From Pseudooceanicola atlanticus (lineage in GTDB: Bacteria; Pseudomonadota; Alphaproteobacteria; Rhodobacterales; Rhodobacteraceae): 64,000 bases of DNA. Made by a program: the position numbers and the translations under genes. The stretch spans positions 1 through 64,000 of the forward strand of contig NZ_AQQX01000005.1 of assembly GCF_000768315.1 (NCBI RefSeq), in the 5' to 3' direction. Numbering within the stretch: the stretch's first letter is position 1; every line of letters starts with the position of its first letter. This document shows positions 1 to 64,000 of this stretch, in pieces. Under the pieces are notes generated by a model. That model did no database searches and had not been told where the DNA came from. It worked only from the letters and a program-made list of their open reading frames with translations.

Positions 1-1
1 C

Positions 2-184
2 AACCTGCAGACTCTCATTATGAACGAGGGACCAACAGGGGGCAGGTCACCGTCTTCACCAATCGGCGGTAGCCAAGCAGGCTATGGTCGTATTCTCTGC
101 GGAAGCGTGGCTATCGAGTTCCCTCTGGGGATTACCGAGAACGAGCTTGTGAAGCTCGTACAAGTCGCGGGGCAACTCCAATGA
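2..184 (+). CDS. tnpA: IS66 family TnpA (OrfA), C-terminal fragment cut by window edge
   Basis: An open frame runs in from the window start and encodes about 60 residues ending in LVQVAGQLQ. Its stop codon overlaps the start of tnpB in an ATGA arrangement, as usual for translationally coupled IS66 orfA/orfB. The IEFPLGITENELVKLVQ stretch is like the tail of IS66 OrfA proteins, whose helix-turn-helix domain would lie upstream and is not visible. OrfA is an accessory protein required for IS66 transposition. The call rests mainly on position and coupling to tnpB; the fragment alone is too short for a firm family assignment. Confidence 0.7.
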   Translation, partial: NLQTLIMNEGPTGGRSPSSPIGGSQAGYGRILCGSVAIEFPLGITENELVKLVQVAGQLQ

Positions 185-531
185 TTGCGCCGTCGAACAC
201 CTACAAGATCTACCTCGCCACGACACCTGTCGATTTCCGAAAGGGCATGGATGGTCTGGCAAACTATGTACTGAGCAATTTCGACCTCGACCCGCTGTCC
301 GGGGCATTTTTCGTTTTCAGATCGAAAGGCCGCGACAAGATTAAGGTCTTGATGTGGGACGGTACTGGCCTTGTGCTGATCTACAAACGCATTGAGGGCG
401 CGGGCTTCGTCTGGCCAAAATTAACGGAGGCAAACATTTCCATGACCAAGGCCCAGTTCGAAGCCTTGTTCGAAGGCCTCGACTGGAGGCGTGTCGAGTC
501 TGCGAACTACCATCGCCCAAAGGTTGCCTAG
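181..531 (+). CDS. tnpB: IS66 family accessory protein TnpB (OrfB)
   Basis: This 116-residue protein has the usual TnpB length. It shows the family's conserved pattern: an N-terminal stretch near YLATTPVDFRKGMDGL, then FVFRSKGRDKIKVLMWDGTGLVLIYKRIEGAGFVWP. TnpB is needed together with TnpA and TnpC for IS66 transposition, but its biochemical role is unclear. It overlaps tnpA by 4 nt. Unlike standard IS66 elements, where tnpC follows directly, about 390 bp separate its stop from the likely tnpC start. The gene is full length with no frameshift. Confidence 0.93.
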   Translation: MIAPSNTYKIYLATTPVDFRKGMDGLANYVLSNFDLDPLSGAFFVFRSKGRDKIKVLMWDGTGLVLIYKRIEGAGFVWPKLTEANISMTKAQFEALFEGLDWRRVESANYHRPKVA

Positions 532-923
532 CTTCACTGAATACAGCGACGCGCTTGATGCTTTCTGATTGGAGTAGGTATCGAAGGTAGCGGTGGTCCC
601 AAAGCGCGTTGAGACCTGCTGAGTAGAATAGCGAATCGGTGGGGTTGTCTCGTTCTCACTGTCGCATCTTGGCTGCATTCCAATATAGCCCCCACAAAAA
701 TCGCCCAAATTTTAATCATAAATTGTGACGTGAAATCATCATGTTTCGCGAGATCACAGGAATTCCCCTATCGAAATCGCTAATTGCAAAATTCTCTCTC
801 TGGCTCCTCTTTCAAGGTTGCAAGACCTCCGCATACGCCGCATCCAAATCATACCGAAACGCAGGGAAGCTCACGCATCCGCCTTTGTTAAAGAAAGGCG
901 CAGCGTCTCGCTGCGTTCGGAAG
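532..923. other. 392-bp spacer between tnpB and tnpC
   Basis: No convincing gene is visible. The tnpC frame is open from an ATG at 741, but the residues between 741 and 924 do not look like TnpC N-terminal sequence. A coding region that starts at 924 gives a normal-looking OrfC. IS66 elements normally have only a few bases here, so this is either an insertion into the element or an unusual subgroup architecture. An AT-rich stretch around 700-730 could hold a promoter for tnpC. Confidence 0.5.
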
Positions 924-2594
924 ATGAAAGACTCAATCGACAGCCTAGCGGCTGACATCTTGGCCTCCGAATGCGTAAGCGCTCGCCACTTTGCTGATCG
1001 AGCGGAAGCGCTGTGGCGGGACGGTCAAAATGAGATCAGAGGCCTCCGTACTGAGCTAGAAAAGGCTAAGACGCGCAGCAAGATGAAGGATAGGAAAATT
1101 AGCGAGCTTGAAAGACAGATCGCTAACCTAAAGAAAATCGTCTTTGGCGCAAAAGCAGACCGCAATCCTAATAAGGATCAACTGCAAAAAGGCGATGGGC
1201 CATCTGACCAGTCAGTCCGGGGGCATACAGCCAATAGTGCAACGCCAAACTCTGGGAACGATCTGCATGGTCATAGGCAGACACCAAGACGTCTGGCCCA
1301 GCGCAATCGAAACGGTCGCGGAAAACGCGAGTTTACAAAATACCTAGAACGGTTCGAAATTTACATGGGTACGACAGACAAAAAATGTCCCTGTGGATGT
1401 GGTGGGTCGATACGGGGATATGACATCAACGAAACGTTGGAAATGGTCCCAGCACGTTATTATGTGGCCGTTCGCAAATACCCAAAATATCGATGCCGTG
1501 CGGCAGACAAGGTAGTGGGAACACCTTTCATACCACGTATCTTCCCTCAAACTACGATGAGCAACGGATTCTTAGCGAATGTGATTTTCATGCGTTTCGG
1601 TGCCCAACTGCCGTGGTATCGGCAGGAGGGGCTACTGAAGGCAAGCGGCATCGACCTCAATCGCAGCACCTTGATGACTTGGTCGAACCGGATAGCCATA
1701 CAAGCTCTTCAGCCCGTCTACGAATTGCTATTGCGGGAACTGCTTCATAACAGTGCGCGCCTCTTCATGGATGAAACTACCATTCCGATGCTCACGCCGG
1801 GCAAGGGGCGAACCATCACAAGCCACCTTATCGCAATTCACCGCGATGATCGTTCCTTTGGTGGCAATCTGCCCCCTATCGTCGCGTATGTACCCAGCAA
1901 GACCAGAGCGATGTACAAAATTCATCAACTTCTCAGCGGTTGCACTGCAATCGTGCAGACGGATGCTTACGCGGGCTACGGACAATTGGGGCGAGAAGGG
2001 ACGGATGTTGAAGGAATCGTCAACCCGAAATGCTGGGCACACACGCGAAGGCATTTCACTGATGAGTATAAGCGAAACAAGACAGAAGACGCCAGAATAG
2101 TGATCGAGTTGATCGCAGAGCTTTATGCTGAGGAACTGAAGATAAGGGGCAAGCCGCCCTTTGTTCGGAAGGCTCACCGCCAGAAATACAGCGCACCCGT
2201 AATTGCTCGATTAAAGGCATTCCTTGAAGAGTGTTCAGGTCGTCACCTGACAAAAGGCGGCATGGCGAAGGCCATCAGCTATGCGCAAAAGCTCTGGTCA
2301 GATTTGGTTCTCTTCGTCGATGACGGTCGTATTGATCTTGACACCAACCCAGTGGAGCGGATGTTCAAGCCGTCGATTTTGCTGCGCAAGAACGCGCTGT
2401 TCATGGGCAGCGACGAGGGTGCGGAGGCGTGGGGGATTTTGTCCTCCATCGTTGAGACCTGCAAACTCAATGGGGTGAATGTCGAACTGTACCTGAATTG
2501 GGTGCTGGACCAGATTGCAGCCAAGCTGCCTCGCAGCGAGTACGACAAGCTGCTGCCCTGGAACGCTCCGCAGGAGTTCTTGGTTGGCCGATAA
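924..2594 (+). CDS. tnpC: IS66 family DDE transposase TnpC (OrfC)
   Basis: Starting at ATG 924 gives 556 residues, somewhat longer than the common 510-530. The N-terminus is a coiled-coil helical region (ELEKAKTRSKMKDRKISELERQ), followed by the KIVFGAKADR motif typical of IS66 OrfC. A zinc-binding CPCGCGG segment comes next, then the catalytic core with acidic residues in RLFMDETTIPML, VQTDAYAGYG and DTNPVERMFKP (DDE triad). The last forms the terminal E-containing motif. The C-terminus (NWVLDQIAAKLP...YDKLLPWN) is also family-typical. The protein cuts and joins element ends. All motifs are intact, so the transposase looks functional. An upstream in-frame ATG at 741 was not chosen because the added 61 residues lack family character. 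Confidence 0.92.
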   Translation: MKDSIDSLAADILASECVSARHFADRAEALWRDGQNEIRGLRTELEKAKTRSKMKDRKISELERQIANLKKIVFGAKADRNPNKDQLQKGDGPSDQSVRGHTANSATPNSGNDLHGHRQTPRRLAQRNRNGRGKREFTKYLERFEIYMGTTDKKCPCGCGGSIRGYDINETLEMVPARYYVAVRKYPKYRCRAADKVVGTPFIPRIFPQTTMSNGFLANVIFMRFGAQLPWYRQEGLLKASGIDLNRSTLMTWSNRIAIQALQPVYELLLRELLHNSARLFMDETTIPMLTPGKGRTITSHLIAIHRDDRSFGGNLPPIVAYVPSKTRAMYKIHQLLSGCTAIVQTDAYAGYGQLGREGTDVEGIVNPKCWAHTRRHFTDEYKRNKTEDARIVIELIAELYAEELKIRGKPPFVRKAHRQKYSAPVIARLKAFLEECSGRHLTKGGMAKAISYAQKLWSDLVLFVDDGRIDLDTNPVERMFKPSILLRKNALFMGSDEGAEAWGILSSIVETCKLNGVNVELYLNWVLDQIAAKLPRSEYDKLLPWNAPQEFLVGR

Positions 2595-2707
2595 AACGCC
2601 ACAGGCCGAAATGGGTGGCAAGATTATCCGTTGTATCCACGATCTTTTTGTTGCCCGCTGGGGTCACACGTTAGATCATGATGGCTACGTTGAAACCTTC
2701 AAAGGTT

Positions 2708-2726
2708 GTGGCGGTTGAACCGCCAC
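2708..2726. repeat. 19-bp near-palindrome after tnpC
   Basis: Arms GTGGCGGTT and AACCGCCAC are perfectly complementary (9 bp) around a single central G. No T-run follows, so it is not a standard intrinsic terminator. It lies 114 bp past tnpC and 67 bp before the GTG start of the next gene. It could be an operator for that gene or the hairpin at the end of the tnpC transcript. Confidence 0.5.
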
Positions 2727-2792
2727 CTCTAACAGCGTGCCTACTATGGATACGCGAATGGCGCAGGAATAGTCGGTAAGGAGTTTACATCA

Positions 2793-4895
2793 GTGCGATC
2801 CGAGGAAGAGTGTTTTCAGGAGCTTATAGAACTGTGCCGAAGTCCGGGCTTTGCACACGCAATCGCGATGCTCTGTTTCCGAGACAATTGGATTGGACTC
2901 AAAGACCAGATGACCGGCAAACTGATTGCGGATATGAAATCACCGCAACGTCTAGTGCGAACTGAGATTGCATCGTTAATCGGCGGGCTGCTTGGAGGCC
3001 CCGGCTCCACTGAACTCCCTGATCAAGCAGTGATCGCGCAGTATCTAGAGCGAACGGAGCGCCTCCTTGAAGAAATTCATCAATGCATGGTCAAAGATGC
3101 TTTCTCCGCACGGAAGGCGGGTACCTCTCCCCTTTCAACTGGAGAGGCGATCAGAGAAGCGGCCTTTTACGCCACCGAAAGCGCTTACGCATTTCAGTAC
3201 AATGCTTTTTCGGAAATGCGTTACCAGCAGGATAAGCAATGGCTTGCCGACAACGTAGGGTTTACCCCCGAAGATGCCAAAATCATCGCTGATGCGATTG
3301 TTGGCATCCAGTCTCAAAAGGCGCAGGATCACCTTGAAAGTCTTAGGCATATTGACCAGAAGTTTTGGACGATGCTTCCAGCATTCGAACTAGAGCAAGG
3401 AGCGCTAGTTACTGCTTCAGGCTTGTCAGAAAAAACTGTCGAGAATTTCTTCGATGCTTTCACTTGTGATGTCAGTTTCGATAATGCGACTTTTCAATCC
3501 GTTACTGACTTCAATATTACCTCAGCGCGCCCCATCGTCCTCTTGGATGGACGACACTATCTGTTTCAATACGTCAGCCTCACTGAAGCAATTTATGAGT
3601 GCCCTGCTCATTGGATGTACCAAGACGCATCATACAGGGCGGCGGCATCTAAAAACAAAGGCAATTTCACAGAAGAAATGACCTTTCAGTTTCTAAAAAG
3701 AATATTCGGTGACGATCACGTTTTCCAGAACTTGGATATTTTTGATGGTGCGAATAAGGTTGGTGAAATAGATGTATATGTTTCCTTTGGTGAGATCGGG
3801 ATCATCTGTCAATGCAAGTCACAAAAGCTGACAGCCGCTTCGCGGAGCGGAAATTTGGTGAAAATTCAAAAAGATTTCCAACTTGCAATTCAAGAAGCTT
3901 ATGGCCAGTGCCGAAATTGTTTTGATGGACTTCAAGTTCAAAACGTAGTTGTAAGGGACGCGGCCGGAAATGTGGTCGACCTGAAAAGGCCAGAGAGAGT
4001 GTTCCCGATTACGATTATTTCGGATCACTATCCGGCATTGAGTGTTCAAGTTCGACAATTCCTGAAGATCAATTCTGCCGAAGGATTTGAAAACCCGCTC
4101 TGCGTCGACCTTTTTACTCTAGACGTTCTCTCGGAACTGGTTCCCTCTCCAATCCGGGTCTTAGCATACTTAGAGCGCCGTTCTCTATACTACGACTGGA
4201 TAATGACGGCCAACGAATTGGCCGTGCTCGGTCATTTCCTAAAAGTAAACCTTTGGCTCGAAGGTGAATATGACATCTTAAATTTGGACGACAGTTTAGC
4301 AAGCGATATTGACGCCGCAATGATTGTGCGGCGGGAAGGCCTTCCGGGGCAAGATACTCCGGAAGGACTTCTGACGCGCTTTAAGGACAAATTTGTCGTT
4401 CGTGTGATCGATGATGTTGATCGCAATCCAAATGCACTCTGTGTTGAATTAGGGCTATCTCTTCTTGAGATGGGAGAGGACGGTATCAACCAAATTGAGG
4501 GGTTGATCTCAAGAATGGCGGCAAGTGGAAAAGGCGATGTCACTCTGCCTATGGAAAATCGCTCGTCCGGCCTAACTATACATTGCAATTCTGATCCCCA
4601 GTTCATTGCAGAGCCTGCGCTGCGTAAGCATATGTTACGTCGCAAGTATTTTCAGAAGGCGGACAAATGGTTGGGGCTTAAGGTTGATCCTTTGACCAAG
4701 CAAGTGCATTTCGGCGCGTATGTTCGGCAGAAGCATGCATTTGACTATGAGCTAGAACAAATTATGGCTGGAGCGCCGCCATTGGTCAAAACCGAGGATG
4801 TCTTGCGGGGGGGAGGGCGACGAAAAGTTGGACGAAACGAGAAGTGTCCGTGCGGGAGCGGCAAAAAGTACAAGCGTTGCTGTGGTAATGGCTAA
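2793..4895 (+). CDS. Large orphan protein: NERD/PD-(D/E)XK-like nuclease core plus C-terminal SEC-C motif
   Basis: The 700-residue product has no name I can assign. The GTG start is supported by AAGGAG at 2778-2783. Residues 1-300 are mostly helical with no recognised motif. Residues about 300-380 resemble NERD/PD-(D/E)XK folds: NKGNFTEEMTFQFLKRIF, then GEIDVYVSFGEIGIICQCKSQK, giving E, D327 and Q340-C-K342 in the expected order, with Gln in place of the more common Glu. The end, GRNEKCPCGSGKKYKRCCG, is a textbook SEC-C zinc motif. No signal peptide or membrane helix is seen. The gene stands alone, next to an IS66 element and near a tRNA gene, and is AT-richer than its surroundings. A DNA-targeting accessory or defence role is an inference only. 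Confidence 0.6.
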   Translation: MRSEEECFQELIELCRSPGFAHAIAMLCFRDNWIGLKDQMTGKLIADMKSPQRLVRTEIASLIGGLLGGPGSTELPDQAVIAQYLERTERLLEEIHQCMVKDAFSARKAGTSPLSTGEAIREAAFYATESAYAFQYNAFSEMRYQQDKQWLADNVGFTPEDAKIIADAIVGIQSQKAQDHLESLRHIDQKFWTMLPAFELEQGALVTASGLSEKTVENFFDAFTCDVSFDNATFQSVTDFNITSARPIVLLDGRHYLFQYVSLTEAIYECPAHWMYQDASYRAAASKNKGNFTEEMTFQFLKRIFGDDHVFQNLDIFDGANKVGEIDVYVSFGEIGIICQCKSQKLTAASRSGNLVKIQKDFQLAIQEAYGQCRNCFDGLQVQNVVVRDAAGNVVDLKRPERVFPITIISDHYPALSVQVRQFLKINSAEGFENPLCVDLFTLDVLSELVPSPIRVLAYLERRSLYYDWIMTANELAVLGHFLKVNLWLEGEYDILNLDDSLASDIDAAMIVRREGLPGQDTPEGLLTRFKDKFVVRVIDDVDRNPNALCVELGLSLLEMGEDGINQIEGLISRMAASGKGDVTLPMENRSSGLTIHCNSDPQFIAEPALRKHMLRRKYFQKADKWLGLKVDPLTKQVHFGAYVRQKHAFDYELEQIMAGAPPLVKTEDVLRGGGRRKVGRNEKCPCGSGKKYKRCCGNG

Positions 4896-5263
4896 GCTCG
4901 AGACATTGGTAAGATGGCAACGGTTGTCGCGCTTTTCACCCTGAGCTCAGGGCGGCGCCACGACCGTGTCGGTTGTATTTAAAGGCTGAATGCAGCCACT
5001 ACGCCGCGCGTCGCATGAACGGTCCGCTGAATATTGAATGCGTGAAAATCTATGCCCCGTATTGGCGCTTAGCGCCAATATACAAGGGGGTCAGCGTCGC
5101 TAAAAGACCTCAAATCGGGGGGCAGATGCAACGCTTACCTCCGAATGAGGAGACCGACGATGCGGAAGAGCTGACCTGCTGAAAGGTGATCGCAGACGAA
5201 ATGGTCTATGGCTACAAGTAGCTGCAAGAAGCTGAAGCGAAACCAATTCGTTAGCCGAAGAAA
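4896..5263. other. Gene-poor stretch between the orphan nuclease gene and tRNA-Phe
   Basis: No credible coding region is seen. A 69-codon frame at 4973-5182 shows no domain character. The stretch holds three notable strings: a perfect 14-bp palindrome CCCTGAGCTCAGGG at 4939-4952, a 21-bp palindrome at 5060-5080, and a CGCTTAC string at 5132-5138 that looks like an IS66 right terminus. It probably represents the edge of the acquired segment next to the tRNA. Confidence 0.5.
5060..5080. repeat. 21-bp perfect palindrome with 1-nt centre
   Basis: Arms TATTGGCGCT (5060-5069) and AGCGCCAATA (5071-5080) are exact reverse complements around a single T. The short centre argues for a dimeric protein binding site rather than an RNA hairpin. 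No long T-run follows. It sits about 165 bp after the orphan nuclease gene. Confidence 0.55.
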
Positions 5264-5338
5264 TGGTGCCCGGGGGCGGAATCGAACCACCGACACGAGG
5301 ATTTTCAATCCACTGCTCTACCCCTGAGCTACCCGGGC
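5264..5338 (-). tRNA. tRNA-Phe (GAA anticodon)
   Basis: Reading the minus strand, the gene starts GCCCGGGTAGCTCAG and ends CCCGGGC-A-CCA, so the CCA tail is encoded (75 nt with it). The 7-bp acceptor stem is perfect. The D-arm (GCTCAGGGGTAGAGC), the anticodon loop TTGAAAA with anticodon GAA, and the T-loop GGTTCGATTCC are all present. The 3' end faces the AT-rich IS66/nuclease block, the usual geometry when an island has integrated at a tRNA 3' end. Confidence 0.96.
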
Positions 5339-5375
5339 ACGGGGAAGCCGGATGATCCCAGCTTCGGGTTGCGGC

Positions 5376-5404
5376 GTTCTATGCGCGGGAGGGGAGGTTG
5401 TCCA
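5376..5404 (-). promoter_or_regulatory. Probable sigma-70 promoter of tRNA-Phe
   Basis: On the minus strand, a -35 hexamer TGGACA (5404-5399) and a -10 hexamer TAGAAC (5381-5376) are separated by 17 bp. Transcription would begin about 30 nt before the mature tRNA 5' end at 5338. Hexamers and spacing fit a housekeeping promoter; this is a read by eye. Confidence 0.55.
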
Positions 5405-5811
5405 GAGAGATTTTTTGAATTTTTGGAACGTGGTGGTCGGAGCCCTTCGGGTAACGCCGAAGGCTGTGCTGCATGCCAAGACATCTGCTATTTAATGGCC
5501 AGCCAAGGGACGATTGTGAACCGGGTTGGAACCTTTGCCGACAAGGATGACATCCACACAAGAGCGTGCAAAGCGCTTGCCGGAACGGTGCTTACAACAA
5601 TGTTATGCGGAAGCGGTTCGATGAGGCGGTTTCCGCGAAAATGCCGCGCTGATGATGAGGCAGCGACAGAAAGCTCACGTTGCGTAAGCCTGAAAAGTGG
5701 CGGAGCTCGAAGGGCTTGGCAGCACCTGCACCGGCCGAGAGGCGCACCGGGAATCGCGGAAGATGGTGCCGACGGGCTGCAAGAGCCCCTTCCAGGGTGC
5801 GACAAAATTCT
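5405..5811. other. Intergenic stretch before ctaD, no supported gene
   Basis: Several frames are open on both strands, including 148 codons from 5369 on the plus strand. None shows domain character, a good ribosome binding site or natural composition, and they overlap each other. A GC-rich imperfect hairpin (AGCCCTTCGG / CCGAAGGCT) lies near 5442-5466. Nothing else is recognised. Confidence 0.4.
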
Positions 5812-5825
5812 TTGATCTGCGTCAA
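5812..5825 (+). promoter_or_regulatory. FNR/FnrL-type box upstream of ctaD
   Basis: The sequence TTGAT-CTGC-GTCAA matches the FNR-family pattern TTGAY-N4-RTCAA. It lies upstream of the predicted ctaD promoter, centred about 60 bp before the likely transcription start. In Rhodobacterales, FnrL and related Crp/Fnr regulators tie terminal oxidase genes to oxygen supply. Direct binding is inferred, not shown. Confidence 0.55.
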
Positions 5826-5844
5826 TTGCGGGCATTGCCCGCCC

Positions 5845-5872
5845 CTGACAATCATTCTAGAACGCGAATAAT
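5845..5872 (+). promoter_or_regulatory. Probable ctaD promoter
   Basis: A -35 hexamer CTGACA (5845-5850) and a -10 hexamer AATAAT (5867-5872) are separated by 16 bp. Initiation would fall near 5879, leaving a leader of about 44 nt before ATG 5923. A short hairpin, GCGGGC-ATT-GCCCGC, lies just before the -35 element. Confidence 0.5.
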
Positions 5873-5922
5873 TCGGGATCCGGCTCGTCCGGGACCAGTG
5901 TATCACCAGCAGGAGGCGAGAC

Positions 5923-7593
5923 ATGGCCGACGCAGCCGTTCATGGCCACGGACATGAAGACAACCGCGGGTTCTTTACCCGGTGGTTCATGTCGACCAAC
6001 CACAAGGATATCGGGATTCTGTATCTGATCGTTGCGGCGATCACGGGTCTGATCTCGGTCCTTTTCACCGTTTACATGCGCATGGAGCTTATGCATCCGG
6101 GCGTCCAGTACATGTGTCTGGAAGGCGCGCGTTTCATCGCCTCCGATGCGACCTGTACCCCGAACGGGCATCTTTGGAACGTGATGATCACCTATCACGG
6201 CGTCCTGATGATGTTCTTCGTGGTCATTCCGGCCCTTTTCGGCGGCTTCGGCAACTACTTCATGCCGCTGCAGATCGGTGCGCCGGACATGGCGTTCCCG
6301 CGGATGAACAACCTCAGCTTCTGGATGTACTGCGCCGGTGTCGGCCTGGGTGTCGCCTCGCTGCTGGCGCCGGGGGGTAACGGACAGCTCGGCTCCGGTG
6401 TGGGCTGGGTTCTCTACCCGCCGCTTTCGACGACCGAAGGCGGGTATTCCATGGACCTGGCGATCTTCGCCGTCCACGTCTCGGGTGCCTCTTCGATCCT
6501 GGGCGCGATCAACATGATCACGACCTTCCTGAACATGCGCGCGCCGGGCATGACGCTCTTCAAGGTGCCGCTGTTCTCGTGGTCGATCTTCGTGACCGCA
6601 TGGCTCATCCTGCTGTCGCTGCCCGTTCTGGCCGGCGCCATCACGATGCTGCTGACCGACCGTAACTTCGGGACGACCTTCTTCGACCCGTCGGGCGGCG
6701 GCGACCCGATCCTGTACCAGCACATCCTGTGGTTCTTCGGCCACCCGGAAGTGTACATCATCATCCTGCCCGGCTTCGGAATCATCAGCCACGTGATCGC
6801 CACGTTCTCGCGCAAGCCGATCTTCGGCTACCTGCCGATGGTCCTGGCCATCATCGCGATCGGTGTTCTGGGCTTCGTCGTGTGGGCGCACCACATGTAC
6901 ACGGTGGGCATGTCCCTGTCGCAGCAGAGCTACTTCATGCTGGCGACCATGGTCATCGCGGTTCCGACGGGCGTGAAGGTGTTCAGCTGGATCGCAACGA
7001 TGTGGGGCGGCTCGGTCGAGTTCAAGACGCCGATGCTCTGGGCCTTCGGGTTCCTGTTCCTCTTCACCGTGGGCGGCGTGACCGGCGTGGTCCTGTCCCA
7101 GGCCGCCGTGGACCGTGCCTATCACGACACCTACTACGTGGTCGCGCACTTCCACTACGTGATGTCGCTGGGGGCCGTCTTCGCGATTTTCGCGGGTATC
7201 TACTTCTACTTCGGCAAGATGACCGGTCGTCAGTACCCCGAGACGCTGGGCAAGGTTCACTTCTGGATGATGTTCATCGGTGCCAACCTGACCTTCTTCC
7301 CGCAGCACTTCCTGGGCCGCCAAGGCATGCCGCGCCGCTACATCGACTATCCGGAGGCATTTGCCACCTGGAACTATTGGTCGTCGCTCGGTGCGTTCCT
7401 GTCCTTCGCGTCCTTCCTTCTGTTCTTCGGGATCGTGATCTACGCCCTGACGCGCGGCGCTAAGGTTACCGAGAACAACTACTGGAACGAATATGCCGAC
7501 ACGCTGGAGTGGACCCTGCCCTCTCCGCCGCCGGAGCATACGTTCGAAATCCTCCCCAAACAGGAGGATTGGGACAAAGGGCACGCCCATTGA
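5923..7593 (+). CDS. ctaD: Cytochrome c oxidase subunit I, aa3 type
   Basis: The 556-residue membrane protein catalyses oxygen reduction to water with proton pumping in the inner membrane. All key residues are visible: H92 and H411 for heme a, H409 for heme a3, the CuB ligands H274, H323 and H324, the cross-linked Y278, E276 of the D-channel with D122 at its mouth, and K352 of the K-channel. These are offset by ten from the Rhodobacter sphaeroides numbering. About twelve hydrophobic helices are present. AGGAGG at 5911-5916 supports the start. The gene stands apart from other cta genes, as is usual in Rhodobacterales, and is followed by an intrinsic terminator. An FNR-type box lies upstream. 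Confidence 0.98.
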
Positions 7594-7622
7594 TCGGGCC
7601 CTGACGTTCAACAATCTGCATG

Positions 7623-7649
7623 GGGCCGGGGGGAAACCTCCGGCCCTTT
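7623..7649 (+). terminator. Intrinsic terminator after ctaD
   Basis: Ten-base arms (GGGCCGGGGG at 7623-7632, CCTCCGGCCC at 7637-7646, one G-T wobble) close on a GAAA loop and are followed by TTT. It separates ctaD from the next gene, though the short T-run may allow read-through. Confidence 0.7.
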
Positions 7650-7668
7650 CCCGTTCGGAGCCGCACCG

Positions 7669-8142
7669 ATGCCCTATGAATGGACAACCTCGAAAAGCCT
7701 GGAGTTGCGTCCCCACCGGTCGCTGCCCCGCAAGGGATTCGCCGTGGTCATCCTGTTGTTCTTCACGCTGGTCTCGATCCCCCTGACCGCGATGGTCGGG
7801 ACCAAGACGCTCTGGGGGCTCCTGCCCTTCGCGATGGCGGCCCTGGCTGCGCTTTGGTGGGGTTTGCAACGCAGTTACCGTGACGGCGATATTCACGAAG
7901 AACTGCTGCTGCGTCACGACGAGGTGTTGCTGACACGGACCAATCCGGATGGTTCCGGCCAGATCTGGCGCTGCAATCCGTACTGGGTGCGCGTGTCGAA
8001 TCACGAGACCGGCGGCCCGGTTCCGAATTACATCACGCTGAACGGCAATGGCCGAGAGGTCGAGATCGGGGCCTTCCTGTCAGAAGACGAGCGCAAGGCA
8101 CTATTCGAAGAGTTGAAGCACAAGCTGGCTCAGATCGGCTGA
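7669..8142 (+). CDS. DUF2244 family membrane protein
   Basis: This 157-residue protein has two hydrophobic segments at about residues 24-45 and 48-65 (GFAVVILLFFTLVSIPLTAMV and LLPFAMAALAALWWG), followed by a soluble domain. The soluble part, with ELLLRHDEVLLTRTNPDG and VEIGAFLSEDERKALFEELK, fits the DUF2244 pattern. The function is unknown. In Rhodobacterales it often lies near ctaD, and here it follows within 80 bp, so a link to oxidase biogenesis is possible but unproven. Confidence 0.8.
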   Translation: MPYEWTTSKSLELRPHRSLPRKGFAVVILLFFTLVSIPLTAMVGTKTLWGLLPFAMAALAALWWGLQRSYRDGDIHEELLLRHDEVLLTRTNPDGSGQIWRCNPYWVRVSNHETGGPVPNYITLNGNGREVEIGAFLSEDERKALFEELKHKLAQIG

Positions 8143-8148
8143 GTCGCG

Positions 8149-8331
8149 TCAGGACTTGCGATCCGGCAGATCGTCGTGATCGGTGCTGGCCATCTCGTCC
8201 AGCTCATCCTCGCTCATATCGTCATACATCTCTTTCGATGCGCCCTGCAGGTCCTCCGGGTCAGTCTCACCGAGCTTGGCGGACAATGCGGCCCCGGCGG
8301 CCTGTTGCTGTGCCTTGGATTGCGCTTTCAT
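8149..8331 (-). CDS. DUF3008 family small acidic protein
   Basis: The 60-residue product starts MKAQSKAQQQAAGAALSAK and continues GASKEMYDDMSEDELDEMAS, the conserved core of the DUF3008 family. It is hydrophilic with a Lys/Gln-rich start and an acidic end, and has no membrane segment. The function is unknown; relatives are small, often stationary-phase-like proteins. It is convergent with the DUF2244 gene and divergent from hupT. A 19-nt hairpin (8346-8364) lies in its leader about 15 nt ahead of the start. Confidence 0.85.
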   Translation of the reverse strand: MKAQSKAQQQAAGAALSAKLGETDPEDLQGASKEMYDDMSEDELDEMASTDHDDLPDRKS

Positions 8332-8345
8332 CGTTGTCTCCTATT

Positions 8346-8364
8346 TGCAGGGAAGAACCCTGCA
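8346..8364. repeat. Hairpin or operator between the DUF3008 gene and hupT
   Basis: Perfect 7-bp arms TGCAGGG and CCCTGCA flank a 5-nt centre. It lies directly ahead of the DUF3008 start on the minus strand and about 100 bp ahead of hupT on the plus strand. It could be a leader hairpin or a dimeric regulator site. Confidence 0.45.
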
Positions 8365-8462
8365 CCGGCGCAAGTGGTTCCCCCCTGCCCCGCCCTTGGC
8401 GAACGCTGTTGGCAATTCCGGGTAAGACACCTTAGATTCGCATCAAGGGAGGACCGCGTGTC

Positions 8463-9800
8463 TTGAAGTTCGATCTGGCGGAAGGCGATGGCAATTTCAC
8501 CGACGGGGCCTGGACCGATGTCTTGGCCGCGGTGGACCGCACCTATGCTGACCTGATCGCCCATCAGCAGAAGCTGGAAGAACAAAGCGAGCAACTGCAT
8601 GAGTTGCGCCGCTTCATCGGCTCCGTCATGGGGTCCGTGAGCGAGATCATGGCAATCGTCGATCGCGATGGCCTGATCGAAGAGGTCAGCGCCTCCCTCA
8701 GCGACACCACCCGGTCCGAACCGGCAGCCTTGATCGGCAGTGACCTGGCGCACTTGTTCGTGCCCGCCGGTGCCAAGGCCATCACCGAAGCTTTGACGGC
8801 CCTGCGCCTTTCCCGCAGTGCCGCACATTTCGAGGCGGACGTGATGACCGCAGATGGCCCTGCCCCGTTCGAGATTACGCTATCCGCCCGAGTGAATGAC
8901 AGCGGTCGTCTGATCGGCGCCGTCCTCGTCGGTCGCCCGCTGGGCGAACTTCGCCAGGCCTATTCGGAACTGGAGCAGTCTCACCAGCGCCTGCAGGAGG
9001 CGCAGACGCAGTTGGTGCGTAACGAAAAGCTGGCCTCGCTGGGCCGTCTATTGGCGGGCGTCGCGCATGAGTTGAACAATCCGATCAGCTTTGTCTACGC
9101 CAACACCCACGCGCTGGAGCGCTATGTCACCCGGTTCGAGACCTATTTCGAACGCGTACAGGATGGCGCGGAACGCGAAGAACTCGTCGCCCTGCGATCA
9201 GAGCTGAAGCTGGAACGCAACCTGCGCAACCTGCGGGATGCGATCCAGGGCGCCAGCGAAGGCGCTGAACGGGTGCGCGACATCGTTGCAGACCTGCGCC
9301 GATTGTCGGCCGATGGCACCGCGGCCGCGGATGCGTTCGACCTTGTCGATACGGCCCGGGTCGCGGCGCATTGGGTGGAACGCGGATCGAAAAGCGGCGT
9401 CACGACACGCTTCACCGGGCTGGACAACCTGACCATTCGCGGCACGCCCGGCCACGTCCAGCAGATCGTGATGAACCTCGTGCAGAACGCCATGGACGCG
9501 GTGCGCGATCTTGATGACCCCGTGGTCGGCATCCATGTCGACCGCGACGCAGACCGCGCCATCCTGACCGTCACGGACAATGGCCCAGGCGTGGCCGCAG
9601 AACATCGCGATGCGATCTTTGACCCGTTCTTCACCACCAAGCCGGTCGGACAGGGCACCGGGCTGGGCCTGTCGATCAGCCACAAGATCGCAGAGGAACA
9701 TGGCGGCAGTCTGTCGCTGGGGCCCGGCCCAGGTGGCGCTTTTCAACTGGCTCTGCCACTATCGACCGACATGCCCCAACCCCAACGGGAGACGGAATGA
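8463..9800 (+). CDS. hupT: Soluble sensor histidine kinase HupT of the H2-sensing system
   Basis: The 445-residue kinase lacks membrane helices. Residues about 50-160 form a PAS-like domain. The dimerisation/phosphoacceptor region reads LASLGRLLAGVAHELNNP with H202 as acceptor. Catalytic motifs follow: N-box QIVMNLVQNAMDAV, G1 VTDNGPGV and G2 GQGTGLGLSIS. The start is TTG 8463 with an AGGGAGGA site just upstream; the nearby GTG at 8458 is followed by a stop. In Rhodobacter capsulatus, HupT phosphorylates HupR without H2 and interacts with the HupUV sensor. The gene overlaps hupU by 4 nt and opens the hydrogenase locus. Confidence 0.95.
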   Translation: MKFDLAEGDGNFTDGAWTDVLAAVDRTYADLIAHQQKLEEQSEQLHELRRFIGSVMGSVSEIMAIVDRDGLIEEVSASLSDTTRSEPAALIGSDLAHLFVPAGAKAITEALTALRLSRSAAHFEADVMTADGPAPFEITLSARVNDSGRLIGAVLVGRPLGELRQAYSELEQSHQRLQEAQTQLVRNEKLASLGRLLAGVAHELNNPISFVYANTHALERYVTRFETYFERVQDGAEREELVALRSELKLERNLRNLRDAIQGASEGAERVRDIVADLRRLSADGTAAADAFDLVDTARVAAHWVERGSKSGVTTRFTGLDNLTIRGTPGHVQQIVMNLVQNAMDAVRDLDDPVVGIHVDRDADRAILTVTDNGPGVAAEHRDAIFDPFFTTKPVGQGTGLGLSISHKIAEEHGGSLSLGPGPGGAFQLALPLSTDMPQPQRETE

Positions 9801-10789
9801 ATCTTCTCTGGCTGCAATCGGCCGGATGCGGTGGATGCACGATGTCCCTGCTCTGCGCCGAGGATCCGAATGTCTTCGACCTGCTCAAGGATGCCGGGAT
9901 CAACGTGCTGTGGCATCCCTCCGTTTCGATTGAAACCGGCGCAGAGGTGCGCCGCCTGCTGGAGCGGATCGAGAGCGGAGAAATACCGCTCGACCTGCTG
10001 TGCATCGAAGGCTCGATCGTCACGGGGCCGAAAGGGACTGGCCGTTACCACATGCTGGCCGGCACCGGGCGCCCGATGCTGGACTGGGTGCGCAAGCTTG
10101 CCCCGCTCGCCCGCGACGTACTGGCTGTCGGCACCTGCGCGGCTTATGGCGGGGTAACCTCGGCCGGGGGCAATCCTGCAGGCGCGGTCGGGCTGGCCTA
10201 TGACGGAAAGCTGGCGGGCGGCGCGCTGGACAGCGGCTTTCGTGCGAAATCCGGCCGTCCGGTGATAAATATCGCCGGCTGCCCGACCCATCCAGACTGG
10301 GTCACCGAAACGCTTCTGCTGCTGGCGGATGATCGGTTGGAGACCGCAGACCTCGACCCGCTGGGTCGGCCCCGCTTCTATGCCGATCACCTCGTCCACC
10401 ATGCCTGCCCGAAGAACGAATATTACGAATACAAGGCCAGCGCGCGCGAGCTGTCGGAGCTGGGCTGCATGATGGAGCACCTTGGCTGTGTCGGGACGCA
10501 GGCCCACGGCGATTGCAACATCCGCCCCTGGAACGGCAGCGGGTCCTGCACGCGCGGCGGCTATCCCTGCATCAACTGCACCGCCCCGGAATTCGAGGAA
10601 CCACGCCACCCCTTCACCGAAACCCCGACCATCGCAGGCATCCCCGTCGGCCTGCCATCGGACATGCCCAAGGCCTGGTTCATGGCGCTGGCCTCGCTGT
10701 CCAAGGCGGCTACGCCGAAACGGATCGAGGCCAACGCCCATTCCGACCGGATCGAGGTTCCGCCCGGCGCCGGGAAAGGGCAGAAATGA
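9797..10789 (+). CDS. hupU: Regulatory (H2-sensing) [NiFe]-hydrogenase small subunit HupU
   Basis: The 330-residue protein has iron-sulfur ligand motifs of hydrogenase small subunits: AGCGGCTMS at the proximal cluster, GTCAAYGGV, AGCPTHP, and distal/medial ligands in HHACPKNEYYE, GCMMEHLGCVG and GGYPCINC. There is no Tat signal peptide, so it stays in the cytoplasm, as expected of sensor hydrogenases. The proximal motif has the standard CGGC form, unlike the catalytic subunit HupS in the same locus. With HupV it detects H2 and passes the signal to HupT. It overlaps both hupT and hupV by ATGA junctions. Confidence 0.96.
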   Translation: MNLLWLQSAGCGGCTMSLLCAEDPNVFDLLKDAGINVLWHPSVSIETGAEVRRLLERIESGEIPLDLLCIEGSIVTGPKGTGRYHMLAGTGRPMLDWVRKLAPLARDVLAVGTCAAYGGVTSAGGNPAGAVGLAYDGKLAGGALDSGFRAKSGRPVINIAGCPTHPDWVTETLLLLADDRLETADLDPLGRPRFYADHLVHHACPKNEYYEYKASARELSELGCMMEHLGCVGTQAHGDCNIRPWNGSGSCTRGGYPCINCTAPEFEEPRHPFTETPTIAGIPVGLPSDMPKAWFMALASLSKAATPKRIEANAHSDRIEVPPGAGKGQK

Positions 10790-12216
10790 CCGAAAGACAG
10801 CTGCTGGTCGGCCCCTTCAACCGGGTCGAGGGCGATCTGGAGATCAAGTTGGATATCCGTGACGGGCAGGTCGCGGCGGCCCATGTGAATTCGCCGCTCT
10901 TCCGGGGCTTCGAGATGATGTTGCAGGGCAAGGACCCTCGCGATGCCTTGACCCTGACGCCACGCATCTGCGGGATCTGTTCGGTCAGCCAATCCGCCGC
11001 CGCCGCGCTGGCACTGGCTGACGCCGCGGGCACACAGATGCCCGAACAGGGCGCGCTGGCGGCCGCCATCCTGCACGGGGTCGAAAACCTGGCCGACCAC
11101 GTCACTCATTTCAACCTGTTCTTCATGCCCGATTTCGCGCGCCCTGCCTATGCGGGCCGGGCCTGGCACGATCAGGCCGTGGCGCGCTTCACCGCGCTCG
11201 ACGGCAGTGCCGCGCGGCAAACGGCGGAGGCGCGGTCGCAACTTTTCCACATCGCGGGCCTGCTGGGCGGCAAGTGGCCCCATACCCTGGCGATCCAGCC
11301 CGGTGGCGTGACCCGCACCCCCGATGCACGCATGCGCATCCGTATCCGCGCCACGCTACGGGGGTTCCGCCGCTACCTGGAAGAAACGCTCTTTGGCACA
11401 GAGCTGGAGAGTTTCCTGCCTCTCGCGACACCCGACGCGCTGGAGGCCTGGGACACCGGGGATGCTGCGTTGTTCCTGCGCATCGCACGGGATCTTGGCC
11501 TGCACCAGAGCGGCATCGGCCCGCGACGCTACCTGTCTTACGGCGCCTATCCGGTCGCCGGAACGCGCGCGATGGCTGCGGGTGTCTGGGAAGGCGGCTC
11601 CGTGACCCCGTTCAACCCCGCAGACATCGTCGAGGACCTCAGCCATGCCTGGATGCTGGGCGAGGACGCACATCCGCAATCCGGCCAGACCGTCCCGGAC
11701 GAGGACATGCGCGACCCGGGCTACAGCTGGTGCAAGGCCCCGCGCCTTGGCGGCCGGATCGCAGAGGTCGGCGCCCTCGCCCGACAGATCGTCGATGGCC
11801 ACCCTCTCGCGCGGGCCTTGGCAGACGAAGGCAGCGTGCGCGCCCGGATCGTGGGCCGCTTGCTGGAAATCGCACGCACGCAGGTTCTGCTGGAACAATG
11901 GGCCGACGCTCTGGACCCTTCAGCGCGCTTCATGACGCCGTCGGAAACCATCAAGACCGGCACCGGCGTCGGGTTGGTCGAAGCTGCGCGCGGATCACTT
12001 GGCCACTGGCTACGGGTCGAAGGCGGACGGATCGCCGGCTACCAGATCATCGCTCCTACGACATGGAATTTCTCGCCGCGCGACCGCGACGGAAATCCCG
12101 GCCCGTTGGAGGCCGCCTTGGTCGGCGCTGTCGCTGGCCCCGAGGAAGACACCCCGCTCAGCGTCCAGCACATCGTGCGCAGCTTTGATCCCTGCATGGT
12201 CTGCACGGTGCATTGA
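10786..12216 (+). CDS. hupV: Regulatory (H2-sensing) [NiFe]-hydrogenase large subunit HupV
   Basis: The 476-residue large subunit starts at ATG 10786, overlapping the hupU stop. The frame is open further upstream, but that part lies inside hupU. Nickel ligands are C62 and C65 (RICGIC) and the C-terminal pair C470 and C473 in DPCMVC. The protein ends TVH at residue 476, with no cleavable tail, so HupD-type maturation is not needed. This is the hallmark of regulatory (group 2b) hydrogenases. It forms the H2 receptor with HupU that controls HupT. The stop overlaps the hypF start region. Confidence 0.96.
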   Translation: MTERQLLVGPFNRVEGDLEIKLDIRDGQVAAAHVNSPLFRGFEMMLQGKDPRDALTLTPRICGICSVSQSAAAALALADAAGTQMPEQGALAAAILHGVENLADHVTHFNLFFMPDFARPAYAGRAWHDQAVARFTALDGSAARQTAEARSQLFHIAGLLGGKWPHTLAIQPGGVTRTPDARMRIRIRATLRGFRRYLEETLFGTELESFLPLATPDALEAWDTGDAALFLRIARDLGLHQSGIGPRRYLSYGAYPVAGTRAMAAGVWEGGSVTPFNPADIVEDLSHAWMLGEDAHPQSGQTVPDEDMRDPGYSWCKAPRLGGRIAEVGALARQIVDGHPLARALADEGSVRARIVGRLLEIARTQVLLEQWADALDPSARFMTPSETIKTGTGVGLVEAARGSLGHWLRVEGGRIAGYQIIAPTTWNFSPRDRDGNPGPLEAALVGAVAGPEEDTPLSVQHIVRSFDPCMVCTVH

Positions 12217-12218
12217 AG

Positions 12219-14486
12219 ATGCCCACCGGGACATCGCCTCAGGGCAGAACCGGCCGGCGCATCCGGGTGCGCGGCCAGGTACAGGGGGTCGGCTATCGTC
12301 CTTTCGTGTGGCAGCTGGCCAAATCGCATGGAATCCGCGGGACTGTCCTGAATGACGCGGAAGGCGTGTTGATCGAGGCCACGGGCAATGATCTCGACGC
12401 CTTTGTCCGCGCCCTGAAAGACCAGGCGCCGGCCCTCGCCGTCGTCTCTGCGGTCGAGGTCGAACCGGCGGACCTGACTGACACCGAAGATTTCGTCATC
12501 CTGAGCTCTGGCGGTCCCGGGGCCGAAACCCGTGTGACGCCCGATGCCGCGACCTGCCCCGATTGCGCGGAAGAGATTCGCGGGCCTGGCCGCCGACGTG
12601 GCTATGCGTTCACCAACTGCACCAATTGCGGCCCGCGCTTCACGATCCTGACCGGCCTGCCCTATGATCGGGCCCAGACAACGATGGCGGGCTTCAAGCT
12701 CTGTCCTGCATGTCGCGGCGAATATGAAGATCCGGGCGACCGCCGATTTCATGCGCAACCCGTGGCCTGCCCCGCTTGCGGACCCTCCCTTTGGTTTGAA
12801 ACCGACGGAGAACGACAGGGCGGTGATGTCATCTCTGCTGCCGCAGACAGGCTGCTGACGGGCGGCATCGTTGCGGTCAAGGGGCTGGGCGGGTTTCATC
12901 TGGCCTGCGATGCGACAAACGCCACGGCTGTGCAACTGTTGCGGGAGCGAAAGCGCCGCCCGGCGAAACCCTTCGCCCTGATGGCACCATTGGACATCGT
13001 CCGGCGCCATGCCCGTGTCGACGATGCCGCTGCCGACCTGCTGCGCAATGCTGCCGCGCCGGTCGTGCTGTTGGAAGCGACGGGTGAAAAGCTGCCCGAG
13101 GCCATCGCGCCCGGTCAGGCCACACTGGGCTGGATGCTGCCCTATACGCCGTTGCACCACCTGCTTTGCGACCTTGTCGGCCGCCCGATGGTCATGACCT
13201 CCGGCAACCTGTCCGGGGAGCCGCAGGTCATCGGCAATGACGAGGCCCGTGAAAAGCTTTCAGGCTTTGCCGATGGCTTCCTGATGCATGACCGGGACAT
13301 TGCCCGGCGGCTGGACGATTCAATAGAACGCGTCACACCCCAAGGATTGATGACACTGCGGCGGGCACGCGGGCGTGTGCCGGGAACACTACCGCTGCCC
13401 CACGGCCTGCCCCGCCGCCAGGTCATCGCCTTCGGTGGCCAGATGAAATCCGCGATCTGCCTGGTCAAGAACGGCGAGGCACTTCTCGGCCATCACTTGG
13501 GCGAACTGGACGAGGCCCTGACCTGGGAAGCGTTCCTGCAATCCGAGGCCGATTATTCGGCTCTCTTTGATCATCGGCCCGAGGCGATTGCCGTCGATCT
13601 ACACCCGGATTTCCGCGCCACGCGCCATGGCCACGACCGGGCAACGGCCGAAGGATTGCGCGTCCTCGAGGTTCAGCACCACCACGCCCATATGGCGGCC
13701 TGCCTGGGCGAGACTAGCTGGCATGGGGAAACGGCCATCGGCATTGTACTGGACGGGCTGGGCCTTGGACCGGACGGATCGGTCTGGGGCGGCGAGGTGC
13801 TCGTCGGCGGCTACCGCGACGTCCATCGCGGTTTCAGCTTGGCGCCCGCCCCCCTGATGGGCGGCGATCGGGCCCAGGCAGAGCCCTGGCGCAACGCGCT
13901 GGTCCGTCTGGACGAGGCCGGGCTGTCCGATCTTGCCGACCGCCTGTTTGCCGACGCCCCGCTGGAGGCGGCGCGCAGCGCGGTCCGGGCCGGAGTCAAT
14001 GCGCCGCTGTCGTCGTCGGTCGGGCGGCTGTTCGATGCGGTCGCGGCATGTCTGGGGCTCTGTGCCTTGGGGCAAAGCTTCGAAGGCGAGGCTGCCATGC
14101 GGTTGGAGGCGATGGCGACAAGGGCCACCGGGTCGGTACAACCATATCCCGGCGACAGCAGCGGGCATCAACTGGACCCGTCCGCGATGTTCCGCGGCCT
14201 CGCCCAAGATCTCGAAGCGAAGGTGTCGCACGACGTCATCGCCATGCGCTTTCACCACTTCGTCGCCACGCATTTTGCCGCCGCAGCGATGCGCTTGGCC
14301 GCCGAGAACGACACGCGCACGATTGCCTTGTCGGGCGGCTGTTTTCAGAACGCCCTGCTGCTGGACCTGACCTGTCGGGCGCTTGATGGTTACGACGTGC
14401 TGACACATCACGTGACCCCGGCCAACGATGGCGGGCTGGCCTTCGGGCAGGCCCTGGTGGCGCTGGCCCAGCTGGAAACCGACTGA
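12219..14486 (+). CDS. hypF: Carbamoyltransferase HypF, makes the cyanide ligand precursor
   Basis: The product has 755 residues from ATG 12219; a TTG at 12213 that overlaps the hupV stop is an alternative. Domains in order: acylphosphatase (RVRGQVQGVGYRPFVWQLA, residues about 15-95), two zinc fingers (CPDC...CTNC and CPAC...CPAC, about 110-185), a YrdC-like ATP-binding domain (about 200-390), and a Kae1-like domain with QHHHAHMAACLGE and DGLGLGPDG. HypF turns carbamoyl phosphate into thiocarbamate on HypE, the source of CN ligands of the [NiFe] site. Its position between hupV and hupS matches Rhodobacter capsulatus. Confidence 0.96.
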   Translation: MPTGTSPQGRTGRRIRVRGQVQGVGYRPFVWQLAKSHGIRGTVLNDAEGVLIEATGNDLDAFVRALKDQAPALAVVSAVEVEPADLTDTEDFVILSSGGPGAETRVTPDAATCPDCAEEIRGPGRRRGYAFTNCTNCGPRFTILTGLPYDRAQTTMAGFKLCPACRGEYEDPGDRRFHAQPVACPACGPSLWFETDGERQGGDVISAAADRLLTGGIVAVKGLGGFHLACDATNATAVQLLRERKRRPAKPFALMAPLDIVRRHARVDDAAADLLRNAAAPVVLLEATGEKLPEAIAPGQATLGWMLPYTPLHHLLCDLVGRPMVMTSGNLSGEPQVIGNDEAREKLSGFADGFLMHDRDIARRLDDSIERVTPQGLMTLRRARGRVPGTLPLPHGLPRRQVIAFGGQMKSAICLVKNGEALLGHHLGELDEALTWEAFLQSEADYSALFDHRPEAIAVDLHPDFRATRHGHDRATAEGLRVLEVQHHHAHMAACLGETSWHGETAIGIVLDGLGLGPDGSVWGGEVLVGGYRDVHRGFSLAPAPLMGGDRAQAEPWRNALVRLDEAGLSDLADRLFADAPLEAARSAVRAGVNAPLSSSVGRLFDAVAACLGLCALGQSFEGEAAMRLEAMATRATGSVQPYPGDSSGHQLDPSAMFRGLAQDLEAKVSHDVIAMRFHHFVATHFAAAAMRLAAENDTRTIALSGGCFQNALLLDLTCRALDGYDVLTHHVTPANDGGLAFGQALVALAQLETD

Positions 14487-14562
14487 CCGGCGCTTTGGTC
14501 GGGCGGCCATGCCGCTTCCAGTCGCGACCGCAGAAACACGCCTTCGCACCCGCAGTATCCCG

Positions 14563-14573
14563 TTGAATACCAA
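14563..14573 (+). promoter_or_regulatory. Candidate HupR binding site ahead of hupS
   Basis: TTG-AATAC-CAA matches the TTG-N5-CAA palindrome known for HupR at the Rhodobacter capsulatus hupS promoter. It lies 130 bp before the chosen hupS start, in the 216-bp gap after hypF, where a structural-gene promoter is expected. In R. capsulatus the site is more than 150 bp upstream of the transcription start, so the spacing must differ here. The motif is short and could occur by chance. Confidence 0.5.
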
Positions 14574-14702
14574 ACGGATTTTACCTTCTTCCTGAGGCGC
14601 TCCGATTTCCCTGCGCATACCTCCGCATACGCGCGAGATTGCCAAGACCATAAAGAGTCGGAGCCCCACATGATCCGACAGAAGGGAATGGAGGAGACAG
14701 CC

Positions 14703-15797
14703 TTGAGCCAGATCGAGACCTTCTACGACGTGATGCGTCGGCAGGGGATCACCCGCCGAAGCTTCATGAAATATTGTTCGCTGACCGCCGCCGCGCTTGG
14801 CCTGGGCCCGTCATTCGTGCCCAAGATCGCCCACGCGATGGAAACCAAGCCGCGCACGCCCGTCATCTGGGTGCACGGGCTGGAATGCACCTGTTGTTCT
14901 GAATCCTTCATCCGCTCGGCCCACCCGCTGGCCAAGGATGTCGTGCTGTCGATGATCTCTCTCGATTACGACGACACGCTGATGGCAGCGGCCGGTCATC
15001 AGGCCGAAGCAGCGCTGGAAGACACGATCAAGAAGTACAAGGGCAACTACATCCTCGCGGTCGAGGGCAACCCGCCGCTGAACGAGGACGGCATGTTCTG
15101 TATCGTCGGCGGCAAACCCTTCGTCGAGCAACTGCGCCATGCCGCAAAGGACGCCAAGGCGATCATCAGCTGGGGCGCCTGCGCCTCCTACGGTTGCGTT
15201 CAGGCCGCCAAGCCCAACCCGACCCGCGCGACGCCCGTGCACAAGGTCATCACCGACAAGCCGATCATCAAGGTACCCGGCTGCCCGCCCATTGCCGAGG
15301 TCATGACCGGCGTCATCACCTACATGCTGACCTTCGACCGCCTGCCGGAACTGGACCGCCAGGGGCGCCCGGCGATGTTCTACGGGCAGCGTATCCACGA
15401 CAAGTGCTACCGCCGCCCGCATTTCGACGCCGGCCAGTTCGTCGAGGCCTGGGACGACGAAAACGCGCGCAAGGGCTATTGCCTTTACAAGATGGGCTGC
15501 AAGGGTCCGACGACCTACAACGCCTGTTCGACGGTGCGCTGGAACGAAGGCACGTCCTTCCCGATCCAGTCGGGTCATGGCTGTATCGGCTGTTCCGAGG
15601 ACGGGTTCTGGGATCAGGGGTCCTTCTACAACCGCGTTACCGATCTGACCCAATTCGGGGTCGAGAAGAATGCCGACCAGGTCGGCCTGGCCGCCGCAGG
15701 CGTGGTCGGCGGGGGCATCGCGCTCCATGCCGCCGTCTCGGCGCTGAAATCCGCACAGAAGAAAACGCAGACCAGCGTTTCGAAAGAGGAGGCGTAA
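14703..15797 (+). CDS. hupS: Uptake [NiFe]-hydrogenase small subunit HupS, oxygen-tolerant type
   Basis: I chose TTG 14703 because GGAGGAG ends 7 nt before it and the product then begins [15 protein letters not shown]; ATGs at 14670 and 14688 lack such a site. The 364-residue precursor carries a Tat motif, RRSFMK, and a hydrophobic segment ending near AHA. Cluster ligands are visible, including [16 protein letters not shown] and CIGC. Around the proximal cluster there are two extra cysteines, C64 in ECTCCSES and C165 in ASYGCVQAA. They are 101 residues apart, as in oxygen-tolerant membrane-bound hydrogenases. A C-terminal helix ([21 protein letters not shown]) anchors it to the membrane. It transfers electrons from HupL to HupC. 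Confidence 0.96.
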
Positions 15798-15800
15798 TCC

Positions 15801-17594
<1,794 letters not shown>

Positions 17595-17605
17595 GGGAGG
17601 AACGA

Positions 17606-17779
17606 ATGATGAAACGTCTTGCACTGCTTGCCACCATCATGCCGGGAATGGCATCGGCCCATGGTCTGCACGCCCCGGCGGCCGACCATACCGCAGCCCA
17701 TGCGGGTCCTGCCTTCGGGGCCCTCGTGATCGCCGCGGCCCTCTACGTTGCCCTGCGCAGCCGGAGGGCGCGGGGATGA
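17606..17779 (+). CDS. 57-residue membrane protein between hupL and hupC
   Basis: A GGGAGGAA site precedes ATG 17606 (a second ATG follows at 17609), and the stop overlaps the hupC start in an ATGA junction, so translation is well supported. The product has a signal-like N-terminus (MMKRLALLATIMPGMASA), then a short His-rich stretch AHGLHAPAADHTAAHAG with four histidines, then a hydrophobic helix (FGALVIAAALYVAL) and a basic tail RSRRARG. I do not recognise a family. The start recalls the N-terminus of HupE/UreJ permeases, but it is far too short. A role in HupSL-HupC assembly or metal handling is a guess from position. Confidence 0.75.
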   Translation: MMKRLALLATIMPGMASAHGLHAPAADHTAAHAGPAFGALVIAAALYVALRSRRARG

Positions 17780-18555
17780 ACGAGGAACTCGCCACCCCGA
17801 ATGCGGGTCAGCGGGTGGATGTCTACAGCTCCTCCCCGCTGACCGGTGACGCGACCGAAGCCGACCGCGCCACGGTCACCCGCCGCACCTCGGTCTATGT
17901 CTACGAGGCGCCCGTGCGGCTCTGGCATTGGATCAACGCGGCGGCCATCCTGACGCTGATGGCGACGGGCTGGTTCATCGGCTCGCCCCCGCCCTCGATG
18001 CAGATTGCCGAGGCCACCCACCAGTTCGTCTTCGGCTATATCCGGTTCGCGCATTTCGCCGCCGGCATGATCATGACCGTGGGCTTCTTCGGCCGCATCT
18101 ACTGGGCCTTCGTCGGCAACAGCCACGCCCGCCAGATGTTCTATCTGCCGCTGCACAAGAAGAAATGGTGGCGCGAGATCTGGCACGAGATGAAGTGGTA
18201 CGCCTTCCTGGAATCGAAGCCGAAGAAATACGTTGGGCACAATCCGCTGGCGCAGATCGCCATGTTCTTCTTCATGACCGTGGGGATGACCTTCATGATC
18301 GTGACCGGCTTCGCGCTCTATGCCGAAGGCGTGGGCCAGGGGACGGTGATCGACGCGATCTTCGGGCCGCTGCGTGACTGGATCGGCAACTCGCAGGTCC
18401 TGCATACGCTGCATCATCTGGGCATGTGGTTCATCGCCATCTTCGTGATGATCCACATCTACGCTGCTGTCCGCGAAGACATCATGTCCCGCCAGTCGAT
18501 GGTGTCGACCATGATTTCCGGCCACCGCACGTTCAAGGATGACGCGCCGGAGTGA
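17776..18555 (+). CDS. hupC: Hydrogenase cytochrome b subunit HupC
   Basis: The 259-residue integral membrane protein has four hydrophobic helices and histidines placed to bind two b-type hemes, for example in VRLWHWINAAAI, RFAHFAAGM, LHTLHHLGMW and FVMIHIYAAVRED. The conserved WREIWHEMKWYAFLESKPKKYVGHNPLAQ loop is typical of Ni/Fe-hydrogenase cytochrome b. It anchors HupSL and passes electrons to ubiquinone. An N-terminal hydrophilic extension of about 40 residues is longer than in many relatives. It overlaps the small upstream gene and is followed by a terminator. Confidence 0.96.
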   Translation: MNEELATPNAGQRVDVYSSSPLTGDATEADRATVTRRTSVYVYEAPVRLWHWINAAAILTLMATGWFIGSPPPSMQIAEATHQFVFGYIRFAHFAAGMIMTVGFFGRIYWAFVGNSHARQMFYLPLHKKKWWREIWHEMKWYAFLESKPKKYVGHNPLAQIAMFFFMTVGMTFMIVTGFALYAEGVGQGTVIDAIFGPLRDWIGNSQVLHTLHHLGMWFIAIFVMIHIYAAVREDIMSRQSMVSTMISGHRTFKDDAPE

Positions 18556-18578
18556 AGGCATTGTTGCTTAGTAAAGAA

Positions 18579-18605
18579 GGGGCGGCCCATCGGGTCGCCC
18601 CTTTT
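18579..18605 (+). terminator. Intrinsic terminator after hupC
   Basis: Arms GGGGCGGCCC (18579-18588) and GGGTCGCCCC (18592-18601), with one G-T pair and a 3-nt loop, are followed by TTTT. It splits the structural genes hupSLC from the maturation genes starting at hupD. Confidence 0.8.
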
Positions 18606-18917
18606 CGTTTGCGCCTGGCAGATCACCGCGCGTTTCGCCGCAAGTGCAAAGCTGACGCCCATTCCCGCGAACACCCGGCAGTCGAGATTCGGGATGCGTG
18701 GAAAGAAAGTATCCAAAATTATCTCATTTTGCGTTATAACCTTCCACAGAAAAGACGCGCCGCGAATACATTTTTCCTTTTTAACTCATAGATTTCAGAT
18801 CCTTACATAAATTTTCGCCCACCTGGAACGCCAGCATCCAATCGCATGCCACAACCGCTAATTTGGCACTCACCCCGCCGGGATGAGGAGCCCGGCCAGG
18901 CAAGAAGGAGGATCCCC
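18606..18917. other. AT-rich intergenic region between hupC and hupD
   Basis: No gene is supported. From about 18706 to 18820 the sequence is strikingly AT-rich for this locus, with runs such as AAAATTATCTCATTTTGCG and ACATTTTTCCTTTTTAACTC. This suggests a promoter, and perhaps a DNA-bending protein site, for the hupD-hypE transcript. The hupD frame is open back to 18846, but the ribosome site points to GTG 18918. Confidence 0.5.
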
Positions 18918-19526
18918 GTGGGCAAGACCGCACTCGTACTCGGCATCGGAAACGTGCTCTGGGCAGATGAAGGTTTCGGCGTCCGCTGCGTCGAAGAGAT
19001 GGCGCGCAGCATGGCATTCGGCCCCGAGGTCAAGCTTCTCGACGGGGGTACGCAGGGGCTCTACCTCCTGCCCTTCCTCGAGGCAGCCGACATGATGGTG
19101 GTCTTCGACGCGGTGGATTACGGGCTGGTCCCGGGCACCATGAAAGTGGTCGAGGGCGACGAAGTCCCCGCCTTCATGGGCGCCAAGAAGATGTCGCTGC
19201 ACCAGACCGGCTTCCAGGACGTCATCGCGACGGCCCAACTGATGGGATATTGCCCGGACCAGATCATGCTGATTGGCGTTCAGCCGGTCGAGCTTGAAGA
19301 TTACGGTGGGGGCCTGCGCGATGAAACCGCGGCCTGCATTCCGGCGGCCATCACCATTGCCCGCGACTGGCTGGCTGCACGCGGCATCCACGCGACCGAA
19401 GGGCAGACCCGAACCGACGACCTCGCCGATGCTTCCCTGCGGCGTGAGAATTACGAGGGCGGACGCCCGACCGAAGACGAGGCCTGCCGCACCGGTGATG
19501 CCCGCTTCTTCCCGGCCGCGGAATAA
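18918..19526 (+). CDS. hupD: Hydrogenase maturation endopeptidase HupD
   Basis: The 202-residue product starts at GTG 18918, preceded by AAGGAGGA. Motifs of the HyaD/HybD family are clear: [18 protein letters not shown] with the first metal-sensing acidic residue, VVFDAVDYG with the second, and the LHQTGFQDV histidine. The enzyme checks for nickel in the HupL active site and then removes the 15-residue C-terminal tail. It opens the maturation-gene run after a terminator and an AT-rich gap. Confidence 0.95.
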
Positions 19527-19530
19527 GGCT

Positions 19531-19851
19531 ATGTGCGTCGGCATCCCCATGAAGATTTTGTCGGTCGACGGCATCGCCGCGATCGCCACGGACGGCACCC
19601 GCGACGAGCTGATCGACCTGTCGCTGACCGGTCCCGTGGAGCCGGGCACATGGGTCCTGACCTTCCTTAGCGCGGCCCGCGAAGTCGTGACCGCCGAAGA
19701 CGCGGCCCTGATTGCAGAGGCCCTGGACAGCCTGCGCGACATCATGAACGGCGGCGATGGCGGTGACGCCTTCGCCGATATCGAGGCCCGCGGGCCGCAA
19801 CTCCCTCCCCACCTAGCTGCCGCCCACGCGGCTGGCAAAGCCAACGCCTAA
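19531..19851 (+). CDS. hupF: HypC-like hydrogenase chaperone HupF
   Basis: The 106-residue protein begins [10 protein letters not shown], the N-terminal Cys motif of HypC/HupF chaperones, and has a longer C-terminus than HypC (Ala/His-rich, [16 protein letters not shown]). It is a paralogue of the hypC product further downstream. HupF-type proteins bind the HupL precursor, and in other bacteria are known to help during maturation under oxygen. It lies 4 nt after hupD and 10 nt before hupG. Confidence 0.92.
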
Positions 19852-19861
19852 GGAGACACGC

Positions 19862-20251
19862 ATGACCCACCCCCTCGTGGACAGGCTGACGACCGAATTC
19901 GGCTGGCCCCGTTTCGACGACCGGGCAAGTCTGGACGAATGGACCCGCACCGACGGCGTCCATGTCGCCTTTGTCCCCGGCGATCCTGCGCGCAACCTGG
20001 AAACCCCGGATGTGGCCGTCGTGCTGCCGGAACTGCGCATGGCCTTCCAGGGTGCCTTCGACTGCGCCGTCATCGGCGACGCGATAGAAGCGGAGCTGCG
20101 CGAGGAAACCCGTGTGCTCAAGACCCCCTCGCTGATCTTTTTCCGTAACGGGGAATGCCTGGGCGGCGTCGCCCGCGTCCGCGACTGGGACGATTACATG
20201 GCGCGTATTCCGCGTTTCCTTGCCACCCCCGAAACGGCCCCGGCCGAGTAA
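19862..20251 (+). CDS. hupG: Hydrogenase small-subunit chaperone HupG (HyaE/HoxO family)
   Basis: The 129-residue soluble protein has a thioredoxin-like fold pattern: VHVAFVPGDPARNLETPDVAVVLPEL, TPSLIFFRNGECLGGVARVRDWDDYM. The redox CxxC is absent, as is usual for HyaE/HupG. Relatives bind the Tat signal of the hydrogenase small subunit and prevent premature export. AAGGAG stands 5 nt ahead of the ATG. The next gene is hupH, with which HupG acts in assembling HupS in several species. Confidence 0.9.
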   Translation: MTHPLVDRLTTEFGWPRFDDRASLDEWTRTDGVHVAFVPGDPARNLETPDVAVVLPELRMAFQGAFDCAVIGDAIEAELREETRVLKTPSLIFFRNGECLGGVARVRDWDDYMARIPRFLATPETAPAE

Positions 20252-20263
20252 CGGAGACAGCAG

Positions 20264-21079
20264 ATGCAGAATTTCCACATGCCGCCGACGGGATATGGCC
20301 CCGGTTCCCAGACCGAAGAAGGCGGGGAAGAGCTCGAGTACATGTCCATGCCGCAGGACATGCGCACCTATTCCGCGCGTCTGCCCGATATCGACGCGGC
20401 CCCGGCGCCCGCGCTGGATTTCCTGCTGGCGCTTGCTGATGCCTGTGACCGTGTCGCGGCCGGCGGCACGCCCGAGCGGTTCGACCTGTCCCAATTGGGG
20501 GGCGAAGCCCGCAAGATCGTCGCCGACACCCTGCAGGAAGGCGAAGTGGCGATGAAGATCCGCGGCATTCCCGCCGTGCGCGTGCAGGAATCGGTCTTCG
20601 CCGGGGTCTGGAGCCTGTCCGCCTCCGGTCTCGACGTGGTCGAGGTGGGCCAGGTGCCAGCAGACGCCATTGCCCGCGCGTTCGAGCCCTTCCGCCCGGC
20701 CACCGCTGATCGACCCGGCCCCGGCGTGGTTAACGCCCCCGCCCTGCTAAGCGAGTTGCAGGACCATTCGGCCAACCCGGATATCGACCTTCACGTCATC
20801 AACCTGTCGTTGCTGCCGCATACGGAAGAAGACCTGGCCTGGCTCGAGGATCGTCTGGGCGAAGGCTCCGTCGACATCCTCTCGCGCGGGTATGGCAATT
20901 GCCGGATCCGCGCCACCGCCCTGCCGCGCACCTGGCACGTACAGTTCTACAACTCCACCGATCAGCTGATCCTGGACACCTACGAGGTCACGACGATGCC
21001 CGAGGTGGCCCTGGCCGCCCACGAGGATCTGACCGACAGCGGCGCCCGCCTGCGCGAAGTCGTGGAGGCGATCCGATGA
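20264..21079 (+). CDS. hupH: Hydrogenase assembly protein HupH (HyaF/HoxQ family)
   Basis: The 271-residue product matches the HupH/HyaF pattern, including MPPTGYGPGSQ, a GEVAMKI core (LQEGEVAMKIRGIPAVRVQESVFAGVW) and the C-terminal IRATALPRTWHVQFYNSTDQLILDTYEV. No membrane helix or cysteine cluster is seen. It takes part in maturing the small subunit's iron-sulfur clusters together with HupG and HupJ. The stop overlaps hupJ in an ATGA junction. Confidence 0.92.
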   Translation: MQNFHMPPTGYGPGSQTEEGGEELEYMSMPQDMRTYSARLPDIDAAPAPALDFLLALADACDRVAAGGTPERFDLSQLGGEARKIVADTLQEGEVAMKIRGIPAVRVQESVFAGVWSLSASGLDVVEVGQVPADAIARAFEPFRPATADRPGPGVVNAPALLSELQDHSANPDIDLHVINLSLLPHTEEDLAWLEDRLGEGSVDILSRGYGNCRIRATALPRTWHVQFYNSTDQLILDTYEVTTMPEVALAAHEDLTDSGARLREVVEAIR

Positions 21080-21924
21080 GCACTTTCGAAGGTTCCTACC
21101 TGGGCGCGACCGACAAGATCAGTCCGCAGGCGATCATGGAATGCAAGGTCTGCTGGACCCCCTACGACCCCGCCGAAGGCGACGACATGCGCCAGATCGA
21201 CCCCGGCACGCCATTCTCGGCCCTGCCGGAGGACTGGACATGCCCCACCTGCTCCGCCCCGGCGGAACAGTTCATGGTGCTGGAGGATCCGGGCGCGCAG
21301 GAAATGATCGAGGCCAATCGGATCAAGGATATTACCGCCCGGCTGGTCGACGATTTCTCCGAGGTCTATCACTCCAAGATGCGGGACGTGCCGCTGGTCA
21401 ACAAGGCATTGCAGGTCGAGGCCGTCGGCTTTCGCATGTGGCAGGGCCAGATCCTCGGCGTGTTGGTCAGCCCATGGTTCATGAACCTGATCCTGCTGCC
21501 CGATGGTGAGACCTGGGAACTTGAAACCGGTGCGAAAGAGGTGATCGGATTCCCTTCGGGCGAGTACGAATTCCTCTACAACACCCGGCCGCAGATCGGC
21601 GGTTACAAGGCGTGTTCGCTGTTCTCGCCGATGCATGAATTCACCCGGCAGAAGGATGCCACTGACGTGGCCCGCGCTGTCATGGCCGCGCTGTTCGATG
21701 AGGCGAACCGCGCAGAAACGGATCGCTCCGCCGATATCCGCGCCACCCGCGAGCAAGACCTGGCCGCCGCCGAAGCTGCGGAACAACAAGCAGAAGAACC
21801 GCCCGTTCCGATCCTGACCGACAAGCCAACCCGCCGCGCAGTGCTGACCGCCGGTCTGGCCTCCGACACCGCGTCCGACGGAGACAGCACCGCAACCAAA
21901 GAAACCAGCGAACCCGCCGAATGA
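21076..21924 (+). CDS. hupJ: HupJ: rubredoxin domain fused to a HoxT-like domain
   Basis: The 282-residue protein has an N-terminal rubredoxin domain with ligands C23, C26, C56 and C59 (CKVC...CPTC). Residues about 75-220 form a HoxT/HupJ-like domain, including MRDVPLVNKALQVEA and GYKACSLFSPMHEF. The last 60 residues are acidic and Ala/Glu-rich, likely disordered. In organisms where the two parts are separate they are called HupI/HoxR and HupJ/HoxT. The rubredoxin is thought to help protect or build hydrogenase clusters under oxygen. The start at ATG 21076 overlaps hupH; the frame is open further upstream inside hupH. Confidence 0.9.
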   Translation: MSTFEGSYLGATDKISPQAIMECKVCWTPYDPAEGDDMRQIDPGTPFSALPEDWTCPTCSAPAEQFMVLEDPGAQEMIEANRIKDITARLVDDFSEVYHSKMRDVPLVNKALQVEAVGFRMWQGQILGVLVSPWFMNLILLPDGETWELETGAKEVIGFPSGEYEFLYNTRPQIGGYKACSLFSPMHEFTRQKDATDVARAVMAALFDEANRAETDRSADIRATREQDLAAAEAAEQQAEEPPVPILTDKPTRRAVLTAGLASDTASDGDSTATKETSEPAE

Positions 21925-22868
21925 CCTACGCCGCCGCCTCTTTTCCGACGCTCCGGGCCAAGCCCAGCCCCGCCCTCCCGGTGGACCGGCTGGTCGTGGG
22001 CAAACGGACGCATGAGGTGGCGGTACTTATCCCGCGGCTGTTTTCGCTGTGCCGCGCGGCCCAGGGCGCAGCGGTGGCCACATGCCTGGGGCGTCCCGCC
22101 GATCCACAGGGCATTGCGCAGGAAATCCTGCGCGACCACATGCTCAAGCTTTGCGTCACCTGGCCCAACCTTCTGGGCCTGGCCCCCCGCTCCGTGCCGC
22201 TGATCCGGCCTGCGGCGGGAGCCGGCATTTCACCCGACACCCCCGGCTCTTCTGCGCTTCCCACTTCACTGGCCGGGGAAAAGGACGTGGCGGAGGCAGC
22301 GTTCGGCGCTTTGCGCCGGCCTCCGGCCACGTCCGAAGAATTCGAGGCTTTCCTTGCCTCCGGCACCGGGGCTGCGCCGGTACTGGCGCGGATCGACGCC
22401 TGTTTCGCGGCCGGAGAGGCCTGCGCCAATGGATTGCCGCCGGTCGATGCAATCAGCATTCTAAGCGGCGCACCGGTTGAGAACTCGACCGCCACACGCC
22501 ATCTGGATCATCCGGTCATGCGTCATATCGAAACCATGCGCGGCCGAGGCCCCTTGTGGCGTGCGACGGCGCGGCTCTACGATATCGCCATGGCATTGGA
22601 CGACACCCTGCCCGCGATCGCACTCACCGGCCCGGGCCAGGCTCTTGTCCCGGCGACACGCGGTGCCTATGCCATGCGCATCGACACGGACGGAGAGATC
22701 GTGACCCACTTTGCCCGCGTCACCCCCACCGACAGCCTGATCGCGCCGGGTGGCGTGCTGGACCGCAGCCTTGCCACTCTGCCCGCAGAAAAGTCGGGGC
22801 TGTGGACACTGCTTCTGAATATTCTCGATCCCTGTTCTCCGGTCCGACTGGAAACCGCAAATGCATGA
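21921..22868 (+). CDS. hupK: HupK, degenerate large-subunit-like assembly protein
   Basis: This 315-residue protein is placed as hupK between hupJ and hypA. Its C-terminus reads [14 protein letters not shown], echoing the DPCxxC motif of large subunits, but the second cysteine is lost. An internal Cys pair is also missing; the nearest match is [16 protein letters not shown]. This fits HupK/HoxV proteins, thought to be scaffolds for building the Fe(CN)2CO unit before transfer to HupL. It overlaps hupJ by 4 nt and hypA by 8 nt. Confidence 0.85.
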
Positions 22869-23202
22869 GATGTCGCTATGTGAAGGGATCCGCCGCGTCG
22901 TCGACCAGGCCGCCGACCGCCCCGACGTGGCCCGGGTCACGCGGGTGCGGCTTGAGATCGGCAAGTTCGCGGGGGTCGAAAAACATGCCCTCAGCTTTGC
23001 CTGGGAGGTCGTGATGCGCGGCTCCAAGGCCGAGGGCGCGACATTGGACATGATCGACCTGCCCGGAAAGGCTCTGTGCTACGATTGCATGAAAGAGGTC
23101 GAGATCGAGGAACGCCTGTCCCCCTGCCCCGATTGCGGCGGTGGCAAGCTGCTGCCCCAGGGCGGCGATGAAATGCAGATCAAGGATATGGAGGTCGTCT
23201 GA
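22861..23202 (+). CDS. hypA: Nickel-delivery protein HypA
   Basis: The 113-residue protein starts MHEMSLCEG, where H2 binds nickel. A zinc site is formed by C73, C76, C89 and C92 (CYDC...CPDC). It delivers nickel to HupL with HypB. The start lies within the last codons of hupK, and the stop overlaps the hypB start (TGATG). The length is normal for the family. Confidence 0.96.
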
Positions 23203-24035
23203 TGTGTACGGTTTGCGGGTGCGGAGATGCGAAACTGGCCGGGGCAACGCATGGGGACGACCATTCCCACGATCACCATCACCATGAACATCACCCCCAT
23301 GGTCATCACCACGACATACATTTCGGCCACGGCCCCGCCGGCACCGAGGTGCCCGGCATGTCCCAGGAGCGCCTGATTGAGATCGAAACGGGCATCCTGT
23401 CCCAGAACGACCGCCACGCGGCGATCAACCGGTCTCGTCTTGCTGAAAGCGGTATCTACGCGGTCAACCTTGTCTCTTCGCCCGGCTCTGGCAAGACCAC
23501 GCTGCTTTGCGCCACGATCCGCGCCATGTCCGGCCCCGTCGGCGTGATCGAAGGCGACCAGCAGACCACCAACGACGCAGACCGCATCCGGGAAACCGGT
23601 GCGCCGGCGGTTCAGGTCAACACCGGCAAAGGCTGTCATCTGGACGGGCACATGGTCGGTCATGCGCTGGACCACCTGTCGCCCGCGCCGGATACCACGC
23701 TCTTCATCGAAAATGTGGGCAACCTGGTCTGTCCCGCCGCCTTCGACCTGGGCGAAGACGCCAAGGTCGCGATCCTTTCGGTGACCGAAGGCGAGGACAA
23801 ACCCCTGAAATATCCCGACATGTTCACTGCCGCCCGGCTCGCGATCCTCAACAAGGTGGATCTGGCGCCGCATTGCGATGTCGATTTGGACCTTTACGAG
23901 GCGAACCTGAAACGCGTGAACCCCGCGATCGAGATCCTGCGCGTCTCCGCCCGGACGGGCGAAGGGCTCGATGCGTGGATCGGCTGGCTACAGGCGGAAG
24001 CCCAGGCCAAGCGCCAGCGCAAGGCCGCGGAATAA
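23202..24035 (+). CDS. hypB: Nickel-binding GTPase HypB with His-rich region
   Basis: The 277-residue protein has an N-terminal CTVCGCG metal site and, between residues 17 and 43, fifteen histidines. This suggests nickel storage as well as delivery. The GTPase part has the P-loop SSPGSGKTT (92-100), a switch region EGDQQTT, an [16 protein letters not shown] metal/dimer segment and NKVDL for guanine. HypB works with HypA to insert nickel into hydrogenase. The stop overlaps the start of hupR (TAATG). Confidence 0.96.
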
Positions 24036-25507
24036 TGGCCGAAACACTGCCCACAATCCTTGTCGTCGATGACGAGCCGCATTCCGTGGCGGCGATGCGC
24101 ATGGCGCTCGAGGATGATTTCCAGGTTCTCGAGGCGCAGAACGCCGCCGAGGCCTGGAACCTGATGGAGCAGAATTGGGTGCAGGTCGTGATCTCTGACC
24201 AGCGCATGCCTGGCAAGACAGGGATCGAACTTCTGACCGAGATCCGCGACCGTTGGCCTGATACCGTGCGCATCATCGTCACCGGCTACACGGAAACGAG
24301 CGACATGATCCAGGCCATCAACGAGGCCGGGATCTACCAGTTCATCACCAAGCCCTGGCATCCCGATCAGCTGCTCATGGCCGTCCGGAATGCCGCCCGG
24401 CTTTTCGAGCTTGCCCGCGATCACGAACGCATGACGCTGGAGATGCGCTATCTTGGCACCGCCGCCTCTGCCCGGACCGAGGAGCGGCGCCGCGTTCTTC
24501 AGGCCGGGCTGGGCTTCGACAAGGTGCTGCGGGGGCCGAATTCGCCGCTCAACGCGACGATTGCGCAGGCCCGACACTTCGCCAGCTTCGACGTTCCTGT
24601 CCTGATCACCGGCGAACCCGGCACCGGCAAGACCGACCTGGCCCGCGCAATCCATTATGGGTCACTGCGCGCTGACCGACCCTTCTATGAACTCAATTGT
24701 GCGGGCCTCGGCGACGAGGCGCTGGCGGCAGAGCTGTTCGGTGCCAAGCGCGGGGCCCTGCCCGGCACCACGCAATCCCGTGCCGGCCTGCTGCAAAAGG
24801 CGGATCGGGGGACGATCTTCCTCAACGGGGTCGATGCGCTGTCGCCGCAGATGCAGATGGCCCTGCTGCGTGTCGTGACCGAGGGCGCATTCCAGCCGTT
24901 CGGCGCTCACGAGACCCTGACCACGAATACCCGCATCATCGCCGGCGCGCATCGGGACCTGCGCGCCCGCGTCAGCGACGGACGGTTCCGCACGGACCTG
25001 TATTACGCGCTGCAAGTGACCGAACTGACCATGCCGCCGCTGCGCGCTCGGGTCGACGACATCATCCTGCTGGCCGAACGATTCCTGCACGAGGCCGCGA
25101 CCGAACACGGCAAGGTCGCCCGCGGCATCGCCCCCGATGCCGCAACCTTCCTCGAAGCTTATGACTGGCCCGGCAACCTGCCGGAATTGCGCAACGAAAT
25201 CGTGCGCATGCTGATCCTGGCGCAGGATGTGACCCTGGGCGCAGACCTGATCTCGCGCCACATCCTGCAGGCGCGCGATCCGCGTGACGGTGAACGTGGC
25301 AGCGCGCCGGATTTCAGCCAGCTGGACGGCACGCTCAAGGAACGCGTCGAAATCATGGAGATGCGTATCCTGGGCGAAACCCTGACGCGGCTGAAATGGA
25401 ACAAGTCCCGCGCCGCCGTCGAACTGGGCCTGTCGCGGGTCGGGCTGCGGGCCAAGCTGGACCGCTACGGCATCGAACCGCACGCATCGATTTCAGAGGA
25501 GGACTGA
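24035..25507 (+). CDS. hupR: NtrC-family response regulator HupR with a degenerate AAA+ domain
   Basis: The 490-residue regulator starts at ATG 24035, overlapping hypB. The receiver domain has D11-D13 and phosphoacceptor D55 ([10 protein letters not shown]), with T84 and K107. The central AAA+ domain has Walker A (GEPGTGKT, 193-200). The sigma-54 contact loop GAFTGA is replaced by GALPGT (240-245), and Walker B reads IFLNGVDAL instead of the usual FLDEI form. The C-terminus has a Fis-type helix-turn-helix ([19 protein letters not shown]). This matches Rhodobacter capsulatus HupR, which works with sigma-70 polymerase and activates in the unphosphorylated state. It should drive hupSL when H2 is present. 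Confidence 0.95.
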
Positions 25508-25510
25508 CCC

Positions 25511-25801
25511 ATGTGCCTGGGTATTCCCGGCCAGATCGTGGCCATCACCGACGAACCCCGCCAGATGGGCATGGCCGAGGTGTCGGGCGTGCGGCGCGAG
25601 GTCTCGCTCGCCTGTGTCGCCGACCGTCCCCTGTCCGACCTGATCGGCGAATGGGTCCTGATCCATGTCGGCTTTGCCATGGCCGTGATCGACGAAAAGG
25701 AAGCTGAAGAAACGCTCGAAGCCCTGCGCGGTCTGGGCGAGGCGCAGGAAACCCTTGAACAGATGGCCGAGGGCGACCGTGCCCTCGCGGGAGGCATGTG
25801 A
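25511..25801 (+). CDS. hypC: Hydrogenase maturation chaperone HypC
   Basis: The 96-residue protein begins MCLGIPGQIV; the N-terminal Cys2 binds the iron precursor and HypD. The AEVSGVRREVSLACV and EWVLIHVGFAMAVIDEKEAEETL segments are typical. It carries the Fe(CN)2CO unit between HypD and the large subunit. It starts 3 nt after hupR, and its TGA overlaps the hypD ATG. A second family member, hupF, lies in the same locus. Confidence 0.95.
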   Translation: MCLGIPGQIVAITDEPRQMGMAEVSGVRREVSLACVADRPLSDLIGEWVLIHVGFAMAVIDEKEAEETLEALRGLGEAQETLEQMAEGDRALAGGM

Positions 25802-26949
25802 TGCGCTATGTCGAGGAATTCCGCGATCCCAAGGCCGCCAAGGCCCTGATCGCCGCCATCGCCCGCGTGGCCGACCAGATCGGCGCGACTGCGGCAAACC
25901 CTGTCCGGATCATGGAAATCTGCGGCGGTCACACCCATGCGATCTTCCGCTATGGCCTGGACAAGCTGGTGCATGAGGGGATCGAGTTCATCCACGGTCC
26001 CGGCTGCCCCGTCTGCGTGCTGCCCATGGCACGCGTCGATGAATGTATCGAAATCGCGGAACGGCCCGAGGTCATCTTCGCCACCTTCGGCGATGCGATG
26101 CGCGTGCCCGGCGCGAAGGGATCGCTGCTGCAGGCCAAGTCGCGGGGCGCGGACGTGCGAACGGTCTATTCCCCGCTCGATGCGCTGGAACTGGCCCGCC
26201 GCAATCCCGACCGCGAGGTGGTGTTCTTCGGCCTGGGGTTCGAGACGACGACACCCTCAACCGCGCTTTCGATCCAGCTGGCCGCGCGCGAGGGGCTGAC
26301 CAACTTCTCGGTCTTCTGCAACCACATCACCGTGCCCCCGCCGATCAAGGCGCTGCTGGATGATCCGCATATGAAGCTCGACGGGTTCGTGGGGCCCGGC
26401 CATGTCTCCATGGTGATCGGCATCCACCCCTACGACTTCATCGCCGAAGATTACGGCAAGCCGCTGGTGGTGGCGGGTTTCGAACCGCTGGACCTGCTGC
26501 AATCGGTCCTGATGGTCCTGCAGCAGATCGCCGAGGGTCGTGCGGAGATCGAGAACCAATATGCGCGGGTCGTGCCGGAACACGGCAACCCGGTGTCCAT
26601 CGCGGCCATCGCCGATGTCTATGAACCGCGTCCCAGTTTCGAATGGCGGGGCCTGGGGGAAATTGATGCCTCCGGCCTGCGGATCCGCGACGCATACCTC
26701 GACTGGGATGCCGAGACAAAGTTCGGCATCGGCTACGCCGCCGCTGGTGGCCGTGCACATGTCGAGGAACCCGAAGGATGCGCCTGCGGGTCGGTCATGA
26801 CCGGACGGATGAAGCCCACGCAATGCCCGCAATTCGGCCGCGGTTGCACTCCCGACACCCCGCTTGGCGCGCTGATGGTATCGTCCGAAGGGGCCTGCGC
26901 GGCCTATTGGACATATGGTGGCGCCCGGCTGATCGAGGCCGCTGAATAA
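25801..26949 (+). CDS. hypD: Hydrogenase maturation protein HypD
   Basis: The product has 382 residues starting MRYVEEFRDP; a GTG one codon upstream is also possible. Motifs include EICGGHTHAIFRYGLD with the redox cysteine, GPGCPVCVLP, GLGFETTTPST and the C-terminal cluster-binding CACG...CPQFGRGCTP. HypD holds a [4Fe-4S] cluster and assembles Fe(CN)2CO with HypC. It is translationally coupled to hypC. Confidence 0.97.
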   Translation: MRYVEEFRDPKAAKALIAAIARVADQIGATAANPVRIMEICGGHTHAIFRYGLDKLVHEGIEFIHGPGCPVCVLPMARVDECIEIAERPEVIFATFGDAMRVPGAKGSLLQAKSRGADVRTVYSPLDALELARRNPDREVVFFGLGFETTTPSTALSIQLAAREGLTNFSVFCNHITVPPPIKALLDDPHMKLDGFVGPGHVSMVIGIHPYDFIAEDYGKPLVVAGFEPLDLLQSVLMVLQQIAEGRAEIENQYARVVPEHGNPVSIAAIADVYEPRPSFEWRGLGEIDASGLRIRDAYLDWDAETKFGIGYAAAGGRAHVEEPEGCACGSVMTGRMKPTQCPQFGRGCTPDTPLGALMVSSEGACAAYWTYGGARLIEAAE

Positions 26950-27049
26950 TTTGCGACAGACCGTGGCTCGTAGCGACGCGGCATCAATGCCTTGGGACGG
27001 CGCCCTATGGGGCGGCGCCCTGCCCCACTCAAGATCAGAGGCTGACACA

Positions 27050-28096
27050 ATGAACGCTCAATCGCCCAAACCGTCCCGCCTGCGTGATACCCGCGTGACG
27101 CTCGCACATGGCGGCGGCGGTCGGGCCATGCGCGACCTGATCGAAGAGGTCTTTACCGATGTCTTCCTGCCGCCCGGCTCCGAGGATCAGGCCCGCCTGA
27201 TGGATGAGAGCCTGCAGGAACCGGGAGCACGTCTCGCCTTCACCACCGACAGTTTCGTGGTCACTCCGCTGGAATTCCCGGGCGGCGATATCGGCAAGCT
27301 TGCCGTCTGCGGCACCGTCAATGACCTCGCGGTCGGCGGCGCGCGGCCGCTCTGGCTGTCCGCGGCTTTCGTCATCGAGGAAGGCACCGAGATCGCACTG
27401 CTCAAACGGCTCGTTGCCTCGATGGCACGTGAGGCCGCAAGCGCTGGCGTCCGCATCGTCACCGGCGATACCAAGGTGGTCGGCAAGGGCGGCTGCGATG
27501 GCGTCTTCATCACCACATCGGGCGTCGGGGTCATTCCGTCAGGACGCGAGATCGCAGCGCCGCAAATCCGCGAAGGCGATGTCGCTATCGTGAACGGCGT
27601 CCTGGGGGACCACGGTGCCACGATCCTGGCCGCCCGCGGCGACCTTGCCCTGTCCACACCGCTGGAAAGCGACTGCCAATCCCTGAACGCGCTGATGGAG
27701 GCGGTTCTGGCCGCGGCTCCCAACACCCGCGCCGCGCGCGATGCGACACGCGGCGGGCTGGCCTCGGCCCTGAACGAACTGGCCGAAGAGGCCGGCGTGA
27801 CAGTCGTTCTCGAGGAGTCGGCCCTGCCCCTGCGCACCGAGGTTAAGGGCATGTGCGAGATCCTGGGCCTAGACCCGCTCTACCTCGCCAATGAAGGCAC
27901 GCTGGTCGTCTTCGTCCCCGAGGCGGAGGCCGAAGCCGCCCTCGCCGCAATGCGCGCCCTGCCCTCGGGACACGACGCGGTGATCGTCGGAAAGGCAGTG
28001 CCCCGCGGCACAGTGCCCGTGGTGATGCGTACGGCCTTTGGTGGGCAGCGCATCGTGGATATGCTGGTCGGAGAACAACTGCCCAGGATCTGTTGA
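27050..28096 (+). CDS. hypE: Carbamoyl dehydratase HypE
   Basis: ATG 27050 gives 348 residues; the frame is open back to 26951, but that part lacks family character. The N-terminal VTLAHGGGGRAMRDLI and the AIR-synthase-like VSPVGDTKVV-equivalent IVTGDTKVVGKGGCDG are present. The protein ends GEQLPRIC, with the invariant C-terminal cysteine that accepts the carbamoyl group from HypF and is dehydrated to thiocyanate. A 100-bp gap with a GC-rich inverted repeat separates it from hypD, so its expression may be set apart. The stop overlaps the next gene. Confidence 0.96.
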   Translation: MNAQSPKPSRLRDTRVTLAHGGGGRAMRDLIEEVFTDVFLPPGSEDQARLMDESLQEPGARLAFTTDSFVVTPLEFPGGDIGKLAVCGTVNDLAVGGARPLWLSAAFVIEEGTEIALLKRLVASMAREAASAGVRIVTGDTKVVGKGGCDGVFITTSGVGVIPSGREIAAPQIREGDVAIVNGVLGDHGATILAARGDLALSTPLESDCQSLNALMEAVLAAAPNTRAARDATRGGLASALNELAEEAGVTVVLEESALPLRTEVKGMCEILGLDPLYLANEGTLVVFVPEAEAEAALAAMRALPSGHDAVIVGKAVPRGTVPVVMRTAFGGQRIVDMLVGEQLPRIC

Positions 28097-29367
28097 TGTC
28101 CAACGCCACGCCGAAATCCAGCAGGGATCACCCGCATCGCGGTGCCCTGGTGGATGAGCTTCACGCCCGTCCCTTCCCGGCAATCTCTGCCCCGGGTTTC
28201 GCCTGGTTCGTCGCCTTGCGGCCGGAATTCAGGTCGGATCGGGACCGGGCCGGCGAAAAGGCGCAGCTGGATCGGCTGATCTCGACCGCGTGTCAGACCC
28301 CGCCGCCGCCGGACGCGACGCATTGGACCGGCCAGTTGGGGCCGCTGATGCTGAAATGGGAAAGCCATACGGAATTCGTGACCTTCCTGGTCTGGGGCGC
28401 CGAGGAAAGCGACGTCCAGGAACTGGCCGAGGACATCCTGTCCCATGCCGAGAACCTGCGTATCGCGTCAGCCCGGTTCCGGATCCAGGTTGCTGAAGGT
28501 GACGAACCGATCCTGGAGCGCTTGCGCAAGGATCACCTTCAGGACAGCCTCGCCGCGTCTCGGGTGCTCGATGACCACGCTGTCATCGCCGGGGATTTCC
28601 ATCCCGATCCCGCAGGCGACATGCGGTTTTCCGTCTATGCCCGTCCGCTGATCGGCCCCGGCAGGATCGGTCGCATCGTCCAGCGCCTGTGCGAGATCGA
28701 AACATACCGTGCCATGGCCATGCTGGGACTTGTCCGCGCGCGCGAAATGGTACCGTCCCTGACCGATGCCGAAACCCGCCTTTCGGCCGAAGTGCTGCGG
28801 ATGAACGACAGCGCAGGCGACGCGGAAACAGCCCTGCGGACCCTGCTGGAGGTTTCGGGCGGGCTGGAGCGTCTGGCCGCGCGGTCGAACTTCCGCATGT
28901 CGGCCACCGCCGCCTACGAACGCATCGTCACCAGCCGCATCGACGCCCTGCGTGAAGAGCGGTTCGAGGGGCGTCAGACCTTCGGTGAATTCATGATCCG
29001 CCGGTTCGACCCGGCCATGCGGACTGTCGAGGCTACGGAACGGCGGCTGGCCAGGCTGACCGACCGGGCCCGACGCGCTGCCGAATTGCTGCGCACGCGG
29101 GTCGAGGTCGACCTGTCCCGCCAGAACCGCGTACTTCTCGAAAGCATGGATCGCCGCGCCGACGAAGCCCTGCGGCTACAGCACACCGTCGAAGGATTGT
29201 CCGTCGTGGCGATTTCCTATTATGCGACCGGGCTTGCCCTATATATCGCGGCCCCGTTCGGCGATGCGGTCGGCCTGGGCAAGACCGCCCTCGCCGCACT
29301 CATCACGCCGATCGTGGTGTTGCTGACATGGGGCGCATTGCGGCAGGTGCGCAAACGCCTGCACTGA
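28096..29367 (+). CDS. DUF3422 family protein with C-terminal membrane helices
   Basis: ATG 28096 overlaps the hypE stop (TGATG); a TTG at 28093 is the alternative. The 423-residue product starts with a DUF3422-like segment (HPHRGALVDELHARPFPAI, ...GFAWFVALRPE). It continues with long helices rich in Arg/Glu (about residues 290-370) and ends with two hydrophobic segments (VVAISYYATGLALYIAAP and TALAALITPIVVLLTWGAL). The family is common in alphaproteobacteria and of unknown function. Its coupling to hypE suggests co-transcription with the hydrogenase genes, but a functional link is not established. Confidence 0.85.
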   Translation: MSNATPKSSRDHPHRGALVDELHARPFPAISAPGFAWFVALRPEFRSDRDRAGEKAQLDRLISTACQTPPPPDATHWTGQLGPLMLKWESHTEFVTFLVWGAEESDVQELAEDILSHAENLRIASARFRIQVAEGDEPILERLRKDHLQDSLAASRVLDDHAVIAGDFHPDPAGDMRFSVYARPLIGPGRIGRIVQRLCEIETYRAMAMLGLVRAREMVPSLTDAETRLSAEVLRMNDSAGDAETALRTLLEVSGGLERLAARSNFRMSATAAYERIVTSRIDALREERFEGRQTFGEFMIRRFDPAMRTVEATERRLARLTDRARRAAELLRTRVEVDLSRQNRVLLESMDRRADEALRLQHTVEGLSVVAISYYATGLALYIAAPFGDAVGLGKTALAALITPIVVLLTWGALRQVRKRLH

Positions 29368-29380
29368 GCGCGGGCACGGG

Positions 29381-29839
29381 TCAGCTCAGCCGGGCTTTCA
29401 CCTTCGGGCCGACGGCGCCGAAATCCATCTGGCCGGTATACTTGGCCTTCAGGGCGCCCATAACCTTGCCCATGTCGCGGATCGACTCCGCGCCGGCTTC
29501 CTCAACAGCGCCTTCGATGGCCTTGTCGATTTCCTCGTCATTCAGCTGCCGGGGCAGGAAATCCTCGATATAGCCGATCTCGGTGCGTTCCTGTTCGGCC
29601 AGGTCGATCCGTCCGCCCTCTTCGTAGGCGCGGGCGCTTTCCTGGCGCTGTTTGACCATCTTGCCGAGAATGCCCAGCACCTCGTCCTCGCCGACGCCGT
29701 CTTCGCGGCCCTCGCCGCGGGCGGCGATATCACGGTCCTTGATGGCGGCATTGATCAGCCGAAGGGTGGACAGCCTTTCGCTGTCACGCTCTTTCATAGC
29801 GGTCTTGATGGCCGAATTGACCTGGTCGCGCAGCTGCAT
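29381..29839 (-). CDS. GatB/YqeY domain protein
   Basis: The product has 152 residues from ATG 29839 (MQLRDQVNSAIKTAMKERD). The helical YqeY pattern is clear, including LSTLRLINAAIKDRDIA, GILGKMVKQRQESA, ERTEIGYIEDFLPRQL and MGKVMGALKAKYTGQMDFG. YqeY is a stand-alone homologue of the GatB tail domain of the tRNA amidotransferase and may bind tRNA; its exact role is unknown. The gene is convergent with the DUF3422 gene and divergent from carA, a pairing common in alphaproteobacteria. Confidence 0.92.
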   Translation of the reverse strand: MQLRDQVNSAIKTAMKERDSERLSTLRLINAAIKDRDIAARGEGREDGVGEDEVLGILGKMVKQRQESARAYEEGGRIDLAEQERTEIGYIEDFLPRQLNDEEIDKAIEGAVEEAGAESIRDMGKVMGALKAKYTGQMDFGAVGPKVKARLS

Positions 29840-30061
29840 GGGTCCCCATCCTCTGAAGCTTTGAAGGCCGACCCTAGACCAGCACACCAAACCGCACAAC
29901 CTGCCCGGTCGCTCGGGGGACGCGACGGAATATCCTGCATTGCAGGATGGACACGCGACAGAGCCGCCGAAACAGGCTCATATCAGGTGTTTTGGCCCCT
30001 TGACCCCCCCGGTCGCGCCCCTTACGTAGTGGCCAATTTGCCATTTCACGGGGGACGCGGA

Positions 30062-31222
30062 ATGCCGCACGCATACCAGAAAAAACCGACCGCCTGCCTC
30101 GTTCTCGCCGATGGCACGGTCTTCATGGGCCAGGGTTTCGGGGCTACGGGCGTCACCGTGGCAGAGCTGTGTTTCAACACGGCGATGACCGGCTACCAGG
30201 AAATCATGACCGACCCGTCCTATGCCGGCCAGATCGTGACCTTCACCTTCCCGCATGTCGGCAATGTCGGCGTGACGCCCGAAGACGACGAAACCGCCGA
30301 CCCGGTGGCCGACGGCATGGTCGTGCGCTGGACGCCGACCGATCCGTCCAACTGGCGCGCGGTCGGGCAGTTGTCGGACTGGCTGTCTGCACGCGGCCGC
30401 ATCGCCATTGGTGGCGTCGACACCCGCCGCCTGACCCGCGCGATCCGGGCCCAGGGCGCGCCCCACGCGGCGCTGGCCCATGACCCCGACGGAAATTTCG
30501 ACATTGAAGCGCTGGTCGCCAAGGCGCGCGGCTTTGCCGGTCTGGTCGGCATGGACCTCGCCAAGTCGGTAACCTGCGCACAAAGCTATCGCTGGGACGA
30601 AACCCGCTGGGCCTGGCCCGACGGGTTCGGCCGCCAGACCGAACCGCGCCACAAGGTCGTGGCAATCGATTATGGTGCCAAGCGGAACATCCTGCGCTGC
30701 CTCGCCTCTGCAGGCTGCGACGTGACCGTCATGCCTGCCACCGCGACCGCAGAGGAAATCCTCGCCCATTCGCCCGACGGCATTTTCCTGTCCAACGGCC
30801 CGGGTGATCCGGCCGCGACCGGTGAATATGCCGTGCCGATGATCCAGGACGTGATGCAGAAGACCGAGTTGCCGATCTTCGGCATCTGTCTTGGCCACCA
30901 GATCCTCGCGCTCGCACTTGGTGCAAAGACCGTCAAGATGAACCACGGGCACCATGGTGCGAACCACCCCGTGAAGGACAAGGAAACCGGCAAGGTCGAG
31001 ATCACCTCGATGAACCACGGCTTCGCCGTCGACAGCCAGTCCCTGCCCGACGGTGTGATGGAAACCCACGTGTCGCTTTTTGACGGGTCGAATTGCGGGA
31101 TCCGCATGACCGATCGCCCGGTCTTCTCTGTGCAATACCACCCTGAGGCCAGCCCCGGCCCACAGGACAGCTTCTACCTGTTCGAGCGTTTCTCGGCCTC
31201 GATGCAGGCGCGCTCGGCCTGA
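30062..31222 (+). CDS. carA: Carbamoyl phosphate synthase small (glutaminase) subunit
   Basis: ATG 30062, preceded by a GGGGGACG site, gives 386 residues starting MPHAYQKKPTACLVLADG. The N-terminal domain carries FNTAMTGYQEIMTDPSYAGQ and VGGVDTRRLTR-like signatures. The glutaminase domain has the nucleophile in FGICLGHQ and the HPE motif in QYHPEASPGPQD. It supplies ammonia to CarB for arginine and pyrimidine synthesis; carbamoyl phosphate is also the substrate of HypF. No carB is in the window. A strong terminator follows. Confidence 0.97.
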   Translation: MPHAYQKKPTACLVLADGTVFMGQGFGATGVTVAELCFNTAMTGYQEIMTDPSYAGQIVTFTFPHVGNVGVTPEDDETADPVADGMVVRWTPTDPSNWRAVGQLSDWLSARGRIAIGGVDTRRLTRAIRAQGAPHAALAHDPDGNFDIEALVAKARGFAGLVGMDLAKSVTCAQSYRWDETRWAWPDGFGRQTEPRHKVVAIDYGAKRNILRCLASAGCDVTVMPATATAEEILAHSPDGIFLSNGPGDPAATGEYAVPMIQDVMQKTELPIFGICLGHQILALALGAKTVKMNHGHHGANHPVKDKETGKVEITSMNHGFAVDSQSLPDGVMETHVSLFDGSNCGIRMTDRPVFSVQYHPEASPGPQDSFYLFERFSASMQARSA

Positions 31223-31252
31223 GCGGTCTCGCAGTTCAGAAATTTAAGAAAA

Positions 31253-31278
31253 GGCGTCCATCCTCGGGCGCCTTTTTT
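31253..31278 (+). terminator. Intrinsic terminator after carA
   Basis: Arms GGCGTCC (31253-31259) and GGGCGCC (31266-31272), with one G-T pair and a 6-nt loop, are followed by six T residues. It ends the carA transcript. Confidence 0.85.
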
Positions 31279-31297
31279 GTTGGGCTTCCGGATGCCA

Positions 31298-31313
31298 TTA
31301 ACGACCCGTTAAC
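31298..31313 (+). promoter_or_regulatory. Perfect CtrA-type box (TTAA-N7-TTAAC)
   Basis: TTAA (31298-31301), seven bases, then TTAAC (31309-31313) match the full CtrA consensus exactly. Two extra TTAAC half-sites lie at 31331-31335 and 31376-31380, the latter touching the start codon of the glycosyltransferase gene. CtrA is conserved in Rhodobacterales, where it controls motility, gene-transfer agents and surface traits. Regulation of this gene by CtrA is inferred. Confidence 0.65.
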
Positions 31314-31380
31314 CCCTTGTTGAGACTAAATTAACCGTTTGCACCGAAACGTCTGTAGTCAGGCGTTGAGGGAAGTTAAC

Positions 31381-33342
31381 ATGCAATCTCGGGAACTGTG
31401 CAAGCTGGACAGACAGTCTCCGGACCATGTCGGTCTGCGCAGGTATCTGACCGATCTTCCTTCGCAGACCGGCATGCTTCGGGAACCTCCCGCCCGATTT
31501 GCAGCCAACCCGATACCCGTTGACGCCGCCCGCGCCAATGGCATCGCCCGCGCCCGCGAACGCTTTGCCGAGGGTCAGATTTCAGAGGCCCGGTTGCTGT
31601 CCGCGCTGTCCCGCGCAACCGGCCTGCAAATCGTGTCGATGGAGCTGACACCGCCCGATGCCGCCCTGTCCGACATGCTGTCCCCGCAATTCTGCCTGAA
31701 ACACGCCTGCTTGCCGTGGCGCCAGCACGAAAACATTCTCTGGATCGCCACCTCACGGCCAGAGGATTTCGAAAAGGTCCGCGATGAAATCAGCCGGCTC
31801 GAACCGGAGGGCATCCACCTGATCATTCCGGTTCTGGCGCCCCGCGTTGCGATCCAGAACCGGATTGCGAGTGCACACCGCGAGGTCCTGACCGAGAACA
31901 TGTCGCAGCGTGTGGATATTCGTCACTCCTGCCGGTCCTGGAAACCAAAGGTGCGGCTGAGAATCCTGCAATTGTCCGCCGTCGCCCTGATCCTGGGCGC
32001 GATCACGATCTACGCCCCAGAGGTCGTACTGCTGGCCGTGCTCAGTTGGACGATCCTGACGCTGTTCGTGGCATCTGTGCTCAAGCTGACGTCGGCCATC
32101 GCCCATCGAACGATCCGGAACGACACGCGACTGGATGTCAGCACGGTCGCGGCGGCAGAACTGCCCTCCATCTCGATCCTCGTCCCCATGTTCCGGGAAC
32201 GCCAGATCGCCGAAGTGCTGGCCAAACGCATGGAACAGCTGGTTTATCCTTTCTCCAAGCTTGAGGTCATCTTGGTCCTGGAGGAAGAGGACGACGTCAC
32301 CCGAGACGTGCTTGAACGGACAATACTTCCCAATTGGATGCGGGTCGTTGTCGTCCCGGATGGCCAACCACGGACCAAACCGAGGGCGATGAATTACGCC
32401 CTCGATTTCTGCAAGGGCGACATCATCGGCATTTACGACGCCGAAGATGCCCCCGACCCGGACCAGTTGCTGCGGGTGGCCACTCATTTCGCCAATGCGC
32501 CCAAGGACGTGGTGTGCCTGCAGGGCGCATTGGATTTCTACAATGCAAAGTCCAACTGGCTCGCCCGGTGCTTTACCATCGAATACAACACCTGGTTCCG
32601 GCTGGTCCTGCCGGGCATGGCCAAGCTGGGCTTTGCCGTGCCTTTGGGAGGCACGACCCTCTTCTTCAAGCGAAAGGAGCTTGAAGAACTTGGCGCCTGG
32701 GACGCCCACAACGTAACGGAGGACGCCGATCTTGGCTTTCGCCTGGCCCGTGCCGGATATCGCACCGAGGTGATCGACACGACAACCCGCGAAGAGGCCA
32801 ACAACCGCACGATCCCTTGGATCAAGCAGCGCTCACGTTGGCTGAAGGGATACCTCGTCACCTACCTCGTGCACATGCGCAACCCGGTGGAGCTTTACCG
32901 CGACCTCGGGGCGTGGCGGTTCATGGGGTTCCAAGTGCATTTCGTTTCGGCCCTGTCGCAATTCGCCTTGGCCCCGCTGCTGTGGTCGTTCTGGTTCATG
33001 CTGTTCGGCATGCCGCACCCGTTGCTGTCTGTTCTGGACCGGTCCTGGATCCACGGCATTGCTTGGATGTTCATCGCCGTAGAAATGCTGACCGTCACCC
33101 TGAGCGTTATGGGCACGCACCGGCCCCAGCATCGCCACCTCTGGCACTGGATACCGACCCTGCAATTCTATTGGCCACTCGGCTGTTTCGCGATGTGGAA
33201 AGCGCTCTACGAATTGGCCTTCAACCCATTCTACTGGGACAAGACCCAGCACGGGCATTCCTTGCCCGACGCCGATCACTCGACCGACGACACGCCGCCC
33301 GAATCCAGCTTCAACCGCGTCACGAACGCCTTGGAAATGTGA
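31381..33342 (+). CDS. Family 2 glycosyltransferase with N-terminal MshEN/GspE-N-like domain
   Basis: ATG 31381 gives 653 residues. Residues about 55-170 (GQISEARLLSALSRATGLQIV...LPWRQHENILWIATSRPEDFEKV) resemble the N-terminal domain of GspE/MshE ATPases, some of which bind cyclic di-GMP. Two helices follow (about 200-245). A GT2 domain comes next, with VPMFRE, DAEDAPDPDQL (metal-binding DxD), the acceptor/catalytic TEDADLGFRLA and the KQRSRWLKGYL QxxRW motif. Further membrane helices are at about 535-615. It probably polymerises or exports a surface polysaccharide from the inner membrane. CtrA-type boxes lie upstream. Its 3' end overlaps the convergent gntR gene by 67 bp. Confidence 0.85.
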   Translation: MQSRELCKLDRQSPDHVGLRRYLTDLPSQTGMLREPPARFAANPIPVDAARANGIARARERFAEGQISEARLLSALSRATGLQIVSMELTPPDAALSDMLSPQFCLKHACLPWRQHENILWIATSRPEDFEKVRDEISRLEPEGIHLIIPVLAPRVAIQNRIASAHREVLTENMSQRVDIRHSCRSWKPKVRLRILQLSAVALILGAITIYAPEVVLLAVLSWTILTLFVASVLKLTSAIAHRTIRNDTRLDVSTVAAAELPSISILVPMFRERQIAEVLAKRMEQLVYPFSKLEVILVLEEEDDVTRDVLERTILPNWMRVVVVPDGQPRTKPRAMNYALDFCKGDIIGIYDAEDAPDPDQLLRVATHFANAPKDVVCLQGALDFYNAKSNWLARCFTIEYNTWFRLVLPGMAKLGFAVPLGGTTLFFKRKELEELGAWDAHNVTEDADLGFRLARAGYRTEVIDTTTREEANNRTIPWIKQRSRWLKGYLVTYLVHMRNPVELYRDLGAWRFMGFQVHFVSALSQFALAPLLWSFWFMLFGMPHPLLSVLDRSWIHGIAWMFIAVEMLTVTLSVMGTHRPQHRHLWHWIPTLQFYWPLGCFAMWKALYELAFNPFYWDKTQHGHSLPDADHSTDDTPPESSFNRVTNALEM

Positions 33343-33920
33343 TCGCGCAGGGCCTGCCCGGCCTTGTCCTCGTCCCGCGCCTCGATCGCGCGGACGATCG
33401 CGTCATGTTCGGCCAGCGCCACCTCGTCCCGGCCCACGGCTGCCAATGACGTCGAGGCCATGAGCGCCATCGACCTGTGCACCATATCCAACTGCTGCAC
33501 CAGGAACCGGTTGTGCGACGCCAGATGGATCTGCTTGTGAAAACGCCGGTTGGCCCGTGCCAGTGCGGACGGGTCGCCAAGATGCGCTCGGTCGGCTTCG
33601 ACCATGTCGCGCAGAACGCGCATTTCCTCGTCCGTGGCATGACGGGCGGCCAGCCGAGCGGCCAGGGCCTCCAACTCGGTCCGTACGACGTAAAGCTCGG
33701 CCAGTTGGTTGTGGTCGAGCGACGACACGATCAGGGACCGCCCGTCGCGGGTGAGAAGGGATTGCGTTTCCAGCCGCTGCAGCGCCTCGCGGATCGGCGT
33801 GCGGGACATGCCGAACCGCTCTGCCAACTCGCTTTCCACGAGCCGATCACCCGGCTTGAACCCGCCGTGGTCGATCGCTTCCAGGATCAGGGTATAGGCA
33901 TCTTTCTGGGCCGGCTTCAT
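33276..33920 (-). CDS. GntR-family transcriptional regulator, FadR/FCD subgroup
   Basis: The 214-residue regulator has an N-terminal winged helix (GDRLVESELAERFGMSRTPIREALQRLE) and a C-terminal FCD ligand-binding domain with metal-binding residues in NRRFHKQIHLAS, AEHDAIVRAIEARD and LRDHISKAF. Such proteins sense organic acids or sugar acids. No target operon is visible nearby. The adjacent gene, a HAD phosphatase, is divergent with about 100 bp between them. The terminus overlaps the glycosyltransferase gene on the other strand. Confidence 0.92.
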   Translation of the reverse strand: MKPAQKDAYTLILEAIDHGGFKPGDRLVESELAERFGMSRTPIREALQRLETQSLLTRDGRSLIVSSLDHNQLAELYVVRTELEALAARLAARHATDEEMRVLRDMVEADRAHLGDPSALARANRRFHKQIHLASHNRFLVQQLDMVHRSMALMASTSLAAVGRDEVALAEHDAIVRAIEARDEDKAGQALRDHISKAFVTRLKLDSGGVSSVE

Positions 33921-34019
33921 TCGCGTTCCTCGTTGCGTCGCGACACCCTATCCGCGCCCAGCCCCCGCCGTCCAGCACAAGCCCTTGCACCCTTTGTCGC
34001 GCCCCACTAGCGTCGCGCC

Positions 34020-34664
34020 ATGCCCCGAGACCATTTCTCACATGTGACGACCTGGGTCTTTGACCTGGACAACACGCTCTACCCGCCCTCCGCTCGGCTC
34101 TTCGATCAGATCGAGGTCCGTATGACCGCCTGGGTGATGGAGACGCTCGGCCTCGACCGTCCCGCTGCCGATGCCTTGCGCCTCAACTACTGGCGCGACC
34201 ATGGCACGACGCTGGCGGGGCTGATGCGCAACCACGATCTGGATCCGACGCCCTACCTGACCGACGTGCACGACATCGACTTCAGCGGGCTGGACCGGGA
34301 CCCTGCCCTGGCTGACCACATCGCCGCGCTGCCGGGGCGCAAGATCATCTTCACCAACGGCACCGCGCCCTACGCAGAACAGGTGGTGGATGCCCGGGGT
34401 CTGGGTGGGCTCTTCGACGCGATCTACGGTGTCGAGGAAGCCGGCTATCACCCCAAGCCCGACCCCGAGGCTTTCGAACGCATCTTTGCCCTGGACGGCC
34501 TGCAATCCGACCGCGCTGCGATGTTCGAGGATGACCCCCGCAACCTCGCCGTGCCACACGCCAAGGGGATGCGCACCGTGCATGTGGCAGAAAGCCCGGT
34601 CGAGGCGGACCATATCCACCACCACACCGACGACCTGACCGCGTTCCTGTCCCGGCTGGTCTGA
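34020..34664 (+). CDS. HAD-superfamily pyrimidine 5'-nucleotidase-like phosphatase
   Basis: The 214-residue enzyme has HAD motif I WVFDLDNTLYPP, motif II FTNGTAPYAE (here with N in place of S), motif III HPKPDPEAFERIF and motif IV FEDDPRNLAVPHAKGMRTV. The DLDNTLYP signature marks the SDT1/pyrimidine 5'-nucleotidase-type subgroup, which dephosphorylates nucleotides such as UMP or PLP-like compounds. The exact substrate cannot be told. It precedes a small membrane-protein gene. Confidence 0.9.
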   Translation: MPRDHFSHVTTWVFDLDNTLYPPSARLFDQIEVRMTAWVMETLGLDRPAADALRLNYWRDHGTTLAGLMRNHDLDPTPYLTDVHDIDFSGLDRDPALADHIAALPGRKIIFTNGTAPYAEQVVDARGLGGLFDAIYGVEEAGYHPKPDPEAFERIFALDGLQSDRAAMFEDDPRNLAVPHAKGMRTVHVAESPVEADHIHHHTDDLTAFLSRLV

Positions 34665-34751
34665 GATATCTGGTCGCACTGGGACGCAATGTCGCCTACC
34701 GGCGCCGGGGAGAAGACATATCTCGGCTGCATCATAGTTGATGGAGCCCTC

Positions 34752-34988
34752 ATGTCCGACATCCCTGCCCCTGCCTCCAATCCCCTCTATCGCCTGCCCA
34801 TACTCGGCTGGATCGCCCGCGACTTGGCGCGGGATTTCCACGGCAATATCTGGTACGCGGTGGTCATCGTGCTGACCGCGATCGTCCTGGCGGTGAAAAC
34901 CTGGGGACTCGTGGCACTTGGGCTAACCGCGCTTGCGCTGGTGCCCGTGATCTTCACCTTGCTGATCCTGATCACCGTCGGCAAATAG
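34752..34988 (+). CDS. Small membrane protein, function unknown
   Basis: ATG 34752 gives 78 residues: a short hydrophilic start (MSDIPAPASNPLYRLPILGWIARDLARDF) and two hydrophobic helices (IWYAVVIVLTAIVLAVKTWGLVALG and LALVPVIFTLLILITVG). It looks like a two-helix inner-membrane protein. No family is recognised. It lies between the HAD phosphatase gene and a ubiquinone hydroxylase gene on the same strand. Confidence 0.75.
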   Translation: MSDIPAPASNPLYRLPILGWIARDLARDFHGNIWYAVVIVLTAIVLAVKTWGLVALGLTALALVPVIFTLLILITVGK

Positions 34989-35053
34989 ACCGGGACGCTT
35001 TGCCGCTTTGCCCCGCACGTCGTGGGACGTATCTAGACGGCAGGAGGCACGTC

Positions 35054-36262
35054 ATGACCGACAAGGATATCATCGTTTCGGGCGGCGGCGTCGCGGGCCT
35101 GACCGCCGCCGCGCTCTTTGGCAGCCACGGATTTTCCGTCCTGCTCTGCGACCCCGCCCCGCCAGTGACGGAGGGAGAGGCCGAGGGCGCAGACCTGCGC
35201 ACCACCGCTTTCCTGCAGCCCGCCCGCGCCCTTCTGGAAGATGCGGGTTTGTGGAACCGTCTGTCCGATCACGCGGCGCCGCTTCAGATCATGCGCATCG
35301 TCGATGCCGGCGGTGAAACGCCCGAACCGCGGGTCGTGCGGGATTTCGACGCCGCTGACATCTCCTCGGGTCCGTTTGGTTGGAACCTGCCCAACTGGTT
35401 GCTGCGCCGCGAGATGGTGGCGCGACTGGAAGAACTTCCGAACGTGGAGTTCCGCCCCGGAACCGGGACGTCCACCCTGCTGACGCGTGAACGCGAGGCG
35501 CTGGTCGGGCTGAGCGACGGCACACGTCTGCGCAGCCGGTTGGTCATTGCCGCCGACGGCCGGAACTCGCCAATGCGGGAGGCTGCGGGCATTGGCGTAC
35601 GCACCACCCGTTACGGACAGAAGGCGCTGGCCTTCGCCGTCACCCACCCGATACCGCATGACAACGTGTCGACCGAAATCCATCGCTCCGGCGGGCCCTT
35701 CACATTGGTCCCCCTGCCCGACCGCGACGGCATGCCCTGCTCTGCCATCGTGTGGATGGAAGACGGCCCGGAGGCCCTGCGCCTGTCCAAGCTTTCGAAA
35801 GAAGAATTCGAGGCGGCGATGATGGAAAGGTCCTGCGGCCTGTTCGGCCCGCTGACCCTCGTCACCCGGCGCACCGTCTGGCCGATCATCACCCAGGTTG
35901 CCGACCACATGGCCGGCCAGCGCATCGCCCTGATCGCGGAGGCCGCCCATGTCGTGCCGCCCATCGGCGCGCAGGGACTGAACATGTCGCTCGGAGATCT
36001 GCGCGTGTTGCGCGATCTGGCCGTGGCTGACCCGGAAGGACTGGGCAATGCCGCCATGCTCGACGCTTTCGAAAAGCGCCGCCATACGGAGGTCCGCCTG
36101 CGCGCCATGGGGATCGACGCGCTCAACCGGGCTTCGCAATTGTCGCTGCAGCCTTTGCGCGACCTGCGGGCGGCGGGGCTGTCGGCCCTCTATGGGTCGG
36201 CCCCGGTGCGGCGCATGCTGATGCAGATGGGTTTGGGCGCGCGCGGCGAACCCGCCAGTTGA
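35054..36262 (+). CDS. UbiH/UbiF-family FAD-dependent hydroxylase
   Basis: ATG 35054, behind AGGAGG at 35042-35047, gives 402 residues. The Rossmann motif VSGGGVAGLTAAALFGSHGFSVLLCD, the DG motif VIAADGRNSPMREAAGI and the FAD-binding IALIAEAAHVVPPIGAQGLNMSLGD define a class A flavoprotein hydroxylase of the UbiH/UbiF type. It probably hydroxylates the quinone ring in ubiquinone synthesis. Rhodobacterales hold several paralogues, so the position of hydroxylation is uncertain. It ends 6 bp from a convergent lrp gene. Confidence 0.88.
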   Translation: MTDKDIIVSGGGVAGLTAAALFGSHGFSVLLCDPAPPVTEGEAEGADLRTTAFLQPARALLEDAGLWNRLSDHAAPLQIMRIVDAGGETPEPRVVRDFDAADISSGPFGWNLPNWLLRREMVARLEELPNVEFRPGTGTSTLLTREREALVGLSDGTRLRSRLVIAADGRNSPMREAAGIGVRTTRYGQKALAFAVTHPIPHDNVSTEIHRSGGPFTLVPLPDRDGMPCSAIVWMEDGPEALRLSKLSKEEFEAAMMERSCGLFGPLTLVTRRTVWPIITQVADHMAGQRIALIAEAAHVVPPIGAQGLNMSLGDLRVLRDLAVADPEGLGNAAMLDAFEKRRHTEVRLRAMGIDALNRASQLSLQPLRDLRAAGLSALYGSAPVRRMLMQMGLGARGEPAS

Positions 36263-36268
36263 CCCGGG

Positions 36269-36720
36269 TCAGAGCGGCCCGGATAGCCGCTCTTCCGACA
36301 GCATGACATTGGCATCCACGTTGCCGACCCCCGGCAACGTCATGATCCGCCGTCGCAGCACCCGTTCGAAATCCGCAATATCCCGCGCGGTGACGCGCAG
36401 CCGGTAATCGTAAAGGCCCAGGACATGCTCTACCGTCTGGACCTCGGGAATGGCGCTGACGGCACGCTCGAAATCGGCCAGGCTGACGCGCCCCTTGGTG
36501 CCCAGCTTCACTCCCAGGAAGACGGTGACGCCAAAGCCCAGCTTGGCCAGGTCGAGGTCCAGCCGCGTGCCTGCCAGCACCCCAGCCTCTTCCAGCCGCT
36601 GAACCCGACGCCAGGCGGCGGGTTGAGACAGGCCCACTCGCTTGCCCAGGACCGAGGCCGATAATCCCGCCTCTTCGGACAGGGCACGCAGGATGGCGCG
36701 GTCGATATCGTCCAGCTCGA

Positions 36721-36724
<4 letters not shown>
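36269..36724 (-). CDS. Lrp/AsnC-family regulator, downstream copy
   Basis: The 151-residue protein has an N-terminal helix-turn-helix (LDDIDRAILRALSEEAGLSASVLGKRVGLSQPAAWRRVQRLEEAGVL) and a C-terminal RAM effector domain (VFLGVKLGTKGRVSLADFERAV, VEHVLGLYDYRLRVTARDIADFE). It overlaps the upstream lrp gene by 4 nt. The two are similar and probably arose by duplication, perhaps forming hetero-oligomers. It likely responds to amino acids. Confidence 0.93.
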
Positions 36725-38341
<1,617 letters not shown>

Positions 38342-38371
38342 TCCCGCGACACAATCGCATCACAAGATCGA

Positions 38372-38398
38372 AACGGCCTCGCAAGGGGCCGTTTTTTT
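38372..38398 (+). terminator. Intrinsic terminator after ilvC
   Basis: Arms AACGGCC (38372-38378) and GGCCGTT (38387-38393) with an 8-nt loop run into a T tract. It ends the ilvC transcript. Confidence 0.87.
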
Positions 38399-38430
38399 GT
38401 CCGGATGACCGCGGCGCGGTCCGACCGGTT

Positions 38431-38625
38431 TCAGATGTCGACGCCCGGCTTCAGCCGATAGGCCGCGTCGATCTTGGGTGCGTCGGTGCACCATTTCTCG
38501 CCGTTGGAAATCCAGATCGCGTCGCGGGTTTCCGCCTTTACGACGATCCGGTCCTCGCCCATCACCACTATGTCCTGTGGAAGCAGGTTGAGGAAAAGAA
38601 GTAGAGCTTCGGTTGTCAGGCACAT
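38431..38625 (-). CDS. Hypothetical 64-residue protein
   Basis: ATG 38625 is preceded on the minus strand by AAGGAGG at good spacing. The product reads MCLTTEALLLFLNLLPQ then VVKAETRDAIWISNGEKWCTDAPKIDAAYRL. It has a hydrophobic start and a soluble, mildly charged end with two cysteines. I recognise no family. It is convergent with ilvC, after the ilvC terminator. Confidence 0.6.
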   Translation of the reverse strand: MCLTTEALLLFLNLLPQDIVVMGEDRIVVKAETRDAIWISNGEKWCTDAPKIDAAYRLKPGVDI

Positions 38626-38868
38626 CAGAGGGCCTCCTTCGCGGATGGTTCCCCCCTTGCCACAAAGGTGCAGCAAAAGCGGACGTCTGGCCAGAGAGGC
38701 GACGACATATGGTATCGCCCGGCGGCCCAGCCCCTCGATATCGTTGAGAACCGCCTAAACTTCCGGCAGCCTGCGCGGAGAAGCTTAAGATTAACTATAC
38801 CGAACGCACATGGCGGCCAGTCGATTTGTTATGCTGTAACGCCTCCTATCACTCTCCATATCCGCCGC

Positions 38869-39432
38869 ATGACCCACACGATCCCTCTCAGACAGGGCCT
38901 GCCGGACGAGATGCAGGTTCTGCTTCGGGCCTATCCGCGCGACACTTGGCCGGATCACCCGAACTTCGCCCGCTCCGTCCGCAACTGGATGGGCGCCCAT
39001 GAAACCTTTCGCGCCCTGTCGGGCTATGTGCTGGACGACACGGAGGCTTACCTCGACCGCCGTCTCGACGATCAGGACTACGCCGCGCGCCTGGCCAAAT
39101 ACGGTCATGTGCTGGTGCGAAACTTGCATGGCCACCACCATTGGGAGGATACCAAGTTCTTTCCCGAGCTTGGCGCGGCAGAGCGTAACCTGATCCCCGG
39201 CCTCGACCTGTTGGAGGCCGATCACACCGCGCTCGACGCGACGCTTGAAAGGTTCACCCGCTCGGCCAATCGCGTCGTGCAACTGGCGCAACTGTCACCA
39301 GCCGACATGTCGCCCGAGGTGCCAGAGGTGCATGACAGCGCCCGCGACATCGCGGCCTTGCTGGACAGGCATCTGTCGGACGAAGAAGACCTGGTCGTGC
39401 CGATCATCCTGCACCACCAGTTGCGGCGATAA
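38869..39432 (+). CDS. Hemerythrin HHE-domain protein
   Basis: ATG 38869 gives 187 residues; the frame is open further upstream, but those residues are not HHE-like. The histidine pattern fits a di-iron HHE cation-binding domain: GAHETFRAL, RNLHGHHHWEDTKFFPEL, LEADHTALDATLERF, and ALLDRHLSDEEDLVVPIILHH. Such proteins bind oxygen or handle iron or nitric oxide. No neighbour hints at the role. A bidirectional hairpin follows. Confidence 0.85.
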   Translation: MTHTIPLRQGLPDEMQVLLRAYPRDTWPDHPNFARSVRNWMGAHETFRALSGYVLDDTEAYLDRRLDDQDYAARLAKYGHVLVRNLHGHHHWEDTKFFPELGAAERNLIPGLDLLEADHTALDATLERFTRSANRVVQLAQLSPADMSPEVPEVHDSARDIAALLDRHLSDEEDLVVPIILHHQLRR

Positions 39433-39437
39433 CCATG

Positions 39438-39461
39438 GGCGGAGGCGGATCAGCCTCCGCC
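39438..39461. terminator. Bidirectional hairpin terminator between the hemerythrin gene and glmM
   Basis: Perfect 9-bp arms GGCGGAGGC (39438-39446) and GCCTCCGCC (39453-39461) with a 6-nt loop lie between two convergent genes. No T-run is present on either side, so efficiency is uncertain. Confidence 0.55.
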
Positions 39462-39465
39462 ACCC

Positions 39466-40809
39466 TCAGGCAACGGCCTGCACGGCTGCGCAGATCTCGT
39501 CCACGACCTCGCGCATCAGGGTCTCGTCGTCGCATTCCGCCATGACCCGGATCAGCGGTTCGGTCCCAGACTTGCGGATCACCAGACGTCCCCGCCCGGC
39601 CAGCCGCTTTTCCCCGACCTCGATCGCGGCACGAACGTCATCGGCCTCCAGCGGCAGCGCACCTTCCGAGAAACGCACATTGCTCAGCATCTGCGGCACG
39701 CGGTCGAATTGTTTCACCAGCTCCGATGCTTTCTGGCCGGTCTGCACCATGTCCGCGACAACCTGCAAGGCGGCCATCAGGCCATCCCCGGTCGTCGCGT
39801 AGTCGGTCATCACGATATGACCCGATTGCTCACCGCCCAGGTTGAAGCCACCCTCGCGCATCCGTTCGACCACGTAGCGGTCACCAACCTTGGTCCGCTC
39901 CAGGCGCAGGCCATGGCCGCGCAGGAAATGCTCCAGGCCCAGGTTCGACATCACGGTCGCCACCAGCGCCCCGCCCTTCAGCCGGCCCTGTTCGGACCAG
40001 CGCCGGGCCAGCAGGGCCATGATCTGGTCGCCGTCGGCAATAGTGCCGGTCTCGTCGATCAAAATCACACGGTCCGCATCGCCATCGAGGCAGATACCGA
40101 TATCCGCGCCATGGGCGACGACCGCCTGGGCGGCCACGTCCGGATGGGTCGATCCGCATTTCGCGTTGATGTTGAACCCGTTCGGGTCCACGCCGACCGG
40201 CACGACGTCGGCGCCCAGTTCCCATAGGACTTCAGGCGCCGTGCGATAGGCCGCGCCATTGGCGCAATCGATGACGATCTTGATCCCGTCGAGGCGCATT
40301 CCATAGGGCAGCGTGGTCTTCAATCGTTCATTATACCGGAATCGGCCGTCGTAGATGTGCTTGGCCCGCCCGATATTCGCGGCCTGGGCCGGTTCGACAC
40401 CATCGCGCACCAGCGCCTCGATCGTCGTCTCGGCCTCGTCCGACAGCTTGAAGCCGTCGGGGCCGAAAAACTTGATCCCGTTATCCTCGGCCGGATTGTG
40501 ACTTGCAGAGATCATGACGCCCAGATCGGCCCGCATCGACGAGGTCAGCAACCCAACCGCGGGGGTCGGCACCGGCCCCAGCAACAGCACGTTCATGCCG
40601 GTCGAGGTCAGACCCGCCGTCAGCGCGTTCTCGAACATGTACCCGGACAGGCGGGTATCCTTGCCGATCACCACGCGATGCGCGCGGCTTTGATCACGGC
40701 GGAAATACCGACCCGCAGCCGCCCCGATCTTCAGGGCCAGCTCTGCCGTCATGGGATGTGAATTGGCGCGGCCACGCACCCCATCGGTTCCGAACAATTC
40801 CCGCATCAT
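39466..40809 (-). CDS. glmM: Phosphoglucosamine mutase
   Basis: The 447-residue enzyme begins [20 protein letters not shown]. The phosphoserine loop is [17 protein letters not shown], the metal site [13 protein letters not shown], the sugar-binding loop [20 protein letters not shown] and the phosphate loop [14 protein letters not shown]. It converts glucosamine 6-phosphate to glucosamine 1-phosphate for cell wall and lipopolysaccharide. Two adjacent ATGs overlap the folP stop; either may be used. glmM-folP-folB run as a minus-strand operon, a familiar folP-glmM pairing. Confidence 0.97.
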
Positions 40810-41822
40810 GCGTCCTTTTCTTCGTATCCGGCCGTCATGGCCAGGTGCAGCCGCAGGGCCTGAGCGGTCTCCGCGCTGTCATGCACCCGGATGATCTGCG
40901 CCCCCTGCGCCGCCGCCATCAGGGCCACGGCCAGCGATCCCGGCATGCGCGTCTTCGCGTCCTCTGCCCCGCCGATCGTGCCGATGAAGCGTTTGCGCGA
41001 CGCGCCCAGAAGCACCGGACAGCCCAGATCGTGAAAGGCCGACAGCCCCCGCAACAAGGTCAGGTTATGGGGCAAGCGCTTGCCAAATCCAATGCCCGGA
41101 TCAACGATGATCCGGCTGCGCTCGATTCCCGCCCGCTCGGCAACCTCAACCCGCGCCTCCAGCGCCTCCAGCACCTCGACCAGAACATCTGCATATCGCG
41201 GGTCCTGCTGCATCACGTCCGGCGTGCCAGAGGCATGCATGAGGCAGACCGGCACTCCGCTTTCGGCAACAAACGGAGCCATCTCCGGGTCGAACCCGAG
41301 GGCCGAGACATCGTTGACCATGTCGGCCCCGGCCGCCAGCGCGGCCCGTGCCACCGCCGCCTTCCGGGTGTCGATACTGATGGGAAGGCTGATGCCCGCG
41401 GCGCGCAATGTCTCGATCACCGGGACGGTCCGGCGGATTTCCTCGTCTACCGGCACTTCTTCGGCTCCGGGCCGCGTGGATTCGCCGCCGATATCCAGGA
41501 TGTCCGCGCTTTCGGCCAGACGACGAGCCTGGATGACCGCCGCATCCAGCCCCGAATGATCTCCGCCGTCCGAGAAACTGTCAGGGGTCACGTTCAGGAT
41601 CGCCATGACACGGGGGCGATCCATCGACAGACCGCAGATATCGGAGCGTACAGTGCTCAACCGGGCCTGATGCGTCTCGGGTAGCGCCTCGGACGGCATG
41701 ACATGGCCACGGTGTTCGGCGCGGATCGGTTCGACAGAGGCAAACCGCGCATGGGCCTGTCCGGCCAGCGGCAAGCCAACCGGATCAGTTCCGGCGGTAA
41801 CAATCGGGCGGAACCAGCTCAC
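40806..41822 (-). CDS. folP: Dihydropteroate synthase
   Basis: GTG 41822 overlaps the folB stop by 4 nt and gives 338 residues starting [14 protein letters not shown]. Key loops are [83 protein letters not shown] and [11 protein letters not shown]. It condenses dihydropterin pyrophosphate with p-aminobenzoate in folate synthesis. It is longer than many family members owing to an N-terminal segment of about 65 residues. Confidence 0.96.
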
Positions 41823-42739
41823 GCCATGACCTCCGGCGCCAGATGGCGGACGGGGACGGCATCGGCGTCGGCCACATCGCCTTCGGTCAGGACAAGCTCT
41901 GCCGCCTCCAATTCCTGCGCCAGCCAATAGGCCAACTCGGAAGGTCCGGCCGACACAGCCGGACCGTCCACCGCGTCCAGAACCATCTTGGACGGCGCCC
42001 AGACGCTCACTTGGCCGTTCTTCATCGCCCAGTCGAGCTCTGTGCGGCTGTTGACGACAACGCAGCGCCGGTCGCGTCCGGCCAGCACCCAGGCGTTCTG
42101 TTCGATCGCCAGAAGGTCGATCCGCCTTTGGGCCAGGGCGGCCGCGGATTGCGGTGCAGGCAGTTCGGACGGACCACAGGCGAGGATCAGTGGAACCTCC
42201 TGTGCCGTCATCCCGTCCAGCCAGGCCGACAGGCCCTCTGCCATGATCGCGGCATTACCAAGGAACACGATGCGGGGCGGTATGGCGTGCCCCTGCTGTT
42301 CCGGGGCAAGCGGCTGCGCATCCTCGGCGCTGCGCATGATCTCGACCCCCAGAGCCCCTGCCCCGCGATCTAGTTTCTCGATCCGCACGAAGACGCGCTC
42401 GGCCTGTGGTTCGATCAGGATACGGGCGGCGACACGCTCGGCCAGCGTTTCAAGCAGGTTCAGACGTTCTTCACTCAGCTCGGCCTCGATCGCCTCGGTC
42501 ACCTTGTCGTAGGACAGGATGCGATCCACGTCGTCGGCAATCGGCTGATCGGCCGAGACGACTTCGACCACCACGTTGAACCGCAGCCGTTGCGTGTGGC
42601 CGCGTTCCGCCTGGAACGCCCCGATCTCAACTTCGGTGATGTAGTCGCGCAGAGAAATCCTGTCCCGCGGCTCGGCCCCGGCCAGCGCTTCCGCGCGTTC
42701 GATCGGATGGCCGAAAGCCTGTGAAACGCGGTCGCTCAT
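41819..42739 (-). CDS. folB: Dihydroneopterin aldolase with a C-terminal extension
   Basis: ATG 42739 gives 306 residues, against about 120 for a usual FolB. The FolB domain spans about residues 25-135: DRISLRDYITEVEIGAFQAERG, RILSYDKVTEAIEAEL, LNLLETLAERVAARI, VRIEKLDRGAG. The remaining 160 residues have alternating strand/helix character (PRIVFLGNAAIMAEGLSAWL, WAPSKMVLDAV, ELAYWLAQELEAAELVLTEGD) that recalls amino-acid-kinase folds; this match is weak. The enzyme cleaves dihydroneopterin in folate synthesis and is encoded with folP and glmM. Confidence 0.88.
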   Translation of the reverse strand: MSDRVSQAFGHPIERAEALAGAEPRDRISLRDYITEVEIGAFQAERGHTQRLRFNVVVEVVSADQPIADDVDRILSYDKVTEAIEAELSEERLNLLETLAERVAARILIEPQAERVFVRIEKLDRGAGALGVEIMRSAEDAQPLAPEQQGHAIPPRIVFLGNAAIMAEGLSAWLDGMTAQEVPLILACGPSELPAPQSAAALAQRRIDLLAIEQNAWVLAGRDRRCVVVNSRTELDWAMKNGQVSVWAPSKMVLDAVDGPAVSAGPSELAYWLAQELEAAELVLTEGDVADADAVPVRHLAPEVMA

Positions 42740-42842
42740 GGAACCCCTCCCGTCCGTCTTGCGGGCGGGATACATCGGTGGACGGGGAATGGCAAAGGGA
42801 GGCGCGGCATCGCAGCGCCCGTTTGCGGCAATTGCCGTGTCG

Positions 42843-43487
42843 TCAGTTCTGGGACAGGCGGGTGTGGCGGCGGTAGAAGTGGTGCACGCCAATGGTCGTC
42901 GTGCGGGCGAACTTGCGGGCCCAGGACGGCGACACGTTATGAGTGTGGTAGTAGGTAGCCCCGTCGGTCAGCGGACGATCCGCACCACGGGCCATCAGGC
43001 TGGCCACCTTGGAGACCTGCGCATAGGCCGCCGGTTCACCGATATGTTCGGGGTGACCATCGCAGGTGTAGGTGAACTGGCACGCGTACTTGCGCCCGGT
43101 TCCCTGGTGGATCACGCCGCAGATCGAGTTGGGGAAGGACGGGCTGTCGACACGGTTCATGATGACCTCTGCCACCGCGAACTGCCCGACAACACTTTCG
43201 CCGCGCGCCTCGAAGTAAAGCGCCTCCGCGAGGCACGACGCCTGCTCGGTCAGCGACGCCTTCGGCTGTTTGGAAAGCCATTTGCGGGAGTAGTCGATCT
43301 TCTGCGTCTTGCGCGCCTTGGGCCGAATCTCGCGGATCGCGCTGGTATCCAGCAGCGACGCAAGCTTGTCGGACCCCATGGCGTTGAGGCCCATTTTTTC
43401 AGCACTGGCGATGTCATCCGCGGTGTTTTCCGCGGCGGCGGCGCTCGCGAGCATCAAAAATGCCCCCAGCAAGATACCAATTCTCAT
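42843..43487 (-). CDS. SleB-like cell wall hydrolase, secreted
   Basis: The 214-residue protein has a signal peptide (MRIGILLGAFLMLASAAAAE) and a C-terminal Hydrolase_2/SleB domain: CLAEALYFEARGESVVGQFAVAEVIMNRVDSPSFP with the catalytic glutamate, then VIHQGTGRKYACQFTYTCDG, and YYHTHNVSPSWA. It probably cleaves peptidoglycan in the periplasm. A near-match to the CtrA consensus lies about 105 bp ahead of the start. Confidence 0.9.
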   Translation of the reverse strand: MRIGILLGAFLMLASAAAAENTADDIASAEKMGLNAMGSDKLASLLDTSAIREIRPKARKTQKIDYSRKWLSKQPKASLTEQASCLAEALYFEARGESVVGQFAVAEVIMNRVDSPSFPNSICGVIHQGTGRKYACQFTYTCDGHPEHIGEPAAYAQVSKVASLMARGADRPLTDGATYYHTHNVSPSWARKFARTTTIGVHHFYRRHTRLSQN

Positions 43488-43592
43488 TGTCTACGGCCCC
43501 GTATGTTCCGGCGTCCCTTTAACCTTAATGAAACGTCGCCTAGCGGAAATGATCGCGACGGTCCAGTCGGGGGGTCTTCTGACTGATCACAC

Positions 43593-43608
43593 TTACTCGA
43601 ATGTTAAC
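43593..43608. promoter_or_regulatory. Near-consensus CtrA-type site ahead of the cell wall hydrolase gene
   Basis: TTAC-N7-TTAAC differs from the CtrA consensus at one position. It lies between the ppdK-like gene and the divergently placed upstream side of the hydrolase gene. CtrA control of cell wall hydrolases would fit cell-cycle roles, but one mismatch makes this tentative. Confidence 0.35.
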
Positions 43609-43647
43609 CCGGAACCAGAAAGTGTGCCGGGCGTTTTCCCTTTTACA

Positions 43648-46242
43648 TCAATCCGTTTCGCCCAACTTGTCTCTTACGCATAGCTGGGCTGCAGCAAGCC
43701 GCGCGACGGGCACGCGGAAGGGGGAACAGCTGACATAGTCGAACCCTGCCTTGCGACAGAAGGCAATTGATTCGGGGTTGCCTCCGTGTTCACCACAGAT
43801 GGAAAGCACAAGATCCTTTCGCGCTTCGCGGCCCCGGCTGGCTCCCATCTGCAACAGTTCTCCGACGCCGTCGGCGTCCAGACGGTGGAACGGATCTTCG
43901 ACGAAAACGCCCTGCTGGACATACTCTTTCATGAACCGCCCCGCATCGTCGCGCGACAGGCCGTAAGTCATCTGGGTCAGGTCGTTGGTGCCGAAAGACA
44001 GGAAGGCCGCGTGGGGCGCGATTTCACCGGCGCGGAGCGCGGCGCGCGGGGTCTCGACCATCACGCCCAGCCGGTAGTCGAAATCCCGTCCCGTGGCGGT
44101 CCGCACCTCGGCGGCAACGGTTTCGACCCGCGTCTTGACCAGTTCGACTTCGCGTTTCGCCGACACCAGCGGGATCATGATCTCCGGCACGACCAGCGCG
44201 CCTTCGCGGCTTGCCTCCAGCGTCGCCTCGAAGATCGCGCGGGCCTGCATGTCGTAGATTTCGGGCATGGTGATGCCCAGTCGCACACCACGCATCCCGA
44301 GCATCGGGTTGTGTTCGGCCAGTTCCTCCACCCGGTGGGTCACTTCGGACAAAGGCCGGTCCAGCGATTCCGCAAGCGAGCGCATACCGTCCCGCGTGTT
44401 GGGCAGGAATTCATGCAGCGGCGGGTCGAACAGGCGGATGCAGACCGGATGACCCTGCATGATCCGGAACAGTTCAAGGAAGTCGGCCTTCTGCATCGGC
44501 AGAAGCTGATCCAGCGCCGCCCGCCGGTCGGCAGAGCGTGAGGCAAAGATCATCTCGCGCATCACGGTCAGACGGTCGGCCTCGAAGAACATGTGCTCCG
44601 TCCGGCACAGGCCGATCCCCTCGGCCTTGAAATCGCGGGCCTGCTTGGCATCCGCCGGCGTGTCGGCGTTGGCCCGAACCCCGATATCGCGAAACGCGTC
44701 CGCCCAGGTCATCAGCGTCTGAAACGCGTCGTCCTGCGCCGCTTCAAGCAGCGGCGCGGCCCCGTCCAGAACCTGCCCGTTGGTGCCATCGACGGTGATC
44801 TGGTCGCCCTCGCGGAAGGTACGTCCATCCGGCGTCGTCACGCATTTGCGTTTCACGTTGAACACCAGGTCCGACGCCCCGACGACGCAGGGTAGCCCCA
44901 GGCCGCGACCGATCACGGCAGCGTGGCTGGTCACCCCTCCCCTCTCAGTCACGACGGCGACAGCGGCATGCATGCCGCGGATGTCTTCCGGGGTGGTCTC
45001 CCGACGGATCAGCACGCAGGCCTCGTCCCGCGCGGCCGAGGCCTGGGCCGCGGCGGCCGAAAACACGATCTTGCCCGATGCAGCGCCCGGGCTGGCCGCA
45101 ATGCCGCGGGCAATCACCACGCGTTCGGCATCCGGGTCCACTTGGCGGTGAAGCATCTCGTTCAGCGCGCGCGGTTCGACCCGCAAAATCGCCTCTTCGG
45201 GCGGGATCACCTTGTCATCGGCCAGCGACACGGCAATCCGAACCGCAGCGCGAGAGCTTCGGTTGATGCGCACCCCGTCCAGCACATGGACTTGGCCGTT
45301 TTCGATGGTGAACTCGGTCTGCATCTCCTCGCGCAGCTTCCGGCGCATCAGCTTGGTGCACTCGATCAGCTGGGCGAAAGCCTCCGGTGCCAGTTCCTCA
45401 AGCGAGGGACCGCGCGGGTCCTTTGCCAGGTAGATCGACTGGCCTTCCTTGCGCAGAGCCTCACGCCCCTGGCTCTGGCTACGATACCGTCCGGTGATCT
45501 TCGGCAGCCCGGTGGCAGAGCTGACGAGCTGGATCACCCCGGACCCGCATTCGCCCTTGCCCAGCCCGATCGCCATCTCCTGCACGACCAAACCCAGCCC
45601 CGCATCTGCCGGCGCGCCCTTGGCCTGGCGCAACAGCCGCGCCGTCGTGCCTTCCCATGCCCGCGCCATGGAGCGCAGAACGCCGCTAAGTTGAACCGCA
45701 GGATCCTGCGGGAAGGGTTCTTCAGTTTCGTCCTCATAGGCCGACAGCGCCTGTTGAAGGGCCTCGCGGCCCGTCATCGGCAATTCGTCGAACATGTCCG
45801 GATCAAGCCGCGCCACGTGAGTCGAATAGCCCTGAACGAAGCGGATATAGAGAGACGTGGCCGCCTCCACTCCGATCCGATCGCACATGTCGACATAAAG
45901 CGCGTCGTTCATGCCGACATTCAGAACGGCCCCGGGCCCGCCCCAGTCCGGATCTTCGGAAGACGGCCGGACGCAAAGCAGCGGCTGCTCTCCGAAATGG
46001 CCCAAAAGCTCTGCCATATCGGGGAGCTTTCCAGCAGCGATATCATGGACTTGCGCGAAGGACAGCGCGACCGTGCGCGGCACGGGAAGATCAAGCCGGA
46101 CAAGGCGCTGCAGACATTTCGCCCGCCCGCCATGGCTGCTCGTCGCGATCGGCGCGGTTTCGGTGATCAGGGTCGGGTTCGACGTCTTTTGCTGCACTGC
46201 GGCGGTCCTTCTGGTCGGGGCAGAATACGCCGCTTGTTCCAT
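43648..46242 (-). CDS. ppdK: Pyruvate phosphate dikinase-like / PEP-utilising enzyme
   Basis: The 864-residue product has the central phosphohistidine domain (VTERGGVTSHAAVIGRGLGLPCVVG) and the C-terminal PEP-binding barrel (EGIGLCRTEHMFF, NPMLGMRGVRLGI, VMVETPRAAL, SFGTNDLTQMTYGLSRDDA, SICGEHGGNPES with the catalytic cysteine). The N-terminal nucleotide-binding part is divergent: the usual GGKGANLAEM is SHGGRAKCLQRL, and the usual VRSGAR is VRPSSE. True PpdK activity is therefore not certain. PpdK interconverts pyruvate and PEP. It lies 30 bp after glyS on the same strand. Confidence 0.85.
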   Translation of the reverse strand: MEQAAYSAPTRRTAAVQQKTSNPTLITETAPIATSSHGGRAKCLQRLVRLDLPVPRTVALSFAQVHDIAAGKLPDMAELLGHFGEQPLLCVRPSSEDPDWGGPGAVLNVGMNDALYVDMCDRIGVEAATSLYIRFVQGYSTHVARLDPDMFDELPMTGREALQQALSAYEDETEEPFPQDPAVQLSGVLRSMARAWEGTTARLLRQAKGAPADAGLGLVVQEMAIGLGKGECGSGVIQLVSSATGLPKITGRYRSQSQGREALRKEGQSIYLAKDPRGPSLEELAPEAFAQLIECTKLMRRKLREEMQTEFTIENGQVHVLDGVRINRSSRAAVRIAVSLADDKVIPPEEAILRVEPRALNEMLHRQVDPDAERVVIARGIAASPGAASGKIVFSAAAAQASAARDEACVLIRRETTPEDIRGMHAAVAVVTERGGVTSHAAVIGRGLGLPCVVGASDLVFNVKRKCVTTPDGRTFREGDQITVDGTNGQVLDGAAPLLEAAQDDAFQTLMTWADAFRDIGVRANADTPADAKQARDFKAEGIGLCRTEHMFFEADRLTVMREMIFASRSADRRAALDQLLPMQKADFLELFRIMQGHPVCIRLFDPPLHEFLPNTRDGMRSLAESLDRPLSEVTHRVEELAEHNPMLGMRGVRLGITMPEIYDMQARAIFEATLEASREGALVVPEIMIPLVSAKREVELVKTRVETVAAEVRTATGRDFDYRLGVMVETPRAALRAGEIAPHAAFLSFGTNDLTQMTYGLSRDDAGRFMKEYVQQGVFVEDPFHRLDADGVGELLQMGASRGREARKDLVLSICGEHGGNPESIAFCRKAGFDYVSCSPFRVPVARLAAAQLCVRDKLGETD

Positions 46243-46272
46243 GGAGCAAGGAAAAGGTTTGAAGGGCCGGGA

Positions 46273-48498
46273 TCAGCCCTCCAGACGCGTCAGATCGGCG
46301 ACCGACAGGCAAGTCGAGCGGATCGTCGACAACAAATTCAAACGGTTACGGCGCACCACATCATTGTCGGCATTGATCTGCACAGCCTCGAAAAAGGCGT
46401 CGATCGGCCCGCGCAGGCCGGCCATTGCAGACATCGCGGTTGCGAAATCCTCGGCTGCCAGTGCTGCATCGATCCGCGGTTTGGCATCGGTCAGCGCGTC
46501 GAACAGTGCGGTCTCGGTCGGGTCCTCGGCAAATTTCGGGTCGGCCCCGAATTCATACGCGACACCGTCCTTCTCCTCGGCCTGGCCAAGGATGTTGTTG
46601 GCGCGTTTGAAGCCCTGAACCAGATTTTCCCCGTCCTCGGTCTTCAGAACGGCGCCGAGGGCCTGGGCACGGGCGACCAGCAGAACGATATCATCGCTTC
46701 CCGGACGCGCGAGGCAGGCGTCGATCACGTCATGACGCAGCCCCTCGTCGCGCAGATGCACTTTCAGACGGTCATGGAAGAAGGACAGCAGGTCGGTCGA
46801 GGCATCCGGCACCTCGGTCTCCAGCCGCGCAAGCAGCGGCGCTTCGCCGTCGACCTTGTCGCGGATCGCGCGCAGGGCGGCACCAAAGACGCCATGTTCG
46901 GCGATCTCGTCCACCAGCGCCTTGAGCGCCGAAAGCTGGGTGTCGCCGGCATCGTCGTTCAGCTTGATGTTGTGGCGCACCAGTTGCAGGTCGAAATACT
47001 GGTCCAGCGGCAACCTCGCCTGCGAGTCCAAAAGGATGCGGATCACGCCAAGCGCGGCCCGGCGCAATGCGAACGGATCCTTCGACCCGGTGGGCTTCTC
47101 GTCGATGGCCCAGAACCCGGTCAGCGTGTCGATCTTGTCGGCCAACGCCACGATGCGCGACACTGCGGCCTCGGGCACGGCATCGGTCGGCCCCAGCGGC
47201 GAGTAATGGTCCTGCGCGGCGGCGGCGACCGCATCAGGCAGGCCCGCCGCCTCGGCGTAGTAGCGGCCCATAAGCCCTTGAAGTTCCGGGAACTCATAGA
47301 CCATTTCCGAGGACAGGTCGGCCTTGGCCAGGCGCGCCGCCTGCTCTGCCAGATCGGCATCGGCGCCCATCACCGGGGCCAGGTCCCGCGCCAGTGCGGC
47401 AATCCTGTCGATCCGCTCCGCCTGAGAGCCAAGGCGATTGTGGAAGGTCACATTGGTCAGCTGTTCGGTCCAGGCGGTCATGCCCGCCTTGGCAATCCGC
47501 AGGTCGTTTTCCCAGAAGAACTTCGCATCCGACAGGCGCGCCGCCAGAACCTTCTGGTTCCCTGCCAGGATCGTCGCCCCGTCATCGCGGGTTTCGCGGT
47601 TCGCGACGGTGATGAACCGCTCGATCCGCCCGGTCTTCGGATTCTTCACAGAGAAGAATTTCTGATGCTCTTTCATGGAGGTCTGCAGCACCTCGGGCGG
47701 CAGGTCCAGGAAGTCGGCGCCGATCTCGCCCATCAGCACGACGGGCCATTCGACAAGGCCGGCAACCTCGGACAAGAGCCCCTTGTCCTCGACAACTTCC
47801 AACCCGGCGGCGAAGGCCTGGTTGGTGGCATCCTGCCAGATATGGTCGGCCCGTTCCTGTGCGTCCAGGATCACCGAGCGGCGCTTCAGCTCTGCCGCGT
47901 AACCCTCGAAATTCGTGACGGAAAAACGGCCTGGCGCCATGAAGCGGTGGCCTTCGGACGTGTCAGTCGTGCTCAGGCCTTCAACCTCCATCGGCACGAC
48001 GGTCGCACCGGATTCATCGCTGAGAATGCAGAGGATGGAGTGGAGCGGACGCACCCATTTCAGACGGGAATTGCCCCAACGCATCGACTTTGGCCAAGGG
48101 AAATTGCGAATAACCGAGGAAAGCACCTCTGCCACGATATCGGCGGCGGGACGGCCCGGTTTTTCGATCACCGCGAAGTAGACCTCACCCTTCTTGTCGT
48201 CGCGCACCTGAAGGTCCTCGCGGGTGACACCCGCGCCACGCAGGAAGCCCTCGATCGCCTTCTCGGGCGCATCGGTGCGGGGGCCCTTGCGCTCTTCCCT
48301 CAGCGTCGGAGAGTCGGACAGCAATCCGTCGACGGCCAAGGCCAGGCGGCGGGGCGTGTGGAAGGCTGCAGCACCGGCATAGGTCAGACCGGCCTCGACC
48401 AGGCCATCGGTCACACGCGCCTTCAGGTCCTCGGCGGCGCGCGCCTGCATCCGCGCAGGGATTTCTTCGGAGAAGAGTTCGATCAGAAGATCGGGCAT
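46273..48498 (-). CDS. glyS: Glycyl-tRNA synthetase beta subunit
   Basis: ATG 48498 gives 741 residues starting MPDLLIELFSEEIPARMQARA, the usual GlyS N-terminus. Typical segments include FPKSMRWGN (here WPKSMRWGNSRLKWVRPLHSI), FMAPGRFSVTNFEGYAAEL, FEFPELQGLMGRYYA (here YEFPELQGLMGRYYAEAAG), LADKIDTLTGFWAIDEKPTGSKDPFALRRAALG and a C-terminal anticodon-binding domain. With GlyQ it charges tRNA-Gly. Three other genes lie between it and glyQ. Confidence 0.97.
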   Translation of the reverse strand: MPDLLIELFSEEIPARMQARAAEDLKARVTDGLVEAGLTYAGAAAFHTPRRLALAVDGLLSDSPTLREERKGPRTDAPEKAIEGFLRGAGVTREDLQVRDDKKGEVYFAVIEKPGRPAADIVAEVLSSVIRNFPWPKSMRWGNSRLKWVRPLHSILCILSDESGATVVPMEVEGLSTTDTSEGHRFMAPGRFSVTNFEGYAAELKRRSVILDAQERADHIWQDATNQAFAAGLEVVEDKGLLSEVAGLVEWPVVLMGEIGADFLDLPPEVLQTSMKEHQKFFSVKNPKTGRIERFITVANRETRDDGATILAGNQKVLAARLSDAKFFWENDLRIAKAGMTAWTEQLTNVTFHNRLGSQAERIDRIAALARDLAPVMGADADLAEQAARLAKADLSSEMVYEFPELQGLMGRYYAEAAGLPDAVAAAAQDHYSPLGPTDAVPEAAVSRIVALADKIDTLTGFWAIDEKPTGSKDPFALRRAALGVIRILLDSQARLPLDQYFDLQLVRHNIKLNDDAGDTQLSALKALVDEIAEHGVFGAALRAIRDKVDGEAPLLARLETEVPDASTDLLSFFHDRLKVHLRDEGLRHDVIDACLARPGSDDIVLLVARAQALGAVLKTEDGENLVQGFKRANNILGQAEEKDGVAYEFGADPKFAEDPTETALFDALTDAKPRIDAALAAEDFATAMSAMAGLRGPIDAFFEAVQINADNDVVRRNRLNLLSTIRSTCLSVADLTRLEG

Positions 48499-48634
48499 AT
48501 CAGTCCATCCAGCCAAGCGTGCGGCGCGGAACCGATCGCGGCTCCGCGCCCTGTTGCCGGAGGGCATACCTAAGCCGGGCAGGAGCGTCCATAGAGGGCG
48601 GCAAAATTCCCTGAACTATGCACGCGGCAAGGGC

Positions 48635-49510
48635 TCAGCCGACCTGGCTGGCCACTCGATGCCCCTCGCGCCGGGCCTTCGCCTTCGCCTTGGTCGCCAG
48701 TGTCTGCACGTCGTCGCCCGCGCGAGCCGGGACGATGCGATAGCGCGCCTCGACAAAGCAATAGACCGCAAAGCCCAGCAGGCCGACGCCCAGCACGGCC
48801 AGCAGCAATTGACCGTGAGGTTGGCTGCGCACGGCCTCAAACGCCTGGGTCATGCCCTGCGCGTCGCTCGGATCCGACGTCCAGCCGGCATAGCAGAGGA
48901 ACCCGCCGATGATCGCGATGACGATGCCATGGGCGATCAGACCGGCCTTCACCATCGGGTCAAGCTTCTCGCTTGTCGGGGTCGCGCGCATGTTTTCCTT
49001 GTACTTTTCCTTCAGCGCCTTGACGCCGTAATAGCCGCCTGCGCCGATGGTGATGACCCCGGCCCCGATGACCAGCCACTTTCCCATGGGCTGTTGCAGC
49101 AGCCAGGAGGCCAGCGTCTGTGTCCCCTGCCCGCCGCCGGACCCGCCCGAACCCATGGCCAGTCGCGCTGCAGTGACCGCCAGACCGGCATAGACCGCGC
49201 CGGAAAAGGCCTGACCCAAGCGGGCAATCACGCCCTCGCCATCATGACCACGGCGCTCGAGGTCCATCCCCGCGCATATGAAACGCCACAGCGCGTAGGC
49301 GACCAGACCGGCCGACAGCGCAAACAGGATCGCGTTGCCGAAGGGCTCACCCTTGAGCGAGGCAAGCGCCGTACCGGTACCGCCGGCCTGCCCGCCGGTC
49401 AGGGCCGCCGACACGACAAGGCCGCCCAGCAGGATGTAGGTGAAACCTCGGGCACTGTATCCGACACGCATCATCGGAACGACCCAGGCGGGGGCACGGG
49501 ATTGGGACAT
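48635..49510 (-). CDS. DUF1206 family membrane protein
   Basis: ATG 49510, with GAGGAGAG ahead, gives 291 residues. Three similar units, each with two hydrophobic helices, are seen: GYSARGFTYILLGGLVV...AILFALSAGLVAYALWRF, LGQAFSGAVYAGLAVTAAR...WLVIGAGVITIGAGGYYGVKAL, and GLIAHGIVIAIIGGFLCYAG...LLLAVLGVGLLGFAVYCFVEARY. This is the DUF1206 repeat pattern with six helices. The function is unknown. It sits between glyS and small genes of the glyQ side, on the same strand. Confidence 0.88.
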   Translation of the reverse strand: MSQSRAPAWVVPMMRVGYSARGFTYILLGGLVVSAALTGGQAGGTGTALASLKGEPFGNAILFALSAGLVAYALWRFICAGMDLERRGHDGEGVIARLGQAFSGAVYAGLAVTAARLAMGSGGSGGGQGTQTLASWLLQQPMGKWLVIGAGVITIGAGGYYGVKALKEKYKENMRATPTSEKLDPMVKAGLIAHGIVIAIIGGFLCYAGWTSDPSDAQGMTQAFEAVRSQPHGQLLLAVLGVGLLGFAVYCFVEARYRIVPARAGDDVQTLATKAKAKARREGHRVASQVG

Positions 49511-49625
49511 GGGGGCTCTCCTCTCGGGATCGGTGGCGACCCCAGCTTGGCGAGGCCTTTTGCGACCAATGTCCCGCGGGGTGATCCGGTTCCCGAATTC
49601 GTGAGCCCCGTGTGAACGAAGAGCC

Positions 49626-50141
49626 TTATTCCGAAGGCGGTGGCGGGCAGCCTTCAGGCGCGGGCTGTCCGTCGAACACGACCTCGCCGCAGGCGTTGAT
49701 CTGATGCCAGACATAACCGCGCCCGTCCGGGAAGATCGCGACGATCCGGTCGATCCCGTAATGGATGTTCTCCACCGACAGGAAGGCCCGGGCGTCATCA
49801 TCTTCCAGCGCTTCGCCGATCTCTTCGGCGTCGAAACATTCAAACCATCCCGGTGCGTTGAGCGGTTCGGCCCGCGGGTAATCCGCATAGGTGGCCGTGG
49901 CCTCGTCCAGCGTAAGCGGTGTCGTGAAGCAGGCCCGGTAGCGGATCGGAGAACTGTCCGCGTCTATCGCCTCGAAATCGGAGATTGGCAGCGGTTCGGT
50001 CACGCCATCCGCGCGGGTCAGCACGACGTCATCGCCTTGCGCCTCGATCCGCTCGTAATAGCCGTAGACCTGCAGGTAATAGATACCGCCCCCCGCCGCG
50101 AGGGCACAGACGACGATCAGAGCTGCCAGAAACTTTCCCAT
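49626..50141 (-). CDS. DUF6446-like membrane-anchored protein
   Basis: ATG 50141 overlaps the stop of the upstream methyltransferase gene (TGATG) and gives 171 residues. An N-terminal helix (FLAALIVVCALAAGGGIYYL) anchors a periplasmic domain that includes YRACFTTPLTLDEATATYADYPRAEPLNAPGWFECFDAEEIGEALE and IVAIFPDGRGYVWHQINACG. The family is known in Rhodobacterales only as conserved hypothetical. It regularly lies near glyQ/glyS, as here. Confidence 0.75.
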   Translation of the reverse strand: MGKFLAALIVVCALAAGGGIYYLQVYGYYERIEAQGDDVVLTRADGVTEPLPISDFEAIDADSSPIRYRACFTTPLTLDEATATYADYPRAEPLNAPGWFECFDAEEIGEALEDDDARAFLSVENIHYGIDRIVAIFPDGRGYVWHQINACGEVVFDGQPAPEGCPPPPSE

Positions 50142-50845
50142 CAGAGCCAATCCAGATTGACCACGGGCCGCTGAACCCCCTTGGCACGCTTGCGCAGAGC
50201 GCGGAAATCAGCGCGCATCTTGGGGTAGTTCACTTCGTGGGTTTCGCAGAAGACATAATCGACACGGTCCCGCTCGGGGCTGTCGAAAAGCGCGTTCATC
50301 AACGCGATCTCTCCGCCTTCGATATCCACCTTCATGATGCCGACCTGAAGATCGCGGTCCCGCAGGAAAGCCATGAAGTCGATCACTTCGACCTCGGCCA
50401 CCGGGGTGGCACCGTCGATATCGGGGCTGTCTGGCACGAGAGTGGAGCTTTGCGACAGTCCCTCGGGATTGTCGGCGTAATCGCGATGGCGGAAGATCTG
50501 CATCTTGCCGGGCTTGTCGCTTGCCGCAGCCTCGACCACTTCGACGTTGGACAGATGCGCGGTGTTGCGGCGCAACAGGTCCGCCGTCCAGGGATCGGGT
50601 TCAAAGGCGTAGACGAAGGATGCCTTTTCGGCCAGCACCTTGGTGAATTCACCGATATTGGCGCCCAGATCGATTGCGACCTTGCCCTCGGTGGCGGCCT
50701 GCGCCGCCTTGAACCGCGCCTCGGTCTTGCGCCAGCGCGACCAGCGATCAAAACGCGCGTTCAGCGCGCCCTCGTCTCCCGGAAGATAGCGCTTCAGCTT
50801 GAAGCGGATACGCTCTTTCAGCTTGTAGTCGGTCTTGTGGTCCAT
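50141..50845 (-). CDS. FkbM-family methyltransferase
   Basis: The 234-residue protein has SAM-binding motifs VAIDLGANIGEFTKVLAEKA, VYAFEPDPWTADLLRRN and the FkbM-typical VGIMKVDIEGGEIALMNAL. FkbM-type enzymes methylate hydroxyl groups of sugars or natural products; the substrate is unknown. It lies 18 bp after glyQ and overlaps the next small gene. The N-terminus is basic, with no signal peptide. Confidence 0.88.
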   Translation of the reverse strand: MDHKTDYKLKERIRFKLKRYLPGDEGALNARFDRWSRWRKTEARFKAAQAATEGKVAIDLGANIGEFTKVLAEKASFVYAFEPDPWTADLLRRNTAHLSNVEVVEAAASDKPGKMQIFRHRDYADNPEGLSQSSTLVPDSPDIDGATPVAEVEVIDFMAFLRDRDLQVGIMKVDIEGGEIALMNALFDSPERDRVDYVFCETHEVNYPKMRADFRALRKRAKGVQRPVVNLDWL

Positions 50846-50863
50846 GGCGCCCTGCCCTTCCCG

Positions 50864-51802
50864 CTAGGCCAGTTCCGGCGTCCAGCCGCCAGCCTCTGTC
50901 TGCACGAAGGCATCGGCGCATTGCTTGGCCAGCGCGCGCACCCGGCCGATATAGGCCTGGCGTTCCGTGACCGAGATCACGCCCCGCGCATCGAGCAGGT
51001 TGAACAGGTGAGACGCCTTGATGCACTGGTCATAGGCCGGATGGGCCATGACGATGCGCTTGCCGGTCTTCGGATCCTCGTGGTCCTGTGACAGGATCGC
51101 CTGGCATTCGGCCTCGGCCTCTTCGAAATGCTTCAACAACACGTCGGTGTTGGCGACGTCGAAATTCCAGCGCGAATATTCCTCTTCCGTCTGGCGGAAG
51201 ACGTCGCCGTATTTCAGCGCGATCGGCGCCTGCGGGTCGTTGTAGGGCATGTCCATCACGTGGTCGATGCCCAGAACGTACATGGCAAGGCGCTCCAGGC
51301 CATAGGTCAGTTCTCCGGATACCGGGTGGCAATCATGGCCGCCAACCTGCTGGAAATAGGTGAACTGCGACACTTCCATGCCATCGCACCAGACCTCCCA
51401 GCCCAGGCCCCAGGCGCCCAGCGTCGGGCTTTCCCAGTCATCCTCAACAAAGCGGATGTCATGCATTTCCATGTCGATGCCGATCGCCTCGAGCGAACCG
51501 AGATACAGGTCCTGCAGGTCCGGCGGCGAGGGTTTGATCAACACCTGGTACTGGTAATAATGCTGCAACCGGTTCGGGTTCTCGCCATAACGGCCATCCG
51601 TGGGACGGCGCGACGGCTGCACATAGGCCGCGGCCCAGTTCTTCGACCCAAGCGACCGCAGCGTCGTCGCCGGGTGGAAAGTGCCAGCGCCAACCTCCAT
51701 GTCGTAGGGCTGCATGATCGCGCAGCCTTTCGCGGCCCAGTAGCTCTGGAGCCTGAGGATGATTTCCTGGAAGGAACGGGGTTTTTCGGCGGTCTGGGCC
51801 AT
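50864..51802 (-). CDS. glyQ: Glycyl-tRNA synthetase alpha subunit
   Basis: ATG 51802 has AGGA at good spacing; an ATG at 51817 is the alternative. The 312-residue class II synthetase subunit shows the GlyQ signature [86 protein letters not shown] and [13 protein letters not shown]. It carries the amino-acid activation site. The downstream minus-strand run ends with glyS. Confidence 0.97.
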
Positions 51803-51966
51803 GGTCTGTCCTGTCATCCGGGTCTGTCGGGCGGCGCCTGTTACCTACGGGGCGTTTCTGGCAGGGTCAATTGGCCGCTCACGCATTATTTGGATGCACG
51901 ACACGCCGGATTTGATAAAGCTACGATCCAGGAAAAACCAAAAAGACTGGGCACGAGGCTTTGCAT

Positions 51967-53742
51967 ATGTTCCCCAAGATCATTCGACTACTGACGTTTG
52001 TTGTTATTGCGTTTCAATTTCAAGCCATTGCCCTGCGCGCCCAAAGCGACGAGGTCGTCTGGGTCCAGATCGAGGCGCAGCCCTCCCTGGCCCTCGCCGA
52101 GGATGCGATCCGCAGCTACTCCGAAAGCCTGCAGGACGTGAACGGGTTTGCCCTGGGCGGCGGCTGGTACGGGATCGCGCTTGGGCCCTATGCCCGCGAT
52201 GATGCCGACCGTGTGCTTCAGGTGCTGCGCCGCGAAGGCGCCATCCCGCGCGACAGCTACATCGCCTTCGCCTCGTCCTTCCGTCAGCAATTCTGGCCGC
52301 GCGGCGAGAACCAGCTGGCCGATACCGCAGCCGCCCAGCCCAGCCTGGACAGCGGCACTGCCGAACCCGAGCAATCAGCCGAAGCCGCGCCTGTCGTCGC
52401 CCCGGAAACCGAGCCCGAACCCGACGAAACCCCCGCCGAGGCCCGCCGCAGCGAGGCGCTTCTGACCCGCGACGAACGCATGGAACTGCAGGTCGCGCTG
52501 AAATGGGCCGGCTACTACAACGCGGCCATCGACGGCGCCTTCGGGCGCGGCACCCGCGGGTCCATGGCCGGCTGGCAGCAGGACAACGGATACGAGCCGA
52601 CTGGCATCCTGACCACGATGCAGCGCAGCGACCTGATGCGTCAGTACAACGCCGTGCTCGAGGATCTGGGGCTGGAACTGGTCACCGACACCACCGCCGG
52701 CATCCGCCTGCTGATGCCGATGGACGTGGTCGCCTTCGACCGCTACGAGGCGCCTTTTGCCCATTACTCGCCCACCGGCGACATCAACGCCCGGCTGATC
52801 CTGATCTCGCAGGAAGGCGACCAGAAGACGCTCTTCGGCCTCTACGACATCCTGCAGACACTCGCGATCATCCCCGAGGACGGGCCGCGCGAACGGTCTC
52901 GCGACGGGTTCACCATCGTCGGTGAAAACGCCCGGATCGTCTCCCATACCGAGGTCTCGCTCAGAAATGGCCAGATCAAGGGCTGGACGCTCGTCTGGCC
53001 GTCGGGCGACGAGGAACGCCGCACCCGCCTGCTGGGCGAGATGCAGCAAAGCTACGAACCCGTGCCCGGCGTCATGCCCGCGGCCATGGGTGCCGATAGC
53101 GGCCAGAGCATCGACCTGCTGTCGGGTCTGGAAATCCGCAAACCGATCCTGTCGCGCTCGGGGTTCTACGTCGATCAGCGCGGCACCGTGCTGACCTCCT
53201 CCGAGGCCGTCGCGCAATGCGGCCGCGTCACGCTCGACAAAAAGACCGAGGCCGAGGTTGTGCTGAGCGACGCGGCCTCCGGTGTCGCGGTGCTGCGCCC
53301 TGCAACCCCGATCGCGCCCATGGGTCATGCCCGTTTCGCCACCGCCGTGCCGCGCCTGCAAAGCGACGTCGCCGCCGCCGGCTACCCCTATGAGGGACGC
53401 CTCGCCGCACCGACGCTGAACTTCGGCAAGCTGGAAGAGCTTCAGGGCCTCTCCGGCGAAACCGGTGTGGAGCGCCTGTCCCTGAACGCGCTGCCCGGCG
53501 ATGCCGGCGGCCCGGTCATGGACCAGGGCGGCGCGGTGATCGGCATGGTGCAACCGGCGCAGGCCGAGGGCCGTCAGCTGCCCCCGGGTGTGGCCTTTGC
53601 CGTCGACAACGAAGTCCTTGTCTCGGTTCTGGGCCAGGCTGGCCTGTCCGCACAGGCCGCAGAGCCCGACCGCAGCCTCGCCCCCGAGGACCTGACCCGC
53701 ATCGGCATGGCAATGACCGTCCTTGTCAGCTGCTGGGAGTAA
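51967..53742 (+). CDS. SPOR / peptidoglycan-binding protein with an inactive trypsin-like domain
   Basis: ATG 51967 gives 591 residues. A signal peptide (residues 1-26) is followed by a SPOR-like domain (about 30-108), an acidic Pro/Glu/Ala linker (115-165), a peptidoglycan-binding type-1 domain (about 168-228: ELQVALKWAGYYNAAIDGAFGRGTRGSMAGWQ), a middle domain, and a trypsin-like fold (about 385-560). In the latter the catalytic positions are lost: the His site reads TSSEAV (E413), the Asp site SGVAVL (G439), and the Ser motif GDSGGP is GDAGGP (A513). It is probably a periplasmic scaffold bound to the cell wall. A strong terminator follows. Confidence 0.82.
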   Translation: MFPKIIRLLTFVVIAFQFQAIALRAQSDEVVWVQIEAQPSLALAEDAIRSYSESLQDVNGFALGGGWYGIALGPYARDDADRVLQVLRREGAIPRDSYIAFASSFRQQFWPRGENQLADTAAAQPSLDSGTAEPEQSAEAAPVVAPETEPEPDETPAEARRSEALLTRDERMELQVALKWAGYYNAAIDGAFGRGTRGSMAGWQQDNGYEPTGILTTMQRSDLMRQYNAVLEDLGLELVTDTTAGIRLLMPMDVVAFDRYEAPFAHYSPTGDINARLILISQEGDQKTLFGLYDILQTLAIIPEDGPRERSRDGFTIVGENARIVSHTEVSLRNGQIKGWTLVWPSGDEERRTRLLGEMQQSYEPVPGVMPAAMGADSGQSIDLLSGLEIRKPILSRSGFYVDQRGTVLTSSEAVAQCGRVTLDKKTEAEVVLSDAASGVAVLRPATPIAPMGHARFATAVPRLQSDVAAAGYPYEGRLAAPTLNFGKLEELQGLSGETGVERLSLNALPGDAGGPVMDQGGAVIGMVQPAQAEGRQLPPGVAFAVDNEVLVSVLGQAGLSAQAAEPDRSLAPEDLTRIGMAMTVLVSCWE

Positions 53743-53780
53743 GCTGTCCTCGCGGACGGCTCATTGCAGAATGCTACTTG

Positions 53781-53802
53781 AAAAAGGCCTTCGGGCCTTT
53801 TT
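53781..53802 (+). terminator. Strong intrinsic terminator
   Basis: AAAAAGGCC, a TTCG tetraloop and GGCCTTTTT form a compact hairpin with a U-tract, ending the upstream plus-strand gene. Confidence 0.92.
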
Positions 53803-53876
53803 CTTTTTGGTTGGGTGACGCGGCGATCACCCGGGACGACCAGGAACCGGACGCCAGCACGGGCTTGGAGGACGGA

Positions 53877-53948
53877 CAGGGGCTCTGCCCCTGCCGCCAA
53901 AGCTATGCTTTGGCGGCCACCCCGGAGTATTTACGGCAAGATGAAAGG
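53877..53948 (+). repeat. Dispersed intergenic hairpin repeat, copy A
   Basis: Two hairpins in a row, CAGGGGC-TCT-GCCCCTG and an 11-bp-arm GCCGCCAAAGC/GCTTTGGCGGC, are followed by CCCCGGAGTATTTACGGCA then AGATGAAAG. A related unit occurs at 56311-56380. The GGAGTATTT...AGATGAAAG tail is a recurrent intergenic pattern of Rhodobacterales genomes as I know them. The region 53743-54124 otherwise holds no supported gene. Confidence 0.7.
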
Positions 53949-54087
53949 GATCGGGCGCTCGCAGTTCAGGGCGCGCGACGAGGATCAAGGGCGCAGCAGT
54001 GACGGGTGCGTCGCGGTCGGGTCTGGCGGGCGAAGCCGTCTGGCGGAGCCGGTATCGTGTGAAGAGGCGGCGCAGCCGACGCTTCGC

Positions 54088-54132
54088 CTTTGGATCAGGG
54101 GCCTTAGGATCTGGGGCCTTTGGATCAGCGGT
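54088..54132. repeat. 15-bp tandem repeat, three units, at a gene 3' end
   Basis: Units at 54088-54102, 54103-54117 and 54118-54132 follow the pattern CTTTGGATCAGGGGC with few changes. The last unit contains the stop codon of the minus-strand methyltransferase gene. Since the period is five codons, the extra units lie in frame after the stop and repeat stop codons, so the repeat does not alter the protein. Confidence 0.75.
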
Positions 54133-54748
54133 TCTTTTGCGCGAGGAGGATCGTGGCACCGCCGCAGGTCGGGTCTTCGACCGTGAAGCTTCGGATCGAG
54201 ATGCCCTGGCTGTCGAGGATTGCCCGGTATTCCTCGGGCGCCAGGCTGGCATGATAGATCGGGTCGTCCCCGACACGGCCGACTTCTTCCCCCGCCCCCG
54301 GACCGACGGTCAGCAGCAGCGCTCCGCCCGGGGCAAGATGCGCCGCCAGTCGCGGCAGCGTGCGGCGCTGGTCGTCAGCCGTCAGGTGAAAGAAGGAATG
54401 CCAACCGATGATCGCGTCGAAGTCGCGGTCGAGGGCAAGCTCGCGCATGTCGCCCTCGATCCATTCGGCCTCTGGCATGCGATCACGCGCCAGGGCCAGC
54501 ATCGCGGGCGCAATGTCGAGGCCCGTGACCCGCGCGCCGCGCGCGATCATGGCGCGGGCAATCGGTTCCCCTGCCCCACAGCCAACGTCCAGGACCCGTG
54601 GGGCGGGCCCCAGCACCGCCAGCATCCGGTCGAGCCATGCTGCTTCGTGCAAATGTTTCGCCCGTTCCGCGTCGAACCGCGCCGCATTGCGCTGGTAGAT
54701 GTCGCCTGTGCGGGCCGCGAGGGCCATGAGGTCGTCGCGCCCCGCCAT
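54125..54748 (-). CDS. Class I SAM-dependent methyltransferase
   Basis: ATG 54748 gives 207 residues; the longer open frame to 54844 overlaps trkH. Motif I is VLDVGCGAGEPIARAMIARG, with VTGLDIAPAMLALAR, WIEGDMRELALDRDFDAIIGWHSFFHL and a post-motif LAPGGALLLTVGP. The small-molecule substrate is unknown. It starts 8 bp after the trkH stop on the same strand. Its 3' end is decorated with a 15-bp tandem repeat. Confidence 0.85.
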   Translation of the reverse strand: MAGRDDLMALAARTGDIYQRNAARFDAERAKHLHEAAWLDRMLAVLGPAPRVLDVGCGAGEPIARAMIARGARVTGLDIAPAMLALARDRMPEAEWIEGDMRELALDRDFDAIIGWHSFFHLTADDQRRTLPRLAAHLAPGGALLLTVGPGAGEEVGRVGDDPIYHASLAPEEYRAILDSQGISIRSFTVEDPTCGGATILLAQKNR

Positions 54749-54756
54749 CGCGCCGC

Positions 54757-56205
54757 TCAGGCGCGCCAGAATTGCACGGTGAGGATGGCGTAGACCGCCA
54801 TCAGCTCGAGCCGGCCGATCAGCATGCCGGCGATCAGCAGCCATTTCGCCGTATCGTTCAGCGGCCCGAAATTGCCCGCGGGCCCGATGGTCTCGCCCAG
54901 GCCAGGCCCGATATTGGCAAGCGCCGTGGCCGCGCCCGAAATCGAGGTGACAAAGTCGAGGCCGGTCAGGGCCAGCGCCACCGCCAGCAGCCCCATCGAC
55001 ACGGTAAAGAAGACGAAGAACGACATCACCGACCCCATGACATCCGCCGAGATCGGCCGGCCGTCATAGCGCGGGGCAAAGCGGCCATGGGGCATGTGGA
55101 TACGACGGATCTGGCTGCGAATCGCGGCGAAGAGGATCTGGTAGCGGAAGATCTTGATCGAACAGGCGGTCGACCCGGCGCAACCGCCGATCAGCCCGAT
55201 GAAGAAGAAGACCGTGATCAGGAACGGCCCCCAGGCCATGTAATTGGCCGAAGCATAGCCAGTGCCGGACATGATCGAGGTGATGTTGAACAGCGCCTCG
55301 CGCAACGACGTTTCCCAATGGTTCGGAAAGATATGCAGAAGTGCCACGAAGGTGATCCCCGCAAAAACGACGATCGTCAGCAGGAAGGCGCGGACCTGGC
55401 TGTCCGCCGGCAGGGCGCGGCGATTGCCGTTGATCAGCTGCACGTAGCGTACGAAGGGCAGTGCCGCGAGGATCATGAAGACCGAGGCCGCGTATTCCAT
55501 TGGCCCCGAAAAGGCCCCGAACGAGGCGTCGCGGGTCGAAAAGCCGCCCGTCGAGACAGTGGTCAGGGCATGAACCGTCGCATCGAAGGCGTTCATGCCG
55601 AGGAACAGGTAGGTCAGGGCGCAGGCCACTGTCAGCGCGACATAGACGACAGAGATCTGCGCCGCGATCGTCGTGGCACGGGGCAGGATCTTGCCCATCG
55701 TGTCGAAGGCTTCGGACCGGAAGATCTGCATGCCGCCGACGCGCAATTCGGGCAGGAAGACCATGGCGACGACAATGATCCCGACACCGCCCAGCCATTG
55801 CAGGATGCCCCGCCAGAGCAGCAGGCCGCGCGGCATCTCGTCAAGGCCGGAAAAGACGGTGGAGCCGGTGGTGGTCATGCCCGACATCGCCTCGAAGATG
55901 GCATCGACGGCACTGGCCTGGGTGTCGCCGAGGACGAAGGGCAGCGCACCGAAGATCGGCAGCGTCGCCCAGACACCAGTGGTCAGAAGGAAGGTCTGCT
56001 GCAGGGTCAGGCCCTCGCGGTTGCCGTTATGGCACGACAGCGCGGTCAGCCCGCCGATGACGAAGGTCAGCAGCGCGCTTTCGGCGAAGGCAGGCCAGTG
56101 GCCGCGGCCTTCGGCGATGTCCACGGCAAGCGGCGGCAGCATGGTCAACCCAAGCGCCGCGACAAGCAGGCCGATGACATATCCGACGGGGCGCAGGTCG
56201 ATCAT
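54757..56205 (-). CDS. trkH: Potassium uptake protein TrkH
   Basis: The 482-residue membrane protein has the four-fold pore repeat of the Trk/Ktr/HKT family. Selectivity segments are seen at MTTTGSTVFSGLDEMP, LTTVSTGGFSTRDASF, IMSGTGYASANY and ALANIGPGLGETIG. About ten to twelve helices are predicted by eye. It carries K+ across the inner membrane with TrkA as regulatory partner; trkA is not in the window. The gene is full length. Confidence 0.95.
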   Translation of the reverse strand: MIDLRPVGYVIGLLVAALGLTMLPPLAVDIAEGRGHWPAFAESALLTFVIGGLTALSCHNGNREGLTLQQTFLLTTGVWATLPIFGALPFVLGDTQASAVDAIFEAMSGMTTTGSTVFSGLDEMPRGLLLWRGILQWLGGVGIIVVAMVFLPELRVGGMQIFRSEAFDTMGKILPRATTIAAQISVVYVALTVACALTYLFLGMNAFDATVHALTTVSTGGFSTRDASFGAFSGPMEYAASVFMILAALPFVRYVQLINGNRRALPADSQVRAFLLTIVVFAGITFVALLHIFPNHWETSLREALFNITSIMSGTGYASANYMAWGPFLITVFFFIGLIGGCAGSTACSIKIFRYQILFAAIRSQIRRIHMPHGRFAPRYDGRPISADVMGSVMSFFVFFTVSMGLLAVALALTGLDFVTSISGAATALANIGPGLGETIGPAGNFGPLNDTAKWLLIAGMLIGRLELMAVYAILTVQFWRA

Positions 56206-56310
56206 GAGAGGCAGGGTTGGCTTGGGCCGGGATGGGTGTCAAGCGGCGATCGGCATCGGGTACTGGCATTGCTATTGAACGCCTTTGATCGCCCCGCTGC
56301 GCGGGACGAT

Positions 56311-56380
56311 CGGGGGGCTGTCTGCCCCCCGCCGCCGCTGGCGCGGCGCCCCCCGAGGATATTGTCCGGCCAGATGAAAG
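56311..56380 (+). repeat. Dispersed intergenic hairpin repeat, copy B
   Basis: GGGGGGC-TGTCT-GCCCCCC and an imperfect GCCGCCGC/GCGCGGCG hairpin are followed by CCCCGAGGATATTGTCCGGCC and then AGATGAAAG. It has the same order of parts as the copy at 53877-53948, though diverged in sequence. It lies between trkH and ureG. Confidence 0.65.
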
Positions 56381-56405
56381 AGGAGCCGGTACGGGTGCCC
56401 TTGCG

Positions 56406-57041
56406 TCAGGCGGTCGGTTCCGGGGTGAGGGACAGGCCCCCGATGGCCGCGATATGGCCGAGGATCGTATCGAGGCCCTGACCTGTCTTGAGGTTCGTGA
56501 AAACAAAGGGCCGTTCGCCCCGCTGGGCGGAGGCATCGCGCTCCATCACCTTCAGATCGGCCCCGACATAGGGGGCGAGGTCGGTCTTGTTGATGACGAG
56601 GATGTCGGACTTGGTGATCGCCGGACCGCCTTTGCGCGGGATCTCTTCACCCGCGGCCACGTCGATGACGTAGATCGTCAGGTCCACCAGTTCGGGCGAG
56701 AAGGTGGCAGACAGGTTGTCGCCGCCCGATTCCACCAGCACCACGTCCAGATCGGGGAAGGCCTTGTTCAGCTCGGCAATGGCAGCGAGGTTGATGGAGG
56801 CGTCCTCGCGGATCGCGGTATGCGGGCAACCGCCGGTTTCCACGCCGCGAATCCGGTCGGAGGGAAGCGCCTGCAGGCGGGTCAGCGCCTCAGCGTCCTC
56901 CTGTGTGTAGATGTCGTTGGTGACGACCGCCATCGACAGGCGATCCCGTAGCGCGGTGCAGAGCGCAGCGGTGAGGGTCGTCTTGCCGGCGCCGACGGGG
57001 CCGCCGAGGCCGATGCGGAGGGGGCCGTGGGGTGATTTCAT
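56406..57041 (-). CDS. ureG: Urease accessory GTPase UreG
   Basis: ATG 57041 gives 211 residues. The P-loop is [13 protein letters not shown], with [13 protein letters not shown], the metal-binding [35 protein letters not shown] and [13 protein letters not shown]. UreG hydrolyses GTP to insert nickel into urease with UreD, UreE and UreF. It is the last gene of the urease operon. A 153-bp gap separates it from ureF, larger than other gaps here. Confidence 0.97.
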
Positions 57042-57194
57042 GCTGTCCTTCACGATCTGGCTTGTGGATGCGGATGCGGCCTGCATGGCAGACGCAGTAC
57101 CATGCGGCGATCCGGGGTTGCGAGGAGGCCAGCGCGCCGCGGTCTGGCGGGCGTCGGCTGCGAGTTCAGGATGGATGACGGGCGCATTGCGGGC

Positions 57195-57836
57195 TCAGCT
57201 CTGGAACAGGCGGGTGGGTAGGGTTTCGTGCTGCATGGACGCAAGGTCGAGCGCGAAAGCAGCCGATCCGATCTGGTCGATGTCCCCTGGCGCAGCCTCG
57301 GTCGCGACGCTGGCGATCTGCGGGGCAAGGGCAAGGGTGATCCCCTGCCCTTCGGTCTGGCCCAGCGGCACAAGGCGGATCGCGGCGGAGACGAGGTTGG
57401 CGACGAAAGCCTGCAGGAATAGCGTCACGGTCAGGTCGAGCGGAAGCTCCGACAGCCTGGCGGCGCGGCCCAGGGCGACCGAATAGGGCGCATCGGGCAG
57501 GTCATGGCCATGCAGGGCGCGGATCGTCGCGGCGAAGGCCGCCCCCATGCGGTCAGTTTCCGCCAGCCGCTCGGCAGAGGGCGACAGGGCGCGGGCCAGC
57601 GCGATCAGCGCTGGCAAGTCATCGGGCTCCGCGCGGTAGGCCGCTGCCAGCAGGATCGCGTCGGATTGCCCGGCCCCATGCGTCAGCGCGGTATCGATCC
57701 AGTCCTGTGCCGTGGTCGCGTCATCGATCGCGCCGTCGGCGATGGCGGTTTCGAAGCCGTGGGAATAGGAAAAGGCCCCGACCGGGAAGGCCGGAGACAA
57801 CCATTGATGCAGGATCAGCGCGGGATCGACAGACAT
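57195..57836 (-). CDS. ureF: Urease accessory protein UreF
   Basis: The 213-residue protein has the UreF signature QWLSPAFPVGAFSYSHGFETAIADGAI, followed by helical segments and LPLDLTVTLFLQAFVANLVSAAIRLVPLGQTEGQ. It works with UreD and UreG in the activation complex on apo-urease. It lies 9 nt after ureE. The length is normal. Confidence 0.95.
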   Translation of the reverse strand: MSVDPALILHQWLSPAFPVGAFSYSHGFETAIADGAIDDATTAQDWIDTALTHGAGQSDAILLAAAYRAEPDDLPALIALARALSPSAERLAETDRMGAAFAATIRALHGHDLPDAPYSVALGRAARLSELPLDLTVTLFLQAFVANLVSAAIRLVPLGQTEGQGITLALAPQIASVATEAAPGDIDQIGSAAFALDLASMQHETLPTRLFQS

Positions 57837-57845
57837 GAACGGCGC

Positions 57846-58412
57846 TCAGGGTTCGTCGCGCGGCGCAGCGGCCGCGGCGGCATCAAGATCGTCGTCGTCA
57901 TGATCGTCATCGTGGTCGTGGGAGTGACCGTGACCGACATGCACATGGACGTGGGAATGATCGTGCCCATGGGTGCGGCCCATGCCATAGGCTCCGCCCT
58001 CGGGCATGAAGGGTTCGGTCACCCGTTCCGTCCGCGCGCCCAAGCGTTCCAGCATGTCCGCCATGATCGCATCGTCACGGATCAGCAGGCGACTCTCTTC
58101 GATCTGGCAAGGCGTGTGGCGGTTGCCGATATGCCAGGCGAGGCGGATGAGATCGCTGGCGCGAATCTCCAGAAGGTCTTCCTCGGCGGCGATGACCTCG
58201 ATCAGCGTATCGTCACCCAACACGAAGCAATCCCCCTGATCCAGGGACATTGTTTCCGGGAGATCGACAAGAAAGGCGTCCCCGTGCACCGTCTTCAGCA
58301 CCTTGCGGCGCAGAAACCGTTCCTCGTAATCAAGCGTGACAAGGTCGGTGGGGATGGATTGGCCGCGCTCGGCGGCCCTGAGGATCCTGTGCGCAGCGGA
58401 GAGAGCCGTCAT
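57846..58412 (-). CDS. ureE: Urease nickel metallochaperone UreE with His/Asp-rich tail
   Basis: The 188-residue protein has the UreE peptide- and metal-binding domains (LVTLDYEERFLRRKVLKTVHGDAFLVDLPETMSLDQGD, LAWHIGNRHTPCQIEESRLLI). The C-terminus GHDHSHVHVHVGHGHSHDHDDDHDDDD holds a dozen histidines and many aspartates, suited to binding several nickel ions. It delivers nickel to the urease activation complex. The His-rich HypB in the hydrogenase locus is a parallel nickel store. Confidence 0.95.
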   Translation of the reverse strand: MTALSAAHRILRAAERGQSIPTDLVTLDYEERFLRRKVLKTVHGDAFLVDLPETMSLDQGDCFVLGDDTLIEVIAAEEDLLEIRASDLIRLAWHIGNRHTPCQIEESRLLIRDDAIMADMLERLGARTERVTEPFMPEGGAYGMGRTHGHDHSHVHVHVGHGHSHDHDDDHDDDDLDAAAAAAPRDEP

Positions 58413-58452
58413 GATACGACCCTCCCCACCGGGGAAACCTCAGCGCATGCGA

Positions 58453-58674
58453 TCAGACGTAGAACAGATCGCGGAATACATAGGCCGGGATACCGTCGCG
58501 GGTGATGCCCATCTTGGCCAGTTCGGCGTCGGATTTCGCGTTCAGCGCAGCGATCTGGTCGGTGCGTGCGCGGCGTTCCATGTAGGCGTTGAAGCCACGG
58601 CCCAGATTGGCCAGGAAGCCGTCGAATTTGCCGCGAAAGCCGGCGTCGGAGAAAGTCGTCGTAGCGTTTGCCAT
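58453..58674 (-). CDS. DUF1127 small protein inside the urease operon
   Basis: ATG 58674, with GAGG upstream at good spacing, gives 73 residues. The C-terminal part (RARTDQIAALNAKSDAELAKMGITRDGIPAYVFRDLFYV) is a clear DUF1127 domain. Such small basic proteins are frequent in Rhodobacterales; in related bacteria some bind RNA and tune carbon or phosphate metabolism. It interrupts ureC and ureE, and a 186-bp gap ahead of it probably holds its own promoter. Confidence 0.88.
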   Translation of the reverse strand: MANATTTFSDAGFRGKFDGFLANLGRGFNAYMERRARTDQIAALNAKSDAELAKMGITRDGIPAYVFRDLFYV

Positions 58675-58860
58675 TGGAAACCTCATGCAAGTTCGTCTGT
58701 GGTTTCCTCCCTTGGCACCGAAGATAGGTCAGCAAGTAGGACATGAAAACTGACAATGCCGCAACGCGGCTATTCGTTTGCTGCAATGCAGCGCATTCGG
58801 GGACATGTACAGGCTGGGTCATGGAATCCTCGTGGCGGCGTCCGGCGCAAAGGCCTCCCC

Positions 58861-60603
<1,743 letters not shown>

Positions 60604-60701
60604 CGGCGGCTCCTATGAAACGTCCTGGGCACGCGCAGCGGCCCGGTCTTGTGAATGCGGGCGCTTGGCCCGGTGACGAGGGGAGGACGCGGCGATGGCG
60701 G

Positions 60702-61100
60702 TCATTTCTCCCCTCCGAAATAGATCAGGTCCTGGGTGCGGCGTTCGGTCTGGCGCAGCAGGCAATACAGAACCTCGGTCGTCTGCAGGGTGCCGCCGCG
60801 ATATTCCAGACCTTCGGCGAAACAGGCCTTGTCGCGAAAATCGATCCAGGCGCGCTGCGCGGTCAGCAAGGCATCGGCGGTCTTTTCCTCGCCCTCGGAC
60901 AGGTAGGTATCAAGCTCCTCTGCATGGGCCAGCGCAGCCTTCCATGCGAGGTTCAGCGCCGCGTCGGCCGCGTCCAGCTCTGCCCGCGCACAGGCGGACA
61001 TGTCCGCCGTCGTCACCGGTTCCGCGCAATCCAGCGCGGCGGCCTGCAAAGGCGCAAGGCCCAGGGCAAGGCAAAGGGCAAGACGCTGGCCGGAACGCAT
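60702..61100 (-). CDS. LprI-like (DUF1311) secreted protein between ureB and ureC
   Basis: ATG 61100 overlaps the ureB stop (TGATG) and gives 132 residues. A signal peptide (QRLALCLALGLAPLQAAA) is followed by a DUF1311/LprI core: DCAEPVTTADMSACARAELDAADAALNLAWKAAL, ALLTAQRAWIDFRDKACFAEG, and a final Cys in VLYCLLRQTERR. Family members such as LprI inhibit lysozymes; many are uncharacterised. Being periplasmic, it cannot be part of cytoplasmic urease, so its presence in the operon is odd. Confidence 0.88.
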   Translation of the reverse strand: MRSGQRLALCLALGLAPLQAAALDCAEPVTTADMSACARAELDAADAALNLAWKAALAHAEELDTYLSEGEEKTADALLTAQRAWIDFRDKACFAEGLEYRGGTLQTTEVLYCLLRQTERRTQDLIYFGGEK

Positions 61101-61405
61101 CAAAGCTGACCCATAACCTGCTGGTTGAAGCCGTAGATCACCTTGTCGCCCGAAACCGGGATCAGGTTGACCTCGCGCCGCTGGCCGGGTTCGAACCGCA
61201 CTGCCGTGCCGGCGGCAATGTCCAAGCGCATGCCGCGTGCAGCGGCCCGGTCGAAATCCAGCGCCGAATTCGCCTCGGCGAAATGATAGTGGGATCCGAC
61301 CTGCACAGGGCGGTCGCCGGTATTGGCCACCATCAGCGTGATCGCCTCGCGGTCACCGTTCAGTTCGATCGTGCCGGGGGCCGGGAACAGCTCTCCGGGG
61401 ATCAT
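61100..61405 (-). CDS. ureB: Urease beta subunit
   Basis: ATG 61405 gives the standard 101 residues, [53 protein letters not shown], with the conserved GSHYHF motif. A longer frame upstream is not used. The start overlaps the stop of a 31-codon ORF by ATGA, suggesting coupled translation. It forms the trimeric urease core with UreA and UreC. Confidence 0.97.
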
Positions 61406-61497
61406 TTGCGCGTCTCCTGGCGGACCCGGACGGGGATCGGTTTCGGCGCGGGGACAAGACCAAGCGCTATCGCCAGTTTCTCTAGCCATTCCGACAT
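61402..61497 (-). CDS. Possible 31-residue leader or small protein coupled to ureB
   Basis: An ORF from ATG 61497 encodes [19 protein letters not shown] followed by [12 protein letters not shown], and its TGA overlaps the ureB ATG. A GGGA stands 8 nt ahead of the start. The first part could be an amphipathic helix; the end is basic. It fills the 127-bp gap between ureA and ureB. Whether it is a stable protein or only couples translation is unknown. Confidence 0.45.
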
Positions 61498-61532
61498 CTT
61501 AGGTCCCTTTCTTTTTGTGGATAAGTCTGTGG

Positions 61533-61835
61533 TCAACGAATCGGGTTATGCACGGTCACCAGCTTGGTCCCGTCGGGGAACGTCGCCTCGACTTGGACCT
61601 CGTGGATCATTTCGGCGATGCCATCCATGCATTGCTCGACGCTGACGATGGTCGCGCCCTCCTGCATCAGCTGGGCGACGGATTTGCCGTCGCGGGCACC
61701 TTCGACGACGGCATCGGTGATAAGAGCGATAGCCTCCGGATGGTTTAGCTTGACCCCGCGCGCCAGGCGCTTGCGGGCCACCTCTGCGGCCATCGAGATC
61801 AACAATTTATCCTTTTCACGGGGGGTCAGTTGCAT
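61533..61835 (-). CDS. ureA: Urease gamma subunit
   Basis: The 100-residue subunit matches UreA throughout: [54 protein letters not shown] and [21 protein letters not shown] at the end. It starts 1 nt after the ureD stop. It is a structural subunit of urease. Confidence 0.98.
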
Positions 61836-61836
61836 T

Positions 61837-62670
61837 TCAGAGCATCCATGTCTTGGGAATGTCGGCCCCCGAAAGGGCGTGAATGGCAGGTATCAGGGTG
61901 CGGCGCATCTCGAACCCGTCTTCGGCCAGCAGCCGTGCGAACAGCACGCCGGGCCGGACCAGGCTGGCGCCGCCATTCGGGCCAAGCGCGCGGCGCAGGC
62001 GATCAACGTAAAGGTCCGCATCCGGCGCAACCAGAAGCAGGCTGGCCATGGCCCCGGCCCCGCCCCCGATGGCGGAACGGTTCATCAGGGCCTGCGGTTG
62101 GCCCGACAGGCGCAGGTTGTCGGCAAAGCACAAGTCGCCGCCCCGCATGACGCGCCAGCGGTCCGTCAGATGTCCGGTTTCGACGATTTCCCCCATGGCG
62201 CGCCGCCCGAAAATCAGCGGCTCCACGGCAAGGAAACGGGCATCTTCGGCCAGGTCGACCTCGATCCGGCGATCCAGAGCGGCAGCCTCGAACAGGATGG
62301 TTTCCTGCGGCAGCCAGTCCATCCGCGCGCCCGCCGCCACCGATAGAGCGGTGCGGACCTGACCGATCTCGCCTGGTTGCGCGCGGTAGATACGTTCAGC
62401 GGCCTGGGTGGTCAGAACCATCTGCGCGTCTTCATCGGCACGTGCGGTCAGGTGAAACCGGTCGCCCCCGGTCACGCCACCGGCCGTGTTCAGAACAACG
62501 GCCTGCAGCGCTTGCGAGGCACCATGCGGAAACAACAATTTGAAGGACCCGGCCTGGTGCAGATCGCCGATCCGGGACCGCCCCGCGCGCAGCTTGGCGG
62601 ACAGATCGATGCGACCGCGCGCACGGGGCTGGCTGGCCCTCGGCGCGGCGGGGTCTGACACCCGGTTCAT
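61837..62670 (-). CDS. ureD: Urease accessory protein UreD
   Basis: The 277-residue protein has the UreD pattern: [68 protein letters not shown] and FGRRAMGE. It forms the urease activation complex with UreF and UreG. It is the first gene of the operon; the 288-bp region between it and folE2 should hold the operon promoter. The ribosome site ahead of the ATG is weak; a GTG a few codons in is possible. Confidence 0.95.
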
Positions 62671-62898
62671 TGTCGCGTCGGCGTTGATCTTCGGTCCCTC
62701 CGTCGGACCGAGAGTATCGTCTTTGTCGCCGATGGGGAGGGGAATTTTACCGCCCGCGCAAATTTTGGCCGTGACGGTATGGGCTGCCTAAAAACCGTGC
62801 GCAGGTGTGGGGTTGGGCAACTGCGCGCTGACGCCGCCAGACGGGTCGCGTTGCCAAAACCATCGCGGAACACGGCGCCAACCTACCGGGCACAGCAA

Positions 62899-62935
62899 AA
62901 GCGCCGGCGCATCACGAAGGATGACGCCGGCGCTT
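62899..62935 (-). terminator. Intrinsic terminator of folE2
   Basis: On the minus strand, 11-bp arms AAGCGCCGGCG and CGCCGGCGCTT, with a 15-nt loop, run into TTTT. It lies 24 bp after the folE2 stop and insulates it from the urease operon. Confidence 0.82.
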
Positions 62936-62958
62936 GATGCCATTGAAACGATTGAGCT

Positions 62959-64000
62959 TTAGCCCCGATGGATCAGCGTCGAGAAGAAGTTCGGATCAAG
63001 GCTGGCCGAGGCAAAAGTCTCCCCTTCCGTCAGAACCGATACCGCGTCGTGGGAATGCAGGCTTTCCTGGTGGCTGGCCGCGATGCGGAAATCGCCAACG
63101 CGCTCGTCCGCCTCCAACTGCGCCGCGAACAGGCGCGCCGCATCCTCGACGAAGATCGGGTTGGCGGCGTTCAGCTCTGCAAAGGCCTGTTCATCCTCGC
63201 GCTTCACCATGACCTGCGTTTCCGTCGGCACCGCACGGCGCGCCATATCGATCAGGTCTTCGAACCAAAGCCGCTTGTCGTCGTCGTCCAATACCACCGA
63301 CAATCGCGCGACCGAGCGCTGCGAATGCGGCGTCGCCAACTGGCCCCGATCCCGCCGCGCATGTTCGGACAGTTCCAGTGAGCAGGGGCAGGTCGAGGAA
63401 TAGACGTAGTCGAGGTGCACGATCCGCAGCCGCTGACCGGCGCTTTCCACCAGTTCGAGCGCAATGTCGTAATACTGATAGCCCTGCAGGCCAGATCGCA
63501 GCGACGGCACCTTCATCGGGTACGAAAACCGCATCTGGATGCGCGCATCAAAGCTCTCCAGATCGGCCTTGTAATCGTCCAGCGCCGCCTCGATCACCGC
63601 GAAGGAGAAGGTTTTTTCTGCATGTGCATAGAAGGACCGCATGATGCGGCTCATGTTGATGCCCTTCTTGTCCGCCTCAAGGCTGACCGTGCCCGTGACC
63701 GAACTCTCCAGCATGATGGCGTCGCCATCGCGGGTCTCGTAGCGGATCGGAAGGCGGAAATTGGAAATCCCCACATGCTGGATGGCCCGGCGCGCGCCCC
63801 GGATCAGGCTGGCCGGCCCGTTTTGCAGGTCAGGCAAAGTGGCACGGTAATCGGGGTCGACCGTGAACTCCTCCGGATAATCCCTTGCCAGGGTTGGATA
63901 ATCGCTGTTGCTCAGCAGGCGCGCAATGGCCGGGTCCAGATCGTTGATCTGCCGATCAGAGGCCTGCGCGGCCCATTTGCGCAACTTGTCAAGCGCGGCT
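62959..64000 (-). CDS. folE2: GTP cyclohydrolase FolE2 (type IB), N-terminus beyond window
   Basis: The visible 346 or so codons run to the window edge without a convincing start; the first candidate initiation codon is an internal TTG. Motifs of the type IB family are clear: VGISNFRLPIRY, KKGINMSRIMRSFYAH, SSTCPCSLELSEHARRDRGQLATPHSQRS with the active-site cysteine, and NPIFVEDAARLFAAQ. It makes dihydroneopterin triphosphate for folate and is less dependent on zinc than FolE. folB and folP lie about 20 kb away in the same window. Confidence 0.95.
   Translation of the reverse strand, partial: AALDKLRKWAAQASDRQINDLDPAIARLLSNSDYPTLARDYPEEFTVDPDYRATLPDLQNGPASLIRGARRAIQHVGISNFRLPIRYETRDGDAIMLESSVTGTVSLEADKKGINMSRIMRSFYAHAEKTFSFAVIEAALDDYKADLESFDARIQMRFSYPMKVPSLRSGLQGYQYYDIALELVESAGQRLRIVHLDYVYSSTCPCSLELSEHARRDRGQLATPHSQRSVARLSVVLDDDDKRLWFEDLIDMARRAVPTETQVMVKREDEQAFAELNAANPIFVEDAARLFAAQLEADERVGDFRIAASHQESLHSHDAVSVLTEGETFASASLDPNFFSTLIHRG

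Follow-up and report, generated by a model that had tools for sequence, protein, structure and literature searches.

A Nuclease-Like Protein with a SEC-C Tail, Probably an Undescribed One-Gene Anti-Phage Defence, in a tRNA-Phe Island of Pseudooceanicola atlanticus

Organization of the Locus

The window, which is the 64,000-nucleotide stretch of Pseudooceanicola atlanticus DNA analysed here, begins at the first base of its contig, where the left end of the island described below is lost. A 700-codon open reading frame at 2793-4895 on the plus strand, which starts with GTG, sits between two IS66-type genes and the 3′ end of a tRNA-Phe gene. The features of the locus are as follows.

181..2594, plus strand: IS66-type genes of 116 aa (181-531) and 617 aa (741-2594), from open reading frames
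2778..2783, plus strand: AAGGAG, a likely ribosome-binding site nine bases 5′ of the GTG, read from the sequence
2793..4895, plus strand: gene for a 700-aa NERD-like nuclease with a SEC-C tail, from the open reading frame list and homology
2793..3647, plus strand: N-terminal region, mostly helical, about residues 1-285, inside the span aligned with Upx
3654..4172, plus strand: predicted PD-(D/E)XK nuclease core, about residues 288-460, from the structure model and a sub-threshold NERD match at residues 289-345
3672..3818, plus strand: putative catalytic constellation E294 ... E325-x-D327 ... Q340-x-K342, from alignment invariance
4173..4832, plus strand: C-terminal helical and alpha/beta region, about residues 461-680, modelled together with the tail
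4833..4889, plus strand: SEC-C zinc-binding motif, residues 681-699, from Pfam
5264..5338, minus strand: tRNA-Phe (GAA), whose 3′ end is the island boundary

The start residue of the 700-aa protein is common to its close homologues. The initial annotation had placed an IS66 element beside the gene, and the two upstream genes, which we take to be of IS66 type from their sequences, bear this out. It had also called the gene AT-rich, a description that holds relative to its own genome (47.8% GC for the gene vs 64.3% for 5340-64000) and not in absolute terms.

The tRNA-Phe gene marks the limit of sequence that is common to related genomes. Homology between positions 1-6500 of the window and stretches fetched from four genomes (G005, G012, G013, and G017) begins at 5261-5264, the tRNA 3′ end, and no homology to these stretches was found to the left of this point. 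In all four, as in the window, tRNA-Phe adjoins a cytochrome oxidase gene, presumably ctaD. In another genome, G001, 57 bases of the tRNA-Phe 3′ end recur without mismatch ~30 kb from the complete tRNA (C1, about 2081000-2111000; L186 and L187), a sign that an island may have integrated there as well. Because homology stops at the tRNA 3′ end and because of the repeat in G001, the block containing the IS66-type genes and the nuclease-like gene is read as an insertion at tRNA-Phe, apparently a recurrent entry point for islands in this genus. On another contig, in G017, 46 bases of the tRNA-Phe 3′ end occur twice without mismatch, ~15 kb apart (C42:5584-5629 and 20971-21016), possibly as the ends of a further element.

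The gene is accessory in its lineage, in agreement with the accessory block at a tRNA 3′ end that had been proposed. The full gene is present in one of 22 genomes of the genus, its own, with five others matching at the SEC-C end only, and in two of 295 genomes of the host's family, its own and G303 (31% identity). Of the 115 genomes of that family that give a match, 113 match residues 630-699 only, mostly in frames of about SecA length. In the phylum sample, five of 398 genomes, the host included, carry the gene at a threshold of 1e-20.

Elsewhere in the window, at 8463-12216, a gene for a histidine-kinase-like protein precedes two that resemble the small and large subunits of [NiFe]-hydrogenase, an arrangement that we take to resemble the H2-sensing HupT/HupUV set.

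Domain Architecture and Predicted Fold

The two recognizable elements of the protein are its nuclease-like centre and its SEC-C end, as first described from the open reading frame. The SEC-C motif (PF02810) scores 34.4 bits against a Pfam cut-off of 20.4, and its cysteine pattern is present and conserved: C685 and C696 are found in 118 of 121 aligned rows, C687 in 117 of 121, and C697 in 108 of 121. The likeness to NERD (PF08378) is weak, covering 57 of the 700 residues (289-345) at 14.7 bits and not reaching the gathering cut-off of 22.1 bits. Pfam at E ≤ 10 additionally gives a weak match to DUF6298 (E 0.17), and no Pfam match lies above cut-off in the N-terminal region (about residues 1-285). 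Matches from NCBIfam, all of which score under cut-off, and from PADLOC fall at the SEC-C end, residues 625-699; beyond this end, PADLOC gives three weak matches to nuclease or unassigned models, with E values of at least 0.0049.

The arrangement of E, D327, and Q340-C-K342 had been proposed to fit a PD-(D/E)XK fold, and both alignment and structure prediction favour that assignment. Residues E294, E325, D327, Q340, and K342 do not vary in any of the 121 rows of an alignment of 119 relatives with the query and the database entry of the query, in which the window's protein is thus counted twice. A nine-member alignment across the branches of the superfamily has ten invariant columns, and E325, D327, and K342 occupy three of them. 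Such strict retention of the catalytic residues speaks for the importance of catalysis. The AlphaFold2 model (pLDDT 87) is predicted to contain a restriction-endonuclease-like core fold and matches the structures of BspD6I, FokI, Can2, McrBC, and SduA, so that the structure prediction and fold search leave the initial reading standing. The C-terminal region (about residues 461-680) gave no convincing fold match in the structure model. By its predicted fold and its motif, the 700-aa protein is a predicted member of the PD-(D/E)XK nuclease superfamily.

A Widespread but Sparsely Distributed Family

The protein had been described as an orphan, a description that does not survive a protein search, in which 212 proteins, its own record included, match at E ≤ 1e-3 among 7996 scored candidates. 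Of the best 120 of these 212, 116 cover at least 98% of the query, with identities from 37% upward, and 32 carry PF08378 in precomputed annotation (counted by hand). Relatives of full length are spread over several phyla and turn up on plasmids and in prophages; the family is widespread but sparsely distributed. A scan of genome contigs confirmed 175 relatives, the best 80 of which were kept.

The family gene is GC-poorer than its flanks in 69 of the 74 loci with enough flanking sequence, by a mean of 8.6 points. In a tree of 79 relatives and the query, the nine phyla represented need 11 changes, for which the least possible number is 8 and the mean after shuffling is 12.0; values as low as 11 occur in six of 200 shuffles. 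The phyla are therefore much mixed with slight clustering, a pattern that is consistent with horizontal spread without proving it.

Matches on plasmids lead to wider branches, which include Streptomyces (784 aa), haloarchaeal, and Acuticoccus proteins. The Streptomyces protein has no SEC-C motif in the alignment, and a search with it as query retrieves 230 of 7995 scored candidates at E ≤ 1e-3; many among the best 120 of these proteins are named "preprotein translocase subunit SecA".

Clustering of open reading frames, called by length alone, across 92 loci brought out no general partner gene. The most frequent neighbour families (by eye, those of a LysR-type regulator and of an integrase) reach seven of the loci, at scattered positions. 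The family gene seems to function by itself or together with host factors. In three of the 92 loci, a gene of ~400 aa follows the family gene directly on the opposite strand (e.g. L009:12162-13427).

Relatives at Defence Hotspots and among Defence Genes

A nucleotide search, which may miss diverged copies, found a relative in nine of 5426 E. coli genomes. In strains GD33 (homologue WP_228172888.1) and A20, no annotated gene other than the homologue lies between psu and the integrase gene of a P4-like satellite inserted at ssrA. PMC9122126 puts forward the psu-int interval as a reservoir for antiviral systems, validated examples of which it describes, and names the gpA-gpQ region as a second hotspot; PMC10121019 includes the tmRNA locus among E. 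coli defence hotspots. The second of these slots is occupied in IMG/VR contig L088, in which the family gene lies between a gpA-like replication gene and a portal gene, amid terminase, scaffold, and integrase genes in an order that reads as P2-like. It is the only sizeable gene in the gpA-gpQ slot, with a putative 81-aa open reading frame overlapping its start. A terminase gene is next to the family gene in L083 and one gene away in L085. The PHROGs scan of these contigs covered 20 neighbour genes from five of eight IMG/VR loci.

A second copy type is found in seven E. coli genomes, and both SEC-C nuclease genes are present in all seven at a minimum of 99% identity. In strain EcPF16 (L195:12914-17774), diverged members of 716 and 778 aa, both with SEC-C, stand in tandem and are followed by two DUF262 genes; L196 has the same order. 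In these two of the seven genomes, the surroundings of the copy were examined, and the tandem genes lie inside an element integrated at guaA. A P4-like remnant is also present on a Salmonella IncFIB plasmid (CP053577; L091:11279-15298), consisting of a piece of psu, an interrupted family gene, and a split integrase gene; the incomplete PLSDB gene table lists no gene in this stretch. Against these placements stands the absence of any relative from 50,697 phage records.

The neighbours of the relatives were set against a control of genes drawn from the same genomes. At a distance of up to 3.5 kb from the family gene, the 80 loci contain 375 genes of at least 150 aa, of which 368 were scanned with PADLOC at 1e-10 and seven left out. 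Three neighbour sets of 127, 127, and 114 genes matched 149, 46, and 97 PADLOC families, respectively, and 120 control genes matched 14, these tallies being counts of families and not of genes. The control genes come from 25 of 31 fetched stretches (of 40 sought, nine did not exist), which were sampled at a fixed, not a random, position in each genome. Among the 25 families listed per neighbour set are Drt4, type I restriction-modification subunits, AbiEi, LmuB, and QatA-D, along with SoFic, PifA, Old, AriA, GajB, SduA, mad3/mad8, and a Cas12f-like model. The control genes matched mad3, RtcR-like, 2TM effector, PycTM, DolB, DpdF, and PDC-M37B models. Phage integrase accounts for five of the 127 genes of the first neighbour set and for at most one of the 120 control genes (it is absent among the 25 entries listed, the last of which have one gene each). 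The family gene adjoins a type I restriction system on a Shewanella plasmid and is near AbiEii on a Sphingomonas plasmid; no obvious defence gene was seen in the surroundings of the other plasmid copies examined. On an Agrobacterium pAt plasmid (L092:13800-16899), genes annotated as a His-Xaa-Ser radical-SAM system are found a short way from the homologue, a few genes off.

Relatives are thus found in the psu-int slot, in the A-Q slot, and among neighbours that match more PADLOC families than the control. The context of the window's own copy is an island at a tRNA only. This survey of gene neighbourhoods, which had been suggested at the outset, places the relatives in accessory, mobile, and defence contexts and not in conserved housekeeping ones.

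Comparison with Known Systems and Interpretation

The best solved-structure match of the AlphaFold2 model is Upx (PDB 9wuf). The match spans the N-terminal and nuclease regions (model residues 3-552) with 9% identity over the aligned part, and Upx is longer, at 1212 residues compared with 700. A profile search returned no Upx row at E ≤ 10 from a sequence file that may lack 9wuf. Upx is a named anti-phage system, which PMC10855318 lists under nucleic acid degradation with Gao et al. 2020 as its source. SduA (DUF4263) of Shedu is not among the PADLOC matches of the window's protein at E ≤ 10; one neighbour gene of a relative matches it. For the CARF nucleases Can2, Card1, and Cdn1, the CARF part is unmatched in the window's protein by Pfam, PADLOC, and NCBIfam; PADLOC matched the nuclease part of one CARF nuclease model only, at E 0.011. 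SecA, YchJ, and YecA have the C-terminal zinc motif in common with the window's protein, and no match to them is seen beyond its C-terminal end (about residues 625-699). The family would work like known single-protein defence nucleases, and we assign it to none of Upx, Shedu, and NERD.

The best explanation of these data, to which we assign a probability of about 0.72, is that the gene encodes a stand-alone anti-phage nuclease carried by mobile elements. The gene is probably an undescribed one-gene anti-phage defence. This explanation draws on the sequence, the conservation of the catalytic residues, the predicted fold, the lack of a general partner, mobility, and the presence of relatives in defence hotspots. 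The initial interpretation gains support from the predicted PD-(D/E)XK core together with the accessory, mobile, and defence contexts of the homologues, and the single-gene nucleic-acid-targeting system that it envisaged fits as a candidate.

The family could instead belong to a defence family that is already described, for example in a newer DefenseFinder list or a supplementary table. We consider this unlikely. The structure resembles Upx, and the hotspot paper curated many systems; the models of PADLOC 2.0.0, NCBIfam 20.0, and Pfam, however, cover nothing of the protein apart from SEC-C and weak nuclease matches, and PADLOC has no covering model for five further SEC-C or NERD members either. 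No paper on the family was found in the open-licence literature, a scope that leaves newer lists, closed papers, and supplements outside.

Somewhat less likely still is a nuclease that serves its mobile element, either in competition with plasmids and other elements or in DNA processing or replication, rather than in phage defence. Carriage on plasmids speaks for such a role: at E ≤ 1e-5, relatives are present on 35 plasmid records, 22 of them predicted conjugative, and integrase, type IV secretion system (T4SS), and relaxase genes are among their neighbours. Agrobacterium accounts for 19 of the 35 records, and at least 18 of these 19 are nearly identical. On some plasmids, integrase genes stand directly beside the family gene. 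The gene nonetheless behaves as optional cargo in unrelated elements (a P4-like satellite, a P2-like prophage, the guaA element, plasmids, and islands) and has no fixed link to their replication or transfer genes; anti-plasmid action would, moreover, still be a form of defence.

A housekeeping SEC-C or YecA-type protein related to secretion or proteostasis, as the YecA and SecA names of relatives and the SEC-C motif of SecA and YchJ might imply, is very improbable, since only the C-terminal end is common to such proteins, the gene is absent from most relatives of the host, and this patchy distribution and the conserved nuclease motif contradict that reading.

For the anti-phage nuclease, the protection, the cutting of DNA, the wait for a trigger, and the roles of the flanking regions are what we infer, as follows. 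The PD-(D/E)XK domain would be a metal-dependent nuclease that is probably held inactive until it meets a molecule made by the phage; alternatively, it may discriminate phage DNA directly. Once active, it would cut DNA of the phage, the host, or both, and thereby block phage multiplication. Sensing and docking would fall to the helical N-terminal region and to the C-terminal region that includes the SEC-C zinc knuckle. In SecA, SEC-C binds zinc and serves for docking, and our guess that the knuckle may dock to a protein or nucleic acid stems from that role. A broader proposal can be made tentatively, with the odds somewhat against it: that these proteins form a new superfamily of one-protein anti-phage nucleases in bacteria and archaea, with and without SEC-C and of common ancestry with Upx, in which a phage ligand would act at the N-terminal region or the zinc knuckle to elicit DNA cleavage, and which would have a doubled form in E. 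coli, made up of two diverged members placed together in one element.

These results make a strong anti-phage candidate of a gene whose annotations read hypothetical, YecA-like, or SecA-like, and the candidate is directly testable because copies occur naturally in E. coli, alone in the cargo slot of a P4-like satellite. If the proposed function is correct, a single-protein nuclease family would be added to the defence catalogue, with Upx as its solved structural reference. The misnaming of relatives as secretion proteins would also be corrected: "YecA family protein" and "preprotein translocase subunit SecA" are database names that relatives bear, and names drawn from the SEC-C motif mislead. 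An actinobacterial branch without SEC-C (L161:867-3221 and its kin) is often named SecA and yet carries the nuclease motif; for this branch the name looks wrong.
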